NCBI GenBank assembly: GCA_002706765.1
Contig: PAJV01000076.1
Span: 124,001 to 188,000 of the forward strand
DNA length: 64,000 bases
Reading direction: 5' to 3'
Source of the DNA: Gimesia sp.
Lineage (GTDB): Bacteria; Planctomycetota; Planctomycetia; Planctomycetales; Planctomycetaceae
Position numbers and translations under genes: made by a program. A model generated the notes under the pieces. The model ran no database searches, was not told the DNA's origin, and saw nothing but the letters and a program-made list of their open reading frames with translations. Positions 1-64,000 of the stretch are shown here, piece after piece; the stretch's first letter is position 1; the number at the start of each line of letters is the position of its first letter.

Positions 1-377
1 AGACGCGACTGACCCCGCTGTTGTGTCGGCTCAGTCGCGATCAATCCGGGAGGGAGTTCGTAATCAAAAGCGTTTAAATCGGTCATTCCGCAATGTTCCA
101 GCTTGATCTCAGGTTGTGATGCGCTTTTCCAGAAGCTGATGGAAGGGGTGCTTCTGTCAGCATGAACAGGGACAGTCGATCGTTTTGTCGGGTTGACTGT
201 CGAAAATGATGGGTTTTAACGGAGATTTTGAATTTCTCCGCACTCAATGATTACTAATTCCGAATCTAAGCTTGTCGAGTATTGCTGTCTGAGAACAATA
301 GACATTAAGTAAACAGGACATCGCGTCTCAACTCTCCTGCTCAGAAGAGGGGATATCATACTGATATCGAGACGGTT
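1..377. other. Left-edge region, mostly non-coding
   Basis: No complete gene is visible here. One frame is open from base 2 to a TGA at 104-106 (34 codons, product ending SFRNVPA), and another is open from base 3 to a TAA at 75-77. Either could be the 3' tail of a gene cut by the window edge, and I cannot choose between them. From about 110 to 377 I see no open frame, RNA gene or clear promoter. The stretch presumably holds the promoter and leader of the glycosyltransferase gene that follows. Confidence 0.4.
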
Positions 378-437
378 GTGAAACGGGATGCCTCCCGCAT
401 TCTGCTAAAATCGGTTATGTGTTCTAAGGGATCATAT

Positions 438-1559
438 TTGGCTGAACCAACCAGACCCATTCCCATCGCGTTTTGCATTACCGGCCTGCAGCCCGGCGGC
501 GCAGAACGTGCGCTGGTTCAGATCGTGACACGGCTGAATCGAGATCGCTGGGCGCCGGTGGTGTATTCGCTGACCGGGACTGGTCCCCTGGTGGACAGCC
601 TGAAAGCTGCCGGGATTCCGACAGAAATCCTGGAGGTTCGCTCTACCTGGGATGTGCGCATTATCTGGAAACTGGCGCACAAGCTGAAAATGCAAAAGCC
701 GTTGTTGCTGCAGACGTTTCTATTTCATGCGAATCTGGCTGGCCGACTGGCCGGGAAGCTGGCGGGGATTCCCCACATTGTCTCCGGAATTCGCGTTTCG
801 GAAAAACGAAAAAATGGGCACCTGCTGCTGGATCGGCTTACCAGTCGACTGGTAGAGCTGAATGTCTGTGTCAGCCAGTCGGTCGCTGATTTCTCGATCC
901 AACAGGGAAAGTTGCCCGCCTCTAAAGTCGTCGTCATTCCCAATGGCGTTGATTTTGAACTGTTTGATTCTGCTGAACCTCTGGATTTAAGTCCCTGGGG
1001 AATCCCCACAGATGCGAAAGTAGTGCTGTTTGTGGGACGGCTGGATCCCCAGAAGGCACCTCACGATCTGCTCACTGCGTTTGAACACTTCGCGCGGCAG
1101 GCGACTGATTTCCATCTGCTGTTTGTCGGAGAGGGCCCCTTGAAAGCGGAGCTACTGCAGAGAGCAGCTGCTCTCTCCTGTGTGGAGCGAATTCACTTTT
1201 CAGGCTGGCACGCCCAGATACCTCAATTGATGAAGGCTGCGACCTGTCTTGTCCTGCCTTCTTTATGGGAAGGCATGCCGAATGTGGTCCTGGAAGCGAT
1301 GGCGTCCGGTTTACCGGTCATTTCAACCCGGGTCGATGGTGTTTGCGAGTTGATTCGAGATGCGGAGCAGGGGACTCTGGTGGCGACAGGACAGCCTGCC
1401 GAAATTCAGCAGGCACTGAATAATCTGGATACCCAGACTGCCAGGTTTATCGAAATGGCTGAATCTGCGCAAGCTCTTGTAAAGAATGAGTTTACATGGG
1501 CATCCATCGCTGACAGATATGACCGGATGTATGCGAATCTGCTGACACGGGAAGACTGA
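438..1559 (+). CDS. Family-4 glycosyltransferase (GT-B fold)
   Basis: This is a cytosolic retaining glycosyltransferase of the GT4/RfaB type. It would move a sugar from a nucleotide-sugar to a lipid or glycan acceptor, most likely in cell-surface polysaccharide synthesis; the substrate is not readable. The N-terminal half carries the Gly-rich loop GLQPGGAERA. The C-terminal half has the nucleotide-sugar site: VVLFVGRLDPQKAP, then LLFVGEGP, then the donor motif PSLWEGMPNVVLEAMASGLPV with the E-x7-E pair. The frame is open from a GTG at 378, with an ATG at 417. I prefer TTG 438 (373 aa), because AAGGGAT at 426-432 sits at normal spacing and the protein then begins close to the first strand. The gene stands alone, ahead of the mraZ promoter. 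A small GC-rich inverted repeat overlaps its stop codon (1559-1573) but has no T tract. Confidence 0.85.
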   Translation: MAEPTRPIPIAFCITGLQPGGAERALVQIVTRLNRDRWAPVVYSLTGTGPLVDSLKAAGIPTEILEVRSTWDVRIIWKLAHKLKMQKPLLLQTFLFHANLAGRLAGKLAGIPHIVSGIRVSEKRKNGHLLLDRLTSRLVELNVCVSQSVADFSIQQGKLPASKVVVIPNGVDFELFDSAEPLDLSPWGIPTDAKVVLFVGRLDPQKAPHDLLTAFEHFARQATDFHLLFVGEGPLKAELLQRAAALSCVERIHFSGWHAQIPQLMKAATCLVLPSLWEGMPNVVLEAMASGLPVISTRVDGVCELIRDAEQGTLVATGQPAEIQQALNNLDTQTARFIEMAESAQALVKNEFTWASIADRYDRMYANLLTRED

Positions 1560-1694
1560 ATCGGGGCCCGATTCTGCTCGCGGTTTCCCCTTCCCGCAAC
1601 AAAATTTAAAAATCAGCAAAGTCACAATTCCTGATCTGATAAGTATCTAGGTCGATTCAAGTTGGCCGAATTCTAACCCGGCTTTCAATCATGC

Positions 1695-1722
1695 TTGACG
1701 ATTCCGATTTGGGTGGTAAATT
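1695..1722 (+). promoter_or_regulatory. Putative sigma-70 promoter of mraZ
   Basis: TTGACG (1695-1700) is followed after 16 bases by TAAATT (1717-1722). This is a good -35 and an acceptable -10 in the gap before mraZ. Transcription would start near 1729, inside the GTGG repeat array. Confidence 0.5.
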
Positions 1723-1756
1723 CATCACTCTGTGGTGAATGGTGGTGATAAGTGGG
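1713..1756 (+). promoter_or_regulatory. Candidate MraZ operator: GTGG direct repeats
   Basis: GTGGT at 1732-1736, GTGGT at 1742-1746 and GTGGG at 1752-1756 are direct repeats with an exact 10-bp period. A further GTGGT lies at 1713-1717, overlapping the -10 region. Known MraZ proteins bind TGGG/GTGG direct repeats spaced by one helical turn upstream of their own gene. The array sits between the predicted transcription start and ATG 1762. This fits autorepression and argues that the GTG at 1732 is not the start codon. Confidence 0.6.
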
Positions 1757-1761
1757 GATCA

Positions 1762-2217
1762 ATGGCGTTAACGGGAACATTCAATAAGATTCTGGATGGT
1801 AAACGTCGATTGGCGATTCCAAAACGTCTCAAGGAAGAGCTCGTGGAGGAAGAGAATTCCCAGATTTACATCGCTCCAGGCACCGCGTCCGTATTGTTGG
1901 TTTACTCAGAAAAGGGATTTGAACAGCAGGCACAACGATTAGCGGACTTTTCCAGAAATGGTCCAGAAGCTGCCCAGTATCTGCGTCTGTATTATGCCAG
2001 AGCAGAGAAAGTGGAAGTTGACTCTCAGGGACGAGTCTGTATTCCTGAGCGTCTGGCAGAACTGGCCAGTCTGGAGCCAAAGCAGGAAGTGGTTTTGATT
2101 GGCGTTCAGAACCATGCGGAAATCTGGAGTGCAGAACGATGGAATACCTATCTTAATGATCATGGACCAAATTTTGATGAAATGGCCACTCAGGCCTTTG
2201 GTCAAATGCCCTGGTAG
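1762..2217 (+). CDS. mraZ: Transcriptional regulator MraZ
   Basis: MraZ is a DNA-binding repressor with two AbrB/SpoVT-like swapped-hairpin domains. It is normally the first gene of the division/cell-wall cluster and controls it. The first repeat begins TGTFNKILDGKRRLAIPKRL. The second has EKVEVDSQGRVCIPERLAELA, the usual D-x-x-G-R-x-x-I-P signature in both halves. An ATG at 1762 gives 151 residues, the normal family length, and is preceded by GTGGGG. An in-frame GTG at 1732 would add ten residues that lie in the operator repeats. The next cluster gene, rsmH, is about 610 bp downstream, which is an unusually long gap for this pair. Confidence 0.93.
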   Translation: MALTGTFNKILDGKRRLAIPKRLKEELVEEENSQIYIAPGTASVLLVYSEKGFEQQAQRLADFSRNGPEAAQYLRLYYARAEKVEVDSQGRVCIPERLAELASLEPKQEVVLIGVQNHAEIWSAERWNTYLNDHGPNFDEMATQAFGQMPW

Positions 2218-2826
2218 TCTTTGAGGGAATGTGGAACATTTCAGCAAACATGAGCAGGTGGTTTACACAAATCGAAACGCAGTATTGTTCAAGGAGGACA
2301 AATCGGGACTCTTCCGCTGGCTACCGGGCTTTGCGGATTGAAGGTGAAATGGATGTCACCTGTGTGTGCTCATGACATTGGGTTGGGCCACCGGTCGTTC
2401 GTCTCCGAGGACAGGTAGAATGGATGCTGCTTGAGACGGATGGCTTCAGGGTTCCCTCCTTGAACCGCAGAAATCAGTGCTGAAACAGAGTCGAGATGCA
2501 TCCTCTGTTGCCCGGCTCCTGATCGGCTTGTGCTTTCAATCGGTTTCAAATCAGTTACTTAGGGTGATTGGAAATCGTATCTCAAAAATCTTTAACTGAT
2601 CTTGCCAAAAAAACAGGATTTTTCTAAACTTCCTGCGCTTGAGGATCGGACTTGTTCTAAATTCCGCAACTCAGGTCCATAATCTCTCTGAGTTTCACTT
2701 CTCATGTTGCTACCCCTCCCGAAAAAATCAATTCGTATTTCTGCTGATTTGTGATGGAATCATTCTGTCGAAGTCAGTCAACCAGTCTATTGTTCAATTC
2801 ATTTATTTAGAATCGTTTTCAGTTGA
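2218..2826 (+). other. Long mraZ-rsmH gap, no assigned gene
   Basis: These 609 bases separate two genes that are usually adjacent. A 48-codon frame (2229-2375, ATG just after GAGGGA) follows mraZ closely, but its composition is not protein-like. The first 330 bases are GC-balanced and contain short hairpin potentials, for example GGTGA/TCACC near 2342-2360 and GGTTC/GAACC near 2450-2467. The last 250 bases are AT-rich and could carry a promoter for rsmH. I recognise no RNase P, tmRNA, SRP RNA or riboswitch core. Confidence 0.4.
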
Positions 2827-3747
2827 ATGTCAGGTAAGCCCGGTGATCAGAAAAGGCCTGTCCATTTACCGGTCCTGTTGCGTGAAGTGATAACACAACT
2901 GGATCTGTCTCCAGGACTGATTGTCGTTGATGGCACAGTCGGGGCAGGTGGTCATAGTGAGCTTATACTGCAAAAAATTAATACTGAGGGGACCTTAATT
3001 GGTCTGGATCGCGATGCCATGATGCTGGGTTTTGCCACGCAAAAATTAAAACCAGAGTCTCTGTCCGCAGGTCGATGTTACCTGCGACAGAGCAGTTACG
3101 CAGAGTTGCCGGCCGTGCTGGAAGAGTTAGAGATTTCAGCCGTCGATCGCGTACTGCTGGACCTGGGATTGTCTTCCGATCAGCTGGGAGACGAGGAACG
3201 GGGATTCGGTTTTGAATCAGCGGGAGAACTGGACCTGCGTTTTGATACAGGGAGCGGTGTTCCTGCCTGGCAGTTACTGGAAAACCTGTCGGAATCGGAG
3301 CTGTGTGAGATTCTGGAAGTTTATGGTGAAGAACGTTTCAGCCAGAGAATTGCCAGTCAGATTGTGAAACAGCGGAAATCGAATCCTGTCCGAACTGCTG
3401 CCGGGCTGATCCAGGCAGTGCAGCAGGCGATTCCCGGCAAAGCACTGGCGGCGGCGAGAAAAAATCCGGCAACACGCGTATTTCAGGCATTACGGATCGC
3501 GGCAAATCAGGAACTGGAGCAACTGGAAACAATGCTGGAATCTGTCTTGCCACAGGTACTCAGGCCCGGGGGGAGAGCTGCGATTATCAGCTTTCATTCT
3601 CTGGAAGACCGCATGGTCAAACAGGCATTTAAAAACCAGAAGATCTGGAAGAACCTGACTGCCAAACCCATTGTGGCAACTCAGGCGGAACAAAGAGTCA
3701 ATCCACGCTGTCGCACTGCCAAGCTGCGCGTGGCTGTGAAAACATAA
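2827..3747 (+). CDS. rsmH: 16S rRNA (cytosine-1402-N4)-methyltransferase RsmH
   Basis: RsmH (MraW) uses S-adenosylmethionine to methylate N4 of C1402 in the 16S rRNA decoding centre. It is the standard second gene of the division/cell-wall cluster. The 306-residue length is typical. Family hallmarks are HLPVLLREVI near the N terminus, the SAM-binding DGTVGAGGHSELIL, GLDRDAMM, the DLGLSSDQLGDEERGFGF block, the substrate helix NPATRVFQALRIAANQEL, the GGRAAIISFHSLEDRMVK block and the C-terminal NPRCRTAKLRVAVK. The ATG at 2827 gives MSGKPGDQKRPVHLPVLLREV, a normal beginning. No strong ribosome site is visible just before it. Confidence 0.95.
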   Translation: MSGKPGDQKRPVHLPVLLREVITQLDLSPGLIVVDGTVGAGGHSELILQKINTEGTLIGLDRDAMMLGFATQKLKPESLSAGRCYLRQSSYAELPAVLEELEISAVDRVLLDLGLSSDQLGDEERGFGFESAGELDLRFDTGSGVPAWQLLENLSESELCEILEVYGEERFSQRIASQIVKQRKSNPVRTAAGLIQAVQQAIPGKALAAARKNPATRVFQALRIAANQELEQLETMLESVLPQVLRPGGRAAIISFHSLEDRMVKQAFKNQKIWKNLTAKPIVATQAEQRVNPRCRTAKLRVAVKT

Positions 3748-3837
3748 AATTGAATATTGGAAATAACAGGGAGACAGACAGTTTTCTGTTTGTCTGAATT
3801 CGACTTATTTCGTTTAAACGGGAAATGGTTTAGAGCC

Positions 3838-5688
3838 ATGACTGAAGAAAAAAAAGCAGAACAGACCACTGAAGAAGACTGGGGAATTGAAAAGCCCAAG
3901 TCCGGAATCGCCATTGAAACCAAAGTAGGACTCTGTCTGATCTGTATCCTGCTCAGCGCCTTTGGTCTGGTTGTCTATCAGAAAATTAATCATCCGCAGG
4001 AGGCTGTTGCCATTAACGGCCCCGAAGAGGGCGCGCAGGAACAGGAGCCTTCTGATAAAGTCGATCCTTTTGCAGCGGGTAACAAAGAATCAGAGACATC
4101 AGATCAGTTAGCCGATCAGTCCCATGATTTTAATCCGCCGGCTGAGAATACCGGCTTTTCGACGCCGGCTGAGCAGTCGGCTCAGGATAATCCATTCGCT
4201 TCAGAACAGTCTGCTTCAGCGGGCACAAATCAGTTTGATCAGAATGCCTTCGGTTCACAGAGTGAGCCAGCCCAGCCGGTTGAAATCGCAGCGAAACAGA
4301 CAGATTCCGGGTTTCAACAGTTCGATCCACCACCACAGCCTGCGAACGAGTTTTCTAATCCCTCCTCGAACGAATTTCAGGGCGGCATGCAGAATCAGCC
4401 AGAACCAGCCGCATTTGATAAGGCACAACCGGACCCCTTCGGCGGGAGTGACCAGTTTGCCCAGCAACCAGCGACAGCATCTCAAAACAGCCAGTTTGGT
4501 AATGAAGCAGCGTCCGGGTTTTCGCAACCGGCTGCCAGTGGTGAGTCCGGACTGATGGAACAGCCTGCAGCAAATGAATTTGCACCTGCAGCAGAAGCGG
4601 CAACGGAAACAGTACAGGTTGAGGAAGATCCATTTGGTGCCGCGCCACAGCAGGGACAGTCGATGCAGCCTCAGCAGCCTGCTGCCAGCGGGTTTGATGA
4701 TTTCGGCCTGGCGGAAGAGAAAAATAGCGCTCCCGTGGCTGAGAAGAAAGCCAAAGTAAATATTACGGAAATCTCAAGTTCGAAAGGTCTCGACGAATTT
4801 AGTGATTCCGGTTTCGCTCAGGAGCAGCCTCCGGCTCCCGCTGCAGATATCGAGAATTCCTTTGATTCAGGCGGTTCAGCCATGTCGAACCAGGAGTTTG
4901 AACAGCCCTCCGCTTCAGAATTCAGCGAAACAGAGGTTGCTCAGACTGAAGAGCGATTTGGTGATTTCCGGGCGGAAGAGTTTTCAGCACAGCAGGCAGA
5001 AAGCGTGACCACGGTGAAACGTCCTGCCGCAGCCATAGATTCAAGTACTTTCCGTGAGTCTGAAATGACCGCGGAAAATCAGACAGAGGCGCGGGGGCTG
5101 TTTGATGGCCCGGCTCCTGTCAGCGAGGTTTCCACCCAGGAGTTTGGATCGCTTCAGGAAGAATCATTCAGTCAGCAGCCTGCAAAAGCGCTTGGTGGAG
5201 AATATGTGGTTCAGAATGGTGAGAATTTCTGGACGATTTCCAAAAAGCTGTATGGGACCGGTCGCTATTTTCAGCTGCTGGCACAGATCAATAAAAGCCG
5301 CGTGAGTGATCCCCGTAAAATGAAACCCGGTTTGAAATTGATTGCCCCCGATCAGGCGGCGATTGAAGCACGGTACCAGGCCAGCCATAAAATCACTCAG
5401 ACCACCGTCAGTGAGTTTGCCGGGAGTACCGAAGTCCGCAAGACGGGTAAACCAGCCGGGTTTTTTATCAGTTCTGACGGTCGACCCATGTACCGTGTGG
5501 GAAGCAGTGATACGTTGACTGATATCTCTCAGAAGCACCTGGGACGATCTTCCCGCTGGTATCAGATTTATCAGATTAACCGACAGAGACTGCAAAACCC
5601 GAACAAGCTTCAAATTGGAACAGAATTGCAGCTGCCTTATGATGCCAGCCGAGTCAGTCTCGTTCCTGGAAACTCATCCAGCCGATAG
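3838..5688 (+). CDS. Membrane-anchored protein with two C-terminal LysM domains
   Basis: From ATG 3838 the product is 616 residues; an in-frame TTG at 3757 would add 27 atypical residues. One transmembrane helix (about residues 25-45, GLCLICILLSAFGLVVYQ) follows a short charged cytosolic tail. Then come about 400 low-complexity residues rich in Q, S, A, E, P and F, with recurring DPF/NPF and NEF triplets. Two LysM modules close the protein, at about residues 455-508 (YVVQNGENFWTISKKLYG) and 551-601 (YRVGSSDTLTDISQKHLG). LysM domains bind N-acetylglucosamine glycans, so a periplasmic peptidoglycan-binding role at division or growth sites is inferred from the position between rsmH and ftsL/ftsI. 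The gene is not part of standard dcw clusters. Function beyond glycan binding is unknown. Confidence 0.8.
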   Translation: MTEEKKAEQTTEEDWGIEKPKSGIAIETKVGLCLICILLSAFGLVVYQKINHPQEAVAINGPEEGAQEQEPSDKVDPFAAGNKESETSDQLADQSHDFNPPAENTGFSTPAEQSAQDNPFASEQSASAGTNQFDQNAFGSQSEPAQPVEIAAKQTDSGFQQFDPPPQPANEFSNPSSNEFQGGMQNQPEPAAFDKAQPDPFGGSDQFAQQPATASQNSQFGNEAASGFSQPAASGESGLMEQPAANEFAPAAEAATETVQVEEDPFGAAPQQGQSMQPQQPAASGFDDFGLAEEKNSAPVAEKKAKVNITEISSSKGLDEFSDSGFAQEQPPAPAADIENSFDSGGSAMSNQEFEQPSASEFSETEVAQTEERFGDFRAEEFSAQQAESVTTVKRPAAAIDSSTFRESEMTAENQTEARGLFDGPAPVSEVSTQEFGSLQEESFSQQPAKALGGEYVVQNGENFWTISKKLYGTGRYFQLLAQINKSRVSDPRKMKPGLKLIAPDQAAIEARYQASHKITQTTVSEFAGSTEVRKTGKPAGFFISSDGRPMYRVGSSDTLTDISQKHLGRSSRWYQIYQINRQRLQNPNKLQIGTELQLPYDASRVSLVPGNSSSR

Positions 5689-5784
5689 TGAATACAGGCG
5701 CAATGGTACGTCATGTTTCATTATTTATATAACTGGCGGCGAACTTTCCGATAGCGTTCTCGCTGGTAGGGGAAGGTGCCTGGG

Positions 5785-6099
5785 ATGTTATTCCGTTTCA
5801 GTAGTGCAATCTTACTGGCGGTTGCTGTCTCTCTGATTGGAATTGCACTGGAAAAAGAGAGCCTGAAGCTGAAACGACTGGTCAGTCGGCAGCATTATCA
5901 GCTGGATGTTCTGGTGAATACGCATGCCAAGATGAAGCTGGCAACACAACGCGCGGGTTCTCCACGTCAGGTATTAAATTCGATCGAACGCGGGGAACTG
6001 GATGTCGAATCGAATCAGCAGCCTGCTTTAAGCAATCGACGTGAAATGCCTTTACTGCAATGGCATTTAACTCCACAGAAGAAGCAGGCGGAAAAATAG
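5785..6099 (+). CDS. ftsL: FtsL-like small bitopic division protein
   Basis: This 104-residue protein has an N-terminal membrane helix (LFRFSSAILLAVAVSLIGIAL) and then a charged, helix-prone segment (EKESLKLKRLVSRQHYQLDVLV) like the short coiled coil of FtsL. FtsL sequences are poorly conserved, so the call rests on size, topology and position between rsmH and ftsI, where ftsL sits in most dcw clusters. Known FtsL binds FtsB/DivIC and activates the FtsW-FtsI synthase. ATG 5785 has GGGGAAGG eight bases upstream, so I prefer it to the in-frame GTG at 5776. The C-terminal 40 residues look disordered. Confidence 0.6.
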   Translation: MLFRFSSAILLAVAVSLIGIALEKESLKLKRLVSRQHYQLDVLVNTHAKMKLATQRAGSPRQVLNSIERGELDVESNQQPALSNRREMPLLQWHLTPQKKQAEK

Positions 6100-6170
6100 G
6101 TCCGGCTGCGGAATGCTGTGGTCTGACAGGCAGAGATCAGCGGTGACCAGAGCTGCAGGAGAAGCACTTC

Positions 6171-7955
6171 TTGAATTTCGTACCATCGAATCTGCGAAAC
6201 AGCGGGCGCACCTGGTGCCTGGTTCTGATAGTCGTGCTGGCCTGGCTTGTCATCTCCTGTCGTCTGGTCTATCTGCAATATATTGGACATCGTCAGTTTG
6301 CCCGGGTTGTGGCTCGACAACAGGTGTATAAAGAAAAAATTCCCGCGCGACCGGGGGATATTCTTGACCGGAACGGTCGACTCCTGGCAACCACGATTGT
6401 CAGTAACAGTCTGTATGTGGTGCCCCAGCGGCTGAAAAATGAGCAGAATGTCGCTCGGATCTGTGACATACTGCAACTCGATCAGACTGACTTTCTCAAA
6501 GGATTAGCAGCAAACCGGGACAAACTGTTCCTGTGGGTGAAACGCCGCCTTTCTGATCAGGAGCTGGCAGCGATCAGGGTTTTGGATCTCTCGGATGATG
6601 TCTGGGGATTTCGTCAGGAATATCGCAGGCAGTATCCCCAGGGCGCTTTGGCCGCCCACGCTCTGGGATTGCGGGATATTGACGGGAAAGGTCAGGGAGG
6701 GCTGGAAGAGGCTTTCGACCATCTGATCTGTGGCGAGGATGGATATCGCTTTCTGATTCGAGATGCCCATGGACGGGTGATTGAGGTCCGCAATGATTCA
6801 CGCGTGGCAGCCAGAAACGGCGAAACGCTGGTTGTGACTCTGGATTCCATCATTCAGCTCTATACCGAACGCCAGCTGCAGTCGATTGTGGAAGAGTGGA
6901 AGCCCAAAAGCGCCTGTGCGATTGTGATGGATGTCAAAACGTGTGAGGTCCTGGCGATGGCATCAGTTCCGACGTTCGATTTGAATCATCCCGCAGGAAT
7001 TAATGAGTCCGCCTGGAAAAATACAGCGATCGCTTCGATTTATGAACCTGGCTCCACACTGAAGCCGTTTATTGTCGCAGCGGCGCTCGAAAAAGGCTTG
7101 ATTCATACTGAAGAAGAATTTGATTGTGAACAGGGCGAGTACCGCATGGGCAAGCGGCTGTTACACGATCACCACAGTTACGGGATCTTGAATGTAACCG
7201 ATGTACTTGTGAAGTCGAGCAACATCGGTATGGCAAAAATCGGAGAGAAACTGACCAATCCGGGGCTGTACGAAGCAGTCACCGCATTCGGGTTTGGGCA
7301 GAAAACAGGCATTCAGCTGCCTGGTGAACTGTCAGGGATAGTCAGGCCATTAAAAGACTGGAATATCTATTCCACCGGTTCGATCCCAATGGGGCAGGAG
7401 ATCGCCGTCACACCCGTGCAACTGATTACCGGACATGTTGCTCTGGCAAATCAGGGGAAATTGTTGAATCCCCGTCTGATCCGAGATCAGATCGATCATA
7501 ATTATTTCCCCCGTTCTGAAGAAGAACCGGCCCAGGTCCGCCCTCTGGTTTCGACACCGATAGTTTCTGCTGCCGTCGCCGACTGGCTGGTGCAGGTGCC
7601 CATGGTAGAAACGGTGAGCCGGGGGACCGGGAAAAAGGCTCAGCTGGAAGAGTATGTGGTATTTGGGAAAACGGGTACTGCGCAAAAGCCGGACCCGAAA
7701 ACGGGCAAGTATTCTTCCGAGTTACATGTCAGTTCATTTATTTGTGGTGCCCCGGCACATGATCCCCGTGTGCTCGTGCTGGTTGTGGTCAATGAGCCTT
7801 CCGTCGGTGAAAACCATTATGGAGGCACCATCGCCGGACCTCCGGCTGCAGAAATTCTGAAGCAGACATTGATGTATCAAAGAGTGCCCTTTGACCATTC
7901 CAGCGAGGCTCCCCTGGAACGGACCGCACAAAGACAACGCAACGCACTTCGCTGA
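6171..7955 (+). CDS. ftsI: Peptidoglycan D,D-transpeptidase FtsI (class B PBP)
   Basis: This is a bitopic class B penicillin-binding protein that cross-links septal or lateral peptidoglycan. A short cytosolic tail and one membrane helix (about 14-33, WCLVLIVVLAWLVISCRLVY) lead into the dimerisation domain, with ARPGDILDRNGRLLA near 59-73. The transpeptidase domain has all three catalytic motifs: STLK at 295-298 (acylated Ser), SSN at 348-350 and KTG at 499-501. At 594 residues the size is normal for FtsI, with no PASTA repeats. The start is TTG 6171, with AGGAGA at 6157-6162; no other start codon precedes the membrane helix. The protein shows that this lineage keeps active peptidoglycan cross-linking, although planctomycetes are known to lack FtsZ. 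Confidence 0.93.
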   Translation: MNFVPSNLRNSGRTWCLVLIVVLAWLVISCRLVYLQYIGHRQFARVVARQQVYKEKIPARPGDILDRNGRLLATTIVSNSLYVVPQRLKNEQNVARICDILQLDQTDFLKGLAANRDKLFLWVKRRLSDQELAAIRVLDLSDDVWGFRQEYRRQYPQGALAAHALGLRDIDGKGQGGLEEAFDHLICGEDGYRFLIRDAHGRVIEVRNDSRVAARNGETLVVTLDSIIQLYTERQLQSIVEEWKPKSACAIVMDVKTCEVLAMASVPTFDLNHPAGINESAWKNTAIASIYEPGSTLKPFIVAAALEKGLIHTEEEFDCEQGEYRMGKRLLHDHHSYGILNVTDVLVKSSNIGMAKIGEKLTNPGLYEAVTAFGFGQKTGIQLPGELSGIVRPLKDWNIYSTGSIPMGQEIAVTPVQLITGHVALANQGKLLNPRLIRDQIDHNYFPRSEEEPAQVRPLVSTPIVSAAVADWLVQVPMVETVSRGTGKKAQLEEYVVFGKTGTAQKPDPKTGKYSSELHVSSFICGAPAHDPRVLVLVVVNEPSVGENHYGGTIAGPPAAEILKQTLMYQRVPFDHSSEAPLERTAQRQRNALR

Positions 7956-8285
7956 AGCTTGTAGATTACCTGTTTTCTAGTTTGCAGGAATCGGGAGTCT
8001 CGTTTTGCACTGCCACTGGTGTTGACTTGAATCAATCTTGACAAAAAATCGCTTTTTTTTGTATTAATACTCAAGTTACACCTCTCTCCTATTCACTTCG
8101 TGAACAATTACAACACTCTCATGTCAATTCTGCGTAGCGGGTTTCTTCCGTCCGTGGAATACAACACATCATTTACCGTTCAGCCAGTCACTCTCCTTTC
8201 CCATTCCAGAAATCACCTGCTGAAATCTCATCAGGGTGCAAATCCTGGTTAAGAACCTCCCGGTTACTTAGCAGGCTACACAGTC
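7956..8285 (+). other. Gap between ftsI and the flagellar cluster
   Basis: These 330 bases hold no gene. They contain a strong promoter candidate at 8038-8067 and about 215 bases of leader before the TPR gene. No clear terminator for ftsI is visible, so read-through from the dcw cluster is possible. Confidence 0.5.
8038..8067 (+). promoter_or_regulatory. Putative sigma-70 promoter ahead of the TPR/flagellar cluster
   Basis: A perfect -35 TTGACA (8038-8043) is followed after 18 bases, which include a T tract, by TATTAA (8062-8067). It is the best promoter match in the region and could drive the 8.3-32.6 kb transcription unit. Confidence 0.5.
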
Positions 8286-10889
8286 ATGGCCAAAGAAACG
8301 ACAGCACAACCCGAATCAGATGAGTCAGCGAACGTCGCCGTTCAAGACCGACCTGAAAAAAACTCCGGGGAGGCAGAAATGGATTCTGCAGTCTCCGAAT
8401 CGGTGGCGTTGCGCGCCCGTGTCACAGGTTTTGTCAAATCGCGCTGGAAGCTTCTGGCTGGTATCGTGCCGGTGCTGCTCGTGCTGGGCGGATATTTGCT
8501 TTCACTCTCCAGTGAACCGGAAAAGACACCCGGGGAAACTCTGGCAGAGGCGCTGCAGATCCTGGAATCATCGACTGATTCCAAAACGCGAAACGAGGCG
8601 CTTGAACTGGCTTATTCGCTGAAAAAACAAGAGTATCTGGATCCGGATTTTCCGGGTGCGTTGTACTTTATCTTCGGTATTGTGGCATTCAGGAACGCGG
8701 AAGAACTGACCGGGGAAGCGCAAGATCACCAGTATCTGATTGCCAGTCGCTATCTGAAAGAAGCAGAACGCCGGGCCATTGATCAGGAACATCGTCCGGA
8801 ATGGTGTTATGCCCTGGGGACGAGTCTCTACCTGACGGGGTCTATTCAAAAGGCACGTCCTCTGCTGGAAGAAGCAGTTAATACGTATCCGCAAGGTAAA
8901 TTAAATGCGTCCCTGTCGCTGACAGATATTTACCTCGACCACAGGGAATCTGCTGAATTAAATCAGGCTTTCGAATTAAATTCAAAATCACTGCAGCTGG
9001 AAAATCTGGATCAGGAATCACGTGATCGACTCTATTTACAGCGTGCCCAGATTTTTCTCGCACAAGGCAAGAATGACCTGGCACAGGAAGTTCTGGACCG
9101 GGTCAAGCAGCAGGAGTCTGTAAACCAGGTAACACTGGTGTTTCAGGCACAGACTCTGATGGCAGAAGAAAAGTACCAGGAAGCATTGACCATTCTGGCG
9201 CCCGTCAAAGACAACCTGGGGCTGGAGCGTAAGTTTTCGCGACAGGCATCCTATCTGATGGGGGTCTGTGCCGAGTCACAGGGTAACGCTGATGGTGCAA
9301 TTGATTTTTTTGAGCAGACCACACATCGTTATGCGGGGACACAGGAAGGACTGGCAGCATTTCTGCATCTGGCCGAATTACTGCGGAAAAACGGGCGTAC
9401 AGAAGAAGCTTTGATTGCGTATCGAACAGCCCTGCGATCCATCGACAGTCCTGACGAATTTCGCAATCGCTGGATCAGCCTGCAGGGGGTGAGGACCTAC
9501 GTGCTGAATGCCTGGAATGACTGGGTTGACGAAGACCTGATAAAAGATGATGTAACACATTTCAATGCGGCGATTCAATTGTCCGACTATCTCCCTCCGC
9601 TGCTGCCGGAAGTCCAGGCAAAAGAACTGGCAGCGAACGCCAATCGTCGCTGGGCAGAATATCTGGAACGCCGTTATCAGACAGCAACGGTAACGGAGCA
9701 GGAATCACGCAGTAGCGAATTGAATGAACACTGGAAACAGAGCGGTCGTGCCTATTTCGAACTCGCCCGGCGGTTGACCACGACTGACCGCTATGCTGAC
9801 GTTCTAGCTGTCTCTGCGGATCACTTTCAGAAAGGTCAGGACTTCGAGACCGCACTCAAAGTACTCACGCGGTTTATCAATACGAATCCGGAAAAGAAAA
9901 TGCCGCAGGCCCTGGTTCAGCGTGGCAAAATTCTGCTGGAACTCGATCAGCTTGATGAAGCGATCAGCCATTTTGAACGAGTGATGACCAATTACCCGAC
10001 CGATGTCTCTGCCTTTGAGGCCCAGTATTTACTGGGGATTGCCTATCTGGAAAAAAATGAGCTGGACCAGGCACAAACCGTCTGGAAAGAGATCCTGGAG
10101 TCGAGCCAGTTAACTCCCAAGGCGCAGCAGTGGGGGGATGCCCTGTTTTCGCTGGGAAAGTTGCATTTTCACCAGGGTAAGATTTCTGAATCTGAAAAGC
10201 AGTCTGAAACTGCTGCAGACACGTCCGCAGAGCAACTGACAGTTTCAAAACAGAATGTGTTTTATGAAGAGGCGACTCGACGACTGACCGAATATGTCAA
10301 ACGTTATCCCGAATCTGAAAAAATATCGGAAGCACGTTACCTGCTGGCACGGTCCTTACAGAATCTGTCAGATCAGCCCCTGCGGGAGATGAAGGAAGCC
10401 AGAACAGAAAACGCCAGGCAGGAATTAAAACGTAAGCAGTTCAGCTATTTAAATCAGGCCCTCTCGCAACTTCAGATCTTGAGTCGGGATTTACGTCAGC
10501 TGGAAAGTCGCGACAGACTCGATGCTCTCGGAAAACAGTTACTGAAATCAAGCTGCTTCGGCAAGGCCCACATATTATATCTGACGGAAGAGTATGCCGA
10601 AGCAATCAAATCGTACCATGATGCCGTAAACCGGTATCCGCAATGCACGGAAGTGTTGATTGCCTATATGAAAATGTCTGGTTGTTATGAAGCACTGGGC
10701 AAAAAAAATGAAGCCAAAAGCATGCTGGAACAGGCCAAAATCATTTTGAAACAGATGCCTGACAGCGTGTTCGAATCCGGGGCAACAAATCTGGGAAGGG
10801 AAGAATGGAATCGCTGGCTGGACTGGTCGCGTGAGTTTCGCGATTCCACGATTCGAACCAGCGCTCTGCCACCAGATGGTGGATCCTGA
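8286..10889 (+). CDS. Large TPR-repeat membrane protein
   Basis: This 867-residue protein has an acidic cytosolic N terminus of about 50 residues and one membrane helix (about 55-73, LLAGIVPVLLVLGGYLLSL). The rest is many degenerate tetratricopeptide repeats, with motif-like runs such as GALYFIFGIVAF, WCYALGTSLYLTGSIQKARPLL, LAAFLHLAELLRKNGRTEEAL, FEAQYLLGIAYLEKNELDQAQ and EARYLLARSLQNL. TPR arrays are protein-binding scaffolds; if the N-in topology is right, the array faces the periplasm. It lies directly upstream of the flgN-like gene with only 25 bases between, so it is probably co-transcribed with the flagellar genes. A role in flagellar or cell-envelope assembly is inference only. No enzymatic motif is visible. 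Confidence 0.75.
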   Translation: MAKETTAQPESDESANVAVQDRPEKNSGEAEMDSAVSESVALRARVTGFVKSRWKLLAGIVPVLLVLGGYLLSLSSEPEKTPGETLAEALQILESSTDSKTRNEALELAYSLKKQEYLDPDFPGALYFIFGIVAFRNAEELTGEAQDHQYLIASRYLKEAERRAIDQEHRPEWCYALGTSLYLTGSIQKARPLLEEAVNTYPQGKLNASLSLTDIYLDHRESAELNQAFELNSKSLQLENLDQESRDRLYLQRAQIFLAQGKNDLAQEVLDRVKQQESVNQVTLVFQAQTLMAEEKYQEALTILAPVKDNLGLERKFSRQASYLMGVCAESQGNADGAIDFFEQTTHRYAGTQEGLAAFLHLAELLRKNGRTEEALIAYRTALRSIDSPDEFRNRWISLQGVRTYVLNAWNDWVDEDLIKDDVTHFNAAIQLSDYLPPLLPEVQAKELAANANRRWAEYLERRYQTATVTEQESRSSELNEHWKQSGRAYFELARRLTTTDRYADVLAVSADHFQKGQDFETALKVLTRFINTNPEKKMPQALVQRGKILLELDQLDEAISHFERVMTNYPTDVSAFEAQYLLGIAYLEKNELDQAQTVWKEILESSQLTPKAQQWGDALFSLGKLHFHQGKISESEKQSETAADTSAEQLTVSKQNVFYEEATRRLTEYVKRYPESEKISEARYLLARSLQNLSDQPLREMKEARTENARQELKRKQFSYLNQALSQLQILSRDLRQLESRDRLDALGKQLLKSSCFGKAHILYLTEEYAEAIKSYHDAVNRYPQCTEVLIAYMKMSGCYEALGKKNEAKSMLEQAKIILKQMPDSVFESGATNLGREEWNRWLDWSREFRDSTIRTSALPPDGGS

Positions 10890-10914
10890 AACAGAGACTT
10901 TACCGGAGGAAGTG

Positions 10915-11409
10915 ATGTGTTCCTCACAGTTAAACCTGAAGAATGATGTAATTGATATGACTTCGACAAATATGATTGATTACCCCAAACTGTTCGCAGT
11001 GCGTCTGGAATACTCCCGGGCATTATTGACTCTGTCGCTTCAACAGCAGGAACTGATCAAAGAGGATGATTATTCCAGCCTGTTGGATGTGTTGGGAAAA
11101 AAACAGAGATTGCTGGGTCAACTGGATCAATATACGAAACAGTTGCCTCGGCTCTGGGAGCAGTGGCAGCAGGACCGGGACCTGTTACCCGACGGACAAC
11201 GCGCTGCCTGCGAGCAGATTTTGAGTGATTCGGAAGCGGTACTGGCACAACTGCTGAAGAATGAAGATACCAGTACCCAGTCGATGGTCGATCGGCGGGA
11301 TCGGACGAAGCAGCAGATTCAGTCGTTAAATCAGGGAGCAAAAGTCGGGGAAGCCTACCGTGACAGCCTGGCTCCAGCGACCCATCGGCATTTGAATATC
11401 GGTCAATAA
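10915..11409 (+). CDS. flgN: FlgN-like flagellar export chaperone
   Basis: This is a 164-residue, almost wholly helical protein with heptad-like stretches (YSRALLTLSLQQQELIKEDDYSSLL, then KKQRLLGQLDQYTKQL). The pattern matches FlgN-family chaperones, which hold hook-associated proteins before export by the flagellar type III system. Sequence identity in this family is low, so the call depends on pattern and place next to flgB-flgC-fliE. The frame is open from 10831, inside the TPR gene, but GGAGGA at 10904-10909 clearly favours ATG 10915, which removes the overlap. Confidence 0.55.
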   Translation: MCSSQLNLKNDVIDMTSTNMIDYPKLFAVRLEYSRALLTLSLQQQELIKEDDYSSLLDVLGKKQRLLGQLDQYTKQLPRLWEQWQQDRDLLPDGQRAACEQILSDSEAVLAQLLKNEDTSTQSMVDRRDRTKQQIQSLNQGAKVGEAYRDSLAPATHRHLNIGQ

Positions 11410-11458
11410 AAGTTAAAAAATCAGAAGTATTCCCTTTGTTTGAAACGGGTTTTAAATA

Positions 11459-12907
11459 ATGAATCATAGTTTATTGCACAGCTCTACATCACGTGGTCTG
11501 ATTCAGATTGTCTCTGAAGACCGGATCCGCAGACTGGAAGTCTGCACGCAATTTTCGAACCTGGGATATACGGTCATCCCCTTGACCGAAATGACATTCA
11601 GTCCGACATCCCAGCGACCGGATGCCGATATCTGTGTGCTTCTGGATCAGAGGGCGATCACGGAATTTATGTTTGCCGTCGAGTCTGTTGCAGAGCAGAA
11701 TCTGATCCCGGTGTTGTATTATCCCGTGTTGACGCACGAGATTCAGCAGGCCTGCCTGAAGCCTTCCCGGACTGCATCGCATGAAACGATGGCCCCGTTT
11801 GCAGAACTGCGTTCGAATGACACACTGGATCAGATCAGTCGCATCCTGGATTCCGCCATCAAATATTCCCGTCTGTCGCGCGAATGTACTGAGTTGATTT
11901 CGGAATTGAATCTGCGTTCCAGTCGCCGTCTGATCGGATACAGTCAGTCCATCCAGACCTTAAGAGACCGGATTGCAGATCTGGTGCATCTGCGAACTCC
12001 CGTACTGGTTCAGGGGGGAGTCGGTGCCGAACTCTCTGTGGTGGCGGAAATCATACATGATTCCATGTTCCTGAATTATCAGCCTCTGATCAAAGTCAAC
12101 TGCAGCGCGTTAACAATTGAAAATGTGGAACGGGAATTAATCGGTTATTATTCCAATGAAAAAAGCAGTTATTCTGATGAGCCCGTCTGGAATCCAGGCC
12201 AGTTAGAACAGGCAACGGGTGGCACACTCGTTCTCGATCAGGTCCATCTGACATCACTGCCTGTACAGGCGGCTTTGCTGAAAATTCTGGAAAGTGGCGA
12301 ATATTACTCGCCCGAAGATGGTCAGCAGAAAAAATGGAACTGTCGCTTAATCTCACTCAGCCAGTTCTCGCTGCATGAACTGGCGGCACAGAATCAGTTT
12401 AAGCGAAAACTGGCAGGAATCCTGTCCGCTTCCATTCTGGCGGTTCCCTGTTTAAATGATCGGAAAGAAGATCTCGCACTGCTGACTGAAAATCTGTTAA
12501 GCGAAGTCGCTTTGTCTGAAGGAACCGTTCCCAAGCTGTTGACTCTGGATGGCCTGGAACTGTTGAAGAAACATGACTGGCGCGGAGATGTTCAGGAACT
12601 GCGAAATCTGATTCAACACGTGAACCGGATTGATAACAGCCCGCGCCTGGATGCTGCCAGTTTATTGCCCTGGATTGATTCGGAATCGATTGCCAGTGCC
12701 GATTCCCTGACGGGCATGACTTTGCGTGAAATGGAACAGAAACTGATTGAAAGTACTTTTGCACGCTGTGGAGGCAATCGCGAAAGTACGGCCCAGATGC
12801 TGGACATCGGTTTGAGAACGCTTTCGGGAAAACTCAGATCTTACGGATATCCGCCTCGCGGAGGCCCGGATTCCAAGCGGACTTTTTCGGTCAGGCGTGC
12901 TGCCTGA
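11459..12907 (+). CDS. Degenerate sigma-54 activator-like AAA+ protein with Fis-type HTH
   Basis: This 482-residue protein follows the plan of NtrC-family enhancer-binding proteins but lacks the catalytic residues. Residues 1-135 form a divergent receiver-like domain without the usual acidic pocket. Residues 155-400 align with the AAA+ domain: RRLIGYSQSIQTLRDRI, then GGVGAELS at 186-193 where Walker A (GxxxxGK) should be, then GGTLVLDQVHLTSLPVQAALL at 254-274, where Walker B ends D-Q rather than D-E. The GAFTGA sigma-54 contact loop is absent; the region around 225-240 reads ERELIGYYSNEKSS. The arginine-finger region is also altered (FKRKLAGI). The C terminus keeps a Fis-like helix-turn-helix (MTLREMEQKLIESTFARCGG and after). 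It probably binds DNA without ATP-driven activation, perhaps as an antagonist or scaffold in flagellar control. The stop of this gene is 37 bases before flgB. Confidence 0.75.
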   Translation: MNHSLLHSSTSRGLIQIVSEDRIRRLEVCTQFSNLGYTVIPLTEMTFSPTSQRPDADICVLLDQRAITEFMFAVESVAEQNLIPVLYYPVLTHEIQQACLKPSRTASHETMAPFAELRSNDTLDQISRILDSAIKYSRLSRECTELISELNLRSSRRLIGYSQSIQTLRDRIADLVHLRTPVLVQGGVGAELSVVAEIIHDSMFLNYQPLIKVNCSALTIENVERELIGYYSNEKSSYSDEPVWNPGQLEQATGGTLVLDQVHLTSLPVQAALLKILESGEYYSPEDGQQKKWNCRLISLSQFSLHELAAQNQFKRKLAGILSASILAVPCLNDRKEDLALLTENLLSEVALSEGTVPKLLTLDGLELLKKHDWRGDVQELRNLIQHVNRIDNSPRLDAASLLPWIDSESIASADSLTGMTLREMEQKLIESTFARCGGNRESTAQMLDIGLRTLSGKLRSYGYPPRGGPDSKRTFSVRRAA

Positions 12908-12944
12908 CCGCAGGCTTTGTGTATTTACCCAGGCAGGTGACAGT

Positions 12945-13409
12945 ATGTTAGATCAGGTTTTAAATTCGAACGCATTACCGCTGCTGGAAAAAATGGCGGC
13001 GTTCGCGGAACGGCGTCAGGATGTCCTGGCAGGGAATATCGCGAATATCGACACGCCATCCTACAAGATGCGAGATCTCCCCGTGCAGGAGTTTCAGCAG
13101 GCTTTGCGTGATGCCGTCGTTTTGAAGGAAAATGCAGCTGATCCGGTCTCTCGTTCCTCTTTAGCGATGCCAGTGACGCTGTCACAGCCAAAATCGGCCG
13201 AAGCACAACTGGAGGACCTGTTTCCCCGCAGCCTGTTTCAGGCACGGGAAGCAGCACCACAAAACCTGACGTTTCAGGATGCCAATAATCGAAGTGTGGA
13301 ATCACAGGTGATGCAGATGACCAAAAACTCAATGATGCAGCAGTTCGCCGTGGAAGTGATGATGGCACAGATGAATCAATTATTGACGGTCATTTCAGAA
13401 CGGGCCTGA
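12945..13409 (+). CDS. flgB: Flagellar basal-body rod protein FlgB
   Basis: FlgB is the proximal rod subunit next to the MS ring. The N-terminal rod motif is present (RRQDVLAGNIANIDTPSYKMRDLPV) and the C-terminal helix NSMMQQFAVEVMMAQMNQLLTVI closes the protein, as in the family. ATG 12945 gives 154 residues; the frame extends upstream to 12897, but those codons overlap the preceding gene's end and do not match FlgB. It is first in the flgB-flgC-fliE-fliF order common to many bacteria. Confidence 0.93.
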   Translation: MLDQVLNSNALPLLEKMAAFAERRQDVLAGNIANIDTPSYKMRDLPVQEFQQALRDAVVLKENAADPVSRSSLAMPVTLSQPKSAEAQLEDLFPRSLFQAREAAPQNLTFQDANNRSVESQVMQMTKNSMMQQFAVEVMMAQMNQLLTVISERA

Positions 13410-13460
13410 GGTTCAAACTCGGCTTTCAGGAAACATCAGATCTATTGAAAGGAGCAGCAG

Positions 13461-13874
13461 ATGTTAAAAGGAATTGATATCAGTACCAGTGCCCTGATCG
13501 CTCAGAGGCAACGTATGAACACGATTGCGGGGAATATCGCCGCGGTCAACGTCTCACACGATCCCGCAAGTGGGGAAGAGCCCTTTTATCGCCGGATTGT
13601 CACCTTCCAGGCAGATACGGAAAGCCTGGACCAGAGTGCCTCGGGAGCCGGGGTAAAATATCATGTAGAAATTGATACAGACACACCGCTAAGAAAAACT
13701 TATGATCCCGGACACCGCCATGCGGATCAGGATGGGAATGTTACCTATCCTAACATCGATCTGGTGACGGAGTTCGTCAATGCACTGGAAGCAGGCCGCG
13801 CCTATGAGGCGAATATTTCGGCTCTGGATATCACCAAGGATATGTTCAACACGTCGTTGCGGATTTTGGCATAA
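13461..13874 (+). CDS. flgC: Flagellar basal-body rod protein FlgC
   Basis: FlgC is a proximal rod subunit. At 137 residues it has the standard length, the N-terminal motif (IDISTSALIAQRQRMNTIAGNIAAVNV) and the conserved C-terminal block (NIDLVTEFVNALEAGRAYEAN, then ITKDMFNTSLRILA). A strong AAAGGAG ribosome site lies at 13448-13454. It follows flgB by 51 bases and precedes fliE. Secretion uses the flagellar type III pathway, without a cleaved signal. Confidence 0.95.
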   Translation: MLKGIDISTSALIAQRQRMNTIAGNIAAVNVSHDPASGEEPFYRRIVTFQADTESLDQSASGAGVKYHVEIDTDTPLRKTYDPGHRHADQDGNVTYPNIDLVTEFVNALEAGRAYEANISALDITKDMFNTSLRILA

Positions 13875-13928
13875 ACGATAAATATATAAAGCTTTAAATA
13901 ATCATCTGATCTCAGGGAAGGGAACAGT

Positions 13929-14243
13929 ATGACCAGTTCCATCAGTCATATCGGTAACTCATTACTGCCCGGTCTTTCACCGGCAGGACTCAAAGATGCA
14001 GGCGCGGGCACCCCCGCTAGCGGGCCTTCGTTTCAAAATATGATGTTACAGTCTCTGGACAGCGCCAATCAGTTGCAGCTGCAGTCCGAGCAGGCGATTC
14101 AGGCGGGGCTGCTGGGTGAGGACATTACCCAGGCGGAAGTCTTTTCCTCGGTCAAGAAGGCGGATCTGGCTCTGCGAATGATGGTTCAAATGCGAAATAA
14201 GCTTCTGGATGCTTACAATGAGATCCAGAAAATGCAAATGTAA
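13929..14243 (+). CDS. fliE: Flagellar hook-basal body complex protein FliE
   Basis: FliE joins the MS ring to the rod and is needed early for export. The 104-residue length and the C-terminal signature (DITQAEVFSSVKKADLALRM, then MVQMRNKLLDAYNEIQKMQM) are typical. The N-terminal 30 residues are low complexity. AGGGAAGGG lies just upstream of the ATG. It sits between flgC and fliF, the conserved place. Confidence 0.93.
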   Translation: MTSSISHIGNSLLPGLSPAGLKDAGAGTPASGPSFQNMMLQSLDSANQLQLQSEQAIQAGLLGEDITQAEVFSSVKKADLALRMMVQMRNKLLDAYNEIQKMQM

Positions 14244-14307
14244 AACTCAGATAAATCAGGCAGCACTTTCACCATTTTGACACGGATTCGTCGATTGGTC
14301 ACCCGGT

Positions 14308-15924
14308 ATGGATACGATAAAAAAAATATATCAGCAGTTCTCAAACCTGTTTCAAACAATGTCAGGCAGCCAGCGCGCGATTTTGCTGTCCGTTCCCCTG
14401 CTGATGATGCTGGCTTTTGGCCTGCTCTTTTTCCGGGACAGTCAATCGAGCTATGTTTCGCTTTCCCTGGGTAAAGATTTTACCACCGAAGAGGTGATTC
14501 ATGCCGAGGAAGTTCTGCTGCGGGCCGGGTTAACCGATTTCTCCAGAAAGGGACAGCGGATTCTGGTTCCACAGAATGAAGTACCCCGCTATAACGCCGC
14601 ACTGATTGAAGGGGGCGGACTCCCCACAGACTGGGCCTCTGAATGGCAGGAGCAGTTTGAGAAATCAAGCATGTTTGTCAGTAAAGATCAGCTGCAGGTC
14701 ATGCGTGATATTGCCCTGGGGAACCAGTTGCGGCGGATGATCCGGGCGATCCCGGCTGTGGAAGATGCCAGCGTGATGTGGGCCCGCTCGAAAAAACGGT
14801 TACGCTGGAATAACACCACTCCGGAAGTGACGGCAACCATCATGGTCAAACCCCGTCCGGGAAGGGAACTGACTCCGCTTCTGGTGACCAGTCTCAGAGC
14901 TGCCGTCTCAACCATGGTTCCCGATCTGACCGCTGATTCGGTCACAGTCTTTGATCAATCCACGGGAACCTCGTATACGGCGGATGATAAAAACGACGCC
15001 TTTGACAGTAAGTTCATCAGCTGGGTCAACAAACATACCAAAAACTATCAGGATAAGATTCACGATTCACTCTCCTATATTCCGGATGTGATCGTGAATG
15101 TGAATGTCGACGTCGAGAACCTGAAACGGTATGTCGAACGCAAGCAGGAGATCAGTACAGACGGCTCAGTGACACTGCAGTCGAAAGAGCAATCCACCGA
15201 ACGCAGCCTCGTGGAAAAACCGACCCGGGCAGAACCGGGAGCCCGTTCCAATCAGCCTAATTCACTGGCGGTCGCGCGGGGCAACGAAAAAAATGAGAAG
15301 GTGACAGAGACGAATAATGAAGCCACCACAGCTCCTTCCTTTACCTGGACGGAGAAAGAGTTTGTCGCAGCCATGCCCAGTACGGTGCAGGTTTCTATTT
15401 CCATTCCGGAAGATTATTATTCTGCCGTGGCCCTGAAGCGGGGAATCAAAAAAGGAGAAGCGGAAGCTGATCTGGCCGCCTTCAAACAGGCAACTGCCTC
15501 GATCCAGACTGAAGTCGAAACGAGTATTCAAAAACATGTCCAGAAGCTGATTCCCTCGCAGTCAGCCACAGATGCGGTCAGTGTCGCTTCGTATGTCCGC
15601 GTTGATGCGGAGGTGCCTGAACTCGAATTACCATTAACGGAAAGCGTCGGTGAATTTGTGAGCCAGTGGGGCAGTACCATTGGTCTGGGACTGTTTGCGA
15701 TCTGGGCATTATGGATGCTGAATAAGAGTATGCCTCAGCTGGAAGAGGTCAGTTCAGAAGAACTTGAACTGCCAGTCAAAAAAACCGCTGCCGCTACCCC
15801 GGATGAAGAAACGGAAAAACCGAAAAAAGCACCGACCCAACGCGATGAGGTTCAGTTGCTGGTTCGTGATAATCCGGAAGTTGCTGCGATGGTGTTACGA
15901 AAATGGATCCACTCAAAATCCTGA
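14308..15924 (+). CDS. fliF: Flagellar MS-ring protein FliF
   Basis: FliF builds the MS ring in the inner membrane, the base on which rod and C ring assemble. The 538-residue protein has a first membrane helix at about 26-42 (LLSVPLLMMLAFGLLFF), two ring-building domains (one with LPTDWASEWQEQFEKSSMFV and VMRDIALGNQLRRMI), a long low-complexity linker near 290-350, a second membrane helix at about 452-470 (STIGLGLFAIWALWMLNK) and a C-terminal FliG-binding helix (EVQLLVRDNPEVAAMVLRKWI). All parts look intact. Confidence 0.95.
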   Translation: MDTIKKIYQQFSNLFQTMSGSQRAILLSVPLLMMLAFGLLFFRDSQSSYVSLSLGKDFTTEEVIHAEEVLLRAGLTDFSRKGQRILVPQNEVPRYNAALIEGGGLPTDWASEWQEQFEKSSMFVSKDQLQVMRDIALGNQLRRMIRAIPAVEDASVMWARSKKRLRWNNTTPEVTATIMVKPRPGRELTPLLVTSLRAAVSTMVPDLTADSVTVFDQSTGTSYTADDKNDAFDSKFISWVNKHTKNYQDKIHDSLSYIPDVIVNVNVDVENLKRYVERKQEISTDGSVTLQSKEQSTERSLVEKPTRAEPGARSNQPNSLAVARGNEKNEKVTETNNEATTAPSFTWTEKEFVAAMPSTVQVSISIPEDYYSAVALKRGIKKGEAEADLAAFKQATASIQTEVETSIQKHVQKLIPSQSATDAVSVASYVRVDAEVPELELPLTESVGEFVSQWGSTIGLGLFAIWALWMLNKSMPQLEEVSSEELELPVKKTAAATPDEETEKPKKAPTQRDEVQLLVRDNPEVAAMVLRKWIHSKS

Positions 15925-15973
15925 GCCGCGTATTTGAATTGATGATAATGTAATTTGTTTTGCAGGCTGAAAA

Positions 15974-16969
15974 ATGGATGAACTACAAAAAGCCGCTGTG
16001 TTGTTGCTGAGCCTGGATAAGGCGCTTGCCGCTGAAGTACTCAGCCTGATGTCCAAGGATGATGTCGAAAAAGTAACGATGACAATTGCCCGGATACAGG
16101 ATATTTCCAAAGAGCAGCAGGCCAGCGTCCTGAGCGAATTTACAAATCTGCGCGGCGAACAGACCACAATGGAGCGGGGCGGTCTGGATGCCGTAAATGA
16201 ACTGCTGGAACAGTCACTTGGTAAAGAAGGTGCAGGTTCGATCCTCGACAGCATTAATCAGACCATGAATTCGGTCCCGTTCGGATTCCTGCAGAAGTCT
16301 GGCGCAAACAACCTGCTGACATTCATCATTGAAGAACATCCCCAGACGATCGCTATGATCATGTCACACCTGCCGAGTAATATGGCTGCGGAAGTCCTGG
16401 CCGGGTTGCCTTCCAATAAGCAGATGGACGTGATCAAACGTATTGCCAATATGGAACAGACGAGCCCCGAAGTGATTAAGGATGTCGAGAAGAGCCTGGA
16501 ACATCGTATGAAAAATACCTTCAGCCAGGGGACGGAAAAAGCGGGAGGTGTGGAACTGGTGGCGGAGATCCTGAACGTGACAGACCGCATGACCAACAAA
16601 GGGATCCTGGAAAGCATGGACCAGGAAACCCCCGATTTGGCAGATGAAATTCGCCGTCTGATGTTTGTCTTCGATGACCTGGTGAAACTGGATAACAAAG
16701 CGATTCAGGCGCTGCTCAAGGAAGTGGATACCAATCAGTGGGCGGTTGCCTTGAAAGGGGCCTCCGAAGAGATCAAACAGAAGGTACTGGGCAACCTGTC
16801 TCAGCGGGCAGCGGATATGTTGCGGGAAGAAATGGAATACCTGGGACCCATTAAAGTCAGCGATGTGGAAGCCGTTCAGCAGCAGATTGTGGACAGTGTC
16901 AGGCGTCTGGAAGATGCTGGAGAAATCGAAGTCGCCGCCGGTAACGAGAGTGAGCAGTACATTACCTGA
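15974..16969 (+). CDS. fliG: Flagellar motor switch protein FliG
   Basis: FliG is the rotor torque protein of the C ring, binding FliF through its N-terminal domain and the stator through its C-terminal domain. The product has 331 residues, the normal size. The central EHPQTIAMIMSHLPSNMAA segment carries the EHPQ motif for FliM contact. The C-terminal charged helix reads DLVKLDNKAIQALLKEVDTN, followed by RAADMLREEMEYLGPIKVSDV. ATG 15974 opens with MDELQKAAVLLLSLD, a normal start. Confidence 0.96.
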   Translation: MDELQKAAVLLLSLDKALAAEVLSLMSKDDVEKVTMTIARIQDISKEQQASVLSEFTNLRGEQTTMERGGLDAVNELLEQSLGKEGAGSILDSINQTMNSVPFGFLQKSGANNLLTFIIEEHPQTIAMIMSHLPSNMAAEVLAGLPSNKQMDVIKRIANMEQTSPEVIKDVEKSLEHRMKNTFSQGTEKAGGVELVAEILNVTDRMTNKGILESMDQETPDLADEIRRLMFVFDDLVKLDNKAIQALLKEVDTNQWAVALKGASEEIKQKVLGNLSQRAADMLREEMEYLGPIKVSDVEAVQQQIVDSVRRLEDAGEIEVAAGNESEQYIT

Positions 16970-17036
16970 TCGCTGCCGGGTTTTGCCCTGAAAATATAAC
17001 GGACCTCATACATACAGGATTGATAAAGTCAAAGAT

Positions 17037-17756
17037 ATGGCGGAACTGGAAACAGCAAAATTGTTAAAGGCGGATGCGTTTCGCGCGCTGGGATCGAAAA
17101 TCGCCTATAACTTCAATGATATTGAGAAACGCTGTGAAGAGTATATTTTAACTGTGCGGAACCAGACGCGTCAGATGATTATTGATGCTCAAGCAGAAGC
17201 AGAACAGATCAGGCAGGATGCGCATCAGTCAGGAAAACAGCGGGGGCTCGAAGAGGCGTCGCGTGATATCGAAGCGCAGATTCATGACCGCTCTGAAACA
17301 CGGGCCAGTCAGATCGTGGAAGAAAAACTGGGCACGGTATTTCCCGCAATGCAGGCGGCTGTCGCAGGATTGCAGCAGGAGCAGGTCAACTGGAGGCAGA
17401 CCTGGGATACGACCGCTGTCAAAATGTGCCTCGTGATTGCCGAAAAAATAGTGCGGCATGAGATCAAGACTCACCCCGAGAATGTGATACCGATGATGAG
17501 TGAAGCGCTCAAGCTGGCATCGGGAACCCAGCAGATCCGCTTCCTGTTGAATCCGACGGATGTAGTCCATCTGGGTAAAAATCCCAGGAGCTTCATCACC
17601 AACCTGACGGGATGTCAGACCTGCGAAATTATTGAAGACGAATCCATCTCCCCGGGGGGATGCATTATTGAAACACAGCATGGAACAATCGATGCCAGAA
17701 TTGAAACACAGCTGGATCGTATTTTCCAGGAGCTGATTATCCAGACTCAGGACTAG
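17037..17756 (+). CDS. fliH: Flagellar assembly protein FliH
   Basis: FliH is the regulator and peripheral stalk of the FliI export ATPase. The 239-residue protein has a helical Ala/Gln/Glu-rich middle (MIIDAQAEAEQIRQDAHQ, then SGKQRGLEEASRDIEAQI) and a V-type ATPase E-subunit-like C-terminal domain (MCLVIAEKIVRHEIKTHPEN, ending in GGCIIETQHGTIDARIETQL). It lies between fliG and fliI as usual; its stop is nine bases before the fliI start. Confidence 0.9.
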   Translation: MAELETAKLLKADAFRALGSKIAYNFNDIEKRCEEYILTVRNQTRQMIIDAQAEAEQIRQDAHQSGKQRGLEEASRDIEAQIHDRSETRASQIVEEKLGTVFPAMQAAVAGLQQEQVNWRQTWDTTAVKMCLVIAEKIVRHEIKTHPENVIPMMSEALKLASGTQQIRFLLNPTDVVHLGKNPRSFITNLTGCQTCEIIEDESISPGGCIIETQHGTIDARIETQLDRIFQELIIQTQD

Positions 17757-17765
17757 CCTTACTCC

Positions 17766-19142
17766 ATGTTTGACGTTTCTCAACAGATTAAACAGATCTT
17801 ACCCTTTCGCCTGACAGGCCGGGTGACGCGCGTGGTGGGATTGACAGCGTCTGTCTCCGGTTTTCCCGCGCCGCTGGGATCTGTCTGCGCCATTGATCGG
17901 GAGAACGGTTCTGCGGTAGAGGCGGAAGTCGTTGGTTTTCAGAATGAAGAAACTCTGCTGCTGCCTTATGAAGATCTGGCTGGAATCCGACGGGGAGACC
18001 GCGTGAGCCTGATTCAATCGGTGCCTGCCGTCGCTGTGGGGCAGGGGATCCTGGGACGGGTCCTGGATGGTCACGGTCGCTGCATCGATGGAAAAAACCA
18101 AGCAATGCTTTCCCACCGGGCCAATTTAAAAGCCAAGCCGATTTCTCCCCTGAAACGCCCCCGGATCGATACGCCTTTGAGCACAGGCATCCGAACGATC
18201 GACGGTCTGTTAACTTGTGGGAAAGGGCAGCGACTGGGGATTTTTGCCGGGAGTGGTGTGGGAAAAAGTACCCTGATGGGACAAATGGCGCGACAGAGTT
18301 CTGCTGATATCAATGTGGTTTGCCTGGTGGGTGAGCGCGGTCGTGAAGTACGTGAGTTTCTTGATCGCGATTTAGGACCGGAAGGGCTGGCACGCAGCGT
18401 CGTGATTGTGGCTACCAGTGATGAACCTGCGCTGATTCGATTACGGGCGGCTCACCTGGCGACTGCGGTTTCTGAGTTCTTCCGCGATTGTGGTCGCGAT
18501 GTCCTGCTGATGATGGACAGTGTCACCCGTTATGCTCTGGCACAGCGGGAAATCGGCCTGGCAGCCGGGGAGCCGCCGGCGACAAGAGGTTATCCTCCCA
18601 GCGTGTTTTCTCTCCTGCCTAAGCTGCTTGAACGGAGTGGCCGAACCGATTCCGGCAGCATCACCGGGTTCTACACAGTTCTGGTTGAAGCCGATGATGC
18701 AAACGAGCCGATTTCTGATACGGTGCGGGGAATTCTGGACGGACATATCATGCTTTCGCGGAAACTGGCACATGAATCGCACTGGCCGGCCATTGATGTG
18801 CTGCAGAGTATCAGCCGTTCGATGAACGATGTTACCTCGGTCGAGCATCAGCAGACTGTGTCTCAGATCAAGAAGCTGATGGCCGCCTATCAGCAGTCAG
18901 AAGACCTGATTTCAATCGGTGCCTATCAGACAGGGTCAAATCCGGAAGTCGATCTGGCGATCAAGATGCGGCCGCTGTGGAATGAATTTCTGAAGCAGGG
19001 GAGTACAGAAGATTCTGATTTCAACTCTGCTTCTGAGGGGCTTCGCAATCTGATCGCCCGGATGCAGCAACTCAAACCGATGAAGACTTCTGAAGCTGGT
19101 CAGCCGCCCGGAAACGAACAAACTGCAGAAGCCGCCCGCTAA
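17766..19142 (+). CDS. fliI: Flagellum-specific ATPase FliI
   Basis: FliI is the hexameric ATPase of the flagellar type III export apparatus, homologous to the F1 beta subunit. The 458-residue protein has the P-loop AGSGVGKST at 161-169, the downstream CLVGERGREVREFLDRDL, Walker B region DVLLMMDSVTRYALAQREIGL, GEPPATRGYPPSVFSLLPKLLERSG and SGSITGFYTVLVEADDANEPI. All catalytic elements are present. It starts nine bases after fliH, so the two are probably translationally linked. Confidence 0.96.
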   Translation: MFDVSQQIKQILPFRLTGRVTRVVGLTASVSGFPAPLGSVCAIDRENGSAVEAEVVGFQNEETLLLPYEDLAGIRRGDRVSLIQSVPAVAVGQGILGRVLDGHGRCIDGKNQAMLSHRANLKAKPISPLKRPRIDTPLSTGIRTIDGLLTCGKGQRLGIFAGSGVGKSTLMGQMARQSSADINVVCLVGERGREVREFLDRDLGPEGLARSVVIVATSDEPALIRLRAAHLATAVSEFFRDCGRDVLLMMDSVTRYALAQREIGLAAGEPPATRGYPPSVFSLLPKLLERSGRTDSGSITGFYTVLVEADDANEPISDTVRGILDGHIMLSRKLAHESHWPAIDVLQSISRSMNDVTSVEHQQTVSQIKKLMAAYQQSEDLISIGAYQTGSNPEVDLAIKMRPLWNEFLKQGSTEDSDFNSASEGLRNLIARMQQLKPMKTSEAGQPPGNEQTAEAAR

Positions 19143-19194
19143 CTGAAACGGCAGGGCGATCAACTATTTTTAATCCTGTGTGAAGCCGGATGAG

Positions 19195-19647
19195 ATGAAA
19201 AAATTTCATTTTCAATTTGAATCAGTGCTCAAAATGCGACGGCATAAACGCAGCATGTGCCGTCAGCTGCTGGGGGAAATGCTCCAGGCTGACCAGCGGT
19301 TGATCGATCAGACCGCGCACCTGCAGCAACATCGCACAGAACAGTTTCAGGAAATCCGTTCACGGCAGTCGGAAGGGCGGGTTGACATTGATGGGGCAAC
19401 CAGCCTGCGCTATTACGCCGGCCAGTTGCAGACACAGATACAGTCTCTCGGTGCCAACCGTGAAATCGTGGGGAAACAGATTGCCCTCTGCAGACAGACT
19501 TTGGCAAAAGCCGAGCAGGAAGTCAAAGCCATGGAAAAACTGTCTGATAAATATCGCGCTGCCTTCGTTTATACACAAAATCAGAAAGAAATGATCGAGC
19601 TCGAAGAAACCTGGTCAGCTACCCGTCAGACAGGAGGTGTTCAATGA
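19195..19647 (+). CDS. fliJ: Flagellar export protein FliJ
   Basis: FliJ is the small coiled-coil stalk of the FliI ATPase ring. The protein begins MKKFHFQFESVLKMRRHKR, the expected FliJ opening, and is helical throughout with long coiled-coil stretches; it ends in a segment rich in K, E and Q. ATG 19195 gives 150 residues. An in-frame GTG at 19180 would add only MKPDE and is less likely. The stop overlaps the next gene's start in an ATGA junction, which suggests coupled translation. Confidence 0.85.
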   Translation: MKKFHFQFESVLKMRRHKRSMCRQLLGEMLQADQRLIDQTAHLQQHRTEQFQEIRSRQSEGRVDIDGATSLRYYAGQLQTQIQSLGANREIVGKQIALCRQTLAKAEQEVKAMEKLSDKYRAAFVYTQNQKEMIELEETWSATRQTGGVQ

Positions 19648-20294
19648 TCCGTCCTCTGGTTGTGATTGTGTGTGTATTTTGTGTGGCGACCATTATTTCA
19701 GAAATACTGGGGCTTGGTTTCTTATGGGTCCGCGGGTCTTTGAATGCAGATTCCATTAAGGATATTCGCCTGATTGTGACGGGCCAGTCGCTGGATGATG
19801 TGGAACTGATTGAAGAAGAAACCAGTCTCCCTTCTCGTGATGAAGTTGCGGAAGCCCGGGCGATGCGAATTCTGGAACTCGCTGCACGCGAAGATGAAAT
19901 TGAGATGCTGAAAAGTTCGATTACGGAATCCTCTGATGTTCTCAAAAAAGAGAGACTGGCATTCCAGCAGGCGAAAAAGAACTTTGAAGCAGAGCTGAAA
20001 GTTCTGAAGGAACAGAGTCAGAGCGTTGCTACGAAGAAAACCCAGTCCGTGCTGGTTGCATTACCCTCGGGAGATGCAGTTCAATACCTGATGCAGCTTT
20101 CCATTGAGGAAAATATTGAACTGCTGAAAGGAATGGAAGGCAAGTTCATCGCCAAGCTGTTGAAAGAATTTCTGGTGGCTCCTGATCCGCTGGTCATCAA
20201 ACGTGGAAAAGAGATTTTCAAAGAAATTTCTCAGGATGAACCGTTTCGCAGTTTTTCTGACGGAACGCTGGATAAGCTCTCTCAGAATAATTAG
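19644..20294 (+). CDS. MotE-like flagellar membrane protein
   Basis: This 216-residue protein has an N-terminal membrane helix (LVVIVCVFCVATIISEILGL), a coiled-coil region rich in E and K (about 80-130) and a C-terminal helical domain (YLMQLSIEENIELLKGMEGKF) resembling the MgtE-N-like domain of MotE proteins. MotE-type proteins are periplasmic chaperones for MotC in rhizobia, and similar proteins occur after fliJ in other flagellar operons. The coupled ATGA overlap with fliJ supports a flagellar role. The exact job here is unknown. Confidence 0.6.
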   Translation: MIRPLVVIVCVFCVATIISEILGLGFLWVRGSLNADSIKDIRLIVTGQSLDDVELIEEETSLPSRDEVAEARAMRILELAAREDEIEMLKSSITESSDVLKKERLAFQQAKKNFEAELKVLKEQSQSVATKKTQSVLVALPSGDAVQYLMQLSIEENIELLKGMEGKFIAKLLKEFLVAPDPLVIKRGKEIFKEISQDEPFRSFSDGTLDKLSQNN

Positions 20295-20625
20295 CCTGTG
20301 TCCCTCTTGACTGAGATGCGAACTGGTAGTGCCGCTGTCAGGATGCCATTGATACGATCAGGGGGTTGATGTCAGTCCAATTCTCGCAGGAACTCACGCC
20401 TGGCGACTGCTCCGTCCTCATTAGTACGATTCATAAACGGACTAATGCAATTTTTCGCTAAAACTGATCTATTTTGTGTATTCTTACCTGATGTCCCGGT
20501 GATGATTCTGACGAATATGATACTGGTGAAACAGTCAATTTCCTCAGTGGATGCCACTGCGCGGTTCTCAAGGAGCCTGCAGGGAGACTGTCCTCGGTAC
20601 TTATTCTACTCAAAGGTAATGAGAA
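20295..20625 (+). other. Gap before fliK
   Basis: A 331-base stretch with no supportable gene; the frames seen in it have no ribosome site or protein-like composition. No hairpin followed by a T tract and no good -35/-10 pair is visible. It may hold a weak internal promoter for the fliK-flhB half of the cluster. Confidence 0.4.
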
Positions 20626-22530
20626 ATGTCAGATTCTCACAAGGTTTCCCTGCTGGATCTACAATCGCTGGATCTCAGTAAATACGGGAAGCAGAAACTT
20701 GATCAGAATCAGGGAGCAAACCGTAATCCCGACTCAAGTTATCGCAGACAGTTGAGTGAATCTCTCACCCGAAAACAGCCAGGACATTCCACGGAGCAAA
20801 AGCCGGAGCTCGCTGCCCGGTCGCGGGATCTGTCGTCAGTGCGAACTTCGACAGACAATCAGAGCTCCAATACACAGGCTGCGGCTCAGAATCAAAACGA
20901 CACCGAATCAGCTGACAAACTACAGAGTGAAGTTTCGACGAATCAATCTCAATCAGGACAAAATCAGACGGTAAATGGCAGCGAGTCAGAACAGCCAGTC
21001 GGTGCAGGTGAGCCAGTTGCAAAGAGCGAAGCCGAACTGACGGAAACGACAGAGCAAACTGTTAACCCACTGGCTGCTGAGACAAAACAGCCGGTCAGAC
21101 AGAAAGAGCAGGTTTACTCACTGTTCAGCGATTCTGCTGGAAGTGATGCTTCCCGGCAATCTCTGCAGGAAGTGACTTCGACGGATGGGGAAATCCAACC
21201 TCCGGCCAGCTTCCAGTTTTCCGAAAATCAGTCTCTGGTCAAACTTCAGACCGATGTTACCGAGACGAATTCAGAGGGAGCCATTCCCATTCCAGAGGGC
21301 CTGGCAGCCTTATTGAAGAATCAGAGCGATACCATTTCATCTACGGAATCGACTCAAGAGGAAACAGCGGGCGAATTCCTGCAGATGGATCAACAGCAGG
21401 ATCTGGCGGCTGAAGCTTTAACCGCACAGGCAACAGGAGAGTCTGTTTCTGATTTGCAGTCAGCCGGGCTTCAGCAGGTTAAAGTAACAGAGGAACTGAA
21501 GCAGGCGATTAAAGAGTACCAGTCGGAAAATTCTGAAAACGCGGAGGGGGCAACAGAGGATTCTGAAGTCGATATCCCGGAAATCATTCAGCAGCGATAT
21601 CAGAGTTCCGGAGAGGAAAACCAGTCAGAGTCCTCAGCAGATGAGAATCACCAGGGCGAACAGTCTGCAAAAACGGCAACTGGGGAAGAGGTCTCCCGGA
21701 CCGTGATTCAAGAGCTGCAGCAGCCGGTGGAAACTGTTTCTAAAGACCAGACGGAAGTCGTAGAACAGAAGAAAACGGGCCAGGCGGAGACGGTTGAAGA
21801 GACTGTTGATGGTGTCGCATTCAATCCGCTGCATCCGAATATGAAGTCCGCCACAGAATCCTCTCAGTCTCAGTTAACTGACGTTTCCCGGACCAACTCC
21901 CCGACTCACGAAACAACAGTCAAACAGTCAGATCACTCAAATATACAGTCACTGACCGGCACTCAGGCGGCTCCTGTGACAAATGATGTAACACAGTCTG
22001 CACCTGCGGGCCCTGTGATCGATGTCAAACAAATCGATCAGCTTGTGGAACGGATTACGACAGCAGTCAAGCAGTCGCATTCCACCGGGCAGCAACTCAA
22101 AATTCGGTTAAGTCCGCCTGAATTAGGAACGTTACAGATTGAGGTTTCGTTGAAAAACGGGGAGTACACGGCGAAGCTGGAAGTTCAGAACCGTCATGCA
22201 CAAAAAGTGATCAATGACAGCATCGCGCAGTTAAAAGAAGCACTGGCAAAAACAGGCGTTGCGTTAGACCGGATCGACGTACACATCAATACGGATGCCC
22301 GGGAAGAGCAGCGTTCTTCTCAGTCAGGTACACAGTCAAACTCAGGAAATGATTTCGATTCTCAGCAGTTTTCAGATAATTCCCAGGACAGCGAGCAACG
22401 CTCGGGGGAACAGTCATTTGTAGAGGAAGCCGTGAAGCAGGATGAAACTGCCGATCAGGATCGTCCACAAGTCGCTCGTTCCCAGGGGATCGTGACAGAG
22501 AATGTCGAAGAAATAGACGTTCAGATTTAA
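20626..22530 (+). CDS. fliK: Flagellar hook-length control protein FliK
   Basis: FliK is the secreted ruler that ends hook growth and switches export specificity through FlhB. This version is long at 634 residues. Residues 1 to about 460 are low complexity, rich in Q, S, E and T, as expected for an unfolded ruler. The C-terminal Flg_hook domain is clear: QQLKIRLSPPELGTLQIEVS, then YTAKLEVQNRHAQKVINDSI, then QLKEALAKTGVALDRIDVHI. A further 70-residue polar tail follows. It lies directly before flgD and flgE, the proteins it regulates. Confidence 0.9.
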   Translation: MSDSHKVSLLDLQSLDLSKYGKQKLDQNQGANRNPDSSYRRQLSESLTRKQPGHSTEQKPELAARSRDLSSVRTSTDNQSSNTQAAAQNQNDTESADKLQSEVSTNQSQSGQNQTVNGSESEQPVGAGEPVAKSEAELTETTEQTVNPLAAETKQPVRQKEQVYSLFSDSAGSDASRQSLQEVTSTDGEIQPPASFQFSENQSLVKLQTDVTETNSEGAIPIPEGLAALLKNQSDTISSTESTQEETAGEFLQMDQQQDLAAEALTAQATGESVSDLQSAGLQQVKVTEELKQAIKEYQSENSENAEGATEDSEVDIPEIIQQRYQSSGEENQSESSADENHQGEQSAKTATGEEVSRTVIQELQQPVETVSKDQTEVVEQKKTGQAETVEETVDGVAFNPLHPNMKSATESSQSQLTDVSRTNSPTHETTVKQSDHSNIQSLTGTQAAPVTNDVTQSAPAGPVIDVKQIDQLVERITTAVKQSHSTGQQLKIRLSPPELGTLQIEVSLKNGEYTAKLEVQNRHAQKVINDSIAQLKEALAKTGVALDRIDVHINTDAREEQRSSQSGTQSNSGNDFDSQQFSDNSQDSEQRSGEQSFVEEAVKQDETADQDRPQVARSQGIVTENVEEIDVQI

Positions 22531-22562
22531 AATCCATTATTCAGGGATGAAGGAGGGCCGTG

Positions 22563-23003
22563 ATGGCCGTTGATGGAATTGGTGGAAGTAGCAGTACCGG
22601 TGGTTCATCTGCAGTCGATGTCGTTGATCCGGATAAAGTCGGATTCAATGGTTTAACCGCCGAATCATTTATGAAACTCTTAATTACGGAACTGCAAAAC
22701 CAGGACCCGACCGAGCCCCTGGGGAACGAGCAGTTGCTGGCCCAGATTTCCAGTATGCGGGAACTGCAGTCAAATATTGAATTGTCAGATACATTGAAAG
22801 CGATTACCACAGGCCAGTCGCTGACTCAGGCTGCCGGGTTGATTGGCAAAGAAGTAGAAGGCCAGGAAGGTAAACAAAATCCGGTTGCGGGGATTGTGGA
22901 CCGGGCTTTTGTTCGTGATGGAAAGGCCTACGTCGGCGTTGGTGCATTCGAATTGCCGGTGTCAGCGATCAGCAGTGTGCAGCAGCCTGCAAGTGTAGAA
23001 TAA
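22563..23003 (+). CDS. flgD: Flagellar hook cap protein FlgD (short form)
   Basis: FlgD caps the growing hook and guides FlgE insertion. The signature NGLTAESFMKLLITELQNQDP, with EPLGNEQLLAQISSMRELQS after it, is intact. The protein is 146 residues, against about 220 in enteric bacteria, so it keeps the N-terminal conserved part and only a short C-terminal domain. AGGAGGG at 22551-22557 selects ATG 22563 rather than the overlapping GTG 22560. The gene lies between fliK and flgE, as expected. Confidence 0.9.
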   Translation: MAVDGIGGSSSTGGSSAVDVVDPDKVGFNGLTAESFMKLLITELQNQDPTEPLGNEQLLAQISSMRELQSNIELSDTLKAITTGQSLTQAAGLIGKEVEGQEGKQNPVAGIVDRAFVRDGKAYVGVGAFELPVSAISSVQQPASVE

Positions 23004-23030
23004 TATTGAGTTTATGATAACGAGGTTCTG

Positions 23031-23188
23031 GTGAATCCATCAGCGGCGGAAGCATTCTTGAAAAAAAATCATATGATTGCTTTGCGTTTAGACGATATTC
23101 AGAACAGGGAGCGGTCTCAGTGGAGCTGATGCTGCGCTCAGGAACCAAGGGATTAGGTTTTTACCTGGTTGATTCAACCGAGGAGTAG
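23031..23188 (+). other. Two tiny overlapping frames between flgD and flgE
   Basis: A GTG at 23031 behind GAGG opens a 32-codon frame (VNPSAAEAFLKKNHMIALRL and on) ending at TGA 23127-23129. That stop overlaps an ATG at 23129 (ATGA-type junction) for a 19-codon frame ending at 23188, two bases before the flgE ATG. Together they fill the gap exactly. They could be leader peptides, one small gene broken by a frameshift, or chance. I recognise no family. Confidence 0.3.
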
Positions 23189-23190
23189 TC

Positions 23191-24879
23191 ATGGGATTGA
23201 CGTCTGCATTAAATACATCATTGGGTGGTTTGAGCCTGAATGAAACCAGTATCGATGTACTGGGAAACAATATCGCCAACGCAGGTACGAACGGCTTTAA
23301 AGCCTCGAACGTGCTGTTTACCACCCAGCTGTCCCGCACGTTAAGTGTGGGGTCACGCCCGACAACCAGTAATGGTGGTACCAATCCCCGTCAGGTCGGT
23401 CTGGGGGCACTCAGTGCTTCCATCCGCAAAGACTTTACCCAGGGAAGTGTGACCAACAGTACCAGTCCCTCCGACCTTGCGATCCAGGGAGATGGATTCT
23501 TTATTCTTGACAGCCCTGATGGCCAGGTTTATTCCCGTAACGGTAACTTTGAATTGAACAGCCAGAGCCTGTTGACAAACCAGAGTGGTTTTAAAGTTCA
23601 GGGCTACGGAGTCGATGAAGATTTTAATCTCGTCACCACAACCCTGACTGATATTCAAATTCCCCTGGGGGACTTGAACGTGGCTCAGGCTACGCAGAAC
23701 GTTGAGATTGGGGGGGCCCTGTTACCCACGGGAGTGCTTGGAACACAGGGATCGATTCTGACATCAGATGCCCTGACAGACGCAGGTAACGCAAACGCGG
23801 CGATTACCGGTACCACTCTGTTAACAGATGTGGAAGCCACAATTGGAACCCCCTTGTTTACTGTCGGGGAGACATTGGAATTTACTCCCAGTAAGGGCGG
23901 TCGTTCGCTGGATCCGATGACCTTACAGGTTACGGCTCTGACAACCGCTGCCGACTTTGCTGATTTCCTGGACCGGACTCTGGGTATTCAAAATGGGGGT
24001 GGCGTTCCGAATGACGCGACCACAGGCGCACAGCCTGGAGTTTCCATTAACGGCGGGGCATTTGAGATTGTTGGCAACTCCGGTACTGTCAATGACATCG
24101 CTGTCACTATCGGTAACATCACTTCTGATGGTGCCACGGTTTCTATGCCATTTACAAAATCGGCATCGGCTAATGGGGAAAGTGCTATTACCGACTTCGT
24201 GATCTTTGACTCACTCGGTGAGCCGGTGACCATGAAGATGACCAGCGTGCTGGAATCACGTTCGTCTAACAATACCATTTTTCGCTACTTCCTGGAAAGT
24301 GCCGACGACAACGATGGAGACATCGCTGTTTCATCAGGTACGATTACGTTTGACAGCAACGGAAATGTTACCAACTATACCCCGAATACCTTTGGTATCA
24401 GTCGAGTCAACACCGCGGCAGATGAAATGGATGTCACAATCGATCTGTCAAATATTTCCGGTATTTCTTCAGCAAGTGCCGGCAGTACTTTGAAACTGAC
24501 TCTGCAGGATGGATCCGATCCGGGTACGCTGGCCAGTTTCGTGATCGATGAAACCGGGATTATCAATGGTGTGTTTGATAACGGAATTATTCGAACCCTG
24601 GGGCAGATCACTCTGTCCCGGTTTTCCAATCCCCAGGGATTGCTGGAATTCGGAAACTCAACATTTCAGGAAGGCGTCAGTTCCGGGCCTCCCTTCCTGG
24701 TGACGCCTGGTAACTTCGGAGCGGGAACCATTCGCGCCGGTTCAATTGAATTATCAAACACCGATGTGGGCCGTAGCCTGGTTGACCTGATCGTCGCTTC
24801 TACGAATTATCGTGGAAACGCGCGGGTAATCAGTTCCGTCCAGCAGCTGGTGGATGAACTGCTGGTCCTGGGACGCTAG
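23191..24879 (+). CDS. flgE: Flagellar hook protein FlgE
   Basis: FlgE polymerises into the hook. The N-terminal rod/hook motif is LGNNIANAGTNGFKASNVLF, followed by DLAIQGDGFFILDS with GQVYSRNGNFELN. The C-terminal signature is ELSNTDVGRSLVDLIVASTN followed by YRGNARVISSVQQLVDELL. The 562-residue length is larger than the enteric protein (about 400) because of an expanded, Asp/Thr/Gly-rich middle part (about 180-420), the surface-exposed domain. GAGGAG lies just before the ATG. Confidence 0.93.
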   Translation: MGLTSALNTSLGGLSLNETSIDVLGNNIANAGTNGFKASNVLFTTQLSRTLSVGSRPTTSNGGTNPRQVGLGALSASIRKDFTQGSVTNSTSPSDLAIQGDGFFILDSPDGQVYSRNGNFELNSQSLLTNQSGFKVQGYGVDEDFNLVTTTLTDIQIPLGDLNVAQATQNVEIGGALLPTGVLGTQGSILTSDALTDAGNANAAITGTTLLTDVEATIGTPLFTVGETLEFTPSKGGRSLDPMTLQVTALTTAADFADFLDRTLGIQNGGGVPNDATTGAQPGVSINGGAFEIVGNSGTVNDIAVTIGNITSDGATVSMPFTKSASANGESAITDFVIFDSLGEPVTMKMTSVLESRSSNNTIFRYFLESADDNDGDIAVSSGTITFDSNGNVTNYTPNTFGISRVNTAADEMDVTIDLSNISGISSASAGSTLKLTLQDGSDPGTLASFVIDETGIINGVFDNGIIRTLGQITLSRFSNPQGLLEFGNSTFQEGVSSGPPFLVTPGNFGAGTIRAGSIELSNTDVGRSLVDLIVASTNYRGNARVISSVQQLVDELLVLGR

Positions 24880-24942
24880 TGAGACGCGGATGAAGTTTCA
24901 TGATTGCAGGACGAAAACTGCGCTGCCAGGGAGGTTGGCATT

Positions 24943-25137
24943 ATGATCAAATTAACCCGGTTGAATGGTGAAGAATTCGTCGTCAATGCAGAGTTGATTC
25001 AGTGCATCGAAAGTCGTCCCGATACCTTTATTACACTGACTTCGGATGATCGCCTGATTGTCCGTGAAAGTGTTGAAGAGGTGGTGAAACGTTCGATCGC
25101 CTACTCACGGGCAATTCGTCTTGTCCCCGGATTATAA
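24943..25137 (+). CDS. flbD: FlbD family flagellar protein
   Basis: This 64-residue protein begins MIKLTRLNGEEFVVNAELIQ and contains IESRPDTFITLTSDDRLIVRE, the full FlbD/SwrD-type signature. Members are found between flgE and motA/fliL in many flagellar operons and are linked to stator or motor power, but the mechanism is not settled. GGGAGG at 24930-24935 supports ATG 24943; the frame is open further upstream to 24904 without a good start. Confidence 0.88.
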   Translation: MIKLTRLNGEEFVVNAELIQCIESRPDTFITLTSDDRLIVRESVEEVVKRSIAYSRAIRLVPGL

Positions 25138-25224
25138 AACTGAAACACGGCTGCTGAGCGCCAGCAGGCAGTGATTTGAATTTACAGTGGCTGACAGGTC
25201 ACTATCTCAGGAACGTTGGCAGAA

Positions 25225-26004
25225 ATGGATAAGGCAACCGCTGGTGGATTAGTCTCCGGGATGGCATTATTGCTGTTGGCGATTGCGATTGCGCCGGGAT
25301 CCAGCTTTGCGGCATTTATTGATATTCCCTCGGCGGCAGTCGTGGTGGGCGGGTCTATCGCAGCCTGCTTTATTGCCTTTCCCGGTGCAGCGATGCTGCT
25401 GTTTCCCAAGGTGATCAAGAAGGTATTCTTCCCTAACCAGCAGCAACTGGCACCCGTGATTACTCAAATCGTGGAGTTTGCCGAGATCGCCCGCCGGGAC
25501 GGGATTCTGGCATTGGAAGCCAAAACCGAAGAGATAGAGGACCCATTTATTCTCCTGGGGGTTCAGATGGCCGTCGATGGTACCGACGTGGAACTGATGG
25601 AGCAGATCCTGAGAACGGAAATGGAAGCGGTGGCCGGTCGACATAAAAACGGTAAATCAATGATGGATACCGTGGGGCGATATGCGCCGGCTTTTGGAAT
25701 GATCGGGACACTGATGGGATTGATCATCATGTTGGGAAACATGGATGACCCCGAGGCGATCGGACCTGGTATGGCTGTGGCGTTGATTACTACGCTTTAC
25801 GGGGCGCTGGTTTCCAACCTGTTCTTTCTCCCGTTTGCCGATAAGCTGGCCTATTACAGTAAACAGGAATTTCAAGTCCGTGAAGTCATCATCAAGGGCT
25901 TGATTGCCATTCAGGAAGGCGATAATCCACGCGTGATCGAACAGAAGCTGAATACCTTTTTACCCCAGGATCAGAGGGTGGGCAAAGACAGTAAGGCTGC
26001 CTGA
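25225..26004 (+). CDS. motA: Flagellar motor stator protein MotA
   Basis: MotA is the cytoplasmic-membrane stator subunit that couples ion flow to rotor torque. Four membrane helices are visible: two near the N terminus (GMALLLLAIAIAPGSSFAAF; AAVVVGGSIAACFIAFPGAA) and two near 150-205 (APAFGMIGTLMGLIIMLGNM; GMAVALITTLYGALVSNLFF). The cytosolic loop has the helix MEQILRTEMEAVAGRHKNG, with the conserved R and E used for FliG contact. ATG 25225 gives 259 residues; TTG 25216 is the alternative. It is paired with motB 84 bases downstream. Confidence 0.93.
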   Translation: MDKATAGGLVSGMALLLLAIAIAPGSSFAAFIDIPSAAVVVGGSIAACFIAFPGAAMLLFPKVIKKVFFPNQQQLAPVITQIVEFAEIARRDGILALEAKTEEIEDPFILLGVQMAVDGTDVELMEQILRTEMEAVAGRHKNGKSMMDTVGRYAPAFGMIGTLMGLIIMLGNMDDPEAIGPGMAVALITTLYGALVSNLFFLPFADKLAYYSKQEFQVREVIIKGLIAIQEGDNPRVIEQKLNTFLPQDQRVGKDSKAA

Positions 26005-26088
26005 TTCGGCGATCCTCTGCCGGCAATTCTGATTCCTGTCAGCTTTGTTTTATTTTGATATTCGCAGACCGCAAAGGAGTGTTCTCAG

Positions 26089-26817
26089 ATGGCGATGCCG
26101 GAAGAAGAGGCGCCTCCTGGCGTTCCGGAATGGGTGGTGACCTATGGTGATATGATGTCATTGTTGCTGACATTCTTCATCATGCTGGTCTCGATGAGTG
26201 AAATCCGTAACGATGAAGGCAGCGTCCGCGCCATGCTGGATTCATTACGCGAACGCTTTGGTACGCATCAGGGAACTGCCGCGGTCCCTGGTAAATCTCT
26301 GAACCCTACCAGTAACCAGAGCAAGTCGGCTTCCAAGGGGAGCAGTTCTGATGGCGGTACCAAAACGGGAAAAGAGAAGTCCAGCGGTGGTGGCGGGCCG
26401 AATAAAACCGTCGAACGTATCAATACCGGCACAGAAGTGACTCTGGGGGGAGCGGCTAGTTTCGGCAGATTTTCGGCTGAGCTGACTCCGGAAATCAAGA
26501 GCAAACTCAATATCATTGCCGAAATTCTTTTGCCAACGCCGAATCGACTGATTGTGCGCGGACATGCTTCTCCAGAACCCTTGCCAAAGGACTCAAAGTT
26601 CCTGGATTCACAGGAGTTGTCCTTTTATCGGGCCAAGAATGTCGCTGAATACCTGGAGTCCAAAGGAATTGAACCTGAAAGACTGATTGTCAGTTCAGTG
26701 GGTGATGCCGAGCCCAGGACCATCACGCGCGACCCGAAAGAGCAATCCTTAAATCGTCGGGTTGACGTATTTTTAATTGATGCGTATATAGTCTCTCCTA
26801 AGACAGGCGATCGTTAA
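26089..26817 (+). CDS. motB: Flagellar motor stator protein MotB
   Basis: MotB anchors the stator to peptidoglycan and supplies the ion-binding aspartate. The helix WVVTYGDMMSLLLTFFIMLV contains the essential Asp21. A Ser/Gly/Lys-rich linker (about 65-110) follows, then an OmpA-like peptidoglycan-binding domain with RLIVRGHASPEPLPKD and YFR-equivalent FYRAKNVAEYLESKGIEPER, ending in LNRRVDVFLI. The 242-residue size is normal. The presence of a peptidoglycan anchor agrees with the ftsI and rsmH genes nearby. Confidence 0.93.
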   Translation: MAMPEEEAPPGVPEWVVTYGDMMSLLLTFFIMLVSMSEIRNDEGSVRAMLDSLRERFGTHQGTAAVPGKSLNPTSNQSKSASKGSSSDGGTKTGKEKSSGGGGPNKTVERINTGTEVTLGGAASFGRFSAELTPEIKSKLNIIAEILLPTPNRLIVRGHASPEPLPKDSKFLDSQELSFYRAKNVAEYLESKGIEPERLIVSSVGDAEPRTITRDPKEQSLNRRVDVFLIDAYIVSPKTGDR

Positions 26818-26976
26818 TTCAAGACGGTTGAAATGACCTGGTCGAACGTTTTCAGATTCACTCGGTTATTTTTCGCTGAACCTGTGCTCAACAGATCCGC
26901 CCCCGGCGGAGCGTAGTTTAAAGACAACGGATTTGTCTTTGCGCAAACAGGATGCGAGAGTTCAAGGAGGAGACTC

Positions 26977-27531
26977 GTGGCAACAGACACCGAAACGCAA
27001 GAGCCTGGTGTCGATACGGAGGCGGTTGCTTCAACAGAAGCAGCATCCCAGGGGCAATCGAAAGGAAAACTGCTGAAGATTGGCGGATTATTACTCCTGG
27101 TAATTATCCTGCAGATCGGCATTTCTTACTGGCTACTGACTCCACCGGCTCAACCCGCTGAACTGGCAGAAGATACACTTTCGAAAGGGAGTGAAAACCT
27201 GCAGGTAACCACAGCAGAAGTGACTGTTGATAACTTCAGCGTGACGAATAATATCGCCGAACCGGGAGCGACCATTCATGTCACATTTAATCTGGTGGCA
27301 CTGGTCGAGCAAGGGGCCGCTTCTGATTTTGATTCCATGATCAAAGAGAAGAGTAAAGCACGTGTCAAGCAGGCGGTCATCGAAGTCGTGCGAAAATCCA
27401 GTCTGGGTGACCTGAATGATCCACAGTTAAGTACGATGAAACGCATGATGAAAGAGTCCATTAACAAGGTACTCAAAAAAAGTTATGTCATCGAGACTGT
27501 GATCAGCGAATATCGCACAATGACACAATAA
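26977..27531 (+). CDS. fliL: Flagellar basal body-associated protein FliL
   Basis: FliL is a bitopic stator-associated protein. A 25-residue acidic tail, a membrane helix (LLKIGGLLLLVIILQIGISY) and a periplasmic stomatin-like domain (VTNNIAEPGATIHVTFNLVA, then KRMMKESINKVLKKSYVIET) fit the family at 184 residues. The start is GTG 26977 behind AAGGAGG, a strong site. It lies 29 bases before fliN, where fliM would normally follow. Confidence 0.85.
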   Translation: MATDTETQEPGVDTEAVASTEAASQGQSKGKLLKIGGLLLLVIILQIGISYWLLTPPAQPAELAEDTLSKGSENLQVTTAEVTVDNFSVTNNIAEPGATIHVTFNLVALVEQGAASDFDSMIKEKSKARVKQAVIEVVRKSSLGDLNDPQLSTMKRMMKESINKVLKKSYVIETVISEYRTMTQ

Positions 27532-27559
27532 TGCGTGTATAGCATAACAGGATGGTAAC

Positions 27560-28237
27560 GTGGCTGAAGAGAATGACGATCTTCTGGATCCCTCGGAAAT
27601 TGAAAAACTGCTGAATTCTCAAGGCCAGGGTACGCCCGCTGATTCCTCTGCTGCGGGAGGATCAGATGATCTTCTCGATCCTGCGGATATTGAAAAATTA
27701 CTGCAGGGAGCGGGTGCTGCAGAAAACAAGGATGCAGGGAAGTCGGGAAAGGTCGTCAACAATGACGATATCGATTCGCTGTTCAATCAGCATTCGTCCT
27801 CATCAGACGACCAGTCAGGCATGCCTTTTTCGACACGCGAAGAAACGGAAGCATTATTAAATCAGGCGGAAGCGAATCTGGCCGCTGCGATTTCCCCAAA
27901 TCTGGGCCCGGGAAGCGGGATTCCCAGTGATCTGGGGGGAACCAAAGCGTTTGAATTCCCGAACTTTGAGGCAATGGCCAGTAGTCCGGAAGAAGCGATG
28001 AAACTCTCGTCGCTGCAGAATGTGGAACTGGACCTGTGCATTGAATTAGGCAGGACAGAACTGCTGATTGAGGAAGTTTTAAAAATGAAAGAGGGCGTCG
28101 TGGTTCCTCTGGACAAACTGGCGGGGGATCCGGTTGATATTCTGGTCAATGGCCGGATTATCGCACGCGGCGAGGTGCTGGTTCTGAACGATAATTTCTG
28201 CGTCCGTGTCGCAGAGATCATTTCTCCGGAACTGTAA
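27560..28237 (+). CDS. fliN: Flagellar motor switch protein FliN with repeated FliM-like N-terminal motifs
   Basis: The C-terminal 80 residues form the FliN SpoA domain ([20 protein letters not shown], then [20 protein letters not shown] and [18 protein letters not shown]), a C-ring subunit and export-substrate dock. The 140-residue N-terminal part is unusual: [12 protein letters not shown] at 7-18, [12 protein letters not shown] at 37-48, [10 protein letters not shown] at 68-77 and [11 protein letters not shown] at 91-101. Each resembles the single LSQxEIDALL peptide at the N terminus of FliM that binds phosphorylated CheY. FliM itself is missing between fliL and this gene. GTG 27560 follows AGGATGG. 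The count of switch-binding motifs suggests that CheY-type binding moved to FliN, which is inference. Confidence 0.88.
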
Positions 28238-28295
28238 CAGGCGGCTGAAACACTCGGCTCTGTGAGGCGGGGTGGCTGACGAAATAAAGGATGCG

Positions 28296-29189
28296 ATGAT
28301 TCGTCTTTGTTATATTTTACTGCTGGCATTGCTGTGCTCTCTGATTTGTACTCCGTGCGTACATTCAGCAGACAATCCCGCCTTTTCACAGCCCTCGGAA
28401 TTTCGCAATCCGGGCTATACCGCGGCACCACCCACTCAAAAATATCAACAGCCGATGCGAAGTGGAACGCCGCAGCCAGCAGCACAAAACATGCGGACGA
28501 ACGCTGTGACAGATTCGAATGCAATCAAGCATGTGAGAACACAACCCTTGCCTCAAAGGAGTGAAAGGGAGGTGCGGACAGCCGAGGCAAATCCCATCAC
28601 TCCCCTGGATCGTCCGAATCTGTCGGACCCGGAGTCGACAGGTCAAAGTGTGACTAAACGGGCTCCCTCAATCTGGGGGACCTTCGGCGCCTTGCTGGTT
28701 GTGATTTCAATCATCCTGGTAGGAGCGAAGCTGTTTAAAAAACATCATCCGCTTGGATCAGCGGGCCTGCCTCGAGAAGTGATGGAAGTGCTGGGAAAGA
28801 AACCACTGGACGCGAGACAGACGATTCATTTCGTACGGTGCGGGTCCCGGATTCTCATTCTGGGGTCTTCTCCCGCCGGACTGGAAATGCTCAGCGAAGT
28901 GGTTGATCCCGTGGAAGTCGATCTGATTACAGGTATGTGCCGGGAAGGCGCTGAGTCAGCACGGGCCGCAAATTCATTTCGAAATTTGTTTCAAAGCGTA
29001 CAGAAAAAAGAGGAGCCGCGTTATCCACGGCCGAGCAGGGAACCGATTCATGAATCTGACGAATCAGAGGCGGTTCCGGAACAGGAATCATTTTCCGATT
29101 ATGACTCTGCCGTGAGCCGTCTACAGCAGAAGCTGCTGCATTCACCGCGCCAGACCCTGAATGAGCGTGCGGAGTCGGATCATGCATAG
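28296..29189 (+). CDS. fliO: FliO-like flagellar biosynthesis protein
   Basis: FliO helps assemble the FliP ring of the export gate. The protein has a signal peptide ([20 protein letters not shown]), a 100-residue Pro/Gln-rich periplasmic part, a membrane helix ([20 protein letters not shown]) and a cytosolic beta domain ([20 protein letters not shown]). The last 75 residues are polar and probably disordered. ATG 28296 (297 aa) has AAAGG five bases upstream; a GTG at 28272 is in frame but would put charged residues before the signal peptide. The 3' end overlaps fliP by eight bases. Confidence 0.8.
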
Positions 29190-30153
29190 CCGGGGGGGCG
29201 TTCCAGAACGGAAAACAGTAAAAGTAACTGAGCCAGGAAGCCAATGCCTGCTGTGGTGGCTGGTCATGCTCTGTCTGGTTCTGTCTGAGCAGAATGTCCA
29301 GGCACAACCGCAGGCATCGAACCAGGCATTATCCAATCAGGGGGTTGCCAGCCAGAATTCTCCCCAGGCACCCGTTCAACCGGTATTTGTGCCGCAGGAT
29401 AACCGGCAGGGTGGAGCAGGTGTGCCTGAGTTGCTGGATGTCGAACAGATGACATCGCCTCAGGGACTCAATTCGACATTGAAGCTGTTTCTGCTGCTGA
29501 CGGTGTTGAGCCTGGCACCTTCGATTCTGATCATGACGACGAGTTTTATTCGTTTTGTGATCGTATTCGGGTTGCTGCGACAGGCGTTGGGAACTCAGCA
29601 ATTACCGCCCAACCAGGTGCTGACTTCATTAAGTCTGTTTTTGACGATCATGGTCATGGCACCGATCTGGGAAAAAGCTTATGAAGAGGGCATTGTGCCT
29701 TATACGAAACAGTCTCAGCAGGCCCCCGTTTCCCTGGAAGCCGCTTTTCAGAAAACCGTGGCACCTTTGCGGAAATTTATGAGTGATCAGATTGAATTAA
29801 CCGGCAACTCCGACACGGTCTGGATGTTTCTGGATTATCAGCAGCCTCTGCCCGGTTCTCCCGGAGCGGATACGTATCAGGAGCCTAAGGATTACGACGA
29901 TGTGCCACTGACGGTTTTGCTGCCCGCCTATATGTTAAGTGAAGTCAAGACGGCGTTTCTAATTGGTTTTCAGTTGTATCTGCCTTTCATCGTGATCGAT
30001 ATGGTGATCAGTTCCATCCTGATCAGCATGGGGATGATGATGCTGCCCCCCGTCCTGATTTCATTACCCTTTAAAATTCTGTTGTTTGTATTGATTGATG
30101 GCTGGTTACTGACGGTCGGGATGTTACTCGAAAGTATCAGGGCCGTCGGCTGA
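29182..30153 (+). CDS. fliP: Flagellar export gate protein FliP
   Basis: FliP pentamers form the core of the type III export gate. A signal peptide ([20 protein letters not shown]) precedes a 60-residue Gln/Pro-rich region, then the family core: [40 protein letters not shown] and [20 protein letters not shown]. The C-terminal block holds ELKTAF-like [20 protein letters not shown] and [23 protein letters not shown] 29182 (323 aa) has GGAG at 29170-29173 and overlaps the fliO stop; ATG 29161 is an alternative. Gene order fliO-fliP-fliQ-fliR-flhB is canonical. Confidence 0.94.
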
Positions 30154-30204
30154 ACCGGGGCGCTCCCCTTGCGCCCGCATCGTTCTTAATTTCAGGTAAA
30201 TGTC

Positions 30205-30471
30205 ATGAATACATCCACTGTTCTCGATCTGGGACGCGAAGGCCTGTTGATCATGCTGGAAGTCAGCGGCCCGGTCATGCTGACTGCCGTTGTGGTAGGG
30301 CTGGTGATCAGCATTGGACAGGCTGTCACACAGATTCAGGATCAGACCATCAGCTTCGTTCCCAAAATTGTCGCGATGGTACTGGCGATCCTGTATACAC
30401 TGCCCTGGATCACCTCATTAATGGTCGAATACAGTACAAATTTGATTACCAATATTCCGACTCGTCTGTAA
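30205..30471 (+). CDS. fliQ: Flagellar export gate protein FliQ
   Basis: FliQ is a two-helix export-gate subunit. At 88 residues it has the normal size, with PVMLTAVVVGLVISIGQAVT, IQDQTISFVPKIVAMVLAIL and a final amphipathic helix. TCAGGTAA precedes the ATG. The gene lies between fliP and fliR, as in most flagellar clusters. Confidence 0.94.
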   Translation: MNTSTVLDLGREGLLIMLEVSGPVMLTAVVVGLVISIGQAVTQIQDQTISFVPKIVAMVLAILYTLPWITSLMVEYSTNLITNIPTRL

Positions 30472-30509
30472 CTGCCGGTTTACAATGACCCAGGAAAACA
30501 ACACGTCCC

Positions 30510-31499
30510 GTGAGCGAACTCCTCGATCAATATGTGATGAATCCGATACTGCAACTGGCGCCGGGACAGTTGCTGCAGTGGGCGATGCTGCAGTTTTATG
30601 CATTCACGCTGGTCCTTGTAAGGATCAGTGGGCTGATGATTATCGGTCCCGTGTTCGGGCAGCCGATTTTCCCCACGAATATCCGCATCCTGTTGATCGT
30701 GAGTCTGTCACTGCTGATTACTCCGACTTTGCATGACCAGACGACCGTCGGATTTTATCAACTGGATATCAACCAGGATCAGCGGCTCAGCCAGGATGAG
30801 GTTCCGAAGCATCTTCAGGACCGGTTTGATGATCTGATCGTTACTGCAGGCCGACAGGCGACCCAGGAACTGACCGTCAATGATTACCGGTTCGTAACGC
30901 GGATGCCGAATTCGCTGCTGGATTATGCCTGGTCGATTATGGGAGAATTAACACTCGGATTTTCGCTGGGGCTGGGCGTTTATATCATTCTGCTCAGTCT
31001 GCAAATGGCCGGGCAGATGATCGATCAGCAGGCGGGTATGGCGCTGGGCGAGGTCTTTAATCCCGGCTTTGACATGAATGCCTCACTCAGTGGTCAGTAT
31101 CTTTATTTTATAGGCATCTCCGTCTTCCTGTTGATGGAGCCGATCAATGGTCATCTGTTAATGCTGTCCTCCCTGATTGATACCTTCCAGGTGTTTCCGG
31201 TAGGGGAGGGGATCGTTTCCACGAATACACTGGATCTGCTGCAGACGCTGATGCACCAGTCCCTGGTACTTTCGATTAAAGTCGCAGCCCCGTTACTGGC
31301 AATCAGCGCGCTAATCTCAATTTCCATGGGTTACCTCGGCCATACGGTCCCCCAGATCAATGTGCTGGTAATTGGCTTTCCAATTCGAGCGATGATCAGC
31401 CTGATTGTTCTGGTTTTCACTCTGTCGGGGGCCGCGGATATTGTGGTGGAATCCATCCCTTCTGCCATTGACCAGTTAAGTCGCAGTACTGTTTTATAA
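30510..31499 (+). CDS. fliR: Flagellar export gate protein FliR with an EF-hand-like insertion
   Basis: FliR closes the FliP/FliQ export gate. Hydrophobic helices, MALGEVFNPGFDMNASLSGQ and the C-terminal IGFPIRAMISLIVLVFTLSG identify the family at 329 residues. Between the second and third helices (about 75-135) lies an extra soluble segment. Within it, residues 86-97 read DINQDQRLSQDE, the D-x-N-x-D-x-R-x-S-x-x-E pattern of a calcium-binding EF-hand loop, followed by a PKHLQDRFDDL helix like those in planctomycete EF-hand proteins. Calcium binding has not been shown and is inferred. The start is GTG 30510 within the sequence CCCGTGAGCGAA. Confidence 0.9.
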   Translation: MSELLDQYVMNPILQLAPGQLLQWAMLQFYAFTLVLVRISGLMIIGPVFGQPIFPTNIRILLIVSLSLLITPTLHDQTTVGFYQLDINQDQRLSQDEVPKHLQDRFDDLIVTAGRQATQELTVNDYRFVTRMPNSLLDYAWSIMGELTLGFSLGLGVYIILLSLQMAGQMIDQQAGMALGEVFNPGFDMNASLSGQYLYFIGISVFLLMEPINGHLLMLSSLIDTFQVFPVGEGIVSTNTLDLLQTLMHQSLVLSIKVAAPLLAISALISISMGYLGHTVPQINVLVIGFPIRAMISLIVLVFTLSGAADIVVESIPSAIDQLSRSTVL

Positions 31500-31520
31500 A
31501 TCGATTGAAAATGTGGCAGC

Positions 31521-32600
31521 ATGGCTGAGAACGATACGGGAGAAAAAACAGAGCAGCCCACCGATCGCCGGCGCAATGAAGCCCGCGAAAAGGGAAACAT
31601 TGCGAAAAGTACCGACCTGAATGCAGCCGGAATGATGCTGGCAACAGCCGCGGTCCTGTATTTTTTTGCTGTACGCCTCAGTAGCGACATGAAAAATCTG
31701 ATGGAAGTTTCACTGACGACCCCGGTCTGGTTGCGCGTGGATCCGCCATTACTCATCGAGCGCTGTGAATCCATTATCGAACTGTTCCTGGAGGGGACGG
31801 TGGTGATGATGGTGGTGTTATTTGTCGCAGCGGTCTGCCTGAACCTCGTGCAGGTCGGTTTCATGATGACTCCCGATGTGCTCCAGCTCAAGTGGGAGCG
31901 TCTGAATCCGATCGAAGGCGCCAAGCGGATCATTTCCATTCGTGGCCTGGTCAAGCTGGGAGTAAGCCTGGCAAAGCTCAGTCTGCTGGTGCTGATCGCT
32001 GCCTGGTTCAGTTACCTGGTGTTTCCCAGCTTTCTGGCATTGATGGGGGCACCTCCGGAAACGATTCTGCGTGATATTTTTAATTCGACTATTGAACTGG
32101 GGCTGTTGCTGGCGCTGGCCTTGATCATCCTGGGGGGACTGGATTTTGCCTTCCAGAAATGGAAGCATGAAAAAGACCTGATGATGAGTAAACAGGAAAT
32201 CCGTGAAGAAATGAAATCGATGGATGGGGATCCGTTAATTCGCCAACGACGTCGGGAAGCGCACCGCAAGCTGGCGACTTCGCAGGAACTCTCCAAGGTG
32301 GCGAGTGCGGATGTCGTGATTACAAACCCGACACATATATCGATTGCCATCAAGTATGATCCGGAATCGATGCCCGCACCCGTGGTGGTGGCAAAGGGAG
32401 CAGGGGAGATTGCATTCCAGATCCGAAAGATTGCCAACGAAAATGGAATTCCCATTATCGAGCGGAAAGCGCTGGCACGGCAAATGTACCGCGATGTGAA
32501 AACCGGACAGGAAATTCCCTTTGAATTATACGAGGTATTCGTTGAAATTATGGCCTACGTTTACAGTCTGACTGGTAAAACCATGCCGGATCAACGTTAA
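31521..32600 (+). CDS. flhB: Flagellar export specificity switch protein FlhB
   Basis: FlhB controls the change from rod/hook to filament export. It has four membrane helices and a cytosolic C-terminal domain with the autocleavage motif NPTH at 269-272, in context SADVVITNPTHISIAIKYDP. The opening GEKTEQPTDRRRNEAREKGN is typical. The length of 359 residues is normal. It is the last gene of the flagellar block; flhA, which usually follows, is not here. Confidence 0.95.
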   Translation: MAENDTGEKTEQPTDRRRNEAREKGNIAKSTDLNAAGMMLATAAVLYFFAVRLSSDMKNLMEVSLTTPVWLRVDPPLLIERCESIIELFLEGTVVMMVVLFVAAVCLNLVQVGFMMTPDVLQLKWERLNPIEGAKRIISIRGLVKLGVSLAKLSLLVLIAAWFSYLVFPSFLALMGAPPETILRDIFNSTIELGLLLALALIILGGLDFAFQKWKHEKDLMMSKQEIREEMKSMDGDPLIRQRRREAHRKLATSQELSKVASADVVITNPTHISIAIKYDPESMPAPVVVAKGAGEIAFQIRKIANENGIPIIERKALARQMYRDVKTGQEIPFELYEVFVEIMAYVYSLTGKTMPDQR

Positions 32601-32813
32601 ACGTACAGAGGATGAACCCAGGCATAGTGTCAGGAGTGCCGACGGTTAAAACGAACTGAAAACCAGTCGAGCAAGATCCGCGGATACCTGATTTTCATTA
32701 ACAAAAGCGGGTTTTCCTGCAGTGTTCTCTGGTGTTTCACTGCCAGACTCACCAAGATATTGAAATGGAATCAGGTAGTGATATAACGTTTCTGGAGTTT
32801 GTGAGGTGGTGGA

Positions 32814-34154
32814 ATGCGTTGGGAACATCCGGTTCAGTTCGCATCGCAGAGTGATGTTGGCTTTCGGCGCAGGAATAACGAAGATTCGATCTCGGTTCGT
32901 ATCTGTAAAGATCAGGAAAGCTGGCGAGACCACGGGCATTTCTTTCTGGTTGCTGATGGGATGGGCGGCCATGCCGTGGGGGAACTGGCAAGTAAGATTG
33001 CTTCGGAAACGGTGCCTCACACCTTCTTCAAAAATAAACCGGGGCCTGTTGCCAAATCGCTGAAATCTGCGATTGAAGTTGCGAACCAGGCAATCAATGA
33101 GCGGGGGATGGCCAATCGCGAATTCATGCGCATGGGGACAACCTGCAGTTCTTTGTGTCTCTGTTCTGAAGGCGCCGTGATTGGTCATGTGGGGGACAGT
33201 CGCGTCTACCGCGTGCGGGAAAATCGCATAGATCAACTGACGTTTGACCATAGCCTGCAGTGGGAACTGATTCGACAGGGTCGGATGAAACCCGAAGAAG
33301 TTTACATGAACGAGCCCCGCAATGTCATTACGCGCTCACTGGGCCCCGAGCCGGTGGTCAAAGTTGATATCGAAGGGCCTTATACGGTTCTGGAAGGGGA
33401 TCGTTATATCCTGTGCAGTGACGGCTTGACCTGTCATCTCAAAGACGAAGAGATCGGGATGATAGCCAGGTACCTGGAACCGAGTGATGCCTGCCGTCTG
33501 ATGATTAATCTTGCCAATTTAAGGGGCGGTTCAGATAACATCTCGGTCATCGTGGTGCGTGTGGGAGAGTTACCGGACGTGAATTTACCTCAGGAAAAAG
33601 CACCTGAACCTGAGCCGGAACTCGAACTCGAACGCGACTATCGAGAGTGGTTCTGGCTGGCCGGGGTCTGGGTGGCTTCGTTGATGGTGGCAGCAGGAAT
33701 TCTGATGTGGATTTTGACCCGATTTGACCGGGGGGAATTTCTGACTTTTGGGGGGATGTCTCTGCTGGTGATGTTGCTGGTCCGCAAAGTATTTGCACAG
33801 CGTGAATCCAATAAGCGCGAGGAGTATCTGGATAAAAGCAAGACCATCGAGTGGAAGCCGTATCGATCTGAAAAGCTGAAGTTTAATACGGACTTTCTGC
33901 AGTATCTGACCACCATGGAGTCCGAATTGCAGCGGGCGGCAATGGAAGAAGAATGGACGATCGAATGGTCCGAGCACAACAAAATCTATTACGAAGCCAA
34001 AGAAGAGCTGGAGCAGAAGAAGTATCTGCATGCGTTTCGCGATTTTTCCCGCGCCATTGATATCCTGATGACGGGTCTGCATTCTTACCGTAAAGAGATG
34101 GTGCACCAGGCACGCTGGAAAAAAGGACCTCCCAGCACTTCCCAGGAGGATTGA
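32814..34154 (+). CDS. Membrane-anchored PP2C-type Ser/Thr protein phosphatase
   Basis: Residues 1-245 are a bacterial PP2C (PrpC/Stp) domain that removes phosphate from Ser/Thr with two metal ions. Motifs are RRRNNEDSISVR, FLVADGMGGHAVGELASKIA (metal Asp), IGHVGDSRVYRVREN, YILCSDGLTCHLKDEEI and GGSDNISVIVVRVG. Two membrane helices follow (WFWLAGVWVASLMVAAGILM and GGMSLLVMLLVRKVF), then a 120-residue charged helical tail. GAGGTGG lies just before ATG 32814. It opens the signalling block that links the flagellar cluster to the sensor kinase and NtrC-type regulator; its substrate and any partner kinase are not visible. Confidence 0.88.
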   Translation: MRWEHPVQFASQSDVGFRRRNNEDSISVRICKDQESWRDHGHFFLVADGMGGHAVGELASKIASETVPHTFFKNKPGPVAKSLKSAIEVANQAINERGMANREFMRMGTTCSSLCLCSEGAVIGHVGDSRVYRVRENRIDQLTFDHSLQWELIRQGRMKPEEVYMNEPRNVITRSLGPEPVVKVDIEGPYTVLEGDRYILCSDGLTCHLKDEEIGMIARYLEPSDACRLMINLANLRGGSDNISVIVVRVGELPDVNLPQEKAPEPEPELELERDYREWFWLAGVWVASLMVAAGILMWILTRFDRGEFLTFGGMSLLVMLLVRKVFAQRESNKREEYLDKSKTIEWKPYRSEKLKFNTDFLQYLTTMESELQRAAMEEEWTIEWSEHNKIYYEAKEELEQKKYLHAFRDFSRAIDILMTGLHSYRKEMVHQARWKKGPPSTSQED

Positions 34155-34307
34155 TGACAGGGAAGTCTAAACGGCACACTGATGGAAGTGCAGCCTTTTG
34201 TACACTTTGGAATCTTTGTAATTTTAACATTGGACTCCAGCCCGGTTTCAGATATGATCCGTCCCTTATTTCAGTGACTCTGAAGGACTTGTGACACGGA
34301 GGTCAGT

Positions 34308-35870
34308 GTGTTCTTTACTCAAACAATCAGGCGCAAGCTGGGGCTCGGGCTGGGGATTATCTTCTTCATGCTGATTATCATGGCCTATGGCGCTGTGTCT
34401 GGTTTACAGTCTTATCACAATACGGTTTATGAGTTTAAGTACTCGCTGGATAACCTGCCCAACCGTGATCGCATGATTGTCTCTGTGGTCGCCCTCAATG
34501 AACCTCTGCAGAGAATTCGCCAGTCCCGTCCGGCTGCCAGTGCGCATTATCAGCAGGAGTTCGATAAACAGGTGCTGGAAGTAGAGACGGAAATTAAGGA
34601 CTTTCTCAAAAAAGTGGATCGGTTGCCCGCGGACCCGGCAATCAAAAACTGGAAAGGCTTCGTTGAATCACAATTGAGCGGACACAGTGCCTGCATGTCA
34701 ATCCTGAATCAGCTGAAGTTGATGAAGGTGCAACTGGAGGATCCCCAGCAACGCCTTAAAGTGGCTGAGCAGATGATTCTCGAAGTAGCACATCTGGAAA
34801 CACTGATCCTGGAAGTACGTGATGTTCCTTCTGGCACGAAGGCTGTTCTGACACGTGCTTCTTCGGTTTATCGTTCCCGCTTTAACCTGGTCTGGGTGAC
34901 CTGCGTCGTCGTGTTTGTCACATTTGGCTGTCTGATCTGGTATGGTTACCGTACTGTGCTTGCGCCGATTCAGGCATTGCACGAAGGGGCACGGATCGTC
35001 GCCCAGGGGCATTTTGACCACCATTTCGAAATCAAATCGAACGATGAGATGGGGGAACTGGCGGTCGCATTCAACAAGATGACCATGCGGTTCAAAGAGA
35101 AACGGGACGAATTGAATCATAAGGTGGACGAGCGGAGTAAACAGCTGGTTCGCTCAGAACGCCTCGCGGGAATTGGTGTGCTGGCAGCAGGGGTGGCACA
35201 TGAAATCAATAATCCGCTGTCTGCTATTTCGATGGCATCGGAATCTTTACAGGGACGCATGGTCGACCTGAAACCACATTGTGAGAATGCGGATATCGAA
35301 GTCGTCGAGCAGTACCTGGGGTTAATTCAGCGGGAATCGATGCGTTGTCGCGAGATCACCTCAAAGCTGCTGGATTTTTCCCGTGGCCAGAATTCCGTTC
35401 GCAGTCAGAATGATCTTGTGTCTGTCATTCATGAAGTCTGCTCGATGGTCAATTTGATCAAGCGTCTCAAAGGCAGAAACATACATTTCTCAGATCACAA
35501 GCCCTGTAATGCGGAATTTAATCCTGCCGAAATCAAGCAGGTGGTTCTCAATATCATGACCAATGCAATGGAATCGATGGAAGTGGGTGGAAATCTGGAA
35601 ATCGAGGTCCAGGAACACGTTGATTCCGTTACGCTGATTTTTCGGGACGATGGTCGGGGTATGACCCAGGAAGTCAAAGAAAGCCTGTTTGATCCCTTCT
35701 TTACGCAACGGGCAGATGGAACAGGGACGGGCCTGGGTATGTCAATCACACATCGGATCGTAAAAGATCATGGAGGTGAGATCGAAGTGGAAAGTCCCGG
35801 CCCCGGTAAGGGGAGTACAATTTTTGTGGAACTGCCGAAAAAGACTAAGATGCAAAGTGCAGCAGCATAA
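34308..35870 (+). CDS. Sensor histidine kinase (HAMP-HisKA-HATPase)
   Basis: This is a membrane sensor kinase of NtrB/ZraS type. TM1 (LGLGLGIIFFMLIIMAYGAV) and TM2 (VTCVVVFVTFGCLIWYG) flank a helical periplasmic sensor of about 150 residues. After TM2 comes a HAMP domain, the H-box AAGVAHEINNPLSAISMASE with the phospho-accepting His, and a HATPase with NIMTNAMESME, DDGRGM and GTGTGLGMSITHRIVKDHGG. The start is GTG 34308 with GGAGG nearby. Its likely partner is the NtrC-type regulator encoded next; this is inferred from adjacency and family type. Confidence 0.9.
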   Translation: MFFTQTIRRKLGLGLGIIFFMLIIMAYGAVSGLQSYHNTVYEFKYSLDNLPNRDRMIVSVVALNEPLQRIRQSRPAASAHYQQEFDKQVLEVETEIKDFLKKVDRLPADPAIKNWKGFVESQLSGHSACMSILNQLKLMKVQLEDPQQRLKVAEQMILEVAHLETLILEVRDVPSGTKAVLTRASSVYRSRFNLVWVTCVVVFVTFGCLIWYGYRTVLAPIQALHEGARIVAQGHFDHHFEIKSNDEMGELAVAFNKMTMRFKEKRDELNHKVDERSKQLVRSERLAGIGVLAAGVAHEINNPLSAISMASESLQGRMVDLKPHCENADIEVVEQYLGLIQRESMRCREITSKLLDFSRGQNSVRSQNDLVSVIHEVCSMVNLIKRLKGRNIHFSDHKPCNAEFNPAEIKQVVLNIMTNAMESMEVGGNLEIEVQEHVDSVTLIFRDDGRGMTQEVKESLFDPFFTQRADGTGTGLGMSITHRIVKDHGGEIEVESPGPGKGSTIFVELPKKTKMQSAAA

Positions 35871-36260
35871 TGCTTTAGTGACATTCTCAGCTGATTGACT
35901 TTCTGCGATTCTCCGATTGCCACGATTTTCAAAATCTGATATTACACGTCTCTCCCCACAAATGATTCACACAAAGTTCACGATACAGGAGAAAAAGGAT
36001 GTTCTCTGTACTGCAGGCAAATCTCAGTCTTTCTGTTCCTGATTTGACACAGTTCGTGCAGAGAAAGGTCCTGGATGGAGTCCCGGTTCCGGGGCTGCAG
36101 CTTTGAGTATCGATACTGAAGAACAGGATGAGCCAGTTCACTGCGAGCCGGCTTTCTTCAGCGCCTTTCTAATAATCCTTCCTGAATACCATTCGGTTAT
36201 GTAATTTGTTAAATGGCTTTCTCTTTGACAGGATGTCAGAGCAGGAAGAAGGAGCACAAC
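35871..36260 (+). other. Gap between sensor kinase and response regulator
   Basis: About 390 bases without a supportable gene. The sequence is AT-leaning in part. A sigma-54-like element at 36045-36060 (TGACAC-N5-GTGCA) departs from consensus at the invariant GG and is not convincing. AAGGAG at 36249-36254 is the ribosome site of the following gene. Confidence 0.4.
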
Positions 36261-37658
36261 TTGAGTAATTCAGTCAATAAATTACGGGTCCTGTTTGTCG
36301 ACGATGAAGCGGCAATTCGGGAAGTCATGCGAATTGAGCTGCCACGCATGGGACATGATGTCACCATTTGTGAAGATGGCCAGTCGGCATTAACGGCATT
36401 AGATAAAATTACATTTGATGCAGCCATCGTTGATTTACGCATGCCTGGTTTGAGTGGCTGGGATGTGGTCGATCATATTAATAAGGTCTCTCCCGAGACC
36501 GAAGTGATTATCAGCACCGGGCACGGCAGTATCGACGAAGCCATTCAGGCGATCCGACGCGGCGCGTATGATTTCCTGCCCAAACCATGCAAGCTGATCG
36601 ATATTGCGACCGTGTTACAGAAAGTCGCTGATAAACGATCGCTGCAGAATAAAAATTATGCCCTGGAATCCCGGTTGAAAAGTGTGGAAGGGCCCTGCCA
36701 GATTGTGGGGGAAACTCCCCCGATGATGCGGGTCAAAAAGCTGATTGAAAAGATCGCGCCAACCGATTCCACAGCTCTGATACTGGGAGAAACCGGGACG
36801 GGTAAAGAACTGGTCGCACGACGGGTTCATGATTTAAGTACACGTGCTTCAATGCCCTTTGTCCCTGTCAACTGCGGAGCCCTGCCGGAAAACCTGGTGG
36901 AAAGTGAACTGTTTGGCCATCGCAAAGGTGCTTTTACAGGTGCCGATACACCACGTAAGGGTCTGATCGAGATCGCCAATGGCGGGACCCTCTTCCTGGA
37001 TGAACTGGGTGAGCTGGACAAAACCATGCAGGTGAAGCTGCTGCGTTTTCTGGAATCGGGAGAAGTCCGTCGTGTCGGTGACAGTGAAACGTTCCATGTC
37101 GATGTGCGAATCGTCTGTGCGACGAATCGCGATTTACAGGACATGGTTGCAGAGGGCAGCTTCCGCGAAGATCTTTATTTCCGTGTCAATACCTTTGAAA
37201 TCAATCTGCCTGCACTACGGGAACGCAAAGGGGATATTCCGGAAATCTCCCGTGTACTGTTGAAACGGCATCTGAAAAAAGATTCCATTCCCCAGGATAT
37301 CCTGGCACCGGAAACGGTTGAGATTCTGCAGGAATATGACTGGAAAGGGAATGTTCGTGAACTGGCCAACGCCTTGGAACATGCCGTGATTTTATGGGAC
37401 GGCGTTCAGATCCAGCCCGTCGATTTACCCTCCAATCTGACCCGGCATTCTTCGATTCCGATCTCCTCTGGTTCGACTGCCATTAACTGGACTGAAGGCA
37501 TGGAAGGAAAAACGTTGCGGGATATCGAAATGGAAGTGATCTACCATGTGCTCGACAAACATGATGGGGATAAGCCAAAATGTGCGTCAGAACTGGGGAT
37601 CGCTCTGAAAACGCTGTACAACAAACTGAATCAGTATCAGACCCGGGCCGCTGGTTGA
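36261..37658 (+). CDS. NtrC-family sigma-54-dependent response regulator
   Basis: The three-domain plan is complete. The receiver has the acidic pocket (VLFVDDEAAIRE) and phospho-Asp (DAAIVDLRMPGLSGWD). The AAA+ domain has Walker A (LGETGTGKELVARRVH), the sigma-54 contact loop GAFTGA (FGHRKGAFTGADTPRKG) and Walker B (GGTLFLDELGELDKTMQVKL). A Fis-type helix-turn-helix closes the protein (CASELGIALKTLYNKLNQYQ). TTG 36261, with AAGGAG six bases upstream, gives 465 residues; ATG 36213 adds 16 unlikely residues. It probably activates sigma-54 promoters in response to the kinase encoded before it, with flagellar genes as plausible targets. This intact activator contrasts with the degenerate one in the flagellar block. 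Confidence 0.93.
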   Translation: MSNSVNKLRVLFVDDEAAIREVMRIELPRMGHDVTICEDGQSALTALDKITFDAAIVDLRMPGLSGWDVVDHINKVSPETEVIISTGHGSIDEAIQAIRRGAYDFLPKPCKLIDIATVLQKVADKRSLQNKNYALESRLKSVEGPCQIVGETPPMMRVKKLIEKIAPTDSTALILGETGTGKELVARRVHDLSTRASMPFVPVNCGALPENLVESELFGHRKGAFTGADTPRKGLIEIANGGTLFLDELGELDKTMQVKLLRFLESGEVRRVGDSETFHVDVRIVCATNRDLQDMVAEGSFREDLYFRVNTFEINLPALRERKGDIPEISRVLLKRHLKKDSIPQDILAPETVEILQEYDWKGNVRELANALEHAVILWDGVQIQPVDLPSNLTRHSSIPISSGSTAINWTEGMEGKTLRDIEMEVIYHVLDKHDGDKPKCASELGIALKTLYNKLNQYQTRAAG

Positions 37659-37689
37659 TATCTGACTGTACTGCAAATTAAACGGGCAC

Positions 37690-37728
37690 AAAAAAATGCT
37701 CTGGCAGAAAATGCCAGAGCATTGATTT
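37690..37728. terminator. Bidirectional rho-independent terminator
   Basis: ATGCTCTGGCA (37696-37706) and TGCCAGAGCAT (37712-37722) form a perfect 11-bp stem with a GAAAA loop. An A tract precedes it (TTTTTT on the minus strand) and TGATTTTA follows it. It serves both the regulator gene and the convergent lexA. Confidence 0.85.
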
Positions 37729-37808
37729 TAATGCACTTCGAAAATCAATCTGTCTGCTTTCATCGGTTGCAGTCATGCTGCAGGTGATTCAAGCGAGACA
37801 GGACTGTT

Positions 37809-38411
<603 letters not shown>

Positions 38412-39041
38412 TACAAAGTACCCCATTTCTTAAAAAATAGAATAAACTGATCATATTCCTGAACATTCAGGAAAGTAAATTTGTCACCCAAAACGAAAGT
38501 GCTTTGGGATCCCCCGATGAAATGCAGAATCAGAATCAGGAAGGGTGAGGGTGTCTTCGTGTGATAATCACATAAAATTCTGATTTTGCATCTGTTCTCA
38601 GTTATAGTATACTGTCGTCTACACGGCAAGTATGACGAGTAAAACATAGTTAATTTTATTGAATCTGAAAAAATTATTTAGACAAATCAGGTCACTGAAA
38701 GTGATTGTAAGATTACTAAATAATTGAAGTTGTGATTATTTAATGTTGTTAAGTCGGGAGACGATGATTTTCTGAATATTTGTTTGAATGTTCATGGAAT
38801 TCTTTTGATTATACTCTACGAGAGTCTCCCGTTTTGAAAAGATGCCGAAAGAATAAATTTTAAAAATCTGTGAACCTGATGATTTAAATGTGCGTTTATG
38901 CGTGGAAGTCTGCTCCCGATCAACCTCAGTAGTTAGTTGTATAGTGAGCAGTCATTCTTAACTCACAAAAATGAAAAACTGGAAAGAAATTGAAGTAAAA
39001 ATGCTGCGCTGGGCCAGACAGGACCAGCCTGGAGAGGGCAG
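38412..39041. other. Divergent lexA / DUF1559 intergenic region
   Basis: These 630 bases hold the lexA promoter (minus strand -10 TATGAT at 38450-38455) and the palindrome described separately. The middle (38640-38900) is strongly AT-rich with no open gene. An 8-bp inverted repeat, CGGGAGAC at 38755-38762 and GTCTCCCG at 38824-38831, is of unknown meaning. The last 100 bases presumably drive the DUF1559 gene. Confidence 0.5.
38456..38473 (-). promoter_or_regulatory. Candidate LexA operator (18-bp palindrome)
   Basis: TTCCTGAACATTCAGGAA is a perfect 8-bp inverted repeat around CA, centred about 54 bases before the lexA ATG. On the minus strand it fills the spacer between a weak -35 and a TATGAT -10 (38450-38455), the place where a repressor would block RNA polymerase. 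That LexA binds it is inferred from position. Confidence 0.6.
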
Positions 39042-40094
39042 ATGGATCAAGCCACTGGCACATACAGGGAACCGGAGATACCGTTCCGAAACGGATTCAC
39101 TCTGATCGAGCTTCTGGTTGCATTGACGATCATAGGTTTGTTGATTGCATTGTTGCTTCCTGCGGTGCAGGCAGTCCGGGAGGCCGCCCGAAAAATGCAG
39201 TGTTCCAACAATCTGCATCAGATTGGAATTGCCCTGCAGGCTTATCACACATCACACGATGTACTCCCTTTTGGAGTGGGCGATGATCACGATGGCCCGA
39301 TTTCTTCGCTGGGTACCCTGGCGGATCGACGATTTTCGGCGCATGCGATGCTACTGCCTTATCTGGATCAGGCCGTGGTTTATCATCAGCTGAATTTCAA
39401 TGTGGCACCCTTTCATCCGTTTGTGAATGCAGCAGATGGGGATCAGGAGGAGCTGGAAACCCGGTTCAATGAAGTGATCAACGGTCCGGCCGCCCAAACC
39501 CGGCTGCCCGTCTTTATCTGTACCAGTGATCTGGACCGCCTGAAAAGCCGTTGGGGGCCCAACAACTATCGATCCTGTAACGGGAGTTCCTGGTCGGGCA
39601 GAGCGGGGAACGGGATGTTTGGACAGAACAGCAGTGTGCGGATGCGGGATGTGAAAGACGGACTTTCTCAGACGGCGATGTTCAGTGAGCATGTCAAAGG
39701 CAGCGGGGATGACACAGTGATCGATCCCCTGTCAGATTTATACAATCTACAGGGGGTCTGGACCGAAAGTCAGTTTTCTGAGGCGTGTGGAGGATTGACT
39801 CCTCAGGCAGCCGAAGCTTATCAGTATGATGTCGAATCGGGGCAGACCTGGCTGGCGGGAAATATGAACTGGACCCGTTATAACCACGTGCGTACGCCGA
39901 ATCGGACGAATTGTAAAAACGGACTGACCTGGGATGGGGTGATCTTGAATCCCTCCAGCTGGCACGGGCAGGGGGTGAATGTGTTGATGGGAGATGGGGT
40001 GGTCCGATTTGTGAATGAAAATATTAATACAGAGATCTGGCAGGCACTGGGAACGATCGCCGGAGGCGAAACGGAAACAGGAGCAGGTTTATGA
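39042..40094 (+). CDS. DUF1559 protein with prepilin-type leader
   Basis: This is a member of the DUF1559 family, highly expanded in planctomycetes. It carries a type-IV-prepilin-like leader (NGFTLIELLVALTIIGLLIA), processed by a prepilin peptidase such as the one encoded at 58.9 kb, then the family signature LLPAVQAVREAARKMQCSNN and LHQIGIALQAYH. The conserved C-terminal MGDGVVRFVNENI is present. The middle has Cys/Trp-containing loops expected of a pseudopilin-like surface protein. ATG 39042 follows GGAGAGGG. The next gene starts within its stop (ATGA), so the pair is translationally coupled. The cellular function of DUF1559 proteins is unknown. Confidence 0.92.
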   Translation: MDQATGTYREPEIPFRNGFTLIELLVALTIIGLLIALLLPAVQAVREAARKMQCSNNLHQIGIALQAYHTSHDVLPFGVGDDHDGPISSLGTLADRRFSAHAMLLPYLDQAVVYHQLNFNVAPFHPFVNAADGDQEELETRFNEVINGPAAQTRLPVFICTSDLDRLKSRWGPNNYRSCNGSSWSGRAGNGMFGQNSSVRMRDVKDGLSQTAMFSEHVKGSGDDTVIDPLSDLYNLQGVWTESQFSEACGGLTPQAAEAYQYDVESGQTWLAGNMNWTRYNHVRTPNRTNCKNGLTWDGVILNPSSWHGQGVNVLMGDGVVRFVNENINTEIWQALGTIAGGETETGAGL

Positions 40095-40951
40095 AGTTTC
40101 AATTTCATTCCGCAGTGATTCTCTCGGGAGCTGCCTGTCTGTTGCTGTTGATTTCTGGATCACTCCGGGCAGAGCAGGGGAGACGCGAGTTGCAATTCAA
40201 TTTCCTGGGAGAACAGTTTGATAATGAGCAACTGGTTCCACTGGGAATGGGAGTGGTCAGATTGATGGAACCGCGCAGGGATGGTCTGTTCTTCAACCTC
40301 CCGGCGGGGCACAAAATCTCGGTTTTGGGAATCAGCCCCCGGTTTCAGATCAGCGGCGATTTTGAAATCACCGCGACCTATGAAGTTCCTGCCTGGAAAA
40401 ATCCGCAATCAGGTTACGGTCTGGGGCCGAGTGTCTATTTAAGGATGCATGATGAAAACGAATCGGCTGCCATGATCGGTCGATTATTGCGTCCCGGAAA
40501 CAAGCATGTTTTCAGTACCACACTCTCGACCACTGTTGAGGGCAAACGCAACTATGACGTCAAACTGGTTGATGCGAAACAGAACTCAGGAAAACTGAAA
40601 CTGATCAGAACCGGGAAGCAGCTGAAATTTCTGATTTCTGACGGAACGGAAGACGAGTTCCGCGAGCTGCGGGAAGTGGAACTGGGAACAGCCGACGTCG
40701 ATCTGCTGCGACTGGGAGCGCAACAGAGTGATGCGGAGACTCCCGTCCAGGTTTTATGGAAAGACCTGTCGATTACTGCTGAATCGTTTCCCAATCACCC
40801 CGACTCGCTGGCGGTGGGAGAACGCCAGCATATTCCCACCTACCAGGCAGCGCCACAACCGCAGTCTATTTCGCTGATCTGGAGTCTGGTGGCGGGTATC
40901 GCTTTACTCTGCATTCTACTGGCTGTTTATGTGGTCAGAAAACGGGCCTGA
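40091..40951 (+). CDS. Membrane-anchored extracytoplasmic protein (DUF1583-like)
   Basis: This 286-residue protein has a signal peptide (AVILSGAACLLLLISGSLRA), a beta-rich domain of about 210 residues (ISPRFQISGDFEITATYEVP, LRMHDENESAAMIGRL, KLIRTGKQLKFLISDG) and a C-terminal membrane anchor (SLIWSLVAGIALLCILLAVY) with a KR-rich tail. The pattern resembles the DUF1583 domain described in Rhodopirellula-type planctomycetes and a jelly-roll/concanavalin-like fold; both are tentative. The ATG overlaps the stop of the DUF1559 gene, so the two products may work together at the cell surface. Confidence 0.65.
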   Translation: MKFQFHSAVILSGAACLLLLISGSLRAEQGRRELQFNFLGEQFDNEQLVPLGMGVVRLMEPRRDGLFFNLPAGHKISVLGISPRFQISGDFEITATYEVPAWKNPQSGYGLGPSVYLRMHDENESAAMIGRLLRPGNKHVFSTTLSTTVEGKRNYDVKLVDAKQNSGKLKLIRTGKQLKFLISDGTEDEFRELREVELGTADVDLLRLGAQQSDAETPVQVLWKDLSITAESFPNHPDSLAVGERQHIPTYQAAPQPQSISLIWSLVAGIALLCILLAVYVVRKRA

Positions 40952-41116
40952 CTCCTGGCGGTTCCCGCGCAGCGGAGTGCTGACAGTCGTAGTAATAAAA
41001 CCCGCCGGGACTGGCAACGATCCATCGAATCTGGTTAGACTGAATAGATTATATTCAATCTGGATTCCAGCTGGAATGACCTCTCAGATCGCATCAATGA
41101 AGAAAGCGGGGCTACA

Positions 41117-43342
41117 ATGATTCAGAATGACGACCAGTTTTCCATGGACCGCAGAACAGCGTTGCAGAATATCGGACTGGCTCTAATGTCCGCAGGAGTC
41201 ATTGGTTCTCCTGCAGGACTGGAGGCCCTGATCGCAGCGGACGCAGAAGCGGCTTTCAAAGACAGTCGGCTGGACGCATTGAAAGATCTGAATGGCTACT
41301 TCCCGTTTACACCCGCGGAAACGCCGGAAGCCTGGGAGCAACGGGCAGAGTATGTCAGACGACAGATTCAAGTCGCCGCCGGAGTCTGGCCGGAACCGGA
41401 AAATACCAAAATCAATGCTACGATTCATGGCAAAGTGGACCGGGATGAGTACACCGTTGAGAAAGTGTTTTTTGAAAGCTCTCCCGGTTTGTATGTCACC
41501 GGAAACCTGTATCGCCCGAAAGGGAAATCGGGACCGTTTCCGATGGTGCTTTCGCCGCATGGGCATTTTGCCGAGGGCCGCTTTTATGACAGTGGGGCAC
41601 AGAAGGTTCAGGCTGATATTAAAGCGGGAGCAGAAAAACACGAAGTGGGCGGACGCTATCCTCTGCAGGCACGTTGTGTCGAACTGGCGCGGATGGGGTG
41701 CATGGTCTTTCATTATGATATGCTGGGATACGCCGACGGCTTCTGTTTAAGCTATGATCTGATCCACCGGTTTGCGAAACAGCGTCCCGACATGTCGAGC
41801 GAAAAGAACTGGGGGCTGTTCAGCGCGCAGTCAGAGCTGCGGCTGATCAGCGCGCTGGGGCTGCAGACTTTGAACTCGATTCGTGCCCTGGACTGGGTCT
41901 GCTCACTTGCGGAAGTCGATCAGAAACGGATCGGGATCACCGGGGCCAGTGGAGGCGGGACTCAGACGTTTATTCTGGCCGCCATTGATCAGCGGATCAC
42001 CGCTGCATTTCCTGCGGTGATGGTGTCGACAGCGATGCAGGGGGGCTGTACCTGTGAGAACGCGACCTATCTTCGAATTGGTACGGGCAATATTGAGTTT
42101 GCCGCCTTGCTGGCACCACGGCCGCTGGGCATGACGGCTGCGGATGACTGGACGAAGGAAATTGAAAGCAAAGGTCTGCCCGAGCTCAAACAGCATTTCA
42201 AGATGCTGGGCGTGCCTGAGAATGTGATTGGAAAGTATTACCCGTTCCCCCACAATTATAATTATGTCAGTCGGACGATGATGTATGAGTTTTTCAATCA
42301 GCATTTTGAACTGGGACAGTCTTCCCCGATTGTGGAAGCCGATTTCAAGCCGCTCTCGCGTGAGGAATTAACCGTCTGGAACAAACAGTATCCGGCTCCT
42401 CCTGGCGATGTAGAATCGGAAATCAGAATTCTGCATACACTGGCAAAGAATAACGCAGCACAGATCGAACGATTGACGCCTCGGGACCAGAAGAGCCTGG
42501 CGGAATACCGTCGTGTAGTGGGAGGAGCCATTGCCGTGATGATCGGCCGCCCGCTGCCGGAAAAAGAGGATCTGGAACCGGAGATTGTTTCTGAAGAGTC
42601 CAGAACCGGTTATCGCCAGTATCATACCCTGATTAAAAACAAGCGGTTTGGAGAAGTGACACCGACCCTGTTCTTCCTGCCTGAGCAATGGAATCAGAAG
42701 GTGGTGATCTGGCTGGACGATCAGGGAAAAGCGGGATTATTCAAAGCGGATGGCAGCCTGAAATCACCGATCCAGCGACTCCTTGATTCCGGAACGGCAG
42801 TCGCGGGCATTGATGTATTATACCAGGGAGAATTCAGTAAACTGCAGGCAGCGCCAACGGAAATGCCTGTCGTGAAGAATCCCCGCGAATTTGCCGGGTA
42901 TACACTGGGCTATAATCATCCGATCTTTTCGAAGCAGATTCATGATATCCTGAATGTCCTGGCATTTTCGAAATATCACGATAGCCAGCCCCAATCGATT
43001 GCGCTGGCTGGTTTCGGTTTCTCCGGCGTGCGGGCAGCAGCCACTTGTGCGCATTGTCCCGAAGTTGTTCAGAAACTGGCAGTCGATACGGGGGGCTTCC
43101 ATTTTGCAGAGATCACTTCGATCCGGGACCTGCGTTTGTGGCCTGGTGCCGTCAAGTACGGCGATGTGGAGGGATTGTTGTCTCTGTGCCAGCCGGCTGC
43201 TCTCTGGTTCGCGGGGAAATCCAGTTCCATTCCCGAGCTGATTCAGTCGACATACAATGCGGCGGGCCAGTTGAATCAGGTGACTTTATACCATGAAACA
43301 GGGAAACGGGAAGCTGCTGCTGTCGAATGGCTGTTACAGTGA
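41117..43342 (+). CDS. Tat-exported alpha/beta-hydrolase (acetyl-xylan-esterase-like) with two hydrolase-like halves
   Basis: The 741-residue protein begins with a twin-arginine signal (DRRTALQNIGLALMSAG, R12-R13). The first half is an alpha/beta hydrolase like planctomycete acetylxylan esterase/AXE1-type enzymes: GLYVTGNLYRPKG, MVLSPHGHFAEGRF, VFHYDMLGYAD and the nucleophile elbow GITGASGGGTQ with Ser278. The second half (from about 500) again looks hydrolase-like, with PTLFFLPEQWNQKVVIWLDD and an elbow IALAGFGFSGVRAAA around Ser636. It would act outside the cytoplasm on carbohydrate esters, probably from algal polysaccharides; the substrate is inferred. The gene is preceded by 165 bases of non-coding DNA. 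Confidence 0.75.
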   Translation: MIQNDDQFSMDRRTALQNIGLALMSAGVIGSPAGLEALIAADAEAAFKDSRLDALKDLNGYFPFTPAETPEAWEQRAEYVRRQIQVAAGVWPEPENTKINATIHGKVDRDEYTVEKVFFESSPGLYVTGNLYRPKGKSGPFPMVLSPHGHFAEGRFYDSGAQKVQADIKAGAEKHEVGGRYPLQARCVELARMGCMVFHYDMLGYADGFCLSYDLIHRFAKQRPDMSSEKNWGLFSAQSELRLISALGLQTLNSIRALDWVCSLAEVDQKRIGITGASGGGTQTFILAAIDQRITAAFPAVMVSTAMQGGCTCENATYLRIGTGNIEFAALLAPRPLGMTAADDWTKEIESKGLPELKQHFKMLGVPENVIGKYYPFPHNYNYVSRTMMYEFFNQHFELGQSSPIVEADFKPLSREELTVWNKQYPAPPGDVESEIRILHTLAKNNAAQIERLTPRDQKSLAEYRRVVGGAIAVMIGRPLPEKEDLEPEIVSEESRTGYRQYHTLIKNKRFGEVTPTLFFLPEQWNQKVVIWLDDQGKAGLFKADGSLKSPIQRLLDSGTAVAGIDVLYQGEFSKLQAAPTEMPVVKNPREFAGYTLGYNHPIFSKQIHDILNVLAFSKYHDSQPQSIALAGFGFSGVRAAATCAHCPEVVQKLAVDTGGFHFAEITSIRDLRLWPGAVKYGDVEGLLSLCQPAALWFAGKSSSIPELIQSTYNAAGQLNQVTLYHETGKREAAAVEWLLQ

Positions 43343-43574
43343 GATTCAACAACTGGCAGCATCTTTTTTGAAAAGCCGAAAATGTGAATGCATTCCTGTG
43401 GGCTCTGATTATACTAAGGGAAATACTGTTTCTGGTGTGTTATCAGCAGATCACTGGCTGGAGCGCATCACATTGAACCAGAGTGTCTTTCAATCTGTTG
43501 TACTCGGTTCCAATGGTCCTGGAGACGCTACATTCAAACTGGACACGGCCAAATTCTTTTCCGGGGAATCTTCC

Positions 43575-45143
43575 ATGCTTGCGCACATTCATTCTCAGTC
43601 AAACTCTGTCGGCGGTCGTTCGACTGTTTGCTCCTGTCTGCTGTTAATCTGCGGGTTGCTGATGCTGGCAGCAATGCCTGCATTAGGTCTGGCGGCAGAG
43701 AAGCTGCCTTTAGAATACAGGTGGGAAAAAGGCCGGCAATATGCATATCGGGTGAAGATCGAAGTCAACATGGAAGATTATGCAGAGACAATGAGTGGGG
43801 TTGAACAGTATGATGTGACGGCCGCTGAGGGAAATTCTTTCTCGCTGCGTTGTTCCGGGAATTTGAATTCGGTGACCAAAAGCAAAAGCCGGCGTCCGTT
43901 CCTGCCCCCTATGCGAATGCACCGTCATCGCAGTCCTTTCGCCGGTCTGTCCGGCAGTATCGCGGGTGCGTTCGAACAACATACGCTCGAATTGAACCGT
44001 TATGGTGAGATCGATACCGTAAAAGGCTCATCGCTGCTGCCTCACCTGCTCGGCCACCTTTCGCAGATCAATCTGATTCCGCTTTCTCCTGAAGGTGAAC
44101 GCACCTGGTCAGAATCGGAGAAAAGCAGCATTTCTGTCATTTCTTCCTCGAATCGGATTCCTTCTCCGTTACGTGGCCCTGATATTGAAAAGACGATGGG
44201 AGCAAAAAAAACGTCGGAATATAAAATTTCAAAACAGGAAGGGGATCTGGTCACGATCAATGTCGAATATTCCTATCGTACGATATCGACGATTGATGAC
44301 AGTGGGCCGGAAGTCGAACTGACGGGGACTGGGCAGATTCAATTTGATCAGAAACAGGGATGCGTCAAGGATCTGTCCGTGAATTACAAACTCATTCAGC
44401 GTTCAGAAAACAGCACGCAGAAAATTCCCATCATGCTCACATCCACTTTACTGAATGCAGAAGAACTGAAAGAATACAAAGCAGACCAGGCTGCGTTAAT
44501 CGCGAAGCATTCAGCCGAGATGCAGAAACGTGAGGAAGCGGCCCGGTTCGAGATTCCGGAAAATATTGACGATGAACTGAAAACGATTCTCACAGAACTG
44601 TCGACGAGCAATCTGCTGAAACGCAAAGCAGCATTACAGAAACTGAGTCAGGTTAAACCAGCGGAGGGAAACAGAGATATCTCCGGAATTTTAATCGGGA
44701 TCCTGGAAAGCAAGGATATCACCGTTGTCCAGGATGCTTCGCGCGCTCTGGTTGTCTGGTCGACAAAAGAAGACATCCCCGCGATGACCGGGCTGCTAAA
44801 AGAAGTGAATATCCTGGGGCAGGAAAGCGTCATGGAAGCAATCCTGCAGCATAAAACCCCGGAAGGAGTCACAGCCGTGGCAGAACTCCTGAAAGAGCCG
44901 ATTAAAGCCCATAATGCTTCCAAAAAATTGATTGAGTACGGCAGTGGGGCTGAGGATGCCGTCTTGAAACAGCTGGATCCGGATCAGTTTATCGTGCTGG
45001 TAAATGTATTTCGAGTACTCAAAGAAATCGGCACAGAGAAGAGCCTGAAAAAAATTGAGGAAGTAAATCAGTCTACCAAAAATAATAACTTCCGATTTCA
45101 GGCGGCCTCCACTGTCAAAGCGATCGAAGCGCGTCTGAACTGA
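43575..45143 (+). CDS. Secreted HEAT-repeat protein
   Basis: The product of 522 residues has a signal peptide ending near LAAMPALGLAAEK, a beta-rich N-terminal domain (LPLEYRWEKGRQYAYRVKIE, then YSYRTISTIDDSGPEVELTG) and a helical C-terminal third with HEAT/ARM-type repeats (LKRKAALQKLSQVKPAEG, DISGILIGILESKDITVVQD, ASRALVVWSTKEDIPAMTGL). GGGGAA before ATG 43575 marks the start; the open frame runs back to 43293 inside the esterase gene but that part is not protein-like. Function is unknown; HEAT repeats bind proteins. It ends 13 bases before the convergent TPR lipoprotein gene. Confidence 0.75.
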   Translation: MLAHIHSQSNSVGGRSTVCSCLLLICGLLMLAAMPALGLAAEKLPLEYRWEKGRQYAYRVKIEVNMEDYAETMSGVEQYDVTAAEGNSFSLRCSGNLNSVTKSKSRRPFLPPMRMHRHRSPFAGLSGSIAGAFEQHTLELNRYGEIDTVKGSSLLPHLLGHLSQINLIPLSPEGERTWSESEKSSISVISSSNRIPSPLRGPDIEKTMGAKKTSEYKISKQEGDLVTINVEYSYRTISTIDDSGPEVELTGTGQIQFDQKQGCVKDLSVNYKLIQRSENSTQKIPIMLTSTLLNAEELKEYKADQAALIAKHSAEMQKREEAARFEIPENIDDELKTILTELSTSNLLKRKAALQKLSQVKPAEGNRDISGILIGILESKDITVVQDASRALVVWSTKEDIPAMTGLLKEVNILGQESVMEAILQHKTPEGVTAVAELLKEPIKAHNASKKLIEYGSGAEDAVLKQLDPDQFIVLVNVFRVLKEIGTEKSLKKIEEVNQSTKNNNFRFQAASTVKAIEARLN

Positions 45144-45156
45144 TTCTTTCAGGGGA

Positions 45157-46347
45157 TTACGGACGGCTCAGCTCTGCAGGAGCGCGGAAGAGTGGTTCTT
45201 CTGCAGGAGTCTCGTGTCCGATTCGGATGATGGCAGGTTCCTCTTCCTGTGAAATTTCATCAAGCGTACGGAAAGAATTGATTTCCAGCGGTTCCAGAAA
45301 TTCTTCTTCCTGCTGCTCAGCTGATAATTCGTTACTGTTTACCGGGACAGATTGAGCGGGAGCAACTTGAGTGGGAGCAAGCAATTCTTTTTTCAGATCA
45401 GCCTGAGTAACCATTTTCTTTACAGGAGCATTCAGAGACGGTTTTGATTCGAGGGGAGCAGTCTGTTTTGCGCTCACCAGACGGGTTTTCTGCTGTTCGG
45501 GGCTTTTACGAAATTCTGGCTCAGACTGTGATCCACTGGCGATGTTTTCCCTTGTGACCGTTTTTACAAGGAAGGGATTCTCGGGAGCGGATTTTTCTGG
45601 AGCGGTTTGCTCAGGTTGTTCCTGGCTGGCTGCCAGTTGCGTTTCCTGTTCAGCTTGGGCCTGCTTTTCCTGTCGAACGAGATAGATGTTTTTCAGCTCG
45701 GCCAGTTCCGCTGCTGCAAGTCCCGCTGTTTCCAGGGTCGGATCAGCGGTTAAGGCCAGATCGTATTCTTTCAGTGCCATTTCACCTTCACCGCGTTGTG
45801 TGTGGATGTAGGCGACATTCGCATGTGCTTCCGCTTCTGACATCACATTGCGGAAGAGGGTATAGCTTTCTTTGAACCGTCCCTGGTGGCCTACAGCCAG
45901 CGCCAGGTTATTCAGAGTGCGTTTATTATTTGCATCATTCTGTAATGCTGCGGACAATACTTTTTCAGCTGCTTCATACTGTCCCCGTTTGTAGAGGGCG
46001 TAGCCAAAATCGTTCAGGACCTGTGAGTTATACGGATCGAGTTGCTTAGCCTGTGTGAAGTACCGGGTCGCGGCGACAGAATCCCCCAGATTCGTACAGA
46101 CAATTCCCAGGCGATGGCAGGCCACAACACTGCGAGGATTTTTCTTCAGATACGTTTCATACTGTGTGCGCGCAGCCATCCACTCTTTTTTATGTTCGAA
46201 ACCGCGCGCAGCAGCAAGGACCTGGTTGGGATTATTTTTTCCAGGCAGGGCAGATTTCATTTTGGAAATCTGAGTTCCCATCTGGGTGCATCCCTGAAGT
46301 GAAATGATGAGGATGACAGCTGAACAAAACAATCCTTTGTCGTTCAT
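45157..46347 (-). CDS. TPR-repeat lipoprotein (TadD-like)
   Basis: A lipoprotein signal peptide ends in the lipobox LQGC (FCSAVILIISLQGCTQMGTQ). Residues 40-230 hold several TPR units (AARGFEHKKEWMAARTQYET, YFTQAKQLDPYNSQVLNDFG, KRGQYEAAEKVLSAALQNDA). The C-terminal 170 residues are Gln/Pro/Glu-rich and probably disordered. TadD-type TPR lipoproteins help pilus secretin assembly. The neighbours on the same strand are a CpaD-like lipoprotein and a secretin, which suggests the same role. AGGAC lies eight bases before the ATG. It is separated from the CpaD-like gene by a terminator hairpin, so it may have its own promoter. Confidence 0.72.
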   Translation of the reverse strand: MNDKGLFCSAVILIISLQGCTQMGTQISKMKSALPGKNNPNQVLAAARGFEHKKEWMAARTQYETYLKKNPRSVVACHRLGIVCTNLGDSVAATRYFTQAKQLDPYNSQVLNDFGYALYKRGQYEAAEKVLSAALQNDANNKRTLNNLALAVGHQGRFKESYTLFRNVMSEAEAHANVAYIHTQRGEGEMALKEYDLALTADPTLETAGLAAAELAELKNIYLVRQEKQAQAEQETQLAASQEQPEQTAPEKSAPENPFLVKTVTRENIASGSQSEPEFRKSPEQQKTRLVSAKQTAPLESKPSLNAPVKKMVTQADLKKELLAPTQVAPAQSVPVNSNELSAEQQEEEFLEPLEINSFRTLDEISQEEEPAIIRIGHETPAEEPLFRAPAELSRP

Positions 46348-46489
46348 AACTTTGTCCTGACGTAATTCGACTTTAATATTGAAGAATTCACTGGGAATTC
46401 CATGTTGTCACAATAAAAAAAGATTACCTGTCGAAATGGTTGAAAAAAATGGTTCAGTGATTTGAGGGGTGTGCGGATCGAGTTTTATC

Positions 46490-46526
46490 AAAAAGGTGGA
46501 CGGATTCGATCGAACCCGTCCACCCC
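46490..46526 (-). terminator. Rho-independent terminator after the CpaD-like gene
   Basis: GGTGGACGG (46495-46503) and CCGTCCACC (46516-46524) form a 9-bp stem, extended inward by the self-complementary TTCGATCGAA. Read on the minus strand it is followed by TTTTT, so it would end transcripts from the secretin/CpaD-like pair. Confidence 0.85.
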
Positions 46527-46645
46527 ATGTCAAATCTGTTCATTCAGCCGGTTTTAGACGGAGTCCTGTTTTACTGTTGCCTCTCCCAGGCCATTGGGAC
46601 CAGGTATCATCAGTTGAGAGACGCTCTGATTCAGTGTGATGAAGT

Positions 46646-47236
46646 TTAGAAGACGCCAGCACCCCCGCCGCCGCCGCCGAATCCACCAAATCCACCACCG
46701 AATCCACCACCGCCGTTATTGCCACGGTTCATGAATCCATTGGAGTAGGCTCTGTAAGCTTCGAATCCTTCGAAGCCTGGTGTGAAAGCAGGAGCAACAA
46801 CAACGCGTTCGTCCGCATCCTGGACGTTCATTGACTGCAACATCTTCACGATGACATTGCGGCGATGCATGTCCAGGTCATCATTGCCATGGATTGGATA
46901 TTTATATTCCGATGATTCCTTGATCGACATCGAACTGGGTTCGACAACTACCGGGAAAGGCGTTGATGCCATGCGAACAGCAATCTGTTTAATGTGATCT
47001 TCGCCGGCAGCATTCAGTTTTGCGGTAGTGCCTACGAACTCACTTTCGACGATCACGAAGTCAGATGCTTCTCCGTTTTCTTCCTGTTTTTGCCAGATAT
47101 CATCGCTGATGGTTCCCAGTGGCGCTACCGAGTCGTAGGGGATTTCTGCGTGATGTTGTTTATGTTGGCAACCACTGATCAGCATTGCTGCTAAAGCAAT
47201 AGCAGGCAAACTTGCAATTTTGGGTTGAATAGACAT
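46646..47236 (-). CDS. CpaD-like lipoprotein with Gly-rich tail
   Basis: This 196-residue protein has a lipoprotein-type signal (IALAAMLISGCQHKQHH) and a domain with KLNAAGEDHIKQIAVRMAST, PFPVVVEPSS and DLDMHRRNVIVKMLQSMNVQ. The pattern is close to the OmpA-like part of CpaD/Tad pilus proteins, which act with the secretin. The last 30 residues are almost only Gly and Phe (GGGFGGGFGGFGGGGGGAG), which may mediate self-association. AAGGAAG precedes the ATG. The gene lies 92 bases downstream of the secretin gene and is probably co-transcribed with it. The family call is tentative. Confidence 0.65.
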   Translation of the reverse strand: MSIQPKIASLPAIALAAMLISGCQHKQHHAEIPYDSVAPLGTISDDIWQKQEENGEASDFVIVESEFVGTTAKLNAAGEDHIKQIAVRMASTPFPVVVEPSSMSIKESSEYKYPIHGNDDLDMHRRNVIVKMLQSMNVQDADERVVVAPAFTPGFEGFEAYRAYSNGFMNRGNNGGGGFGGGFGGFGGGGGGAGVF

Positions 47237-47328
47237 CGCTTACTTCCTTGTATTTCTCTCACATTCTATTCATAAAATGTGATTGGAATTTTTTAGGTAT
47301 CATTTGGCGAAGAAATAATCAGTTTTAA

Positions 47329-49005
47329 TTATTCAGAGAATCCGTAGTCACCATTGATGTAGTATTTTTCGGACTTGCCCTGGTGTTTGAAATCTTTCTG
47401 TTGCTGGTGAATCCGTTTTTTCTGCATGTACCAGACTGTGCTGCGGTGATGCACATCAGGTCTGCCTTCAATATTATTCATAAAGAAGAAATCCACATCG
47501 CCTGGCTCAGTAACTTCCATTCCGGGTAGGATCGTGGGAGCATCTTCTGGTTCCATCGGATGCACCAGCTCAGGGCTGATCAGGATGATCAGTTCTGTTT
47601 CGTCTCGCGACACTGCTTTGTTGGAGAACAATGTACCAATCAGAGGAATATCACCGATAAAGGGGACCCGGTTGAGGTCTCCCCGCTGCTGTTCCTGAAT
47701 CAGTCCGGCAATCGCGAGTACCTGTCCTTCACGCAGATCGACGGTGGTGCTGACGGATTGTGTATCAAGCCCCAGGATCCCACCAGATGTTAATGCCGGG
47801 TTGACCGTACTGAATGTCGGGGTGACCTGTAATCGAATACGATCTTTATCCAGGACAGTAGGCAGGAAGGTCAGCTGAGTACCAAAGCCTTTGAAGGTTG
47901 TTGTAGCAGCCTGTGCACCGCCGACACCTACCACGGTTGGAACAGCGAATTCACCACCCGAGATAAAGTTGGCAGTCCGCCCACTGATGGTAACCAGATT
48001 TGGTTCTGCTAAAATTTTCGCATAACCATTCTGGGCCAGGGCAGAGATAAACAGGTCGACATCATTGCTTGTCAGTGATGCGGTTACCAGTCCGGTCCCG
48101 CCATTACCCAGCTGTTGTGCCACTCCGGAGAATAACTGAGACCAGCCAAAGTCTCCCGATTGTACGAGCAGGTCCGTGCTGGCGGTACGCGCTGCTGACC
48201 GGTCGATCTGAGCGATACGGACCTTCAGCATGATCTGTTTTTCGCCAGGCACCTTCATCATGTCGATGACGGTTGCTTCCGGCAGTCGTGCTCCATCCGG
48301 GAATGGATCGGCGGCGATACCATCTGCGAACAGGGAACCGCCTCCCATTCCACCACCCTGGCCTCCGCCACCGGAACCGGAACGTGCACGAATAATGGTA
48401 ATAATTTGTACTGCTTCCTGTTCATCCCGTGCCTGGCCGCGGACAATCAGTTTGTCTGCGAAAGGAATCAGCTGAATTTTACTGTTGGGGAAGAACTCAT
48501 TGATCATTTTCTGAAATTCGCCATATTCCATCCGGCGAAGATCTTCAATGGAATTGTCACCTTCTACTTTGACCTGAACGCTGAGGATCTGGGGATTTGC
48601 TTCATCCCCCAGCCAGAGGGTCATCGTAGTAGTCCCGGTTTCTTTACCGATGACTTCTACTTCCTGTGAGCCGAATGCGACTACTTCAATTTTAGAAGGA
48701 TCTGCGATCGCCACCCGGAACACGTCCATCTTCATTTTCAGAATTTTGGAGTGTCGCTGCTGAACGCTGAGTTCTACTTCTGATTCGTAGATCTGATCAA
48801 CGAGCTGATGGACTTTTTCTTTGGTTTTGGTGCTGATAACGGGGGCATATTTTTTCTTCGCCCCAGGCGTGTAGCTATTTGTTTTCAACTTCCCCGGAAC
48901 AGGAGGCGCTGGTGGAACCTGCGCAGCAAGTGGCGATGCTGTAATTGCGACACCGCAGGCCACTGCCAACATTGTGCGTCTTTTCCATGAGGCATTTATA
49001 GACAT
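47329..49005 (-). CDS. Type II/Tad-like outer-membrane secretin (CpaC family)
   Basis: The 558-residue protein has a signal peptide (TMLAVACGVAITASPLAAQ), a pilus-type N-terminal domain (ELSVQQRHSKILKMKMDVFR, then VEVIGKETGTTTMTLWLGDE), an N-domain broken by a Gly-rich insert (GSGGGGQGGGMGGGSLF) and a C-terminal secretin barrel (ILAEPNLVTISGRTANFISG, then VDLREGQVLAIAGLIQEQQR and IPLIGTLFSNKAVSRDETEL). It would form an outer-membrane channel for a Tad-like pilus or type II export. An 80-residue basic tail (HHRSTVWYMQKKRIHQQQK) extends past the barrel. GGGAGA precedes the ATG. Other tad genes (ATPase, TadB/TadC, Flp) are not in the window. Confidence 0.88.
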   Translation of the reverse strand: MSINASWKRRTMLAVACGVAITASPLAAQVPPAPPVPGKLKTNSYTPGAKKKYAPVISTKTKEKVHQLVDQIYESEVELSVQQRHSKILKMKMDVFRVAIADPSKIEVVAFGSQEVEVIGKETGTTTMTLWLGDEANPQILSVQVKVEGDNSIEDLRRMEYGEFQKMINEFFPNSKIQLIPFADKLIVRGQARDEQEAVQIITIIRARSGSGGGGQGGGMGGGSLFADGIAADPFPDGARLPEATVIDMMKVPGEKQIMLKVRIAQIDRSAARTASTDLLVQSGDFGWSQLFSGVAQQLGNGGTGLVTASLTSNDVDLFISALAQNGYAKILAEPNLVTISGRTANFISGGEFAVPTVVGVGGAQAATTTFKGFGTQLTFLPTVLDKDRIRLQVTPTFSTVNPALTSGGILGLDTQSVSTTVDLREGQVLAIAGLIQEQQRGDLNRVPFIGDIPLIGTLFSNKAVSRDETELIILISPELVHPMEPEDAPTILPGMEVTEPGDVDFFFMNNIEGRPDVHHRSTVWYMQKKRIHQQQKDFKHQGKSEKYYINGDYGFSE

Positions 49006-49482
49006 ACTTGTCTCCCAATCCTTTGGTCGTCAATTTTGAGATATTGGAGTAAGTGATTTATTGTTTTAAATACAGTTCCATTAAAACCACGTTTTAAAAA
49101 CTGTGAAGTAAATTTCGTCCGGGTGTTTTTTCTGCGTTGCCTGCTATTACATCAATGTGCCAGTGGAACAAGTTAATTTTATGAATTATCAGTCTGTGTA
49201 TGAGAATCTGTTCTTTAAAGACAAATCTCATGGCATCAATCATATCGGTTAGAACAGTATGAAAGGTTGATAATAATTTTGAGGTGTTTCCCAATTTACG
49301 TATATTTAAAGATTTTGTTGATTTCCTCTATTTTCACTTTATATAAAGGCTATTTCAGGTCGAAAACGAATTATGGTGGGAGAATCAGCATTCTGGTTCC
49401 AGGAAAAAATTCAATGGAACGTCCACCAAAAATGCTTAATCAAAAGTGTTGTTGATACAACGTAAAAATAAAAGGTGGTCTC
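49006..49482. other. Divergent secretin / Cys-rich protein intergenic region
   Basis: These 477 bases are AT-rich, with no supportable gene on either strand. The stretch near 49260-49380 is low GC and probably contains promoter elements for one or both flanking genes, but no consensus pair stands out. AAAGGTGG near 49471 is the ribosome site of the following gene. Confidence 0.4.
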
Positions 49483-50037
49483 ATGAATGCGAGTTTTGCA
49501 TTGCTCATCGGTTTAAGTGTCTGGCAGTACGACGGAGAAGTTGTACCAGTCAACACCGTCAGTGCTCCCGCAACAGTCTCAATGGCATCATGTCAAAATA
49601 CCTGTATTGCTTCCGACGCTTGTCTGTCAGACGGTTATGCGACAGGAAATCTCTGTCAACCGGGCGGACTTTTCGGTCACTGGGGTATGTGGGGCAATTG
49701 TTACACAGACGACGGTTGCAAATTGAAAAAACGTAGCTGGTTTTGCTGTAAAACGACAGGTGATATGTACCCCCATTATCCGTACCCGCCTGTCTATCAC
49801 GGATACTATTATTTCCGACCTTACAACTACACGAATATTCTTCGACAGAAAGGTGAGATTATCGCTCTCGGTGGAAACCCGAAAGCTCCTTATGCTCACA
49901 AGATGTTCGATCGCATCTACGAACAGATCGATCTGACGGCCTACGAAGAATTTCCCGCAGACGGTGATGGCGTTCCGACGCTGGAACCGATTCACAATTC
50001 TCTTCCCAGCCTGGAAGACATTCTGAAAAGTAAATAG
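49483..50037 (+). CDS. Cys-rich small protein of unknown function
   Basis: I do not recognise this 184-residue protein. A short hydrophobic start (ASFALLIGLSVW) is followed by a Cys-rich stretch with nine cysteines (ASCQNTCIASDACLSDG, NLCQPGG, GNCYTDDGCKLKKRSWFCC) and then a Tyr/Pro-rich segment (YPHYPYPPVYHGYYYFRPYN). The C-terminal 75 residues are polar with acidic patches. Many cysteines suggest a disulfide-bonded exported product, but the signal peptide is weak. AAAGGTGG supports the ATG, and a terminator follows 50 bases after the stop, so it is a single-gene unit. Confidence 0.65.
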   Translation: MNASFALLIGLSVWQYDGEVVPVNTVSAPATVSMASCQNTCIASDACLSDGYATGNLCQPGGLFGHWGMWGNCYTDDGCKLKKRSWFCCKTTGDMYPHYPYPPVYHGYYYFRPYNYTNILRQKGEIIALGGNPKAPYAHKMFDRIYEQIDLTAYEEFPADGDGVPTLEPIHNSLPSLEDILKSK

Positions 50038-50087
50038 TTCTCTGCATCGTGAACGAATCAGCTGCGAACAGTAATCGGAATCCAAAT

Positions 50088-50124
50088 AAAAAAGATCTGT
50101 ACCATTGAGTGCAGGTCTTTTTTT
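50088..50124 (+). terminator. Rho-independent terminator
   Basis: AAAAAAGATCTGTAC (50088-50102) pairs, with two G-U wobbles, with GTGCAGGTCTTTTTT (50109-50123) around a CATTGA loop and ends in a T tract. It closes the Cys-rich protein gene. Confidence 0.75.
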
Positions 50125-50193
50125 CTTATCAGACTGATGACAGGCGGCTGATCACACCATGATTCAAGAAGTGGTTCCGCCGGGAGACATGTT

Positions 50194-51834
50194 GTGTCAG
50201 TGCCTGAGATTGAATCCGGTAACGCGGAATGGGTGATGGGCTCTCGCGAATGGTCCCTTTCGCTGGGAAGCATCTGGTTTGCCTGCCTGTTATTATTGGG
50301 CTCCGTCACGATTGCCGATCCCGATTTATGGGGGCACACACTCTATGGCTTGCGCGCCCTTGAACACCATGTTCTGGTGGAACGGACTGACCCATTCTGT
50401 TACACCGAGCCGGGCACGATCTGGATTAACCATGAATGGTTTTCTGAACTGTCATTCGGCTGGCTCTGGAGCCAGATGGGAAACACCGGCTTATGGCTCT
50501 GGCGTAATTTCTGGTTATGCATGATTCTGATTCCGACCTGGATTGCATTCAGAAGATCCCGGGCAAGCCTGGCCGGTTCCGTACTGTTACTGGTCTATGG
50601 CGCATTTTGCCTGTCACAGTTTGTCGTCTTTGTCCGCCCGCAACTGGTTACCTTTGGTTGCTTCGCATGGACACTGTTACTGCTGCGGGATTATGTTGAT
50701 CGTCCCCATTCCAGGTGGATCTGGTATCTCCCCGTGATCATGCTGTTCTGGTCGAACTCGCACGGTGGCTTTCTGGCCGGTGTCGGGATGGAGGGCCTGG
50801 TTCTCCTGTGGATCGGAAGAGGTTTTTATCAGGGCCACTACCAGCAACGCGATTTTCTCAGGCTGGCTTTTGCTGTAACAGCGAGCTGGCTGGTGACTCT
50901 GATTAATCCCTATGGAATTCAACTGCATCAGATGCTCTGGGATCATCTGATGACCACACAGATTGTCCGGGAATGGCAGCCTCTCTGGCAGGCCCGTCAG
51001 GCACTCTTGTATTACGTTCCTTTCCTGCTGCTTGTGCTGGCATTTTTCCGATCGCGGAAATGGGAGTGGATTGATCTGTTGTTGATTGCAGTCGTCGCCT
51101 GGCAGGCGGTCAGTCATATCAGGCATGTGGCTTTACTGGCGATTGCTGTAATGATCCTGTTGCCGCGACCCATCACCGATGCAGTACGCAATCTGTTTCC
51201 CAACATCAATCAGCAGTGGTCAGGAATCGCCAGGTTGAGATTACGGTCTGTTCTGATCACAATCATGGTTCTGGTGATTCTGGGACTGGGGGCTCATACG
51301 GTGTTTCAGATGCAGGAAGCGGGAGTTTCTCCCTGGGAAATTGGAGTGGAAACACAAAGTCGAGCGCCCGGAATGCCCGTTGCGGTCATGGAAGTCCTGC
51401 AGAAGGAACAACTGGCCGGGAATATACTGACCGATTATGGCTGGGCCCAATATGTCATCTGGCAGACGTTTCCCGAATCTCGGATCGCCTTTGACGGGCG
51501 TTACCGGACAGTGTACTCAGCGCAACTGGAAGCAGAGTTTGTAGCGTTTCAGAAACTGAATCAAAATTCCAGCACAGCAACGCCGCTGCTGGATCAATAT
51601 CCGACGGAAATGATTCTTTTGCCAACATCCCAGCAGACGAATGGGTATCTGAAGAACAGACGAGACTGGTCACTGATTTACGAAGATGAACAGGCAATGC
51701 TCTGGTTGAAAGCGATTCCGCGGTTTCAGTCAACGATAGGCCGGGCGCGGCGGTCGGCGATTCGGAAGCCGGAAATTCCGAAATGGCTACTTTTTCCCGC
51801 CGATCCACTGCAACTGGAAGACAGTCTGAAATGA
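50194..51834 (+). CDS. Polytopic membrane protein, GT-C-glycosyltransferase-like
   Basis: The 546-residue protein has about ten membrane helices (IWFACLLLLGSVTIADPDLW, LAGSVLLLVYGAFCLSQFVV, YYVPFLLLVLAFFRSR and others) and a soluble C-terminal domain of about 130 residues. The first loop has the acidic pattern ADPDLWGH and RTDPFCYTEPGTIWINHEWF, seen in GT-C-fold lipid-linked sugar transferases, so transfer of a sugar to an exported glycan or protein is possible. The substrate is unknown. The start is GTG 50194 with CGGGAGA upstream; ATG 50236 is an in-frame alternative. It stands alone between a terminator and the minus-strand 60-codon gene. Confidence 0.7.
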   Translation: MSVPEIESGNAEWVMGSREWSLSLGSIWFACLLLLGSVTIADPDLWGHTLYGLRALEHHVLVERTDPFCYTEPGTIWINHEWFSELSFGWLWSQMGNTGLWLWRNFWLCMILIPTWIAFRRSRASLAGSVLLLVYGAFCLSQFVVFVRPQLVTFGCFAWTLLLLRDYVDRPHSRWIWYLPVIMLFWSNSHGGFLAGVGMEGLVLLWIGRGFYQGHYQQRDFLRLAFAVTASWLVTLINPYGIQLHQMLWDHLMTTQIVREWQPLWQARQALLYYVPFLLLVLAFFRSRKWEWIDLLLIAVVAWQAVSHIRHVALLAIAVMILLPRPITDAVRNLFPNINQQWSGIARLRLRSVLITIMVLVILGLGAHTVFQMQEAGVSPWEIGVETQSRAPGMPVAVMEVLQKEQLAGNILTDYGWAQYVIWQTFPESRIAFDGRYRTVYSAQLEAEFVAFQKLNQNSSTATPLLDQYPTEMILLPTSQQTNGYLKNRRDWSLIYEDEQAMLWLKAIPRFQSTIGRARRSAIRKPEIPKWLLFPADPLQLEDSLK

Positions 51835-51873
51835 TTCTGGAATTTGTCTGGTAATCCGGTTTCGGAAGGATGC

Positions 51874-52056
51874 TCAGAAACAGGAGTAGGCGTCTTTCAC
51901 TCCGTCTGCAGCAGGTCCAGTGGGGCAGTCGGAATCGATTTGAAACAGGATTTCGCTTTCCTCGATATCAATTACCGTTAAAAACTGATCGCCAATCTGT
52001 ATGGTGTCACCAATGGAAAGTTCCACTTCTAAACTTTGAGTAATCAGATCTGACAC
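51874..52056 (-). CDS. Small protein of 60 residues, possible CsrA-like beta fold
   Basis: GTG 52056 follows AAAGG at good spacing and opens a 60-residue frame. The sequence (VELSIGDTIQIGDQFLTVID, IEESEILFQIDSDCPT) alternates polar and hydrophobic residues as in a small beta-barrel and loosely resembles the CsrA opening (GETLMIGDEVTVTVLGV). Key RNA-binding residues of CsrA cannot be confirmed. It is separated from manA by about 320 bases and may be transcribed on its own. I do not assign a function. Confidence 0.5.
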   Translation of the reverse strand: MSDLITQSLEVELSIGDTIQIGDQFLTVIDIEESEILFQIDSDCPTGPAADGVKDAYSCF

Positions 52057-52378
52057 TTATGAGCCTTTCATCGAGAAACAGCGATATTTCACCGGCGAAC
52101 ATAGACCAGATGCGAACTGATGAGTGTACGCATGGTTCGGGGTGGGTTGCCGATGGCTTCAAGGGGGGAGAGATTAGCAGGAGTTCCCGTTTATGGCAAT
52201 TGAAACCTTTAAAGATCGTCAGTTCGAAGAAAACGGCAAAATAAATCAGGAGTTCCCCGATCTTACAATTGCTAAGGATTATAGTTGCAATTGAGGGGTT
52301 TCGTGAATTACGATTATAGAAGCTTCCATCTTTTCCAGTCTTTCTATCTTGTTGTCTGGTATTGGTTTTCATCTGATT
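52057..52378. other. Intergenic region between small protein and manA
   Basis: About 320 bases with no further gene. The AT-rich part near 52240-52330 could contain the manA promoter; no clear -35/-10 pair or hairpin was found. Confidence 0.35.
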
Positions 52379-53380
52379 ATGTCTTTACAAGAAGTCCAAT
52401 CTACTGCCACGTTATTACCACTGGAGTTCACGCCGATTCTGAAGCGTGCCAGGTGGGGCGGGGAGCGTCTGGGCACTCGTTTGAATAAATTAATTGGAGT
52501 GGAACAGGATTATGGAGAAAGCTGGGAACTGTCTGACTATCCTGGCGCGCCGACATTGATTGCCAATGGGGAATTTACGGGCTGGACTCTCTCAAAGTTA
52601 ATAGAGAAAAACCCGAAAGCGTTGTTTGGGGAAGGGAAGAGCTACCCTCTGTTCCCGCTTCTTATCAAATTTATTGACGCCACCGACCGACTTTCGCTGC
52701 AGGTTCACCCGGATGCGGGGCATCTACCCCGGTTTGATATGACGAAATCGGGGAAATCGGAAGCATGGGTTATTCTGGACTCCTTGCCTGGGAGCTGTAT
52801 CTACGCTGGATTGAAGCAGGGCATCAGTCAGGCTCAGCTGCGGAAACATCTGAAGCAGGGAACGGTTGAAGAGTGTCTGCACAGTTATCCTGTTCGCAAG
52901 GGGGACTGTGTTTACATCCCCGCTGGCACGCTGCATGCAATTGGCGAGGGGATTTTACTGGCCGAAGTACAACAGACCAGCGATGTTACCTATCGTTTAT
53001 TCGACTGGAATCGTCTGGATCAGTCTGGCAGTCCCCGTCCCGTACATGTCGAGCAGGCAATTTCTTCTATCGATTTTGAAGCTGGCCCGGTGAATCTGTT
53101 GGAACCAGAGAAGCAGTTTCGCGCAAATCACCAGGTAGAAGAATTATTAACCTGCGAGTACTTTTCGATCCAGCGTCATTTTTCACGTGATTCCTTTCAA
53201 CTGTCTTCCCTGAATCAGGCCCAGATCCTGATCGTACTGGAAGGTTCAGGTCAACTGGATTGCAGTGCAGAAACGTATGAACTGTTTCAGGGGAAAACGC
53301 TGCTGGTTCCAGCAGCCGCCTCGGATTGTCATATCCATGTGGAATCGCCGATGACGATCCTGGAAGTGGTACCCGCCTGA
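52379..53380 (+). CDS. manA: Mannose-6-phosphate isomerase (class I)
   Basis: The enzyme interconverts mannose-6-phosphate and fructose-6-phosphate with a zinc ion, feeding GDP-mannose synthesis or mannose use. The 333-residue protein from ATG 52379 has WGGERLGTRLNK, the zinc site region PLLIKFIDATDRLSLQVHPD with Gln/His ligands, and the C-terminal zinc/substrate block IPAGTLHAIGEGILLAEVQQ followed by SDVTYRLFDW. The frame extends upstream to a TTG at 52349, which looks less likely. No strong ribosome site is visible. Its place beside a GT-C-like gene could reflect surface-glycan supply, which is inference. Confidence 0.92.
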   Translation: MSLQEVQSTATLLPLEFTPILKRARWGGERLGTRLNKLIGVEQDYGESWELSDYPGAPTLIANGEFTGWTLSKLIEKNPKALFGEGKSYPLFPLLIKFIDATDRLSLQVHPDAGHLPRFDMTKSGKSEAWVILDSLPGSCIYAGLKQGISQAQLRKHLKQGTVEECLHSYPVRKGDCVYIPAGTLHAIGEGILLAEVQQTSDVTYRLFDWNRLDQSGSPRPVHVEQAISSIDFEAGPVNLLEPEKQFRANHQVEELLTCEYFSIQRHFSRDSFQLSSLNQAQILIVLEGSGQLDCSAETYELFQGKTLLVPAAASDCHIHVESPMTILEVVPA

Positions 53381-53405
53381 CCTGCAGCAACGGGAGTCGG
53401 AGCGG

Positions 53406-56105
53406 TCAGACGCGTTGATATCGCTTGTAGCCTTCCAGTTCAAAGTCATGCAGGGTCCGTTCCAGTTGCTCTTTGACTTCCTGCAGCCGAACTCCGTCTT
53501 CAATTTTGCGTTCATTTTCATCAATGACGTAAAATACGTCTACAACCTGATCCAGGTGCGTGGAAATTTTTGCCATCACAACAGAGAGGCCCATCCGGCT
53601 GATGGCACGCGAGACAATATACAGGAGGCCGGTCCGGTCATGGGCGATGACATCAATAATCGTGCAGCGCCGCGAGGACTGATTGTCGATTTCTACCCGG
53701 CCCAGATCGAACTCACCACTCAGGCCGGCTGACTCCTGAAACCGCCGATTGTTTAAAAACATGGTTTTGGCGTCGCTTTCGCCAATAACCGCTTTGCGGA
53801 TTTCCGTTTCGATTGTCTGTACACGAGTGCGAGGGACTTCACTGGCATAGTCGTGATCAATCACCCGGAAACTGTCGACCACGCCGCCAGAAGCACTGGT
53901 CGTAATCTGTGCAGAAATAATTTCCATCCTCCGCGAAGTAAACACGCTGACCATGCGATGAAAACAGGACTGTGAATACATCGCCGGAGCGATCACGTGA
54001 TAGTTCACAGTGCCGGTATCCGGTTCAAATTCCCCTTCGACAACGATCTGGTCAGAGGGGAGGTTCCGCAGAATCTCAATGTCTGCTGCGATGCGTTCCG
54101 GAGGCGTGACCAGCAGATAGTGCGGCGAGAAGGAATTGAACAGTTCTGTGAACCAGCTTTCCTCCTGTTCCTCTTCCACTTCGAGCAGTTGGGGCAGATC
54201 CAGGTAACTGCGGACCTGTTGTTTGACGCGGGAGAGTCGCTGTTCTCGATTGTAACGGGAATGTTTTCCTCCCAGCAGGAGCATGGTACGTTCGTAAAGA
54301 TCTCCCAGCAGTTCGGATTTCCAGTCGGTAAATACGCCTGGCCCCACGGCTGTGATGTCTGCGGCCGTCAGCACATAAAGCATACGCAACTTTTCCGGAC
54401 TGCCGACCTTCTGACTGAAGGCAAACAGGATATCCGGATCAGAGATATCACGCCGAAACGCCAGGTGGGCCATATTTAAATGTTCAAAAACCAGAAAAAC
54501 CAGTAGTTTCTGCTCATCTTCTTTCAGGCCCAGTCGGACAGAGGTCTCCGCGGCGATCATGGCGCCCATTTTGCTATGGTCTTCGCCATAACCTTTTCCG
54601 ATGTCATGCAGCAGGATGGCCAGATTGAGGATATCCTTTTTCTCAATATGACGATATGAACTGCCAAGGCTTGTGTCGTCAGTGAAAAATGTTTCAGCAG
54701 CTTCGATCGCGCGAAACGTATGTTCGTCTACCGTATAACTATGGTATTGATTGAACTGCAGCAGACAGTAAGCGTGTTTCATATAGGGGATCAGCAGATT
54801 CAGGATCCCTGTCTCAGACATGGTTCTCAGGGTGGAACCCAGGTTCGTGCTGCGATCCATAATCGCTCGAAACAGATCAATGGCTCGATTGGATACGGTC
54901 GGAGATAACGTGAGTGCGGATTCCCGGATGGCATCGAGCAGATCGGGGGCAATCGAGATCCCATACAGGGAAGCGGTGTCAAACAACTTGAGGATCTCTT
55001 CCAGACTGTTGCAGACTTGAGAGCGATACTTGGGAATGACATCCAGATGATCGGGTGCGATTTTAAGAATTGAATCCGAGCGGTGTGTCATCAGGAAATC
55101 ATAGATGCGCGAGAGCAGAGGTTGAGGGCGATGTGTTTTGATGAACCGTTCGGTGATTTCAGCAACTGCTTTACTGTGCCTGAAATATTCCTGCATCAGC
55201 AGTTCGACGGGACGTTGACCGTTAGTGCCTTCAATCCGGCGTTGTTCGGCCATCCAGAGCTGTGTGTCTTTGGTAAACAGATCCTGCTGGCGACCTGCTT
55301 CGTAATGCAGCTGAATCCGAACTTTCAGCAGATAGTCGCGGGCATTTTTCAGAGTTCTGACATCGCGACTGTTGATCCGCCCATCGAGTCTCAGCATGTC
55401 GAGATTGGCTGTTCCATAGCGGGCAAATCCGGTCCAGCGGAGCAGGTGAATGTCGCGCAATCCGCCGGGCGAGCGTTTGATATCAGGTTCCAGCTGCATG
55501 ACCGCGCCGCCATGCTGTTTCCGTTCCTGCCAGCGTGCTTCGACGCACTGATCGAAGAATACGCGTCTGCGAAATAAAATGACGTGCCGATAAAAAGCGC
55601 GGATCAACTGTTCGGCGAGATGCTCATCTCCCCAGATGGCACGGGCTTCGATCATCGCTGTGGCGAATTCCGGTTCGGTACGAGCCATCTTGACGGAGTC
55701 GGCAATGGTTCTCAGGCTGTGACCGAGCTTTAAACCGGCGTCCCAGCAGTTGCGTACGATGTCACCAACAAACGCGGCGAATTCCTCATCCACCTGGTTG
55801 CGATACAGGAACAGCAGGTCCACATCGGAGTAGGGGGCCATCAATCCGCGACCGGAACCGCCTATGACCAGAATGGAACAGTTCTGAATCAGTAATTTCT
55901 GATGCCCTTCAGAGAGTTGCAGAAACTGATCCTGAATAATCTGCAGCAGAAGCTGTTCAATGGATTCCGCAATCGCCGTGGCAATCTGCAGACCACTTGC
56001 GCCATGGCGCAGGAGTTCCTGACCGCGTTGTCTGGCGTGCTCTACTTTCGTGCGATAGACAACGAATTGCTGTTCAGAGCAGGAGGTCGACGTATGTGAC
56101 ATCAT
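53406..56105 (-). CDS. glnD: PII uridylyltransferase / uridylyl-removing enzyme GlnD
   Basis: GlnD senses glutamine and adds or removes UMP on PII proteins. The 899-residue protein has the nucleotidyltransferase motif GGSGRGLMAPYSDVDLLFL near 83-101 with the catalytic Asp pair, an HD domain (LLHDIGKGYGEDHSKMGA) for removal of UMP, and two C-terminal ACT domains (VIAPAMYSQSCFHRMVSVFT; DVIAHDRTGLLYIVSRAISR) that bind glutamine. All parts look intact. ATG 56105 is preceded by GGAAT. It is last in the amtB-PII-PII-glnD order on the minus strand, so the sensor is encoded with its targets. Confidence 0.95.
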   Translation of the reverse strand: MMSHTSTSCSEQQFVVYRTKVEHARQRGQELLRHGASGLQIATAIAESIEQLLLQIIQDQFLQLSEGHQKLLIQNCSILVIGGSGRGLMAPYSDVDLLFLYRNQVDEEFAAFVGDIVRNCWDAGLKLGHSLRTIADSVKMARTEPEFATAMIEARAIWGDEHLAEQLIRAFYRHVILFRRRVFFDQCVEARWQERKQHGGAVMQLEPDIKRSPGGLRDIHLLRWTGFARYGTANLDMLRLDGRINSRDVRTLKNARDYLLKVRIQLHYEAGRQQDLFTKDTQLWMAEQRRIEGTNGQRPVELLMQEYFRHSKAVAEITERFIKTHRPQPLLSRIYDFLMTHRSDSILKIAPDHLDVIPKYRSQVCNSLEEILKLFDTASLYGISIAPDLLDAIRESALTLSPTVSNRAIDLFRAIMDRSTNLGSTLRTMSETGILNLLIPYMKHAYCLLQFNQYHSYTVDEHTFRAIEAAETFFTDDTSLGSSYRHIEKKDILNLAILLHDIGKGYGEDHSKMGAMIAAETSVRLGLKEDEQKLLVFLVFEHLNMAHLAFRRDISDPDILFAFSQKVGSPEKLRMLYVLTAADITAVGPGVFTDWKSELLGDLYERTMLLLGGKHSRYNREQRLSRVKQQVRSYLDLPQLLEVEEEQEESWFTELFNSFSPHYLLVTPPERIAADIEILRNLPSDQIVVEGEFEPDTGTVNYHVIAPAMYSQSCFHRMVSVFTSRRMEIISAQITTSASGGVVDSFRVIDHDYASEVPRTRVQTIETEIRKAVIGESDAKTMFLNNRRFQESAGLSGEFDLGRVEIDNQSSRRCTIIDVIAHDRTGLLYIVSRAISRMGLSVVMAKISTHLDQVVDVFYVIDENERKIEDGVRLQEVKEQLERTLHDFELEGYKRYQRV

Positions 56106-56172
56106 CAATTCCAGGCTGAAACGAACGCGAACAAAAGAGGCCCGGATTCAAGACAGAAATTCTGCTTATGGA

Positions 56173-56541
<369 letters not shown>

Positions 56542-56554
56542 TCAGCCTGCCTGA

Positions 56555-56593
56555 TGTAAAGCACAAGGGGCAAAAAACGCCCCTCGCTTTACA
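56555..56593 (-). other. Intergenic RNA hairpin between the two PII genes
   Basis: TGTAAAGC (56555-56562) pairs with GCTTTACA (56586-56593), and inside it GGGGC (56567-56571) pairs with GCCCC (56579-56583) around an A-rich loop. There is no clear T tract after it on the minus strand, so it may be an RNA stability or processing element rather than a terminator. Confidence 0.6.
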
Positions 56594-56602
56594 GTCATCT
56601 AT

Positions 56603-56986
<384 letters not shown>

Positions 56987-57128
56987 TCAGAAACCCAGAC
57001 GACTATCGCACTTAGATATTATATCGCAATTGTCGGGAAATCTCGATACCCCAAATTGATTTCCCGAAAAAACAATCAGAAGTATTGGCCAGACAGGCCT
57101 TTCGGAACAAAATTCCTGAAAATGAGAA

Positions 57129-57155
57129 CGAGAGTCGACCAGGGGCCGACTCTCG
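57129..57155 (-). terminator. Hairpin after amtB (attenuator or terminator)
   Basis: CGAGAGTCG (57129-57137) and CGACTCTCG (57147-57155) form a perfect 9-bp stem with a 9-base loop just after the amtB stop. On the minus strand it is followed by TTCTCATTTTC, a weak T-rich tail. It may give partial termination, lowering expression of the downstream PII genes. Confidence 0.6.
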
Positions 57156-57166
57156 GCTTTCCCATT

Positions 57167-58591
57167 TTACAGGAAGATGTATCCTTCTTCTCCATGCTGG
57201 CTCAAATCGAGCCCCTGAATTTCACCATCTTTGCTGACGCGCAGACCCATTGTCAGATCGATCAGCTTCAGAATGATAATTGTTCCGATCACGGAAATCA
57301 GTATGGCAGCACCCACGCTGACGAACTGATTGATCAACTGTTGAGAATTTCCCTCCAGTAAACCGGAACCATCTGCATTTCCTGTAATGGCTCTGGTGGC
57401 AAAGACACCGGTGAGCAGTGCTCCCACGGTTCCTCCGACGCCATGTACGCCAAAGGCATCCAGAGAGTCATCGTATTTGAATTTGGATTTCAGACTTGTG
57501 CAGGCAAAATAACAGGCAAAACCGGCGATCAGTCCCAGGATAATCCCCGACAGAGGGGTGACCGTACCACAGGCGGGCGTAATACAGACCAGTCCGGCGA
57601 CCGCTCCCGAACAGGCTCCCAGAATACTGGGTTTCCCATTGAAGAACCATTCCGCCACCGCCCAGGCCAGGACACCTCCTGCCGCTGCCAGATGGGTTGC
57701 TACAAACGCATTAACAGCTGCAGGATTGGAACCGACGGCGCTGCCGGCGTTGAAACCGAACCAGCCCACCCAGAGCATGGTCGCGCCGATGAATGTATAT
57801 GTCAGGTTATGCGGCGGCATGGGTTCCTGTCCATATCCCAGGCGTTTGCCCAGCAGAATGGCACAAACCAGAGCGGAGAATCCAGAACTGATATGCACCA
57901 CAGTTCCTCCCGCAAAGTCAAACGCCGGGTAGAGCGCATTTTCATTCCATTCACATAACCAGCCCGTATCTGACCAGACCCAGTGAGCAATGGGGCAATA
58001 GATCAATGTTCCCCACAGAACAGAAAATACCACCATCGAACTGAATTTCATGCGTTCCGCGAAAGCACCACAGATCAGGGCAGGAGTGATAATAAAGAAC
58101 ATCATCTGAAAGACCATGAACAGTGATTTGGGAATCGAACCATTGGCGGGAATGACGACCGCACCATCCTGCCAGGAAGGGATGACTCCTTTGAGCAGAA
58201 TATGGTCAAAACCACCCACAAATCCACCGAGGATATCGGAGCCGAATGCCAGGCTGTAGCCCCAGAGTGCCCAGACGATCGACATGAGTCCCATCAGGAA
58301 CACACACTGCATCATCACGCCCAGAATGTTCTTTTTGCGAACCAGTCCGCCATAAAACAAAGCCAGTCCGGGAGCAGTCATCATCAGCACTAACGCCGAG
58401 GCGACCATCATCCAGGCGATGTCGGCATTGTTGAATTCAGCGGCCGCTTCTTCCTGGGCTGGTGCTTCTGCACCGGATCCCAGTGCATGCGGGGGCGCAG
58501 CTTCGTCGGCGAAGATCTGTCCCGTTCCGGATAAACTCAAGAAAAATGTCAAAAATGTACAGTACGCAATCTGTCTGTAGACTCTCCTCAT
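57167..58591 (-). CDS. amtB: Ammonium transporter AmtB
   Basis: AmtB is a trimeric inner-membrane ammonium channel. The 474-residue protein has a cleavable signal (YCTFLTFFLSLSGTGQIFA), an Ala-rich spacer and about 11 membrane helices. Family motifs include ALVLMMTAPGLALFYGGLVR, AGGTVVHISSGFSALVCAIL with the pore His, and AFGVHGVGGTVGALLTGVFA with the second pore His. AAAGG lies before the ATG. It is the first gene of the nitrogen cluster; the PII pair after it would gate the channel. Confidence 0.95.
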   Translation of the reverse strand: MRRVYRQIAYCTFLTFFLSLSGTGQIFADEAAPPHALGSGAEAPAQEEAAAEFNNADIAWMMVASALVLMMTAPGLALFYGGLVRKKNILGVMMQCVFLMGLMSIVWALWGYSLAFGSDILGGFVGGFDHILLKGVIPSWQDGAVVIPANGSIPKSLFMVFQMMFFIITPALICGAFAERMKFSSMVVFSVLWGTLIYCPIAHWVWSDTGWLCEWNENALYPAFDFAGGTVVHISSGFSALVCAILLGKRLGYGQEPMPPHNLTYTFIGATMLWVGWFGFNAGSAVGSNPAAVNAFVATHLAAAGGVLAWAVAEWFFNGKPSILGACSGAVAGLVCITPACGTVTPLSGIILGLIAGFACYFACTSLKSKFKYDDSLDAFGVHGVGGTVGALLTGVFATRAITGNADGSGLLEGNSQQLINQFVSVGAAILISVIGTIIILKLIDLTMGLRVSKDGEIQGLDLSQHGEEGYIFL

Positions 58592-58896
58592 TATGAAGGC
58601 CTTTCCGAGCGCGAAAAAATGTCAAAGCAGTGAGCGAGCGCTTTGGTTCCCTGATTTGATCGGATGATCTGCTTGGCGGATGAATCGCTTCAGACGATTG
58701 TGCGAGCAGGCAGTTTCATCTAAATTGATTTTTTCATCGAACCGCAATTGCGATTGAATGAGACAGACTTCACCATATCCTCATCCAGCATGATCTTACG
58801 ATCAAATCAGTTAACGCGTCAGTCTACCAAAGCCCTGCAGCAAAATCACCCAAGAATGAACTGGTTTTGTTCAGGAATGGTTAAGATCTGACGAGA
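58592..58896. other. Divergent amtB / prepilin peptidase intergenic region
   Basis: About 305 bases without a gene. A search by eye for the sigma-54 consensus (GG-N10-GC core) on the minus strand found none that is convincing. The region should hold promoters for both directions. Confidence 0.4.
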
Positions 58897-59961
58897 GTGA
58901 GAACAGGACATTTGAATAGTACTTTTTTACCTGGAATCTTGTTTTTTGCAGGGGCTGTCGTCGGTCTGCTGGTGAATGCCTGGGTCCGATTCATGACCCT
59001 TAAGCCGGTCGTTCGTCCTCTCACGCGCTGCGAAGTCTGTGGCGCACGTGTCCGGTTCTGGAAATTGGTGCCGGTGCTGCGCTGGCTACCGTTTCAAAAC
59101 CGGTGTCGTGAGTGTTCTGCGCGACTGCCACGCTCCGAGGTTCTACTGGAAATTTTAACTGGTGCGCTGTTTGTCCTCTTTTATTTTATGGCTGTGCAGA
59201 TGCGTTGTCTCGAAGTGCCCTCGGTCCGGCCCTCCGGGGAAATGCTCGGCTGGCGACTGCTTTATTTATACGTGTTACTGACTCTATTGGTGGCAGCTAC
59301 CAGTATCGACTTTCGCGAGTACCTGATTCCCGATCAGATTACTTTTCCCGGCATGCTGGTTGGTGTGCTGGGCGCTACGATCGCCGGCCACCTGCAGATC
59401 ATTCATCTGTGGGTAGACTGGAACCAGGCGGTCCCGGGCCTCACCGGACCTTATATTCCCGAATGGATCAAAGCGCATTCACACTGGCATGGATTGAGCT
59501 GGAGCCTGACAGGATTGATCATCGGCGGCGGTCTCACCTGGGGTCTGCGGCTGGTGTCATCGGTATTGCTGGGCCAGGAAGCGCTCGGACTGGGGGATGT
59601 GACGCTGATGGCGATGGTGGGCAGTTTTCTGGGTTGGCAACCGATCCTCCCGATCCTGCTGCTGGCCCCGCTGTGTGGCATCCTGATTGGATTTCTCACA
59701 CGTGTGATGACGGGAAAAACGTATCTGCCTTACGGCCCGTATCTGTGCGCTGCTACGATGATTGTGCTGATGGGCTGGAAGTGGTTCTGGCTGGCGGAGT
59801 GGCCGGCCAGTGTTCCCGGCGCGGCTCCGGAATTTTCGATTCGTCAGTTATACGGCGATGGCCTGGCGCTGGTGATGATTGGCGGGATTGCCATGGGGGC
59901 ACTGATCCTGTTGCTGATCCTGTTACGGGTCTACAGGGCCATTCCTGTAAAACGCCGTTAA
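58897..59961 (+). CDS. Prepilin leader peptidase / N-methyltransferase
   Basis: This is an A24 aspartic membrane peptidase that cuts prepilin-type leaders and methylates the new N terminus. The 354-residue protein has N-terminal CxxC pairs (TRCEVCGA; NRCRECSA) for zinc, the catalytic Asp in TSIDFREYLIPDQITFPGML and the second one in LGLGDVTLMAMVGSFLGW, with about seven membrane helices. The start is GTG 58897; TTG 58912 is an alternative. DUF1559 proteins such as the one at 39 kb and Tad-like pilins are natural substrates. It is not next to either in this window. Confidence 0.9.
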   Translation: MRTGHLNSTFLPGILFFAGAVVGLLVNAWVRFMTLKPVVRPLTRCEVCGARVRFWKLVPVLRWLPFQNRCRECSARLPRSEVLLEILTGALFVLFYFMAVQMRCLEVPSVRPSGEMLGWRLLYLYVLLTLLVAATSIDFREYLIPDQITFPGMLVGVLGATIAGHLQIIHLWVDWNQAVPGLTGPYIPEWIKAHSHWHGLSWSLTGLIIGGGLTWGLRLVSSVLLGQEALGLGDVTLMAMVGSFLGWQPILPILLLAPLCGILIGFLTRVMTGKTYLPYGPYLCAATMIVLMGWKWFWLAEWPASVPGAAPEFSIRQLYGDGLALVMIGGIAMGALILLLILLRVYRAIPVKRR

Positions 59962-59996
59962 TTCAGAGTGAGGCAGGGCAGGGGATCATCCCTGGA

Positions 59997-60494
59997 TCAA
60001 ATCAGATCCAGCTTCTTATGGCGGCGTTGGGGAGGTCGCGAACAATCATCGCAGATGCCGTAGACTTCGAGGCGATGCTCATTCATGCGGAAGTTGATCT
60101 GTTCCGCAAGCTTTTCCAGAATCTCGGCGATCTCTTCATTATGAAATTCAAACAGTTCGCCACAGCTTTTGCAGATGAAATGATCGTGTTGAGGATAGCC
60201 GTAATCGTGCTCGTAGACATCCCTGTCGTTGGTCCGGGCCACTTTGCGCAATAGACCAGCTTCTTCCAGTGACCCCAGTGTTCGATACACGGTCGAACGA
60301 CTGACGCGGCGGCCGGTTTTCTGTAATTTCATGCGTTCGACCAGCTGGTCGGCGTCGAAATGTTCGTGGGACGAGAAAACCTCAGCAACGATTAACTCTC
60401 GTTCCTGTGTGAGTCTCATTCCCTTGGTGGCCAGGTACTCTCTGAATTTCTCTGTAGGAGAAACCGCGATTTCCAGGCTTTCAAAATTGAGCAC
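59997..60494 (-). CDS. fur: Fur-family transcriptional regulator
   Basis: This 165-residue metal-responsive repressor has a winged helix (LATKGMRLTQERELIVAEVF, then RVSRSTVYRTLGSLEEAGLL) and a metal/dimer domain with YPQHDHFICKSCGELFEFHN and a second CxxC (YGICDDCS). This fits the Fur/Zur/PerR family, but the exact metal cannot be told by eye. The start is GTG 60494. Its tail (RPPQRRHKKLDLI) is basic. It lies upstream of the FlgM-like gene on the same strand with 48 bases between; they may be transcribed separately. Confidence 0.88.
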   Translation of the reverse strand: MLNFESLEIAVSPTEKFREYLATKGMRLTQERELIVAEVFSSHEHFDADQLVERMKLQKTGRRVSRSTVYRTLGSLEEAGLLRKVARTNDRDVYEHDYGYPQHDHFICKSCGELFEFHNEEIAEILEKLAEQINFRMNEHRLEVYGICDDCSRPPQRRHKKLDLI

Positions 60495-60542
60495 GGTTTA
60501 ATTCTTTCTCGTCTGATTTCTCTACTACGACCGAGACGCGGT

Positions 60543-60839
60543 TTATTCAGAATCAGAGATCTGATCCAGCATACGGCTCAAAGCTGCCTCCAGCTTTTCA
60601 TCCGTATCATAAGTTCCGTCGTCGATAGCCGCCTTGATTTGTGCTAACCGCTCTGCACGCATATCGGAGTTGTTCGTCATTTCATCCAGCATTCGACCGG
60701 CAGAAGAAATCTCCAGTTCATCCTGAGGAGAGGAGATCGGCTTCGAAGCAGGTGTCTGTTTGAAGTTGGTGTTGCTCGGACCGTTCTGCTTACTGATAGG
60801 CAGAGATCCGGAAATAGAACTGGTGCCGTTAACATCCAT
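60543..60839 (-). CDS. flgM: FlgM-type anti-sigma-28 factor
   Basis: FlgM holds the flagellar sigma factor FliA inactive until the hook is complete, then it is exported. The C-terminal half matches the family: LEISSAGRMLDEMTNNSDMR, AERLAQIKAAIDDGTYDTDE and KLEAALSRMLDQI. The frame is open to 60989, but AGGGGG eight bases before ATG 60839 gives a 98-residue protein of normal FlgM size (MDVNGTSSISGSLPI and on). It is separated from the main flagellar cluster by 28 kb, so this flagellar checkpoint is encoded elsewhere than the structural genes. FliA was not seen in the window. Confidence 0.8.
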   Translation of the reverse strand: MDVNGTSSISGSLPISKQNGPSNTNFKQTPASKPISSPQDELEISSAGRMLDEMTNNSDMRAERLAQIKAAIDDGTYDTDEKLEAALSRMLDQISDSE

Positions 60840-61365
60840 GGCGGCATTCCCCCTGTCACGTGGTCCTGAACCTGTCGGGGGAGAATTCTCCCGACCGTTA
60901 GTTACTGTATGAGGTTCATGATATCGTAAGACGGGGGATCGATTCAACTGGTAGTCTGCAGTCATGGCCAATTCTTTCATTGAATTCACTGAATTTCCAA
61001 TGTTTTTGCCACTTAATGAAGCAAAAGAACACCAGTTTCCAGATTATTATCAATATTGAATGTAGAATGGCTTCCTGCACATCCTCCAGCTCAATGGAGT
61101 TAAAACGAGTTTTCGGCTTAATTGTAAGACATGTTCCTATGTCTTTACGGCCTCATTCGTTGAGGGGAGTCTGAACCTTAATTCAATCGACTGACTGCTT
61201 GTCAAAAGTTTAATTCCGAAAGTGGAATTCATTTGAACGTGACAGGACTCGACCGCTGGTAACGATTCTGCCGATTATGCGATACAGGAAAAATCAGCCT
61301 GTAAGAGGTTTGAGGAATGTTGCGGTTAAGTCTATTCTATCAAACGATTTTTGGGGGGGAGAAGG
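60840..61365. other. Intergenic region upstream of flgM
   Basis: These 526 bases are AT-rich and lack a supportable gene on either strand. A sigma-28-like GCCGATTA at about 61270 has no matching -35, so it is not called. The region presumably carries the flgM promoter (minus strand) and the untranslated end of ltaE. Confidence 0.35.
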
Positions 61366-62481
61366 TTATCCCCGGGCATACGGGCCGGTGGCAATTCCCT
61401 GGTACTGATCGAGGCCTGCCTGTAAAGCGGCGCGGACGGCTGAGGGGACCTGTTCAATCTGGGCGCGACTGATGTCCAGATGCGTGCAGGCTCGCAGGGT
61501 GGAATTGCCCATGGCTCCGATTCCGACACCTTCTTTTTTGAGAGCAGCCGCCAGCTGCATCGCATTTCCCAGCTCCGGGTGGACATCAAAGAAGACAAGG
61601 TTGGTCTCCGTATTCTCAGGATTGATGGAGATCCCTTCAATTTCAGCCAGTTGCTCAGCGAGGAGGCGGGCATTGTCATGATCTTCCTGCAGTCGCTCAA
61701 TATTATTTTCCAGGGCATAAATACAGGCGGCTGCCACGATACCCGCCTGTCTCAAAGCGCCCCCAAAAATTTTGCGTGAGCGTCGGGCATGCGAGATTGC
61801 TTCCTGGTCACCGACCAGAATCGATCCCATCGGACAGCCCAGTCCTTTAGAAAAGCAGATGGAGATGGTATCAAGGGGGGCGCAGATTTCTTTCATCGTA
61901 TATCCGCCAGCAACACATGCATTAAAGATTCGTGCGCCATCCATGTGGGTTTTCAAGCCGTTTTCGTGCGCCCAGTTACAGATATCAGTGAGCTGATCGA
62001 GAGGGTAGTAGTGTCCTCCGCCAGCATTGGTCGTATTTTCTACGCATAAGAGTCGGGTGCGGGTCAGATGCTGATCGTTGGCGCGAATCTTTCCGCGGAG
62101 ACCTTCTACCGTCAACATGCCTCGTTCACCGGTCAAGGTTCGGCAGCTGACACCACTCAGAATCGCGGGGGCGCCTCCTTCAAAAATAGCGATATGCCCG
62201 AGTTCATGAATCAGCAGTTCATCGCCGGGCAGGCAGTGAGCACGCAGACCCATCTGATTGGACTGCGTTCCCGAGCAGGCAAAGACGGCGGCTTCCTTAC
62301 CAAGCATCTCACAGACCATGGCTTCGAGCCGATTGACTGTCGGGTCTTCCCCATTCATGTCATCGCCCAGTTCTGCAGAAATCATTGCCTGCAGCATTGC
62401 GGGTGTGGGTCTGGTTTTCGTGTCACTGCGAAGGTCGATGAAAGACGAACTGTCTGAATCCACGGCTGGTTTCCTTGTCAT
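61366..62481 (-). CDS. ltaE: L-threonine aldolase (PLP-dependent)
   Basis: The enzyme splits L-threonine or allo-threonine into glycine and acetaldehyde with pyridoxal phosphate. The 371-residue protein has LRSDTKTRPTPAMLQAMISA, the AVFACSGTQSNQMGLRAHCL substrate region, LKTHMDGARIFNA and the PLP lysine in ISICFSKGLGCPMGSILVG. All are in the order expected for the fold-type I family. No strong ribosome site precedes ATG 62481. It lies about 70 bases downstream of the larE-like gene. Confidence 0.93.
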   Translation of the reverse strand: MTRKPAVDSDSSSFIDLRSDTKTRPTPAMLQAMISAELGDDMNGEDPTVNRLEAMVCEMLGKEAAVFACSGTQSNQMGLRAHCLPGDELLIHELGHIAIFEGGAPAILSGVSCRTLTGERGMLTVEGLRGKIRANDQHLTRTRLLCVENTTNAGGGHYYPLDQLTDICNWAHENGLKTHMDGARIFNACVAGGYTMKEICAPLDTISICFSKGLGCPMGSILVGDQEAISHARRSRKIFGGALRQAGIVAAACIYALENNIERLQEDHDNARLLAEQLAEIEGISINPENTETNLVFFDVHPELGNAMQLAAALKKEGVGIGAMGNSTLRACTHLDISRAQIEQVPSAVRAALQAGLDQYQGIATGPYARG

Positions 62482-62548
62482 TCGTTACGGTAATACTGGG
62501 TTGTGTGCGGTTATTTCAGAAGCGAACAGAAAATGATCTCTCCTGAGT

Positions 62549-63412
62549 TCAGGTTTTGGGAGCGGCTATCTGCAGGTCATTGATGGAAAGAAAACTGTTG
62601 AGGCTACCTGAGCGAAACCCCTGCAGATCCAGTGTCACATTCCGAAAACCGAGCTGCAGGAAATGGTCAGAAATCTGAGTGAGCGCTGCGGGAGTGGTCA
62701 GTTTGGAAATTTCGTCCAGGGGCACTTCAATGCGGGCCAGTTCATTGGGTTCCAGCCGTACGCGGAGTTCGCGAATCTGGAACTGTTCACGAAGAAACTG
62801 TTCCCCTTGATCGATTCTCTGCACCCGCTCCTCTGTGACTTCAACCCCATAGGCGATGCGGCTGGACAGGCAGGGGTGCGCGGGTTTATCCCAGATGGGC
62901 AAATCCCAGTGACGTGCCAGGGCGCGAACGTCTTCTTTGGTAAATTCCGCTTCGATCAACGGGCTGCGAACTTGGTAATTGCTCGCTGCCTGCATGCCGG
63001 GACGATGATCACCGCGGTCATCCAGGTTGGCACCATTGACCAGCGTGGCGGATTCCCAGTCGGTTCCCGCGATGGATTGGCTGAGAATCTGGTACAGTTC
63101 GGTTTTACAGAAAAAGCAGCGGTTGGGTGCATTGGCCCGGTACTCGGCTGTAGCAAATTCCGATGTGGAAACCAGGCGATGCGGAATACCGATCCGTTCA
63201 GCCAGTTGAATCGCTTCTTCTTTTTCGCCCGCTGCCAGGCTGGGACTGACTGCAGTGGCCGCCTGTGCGTATTCGCCCCGTGCCAGATAAGCGGCCTGGG
63301 CAACGACGGTACTGTCCACACCAGCAGAAAAAGCGACAATAATCCGCTCCATGTTCGCCAGGATTTCAGTCAGACGTGTGGATTTCCGGGATAATTCTGC
63401 GGTCAGAGACAT
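62549..63412 (-). CDS. larE: LarE-type ATP-dependent sulfur transferase
   Basis: This 287-residue PP-loop enzyme belongs to the LarE family that puts sulfur into the nickel-pincer cofactor of lactate racemase and related enzymes. It has the PP-loop IVAFSAGVDSTVVAQAAY, NRCFFCKTELYQIL and PCLSSRIAYGVEV with conserved Cys residues. ATG 63412 is the likely start (TTG 63418 is in frame). LarA, LarB and LarC are not next to it, so the cofactor path must be completed elsewhere, or the protein has a related role. Confidence 0.85.
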   Translation of the reverse strand: MSLTAELSRKSTRLTEILANMERIIVAFSAGVDSTVVAQAAYLARGEYAQAATAVSPSLAAGEKEEAIQLAERIGIPHRLVSTSEFATAEYRANAPNRCFFCKTELYQILSQSIAGTDWESATLVNGANLDDRGDHRPGMQAASNYQVRSPLIEAEFTKEDVRALARHWDLPIWDKPAHPCLSSRIAYGVEVTEERVQRIDQGEQFLREQFQIRELRVRLEPNELARIEVPLDEISKLTTPAALTQISDHFLQLGFRNVTLDLQGFRSGSLNSFLSINDLQIAAPKT

Positions 63413-63855
63413 AATCAAAAGAGAAGAATATATATGAGGTTATCAGGAATTCATGCGATCGGTTACTATTATAGACAACCCGGGGCGGCATTGTCTTGGA
63501 ACTTCCCGCGAAAATCCTGGGATTCCACATCAAGACCGCCAAAAAGGCACGAATCCGTTGTGGAGAAGGGAGGTTCAGTTAATAAGGGAATTTACAGACT
63601 GTCTCCGGATCTGCGATTCATTACATTCAGATCTTTTTTCTCATTCCCGGGACGATTATACTGAAAACAATAAAAAATGAGGGGGATCTCAAGTTCGGGG
63701 CACCGGATTGAGGCTGCCTTTCAAAAATACAGATGTCTGATTGAGCAAACGACTGATCAGTCAGAAGCGTCTCTCCTTCCGCCTCCTGTCTGGCGGAGCA
63801 GGGGAGTCGCTGTGAATTACCGCAATCGATCCCATTCAATACTAAGAGGAAAGTT
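63413..63855 (+). other. Intergenic region before the last gene
   Basis: About 440 bases without a supportable gene; open frames here lack ribosome sites. AGAGGAAAG at 63845-63853 is the ribosome site of the next gene. Confidence 0.4.
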
Positions 63856-64000
63856 ATGTCTTATCGGTCCGTTCAGATTACTCGATTCCTGCTGGCGCTG
63901 GTTCTGTTCTCCGGAATACTCACTGCCACCAGCCAGGCGGCGAAGCTGACTGCGGAACAACGCAAGGAACTGGCTTCGATCAAACGGAACCTGGGAAAGG
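63856..64000 (+). CDS. Exported protein, 3' end outside the window
   Basis: ATG 63856, behind AGAGGAAAG, opens a frame that runs off the end of the window after 48 codons. It starts with a signal peptide (RFLLALVLFSGILTATSQA, likely cut near TSQA-A) and goes on with KLTAEQRKELASIKRNLGK, a charged helical start. The family cannot be judged from this part. Confidence 0.65.
   Translation, partial: MSYRSVQITRFLLALVLFSGILTATSQAAKLTAEQRKELASIKRNLGK

Follow-up and report, generated by a model that had tools for sequence, protein, structure and literature searches.

The window, by which we mean the whole stretch of 64,000 nucleotides that was analysed, contains a flagellar operon region, and an ORF near the head of this operon (11459-12907) encodes a protein that we label REG. 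The family to which the window belongs is labelled f1, and the position directly 5' of flgB is referred to as the slot. The features are:

8026-8070, forward strand: putative sigma-70-like promoter 5' of the operon, with TTGACA at 8038 and TATTAA at 8062, aligned in 12 genomes of the genus
8286 to about 32600, forward strand: flagellar operon region, with genes for TPR, FlgN, REG, FlgB, FlgC, FliE, FliF, FliG, FliH, FliI, FliJ, FliK, FlgD, FlgE, MotA, MotB, FliN, FliO, FliP, FliR and FlhB (Pfam)
10831-11409, forward strand: flgN-like gene (longest ORF), ending 49 bp upstream of REG
11459-12907, forward strand: REG gene, encoding a putative degenerate NtrC-type regulator of 482 residues, between flgN and flgB
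11459-11848, forward strand: REG residues 1-130, remnant receiver, from alignment with slot orthologues of other families
11927-12457, forward strand: REG residues 157-333, AAA+ core with a K-to-L change in Walker A, DQ in Walker B, no GAFTGA and no arginine fingers
12458-12682, forward strand: REG residues 334-408, AAA+ lid with the sensor II arginine changed to Q
12719-12877, forward strand: REG residues 421-473, Fis-type HTH with the RTLSGKLRSYGYPPRGG tail; this part hardly varies within f1
12945-13409, forward strand: flgB, from an in-frame ATG at 12945, starting 37 bp 3' of REG
34308-37658, forward strand: a separate intact pair, outside the system described here, consisting of a histidine kinase (34308-35870) and an NtrC-type regulator (36213-37658)

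Pfam matched neither of two further ORFs in the flagellar region (at 19644 and at 26977), and the 37-bp gap between REG and flgB contains no sigma-54-like site. The putative promoter at 8038-8067 was judged against the sigma-70 consensus. A conserved block, CTTGAATCAAT, abuts it; the conserved sequence at 8026-8043, CTTGAATCAATCTTGACA, reaches into the -35-like box of this Gimesia operon and could be an operator. The kinase-NtrC pair comes shortly after the flagellar region, downstream of a PP2C phosphatase gene.

REG is matched by the Pfam family Sigma54_activat (88.7 bits, cut-off 20.2), by AAA_lid_14 and, at residues 421-462, by HTH_8 (Fis-type). No receiver domain was matched in it by Pfam at E 0.01; another f1 member (L094) has a sub-threshold receiver match (23.0 bits, cut-off 30.2). 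REG was aligned with the solved NtrC1, the motif names and the critical residue in each motif being those that we take to apply. Walker A is GESGVGKE in NtrC1 and GGVGAELS in REG, so that the lysine is replaced by leucine, and Walker B is LDE in the one and LDQ in the other. SSYSDE stands at the position of the GAFTGA loop. The arginine-finger segment FREDLYYRL reads FKRKLAGIL, with both finger positions changed, and the sensor II segment GNVREL reads GDVQEL. A structure prediction from a four-sequence alignment reached a pLDDT of 35.6 and gave a model of no use. The initial annotation had described an AAA+ fold and Fis-type HTH that lacked the Walker A lysine and GAFTGA, had D-Q for Walker B and an altered arginine-finger region, and had concluded that such a protein could not be a normal activator. 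The Pfam matches and the alignment bear out each of these points, and by its sequence REG cannot act as a normal sigma-54 activator. It descends from such an activator but no longer functions as one.

The losses are not peculiar to Gimesia. Of 248 genomes that sample the class, picked evenly from a larger group, 68 belong to f1; a REG orthologue is present in 59 of these, and the other nine gave generic matches only. None of the 59 proteins has GAFTGA. The Walker A lysine is retained in five, the Walker B glutamate in two and the second arginine finger in two, and no protein combines the three (0/59, versus 26/26 for the slot orthologues of other families described below). Other positions are less widely lost: the Walker B aspartate is kept in 42 of the 59, the first arginine finger in 29 and the sensor II arginine in 37, so the ATPase positions have not all gone everywhere. 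The four receiver residues never occur together in f1 (0/59); taken singly, each residue of the acidic pair is kept in one protein, a single protein retains the lysine, and 38 have the phospho-site aspartate. Each of the four is found in 26/26 proteins elsewhere. Like losses across 59 genomes rule out recent decay or a sequencing error; the check that the initial annotation had named, an alignment of planctomycete orthologues, shows the losses conserved within f1.

The position of the gene varies within f1. REG lies directly 5' of flgB in 25 of the 59 genomes, adjoins a fliF-like gene in seven and does neither in 27, where six flagellar queries found no match within the examined flanks (mostly 1.5 to 3 kb per side). 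A fixed place in the flagellar operon, as first proposed, therefore applies to the genus (13 genomes) and not to the family. Since the 27 REGs without flagellar neighbours nest among the others in the tree, the gene moved out of the operon on more than one occasion. REG is still kept in four genomes (G037, G053, G132 and G216) that have no match to flgC or FliG; two others (G096 and G183) have no FliG match, but a fliF-like gene adjoins their REG. Conversely, five f1 genomes have the same flagellar operon with the slot empty. These five are among 20 f1 flgC loci, of which one (L147) has REG and 14 have a different, low-similarity flgC cluster without it. RpoN is encoded in 68/68 f1 genomes, which rules out loss of RpoN as the cause of the REG losses. 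In a further set of 30 loci REG was found in four, and an unrelated intact activator in one (L115).

Two other kinds of flagellar locus were seen in f1. The 14 loci just mentioned (L134-L146 and L148) represent a second type of flagellar cluster; REG is absent from it, and its flgC has only weak similarity to that of the window (E 1e-15 to 1e-19). In L097 (G065), L079 (G018) and L080 (G057), frames of 602-692 residues with weak FliG_C matches stand beside REG, near fliF-like similarity; they look as if they encode a fused FliF-FliG, perhaps in an unusual flagellar or export cluster.

Where does REG come from? A tree of 95 rows, made by a quick method from the AAA+ core to the C-terminus, places 51 f1 REGs in one clade (SH-aLRT 100). 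This clade adjoins 26 intact slot activators from other families (SH-aLRT 95), and 18 paralogues from REG's own genome fall apart from both (SH-aLRT 99); the REG stem is long and some rows are long too, so that branching within f1 is unsure. The tree rules out an origin of REG from another activator of its own genome, and gene order agrees with it: by sequence comparison REG is clearly orthologous to the slot activators. Some of the paralogues are themselves unusual. L018 and L019, neighbours on contig C76 (about 425-428 kb) and a close pair in the tree, keep the GK of Walker A, but their Walker B reads LED and GAFTGA is missing. L017 (C77:237972-238472) has intact Walker motifs and second arginine finger, and an SSLQYPS-like sequence in place of GAFTGA; it is a candidate for another sigma-54-independent NtrC homologue.

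Nine other families supplied 26 genomes in which the gene 5' of flgB encodes an intact regulator, with a receiver, an AAA+ core with full motifs and an HTH of the same type. Intact orthologues in the same place had been named as the finding that would point to recent decay; they do exist, but only outside f1, so that the loss dates to the f1 stem. The 26 were chosen from 40 other-family flgC loci, 23 with a full NtrC-type gene 5' of flgB, 16 with none and one (L177) dropped as a contig-end fragment, to which three slot loci (L088, L090 and L092) were added because the REG search matched there. Having been selected for the slot gene, they represent the genomes that keep it, not all other families. 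Pfam was run on three of the 26 regulators and on one of their kinases, the remaining kinases being found by tblastn. GAFTGA is present in 22/26 and GAFTSA in 4/26.

The surroundings of the slot also differ. A histidine kinase gene lies 5' of the regulator in 26/26 of these loci versus 0/24 f1 slot loci. A sigma-54 -24/-12 site lies between regulator and flgB in 25/26 at a penalty of 2 or less (17/26 at 1 or less), counting each genome once (as run, the tally was 26/27 because genome G146 entered twice); the best penalty in the 24 f1 slot loci was 3.5, so that none has such a site. The median gap between regulator and flgB is 234 bp in the other families versus 30 bp in f1. When whole loci were scanned, 23 from other families gave 20 sense and two antisense sigma-54 matches (1.8 expected per strand), and six from f1, five of them with an empty slot, gave no sense and two antisense matches. 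Inspection of the 26 loci further revealed inverted repeats of the form CGGCA-N5-TGCCG, mostly upstream of the -24 element and often paired 21-25 bp apart. With up to one mismatch there are 35 of these, against a mean of 0.66 and a maximum of three in shuffled sequence. By its anatomy, the slot of the other families is an ordinary flagellar two-component sigma-54 circuit.

One part of REG has changed very little. Compared with the rest of f1, the REGs of the genus average 11% identity over the N-terminus, 31% over the AAA+ core, 35% over the lid and 76% over the HTH. The recognition helix RTLSGKL is found in 58/59 f1 proteins and the tail YGYPPRGG in 59/59. Within the genus, dN/dS for REG is 0.064-0.145 (five of seven pairs computable), compared with 0.050-0.111 for flgB, and dN in the HTH is 0.008-0.031. 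DNA binding thus looks like the function that REG has retained, as in one of the roles that the initial annotation had suggested. Among the slot orthologues elsewhere, RTLSGKL occurs in 16/26 and RTL[ST][GNA]KL in 22/26. REG shares its helix with many intact slot proteins, which makes the old enhancer sequence the obvious candidate for its binding site.

We therefore searched 80 hand-picked whole genomes with CGGCARNWNYTGCCG, using the reversed form as control. In 45 f1 genomes with REG there were 681 site versus 204 control matches, the site outnumbering the control in 42. The nine f1 genomes without REG had 51 versus 72 (excess in two), 16 genomes with an intact slot activator 107 versus 78 (excess in ten) and ten other genomes 46 versus 122 (excess in two). 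The excess separates genomes with REG from those without (Mann-Whitney p 0.0007 by genome and 0.0025 by genus; genera with excess 22/25 versus 2/7, Fisher p 0.005; these tests ignore shared descent). The exceptions are the genera g7, g21 and g28, which have REG and no excess, and, by genome, G057, G140 and G219 (REG, no excess) and G192 and G234 (no REG, excess). REG's own genome has 18 CGGCA-N5-TGCCG sites versus six reversed, and of 15 examined 11 lie inside ORFs as called by a simple gene caller; two further Gimesia genomes have 17 versus 11 and 14 versus 8. Some sites outside genes may be terminators (L192 and L194). The 64,000-nucleotide window itself has no exact site. At two mismatches it has 43 against 29.6 expected, a number matched by one of 100 shuffles, and we did not take this as a signal.

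Which genes might these sites control? In 17/17 Gimesia genomes a site lies 39-44 bp 5' of a second motB, whose product is matched by MotB_plug in Pfam; it is exact in 13 and has one mismatch in four, and its spacers vary. Other intergenic sites recur across Gimesia species at genes whose products look like exported proteins or are lipoproteins. In two other genomes sites were found 5' of flhA (L309; FHIPEP, 561.9 bits), csrA (L296; 89.3 bits) and several lipoprotein-like genes; of the 53 sites in these two genomes 30 were examined, and 17 of the 30 are outside genes according to the simple caller, which over-calls in GC-rich DNA. No convincing site was found at the promoter of the Gimesia flagellar operon. 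As the window also lacks an exact site, the operon may not be a target of REG here. The initial view of REG as a flagellar control protein is too narrow, given the four genomes that keep REG without flgC or FliG matches and the many non-flagellar-looking genes that candidate sites precede. A separate feature of the second motB locus is a block, TAATGTTGTAGATATTTATTG...TTCGTCAATGA, that is near-identical in 17 genomes of the genus (L224-L240) and lies about 250-300 bp 5' of motB, between it and an RNase D-like gene.

The regions upstream of REG itself were also scanned. With the first locus of each genus, 6/23 genera fell in the top 5% of windows, but two of the six best matches (L073 and L074) sit within the REG coding sequence. 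High scores at +31 in the coding start of REG in g10, g12, g19 and g27 were discounted as coding. Upstream of 34 REG genes that lie elsewhere than in the flgB slot, the most frequent inverted repeats recur among related genera only.

Taken together with these comparisons, the explanation that we consider probable is that a sigma-54 activator became a DNA-binding regulator independent of phosphorylation and of ATPase activity, with a wider regulon and acting probably at sigma-70-type promoters. The ancestor would have been a phosphorylation-controlled activator, encoded with its kinase just 5' of flgB, that acted from the often-paired CGGCA-N5-TGCCG sites on the sigma-54 promoter of flgB. On the f1 stem the kinase gene, the receiver chemistry, the ATPase, GAFTGA and the flgB promoter would have been lost and the HTH retained. 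Present-day REG would bind CGGCA-N5-TGCCG as a dimer, with no need of phosphorylation or ATP hydrolysis, and would control sigma-70-type promoters, its own among them in several genera. Its regulon would have widened to take in, depending on the genus, genes such as motB, flhA and csrA, together with many whose products look like exported proteins or lipoproteins. We infer both the binding to this site and the partnership with sigma-70 from the comparisons above. The sign of control would depend on placement, with repression presumably where the site overlaps a -35 box and perhaps activation where it lies upstream. A possible -35 box follows the site on 9/59 sides with a downstream ORF, versus about 2.8 in shuffled sequence, and on 0/17 sides without one; this is a weak signal from a test shaped post hoc.

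A tentative variant is that REG is chiefly a repressor, and an autorepressor, that blocks RNA polymerase at sigma-70-type promoters. In four genera the candidate site is fused with a -35 box, as TTGAC[AG]-N5-TGCCG, 5' of REG genes that are orphans or beside fliF (L047, L050, L052 (g23), L053/L097 (g9), L074, L076 (g2) and L077 (g12)), and in L075 it lies within the -35/-10 spacer. Such merging of the site with a -35-like box upstream of REG genes outside the slot suggests autorepression. Several of the fused-site loci, however, are near-copies from one genus, and at other genes (L296, L308, L311, L314 and L316) the site precedes a possible -35 by 5-11 bp, a placing more like that of an activator.

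It is also conceivable, though unlikely, that the AAA+ remnant serves as a sensor by binding a nucleotide or a second messenger such as c-di-GMP, which would be compatible with a phosphorylation- and ATPase-independent regulator. FleQ and VpsR, which sense ligands through their AAA+ cores, provide the model. The core and lid are still matched by Pfam and are under purifying selection, and five of the 59 proteins have the P-loop lysine, but f1 as a whole shows no conserved P-loop motif.

A role for REG as a DNA-binding antagonist of an intact sigma-54 activator, or as its partner in a hetero-oligomer, seems very unlikely. The genome does encode RpoN and 16 activators with catalytic motifs (L001 and L002-L016). 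The counterpart that the initial annotation proposed is the NtrC-type protein that it correctly placed 24 kb away (36213-37658). This pairing found no support in the comparison, since that regulator has its own kinase (34308-35870), has LKTLYNKL in place of the RTLSGKLR recognition helix of REG, and groups in the tree with the other own-genome paralogues and not with the flagellar-slot clade. More generally, the REG helix is absent from all 18 other own-genome proteins whose C-termini were compared (L001 not covered), the sigma-54 promoter at which REG could compete is gone, and the second arginine finger survives in 2/59 only. Least probable is that REG is a dying relic under relaxed selection, heading for loss, with its sites owned by another factor: the nine of 68 f1 genomes without REG (five with flagellar operon and empty slot), the long stem branch and the fast N-terminus would fit, but dN/dS values of 0.06-0.15, near the 0.05-0.11 of flgB, the near-frozen HTH across 59 genomes and the retention of REG in the four genomes without flgC or FliG matches do not.

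REG may be set beside several known systems. FlgSR, FlrBC and FleSR are flagellar two-component sigma-54 systems, and the slot system of the other families resembles them in its kinase and NtrC-type regulator, its flagellar locus and its sigma-54 promoter 5' of flgB; of such a system the HTH would be the sole working part left in REG. FleQ of Pseudomonas is likewise a flagellar NtrC-type regulator that acts at other promoters too, but it retains GAFTGA and ATPase activity. TyrR of Escherichia coli shares with REG an NtrC-type core without GAFTGA, and represses as well as activates sigma-70 promoters; unlike REG it has ACT and PAS sensor domains and an ATP site. VpsR of Vibrio cholerae uses c-di-GMP. 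Like REG it is a GAFTGA-less homologue, but nothing comparable to its use of the aspartate and c-di-GMP is visible in REG. Passages of PMC10274813 place VpsR at sigma-70 promoters, describe it as said to be ATP-independent and report that it uses the aspartate site. The same passages describe the NtrC proteins of Rhodobacter capsulatus and Caulobacter as GAFTGA-less activators at sigma-70 promoters that keep their kinase and phosphorylatable aspartate, the Caulobacter protein also needing its Walker motifs. These proteins have in common with REG the NtrC architecture and the absence of GAFTGA, and act at housekeeping promoters by experiment where REG would do so by inference; they differ from REG in that, in REG, kinase, receiver chemistry and ATPase motifs have all gone.

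PMC12316311 reports that the sigma-54 regulon predicted for Planctomycetia contains motility genes, and on Pirellula activators it refers to Studholme and Dixon 2004. Flagella are treated in PMC10945688. In the open-access literature we found no paper on a degenerate flagellar NtrC-type regulator in planctomycetes. Given R. capsulatus and Caulobacter NtrC, VpsR and TyrR, the loss of GAFTGA and a move to sigma-70 are changes of a kind already known. What is new here is how complete the loss is, how old it is across the whole family, and that the site is in excess.

The broadest statement of the case, to which we would give an even chance, is that a two-component, ATP-driven sigma-54 activator of flagellar genes turned, family-wide, into an input-free pseudo-AAA+ global regulator, with kinase, receiver, ATPase, sigma contact and promoter all lost, its HTH frozen, its enhancer multiplied into a new regulon, and the protein outliving the flagellum in some species. 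The loss of GAFTGA with a switch to sigma-70 has hitherto been known from individual proteins. The present case allows each gene of an entire sigma-54 circuit to be compared with what became of it, between families of a single bacterial class, and the activator, the kinase, the promoter and the binding site can be read in both states. How a sigma-54-dependent activator may lose its machinery and yet persist thus becomes directly testable, with a candidate binding site named.
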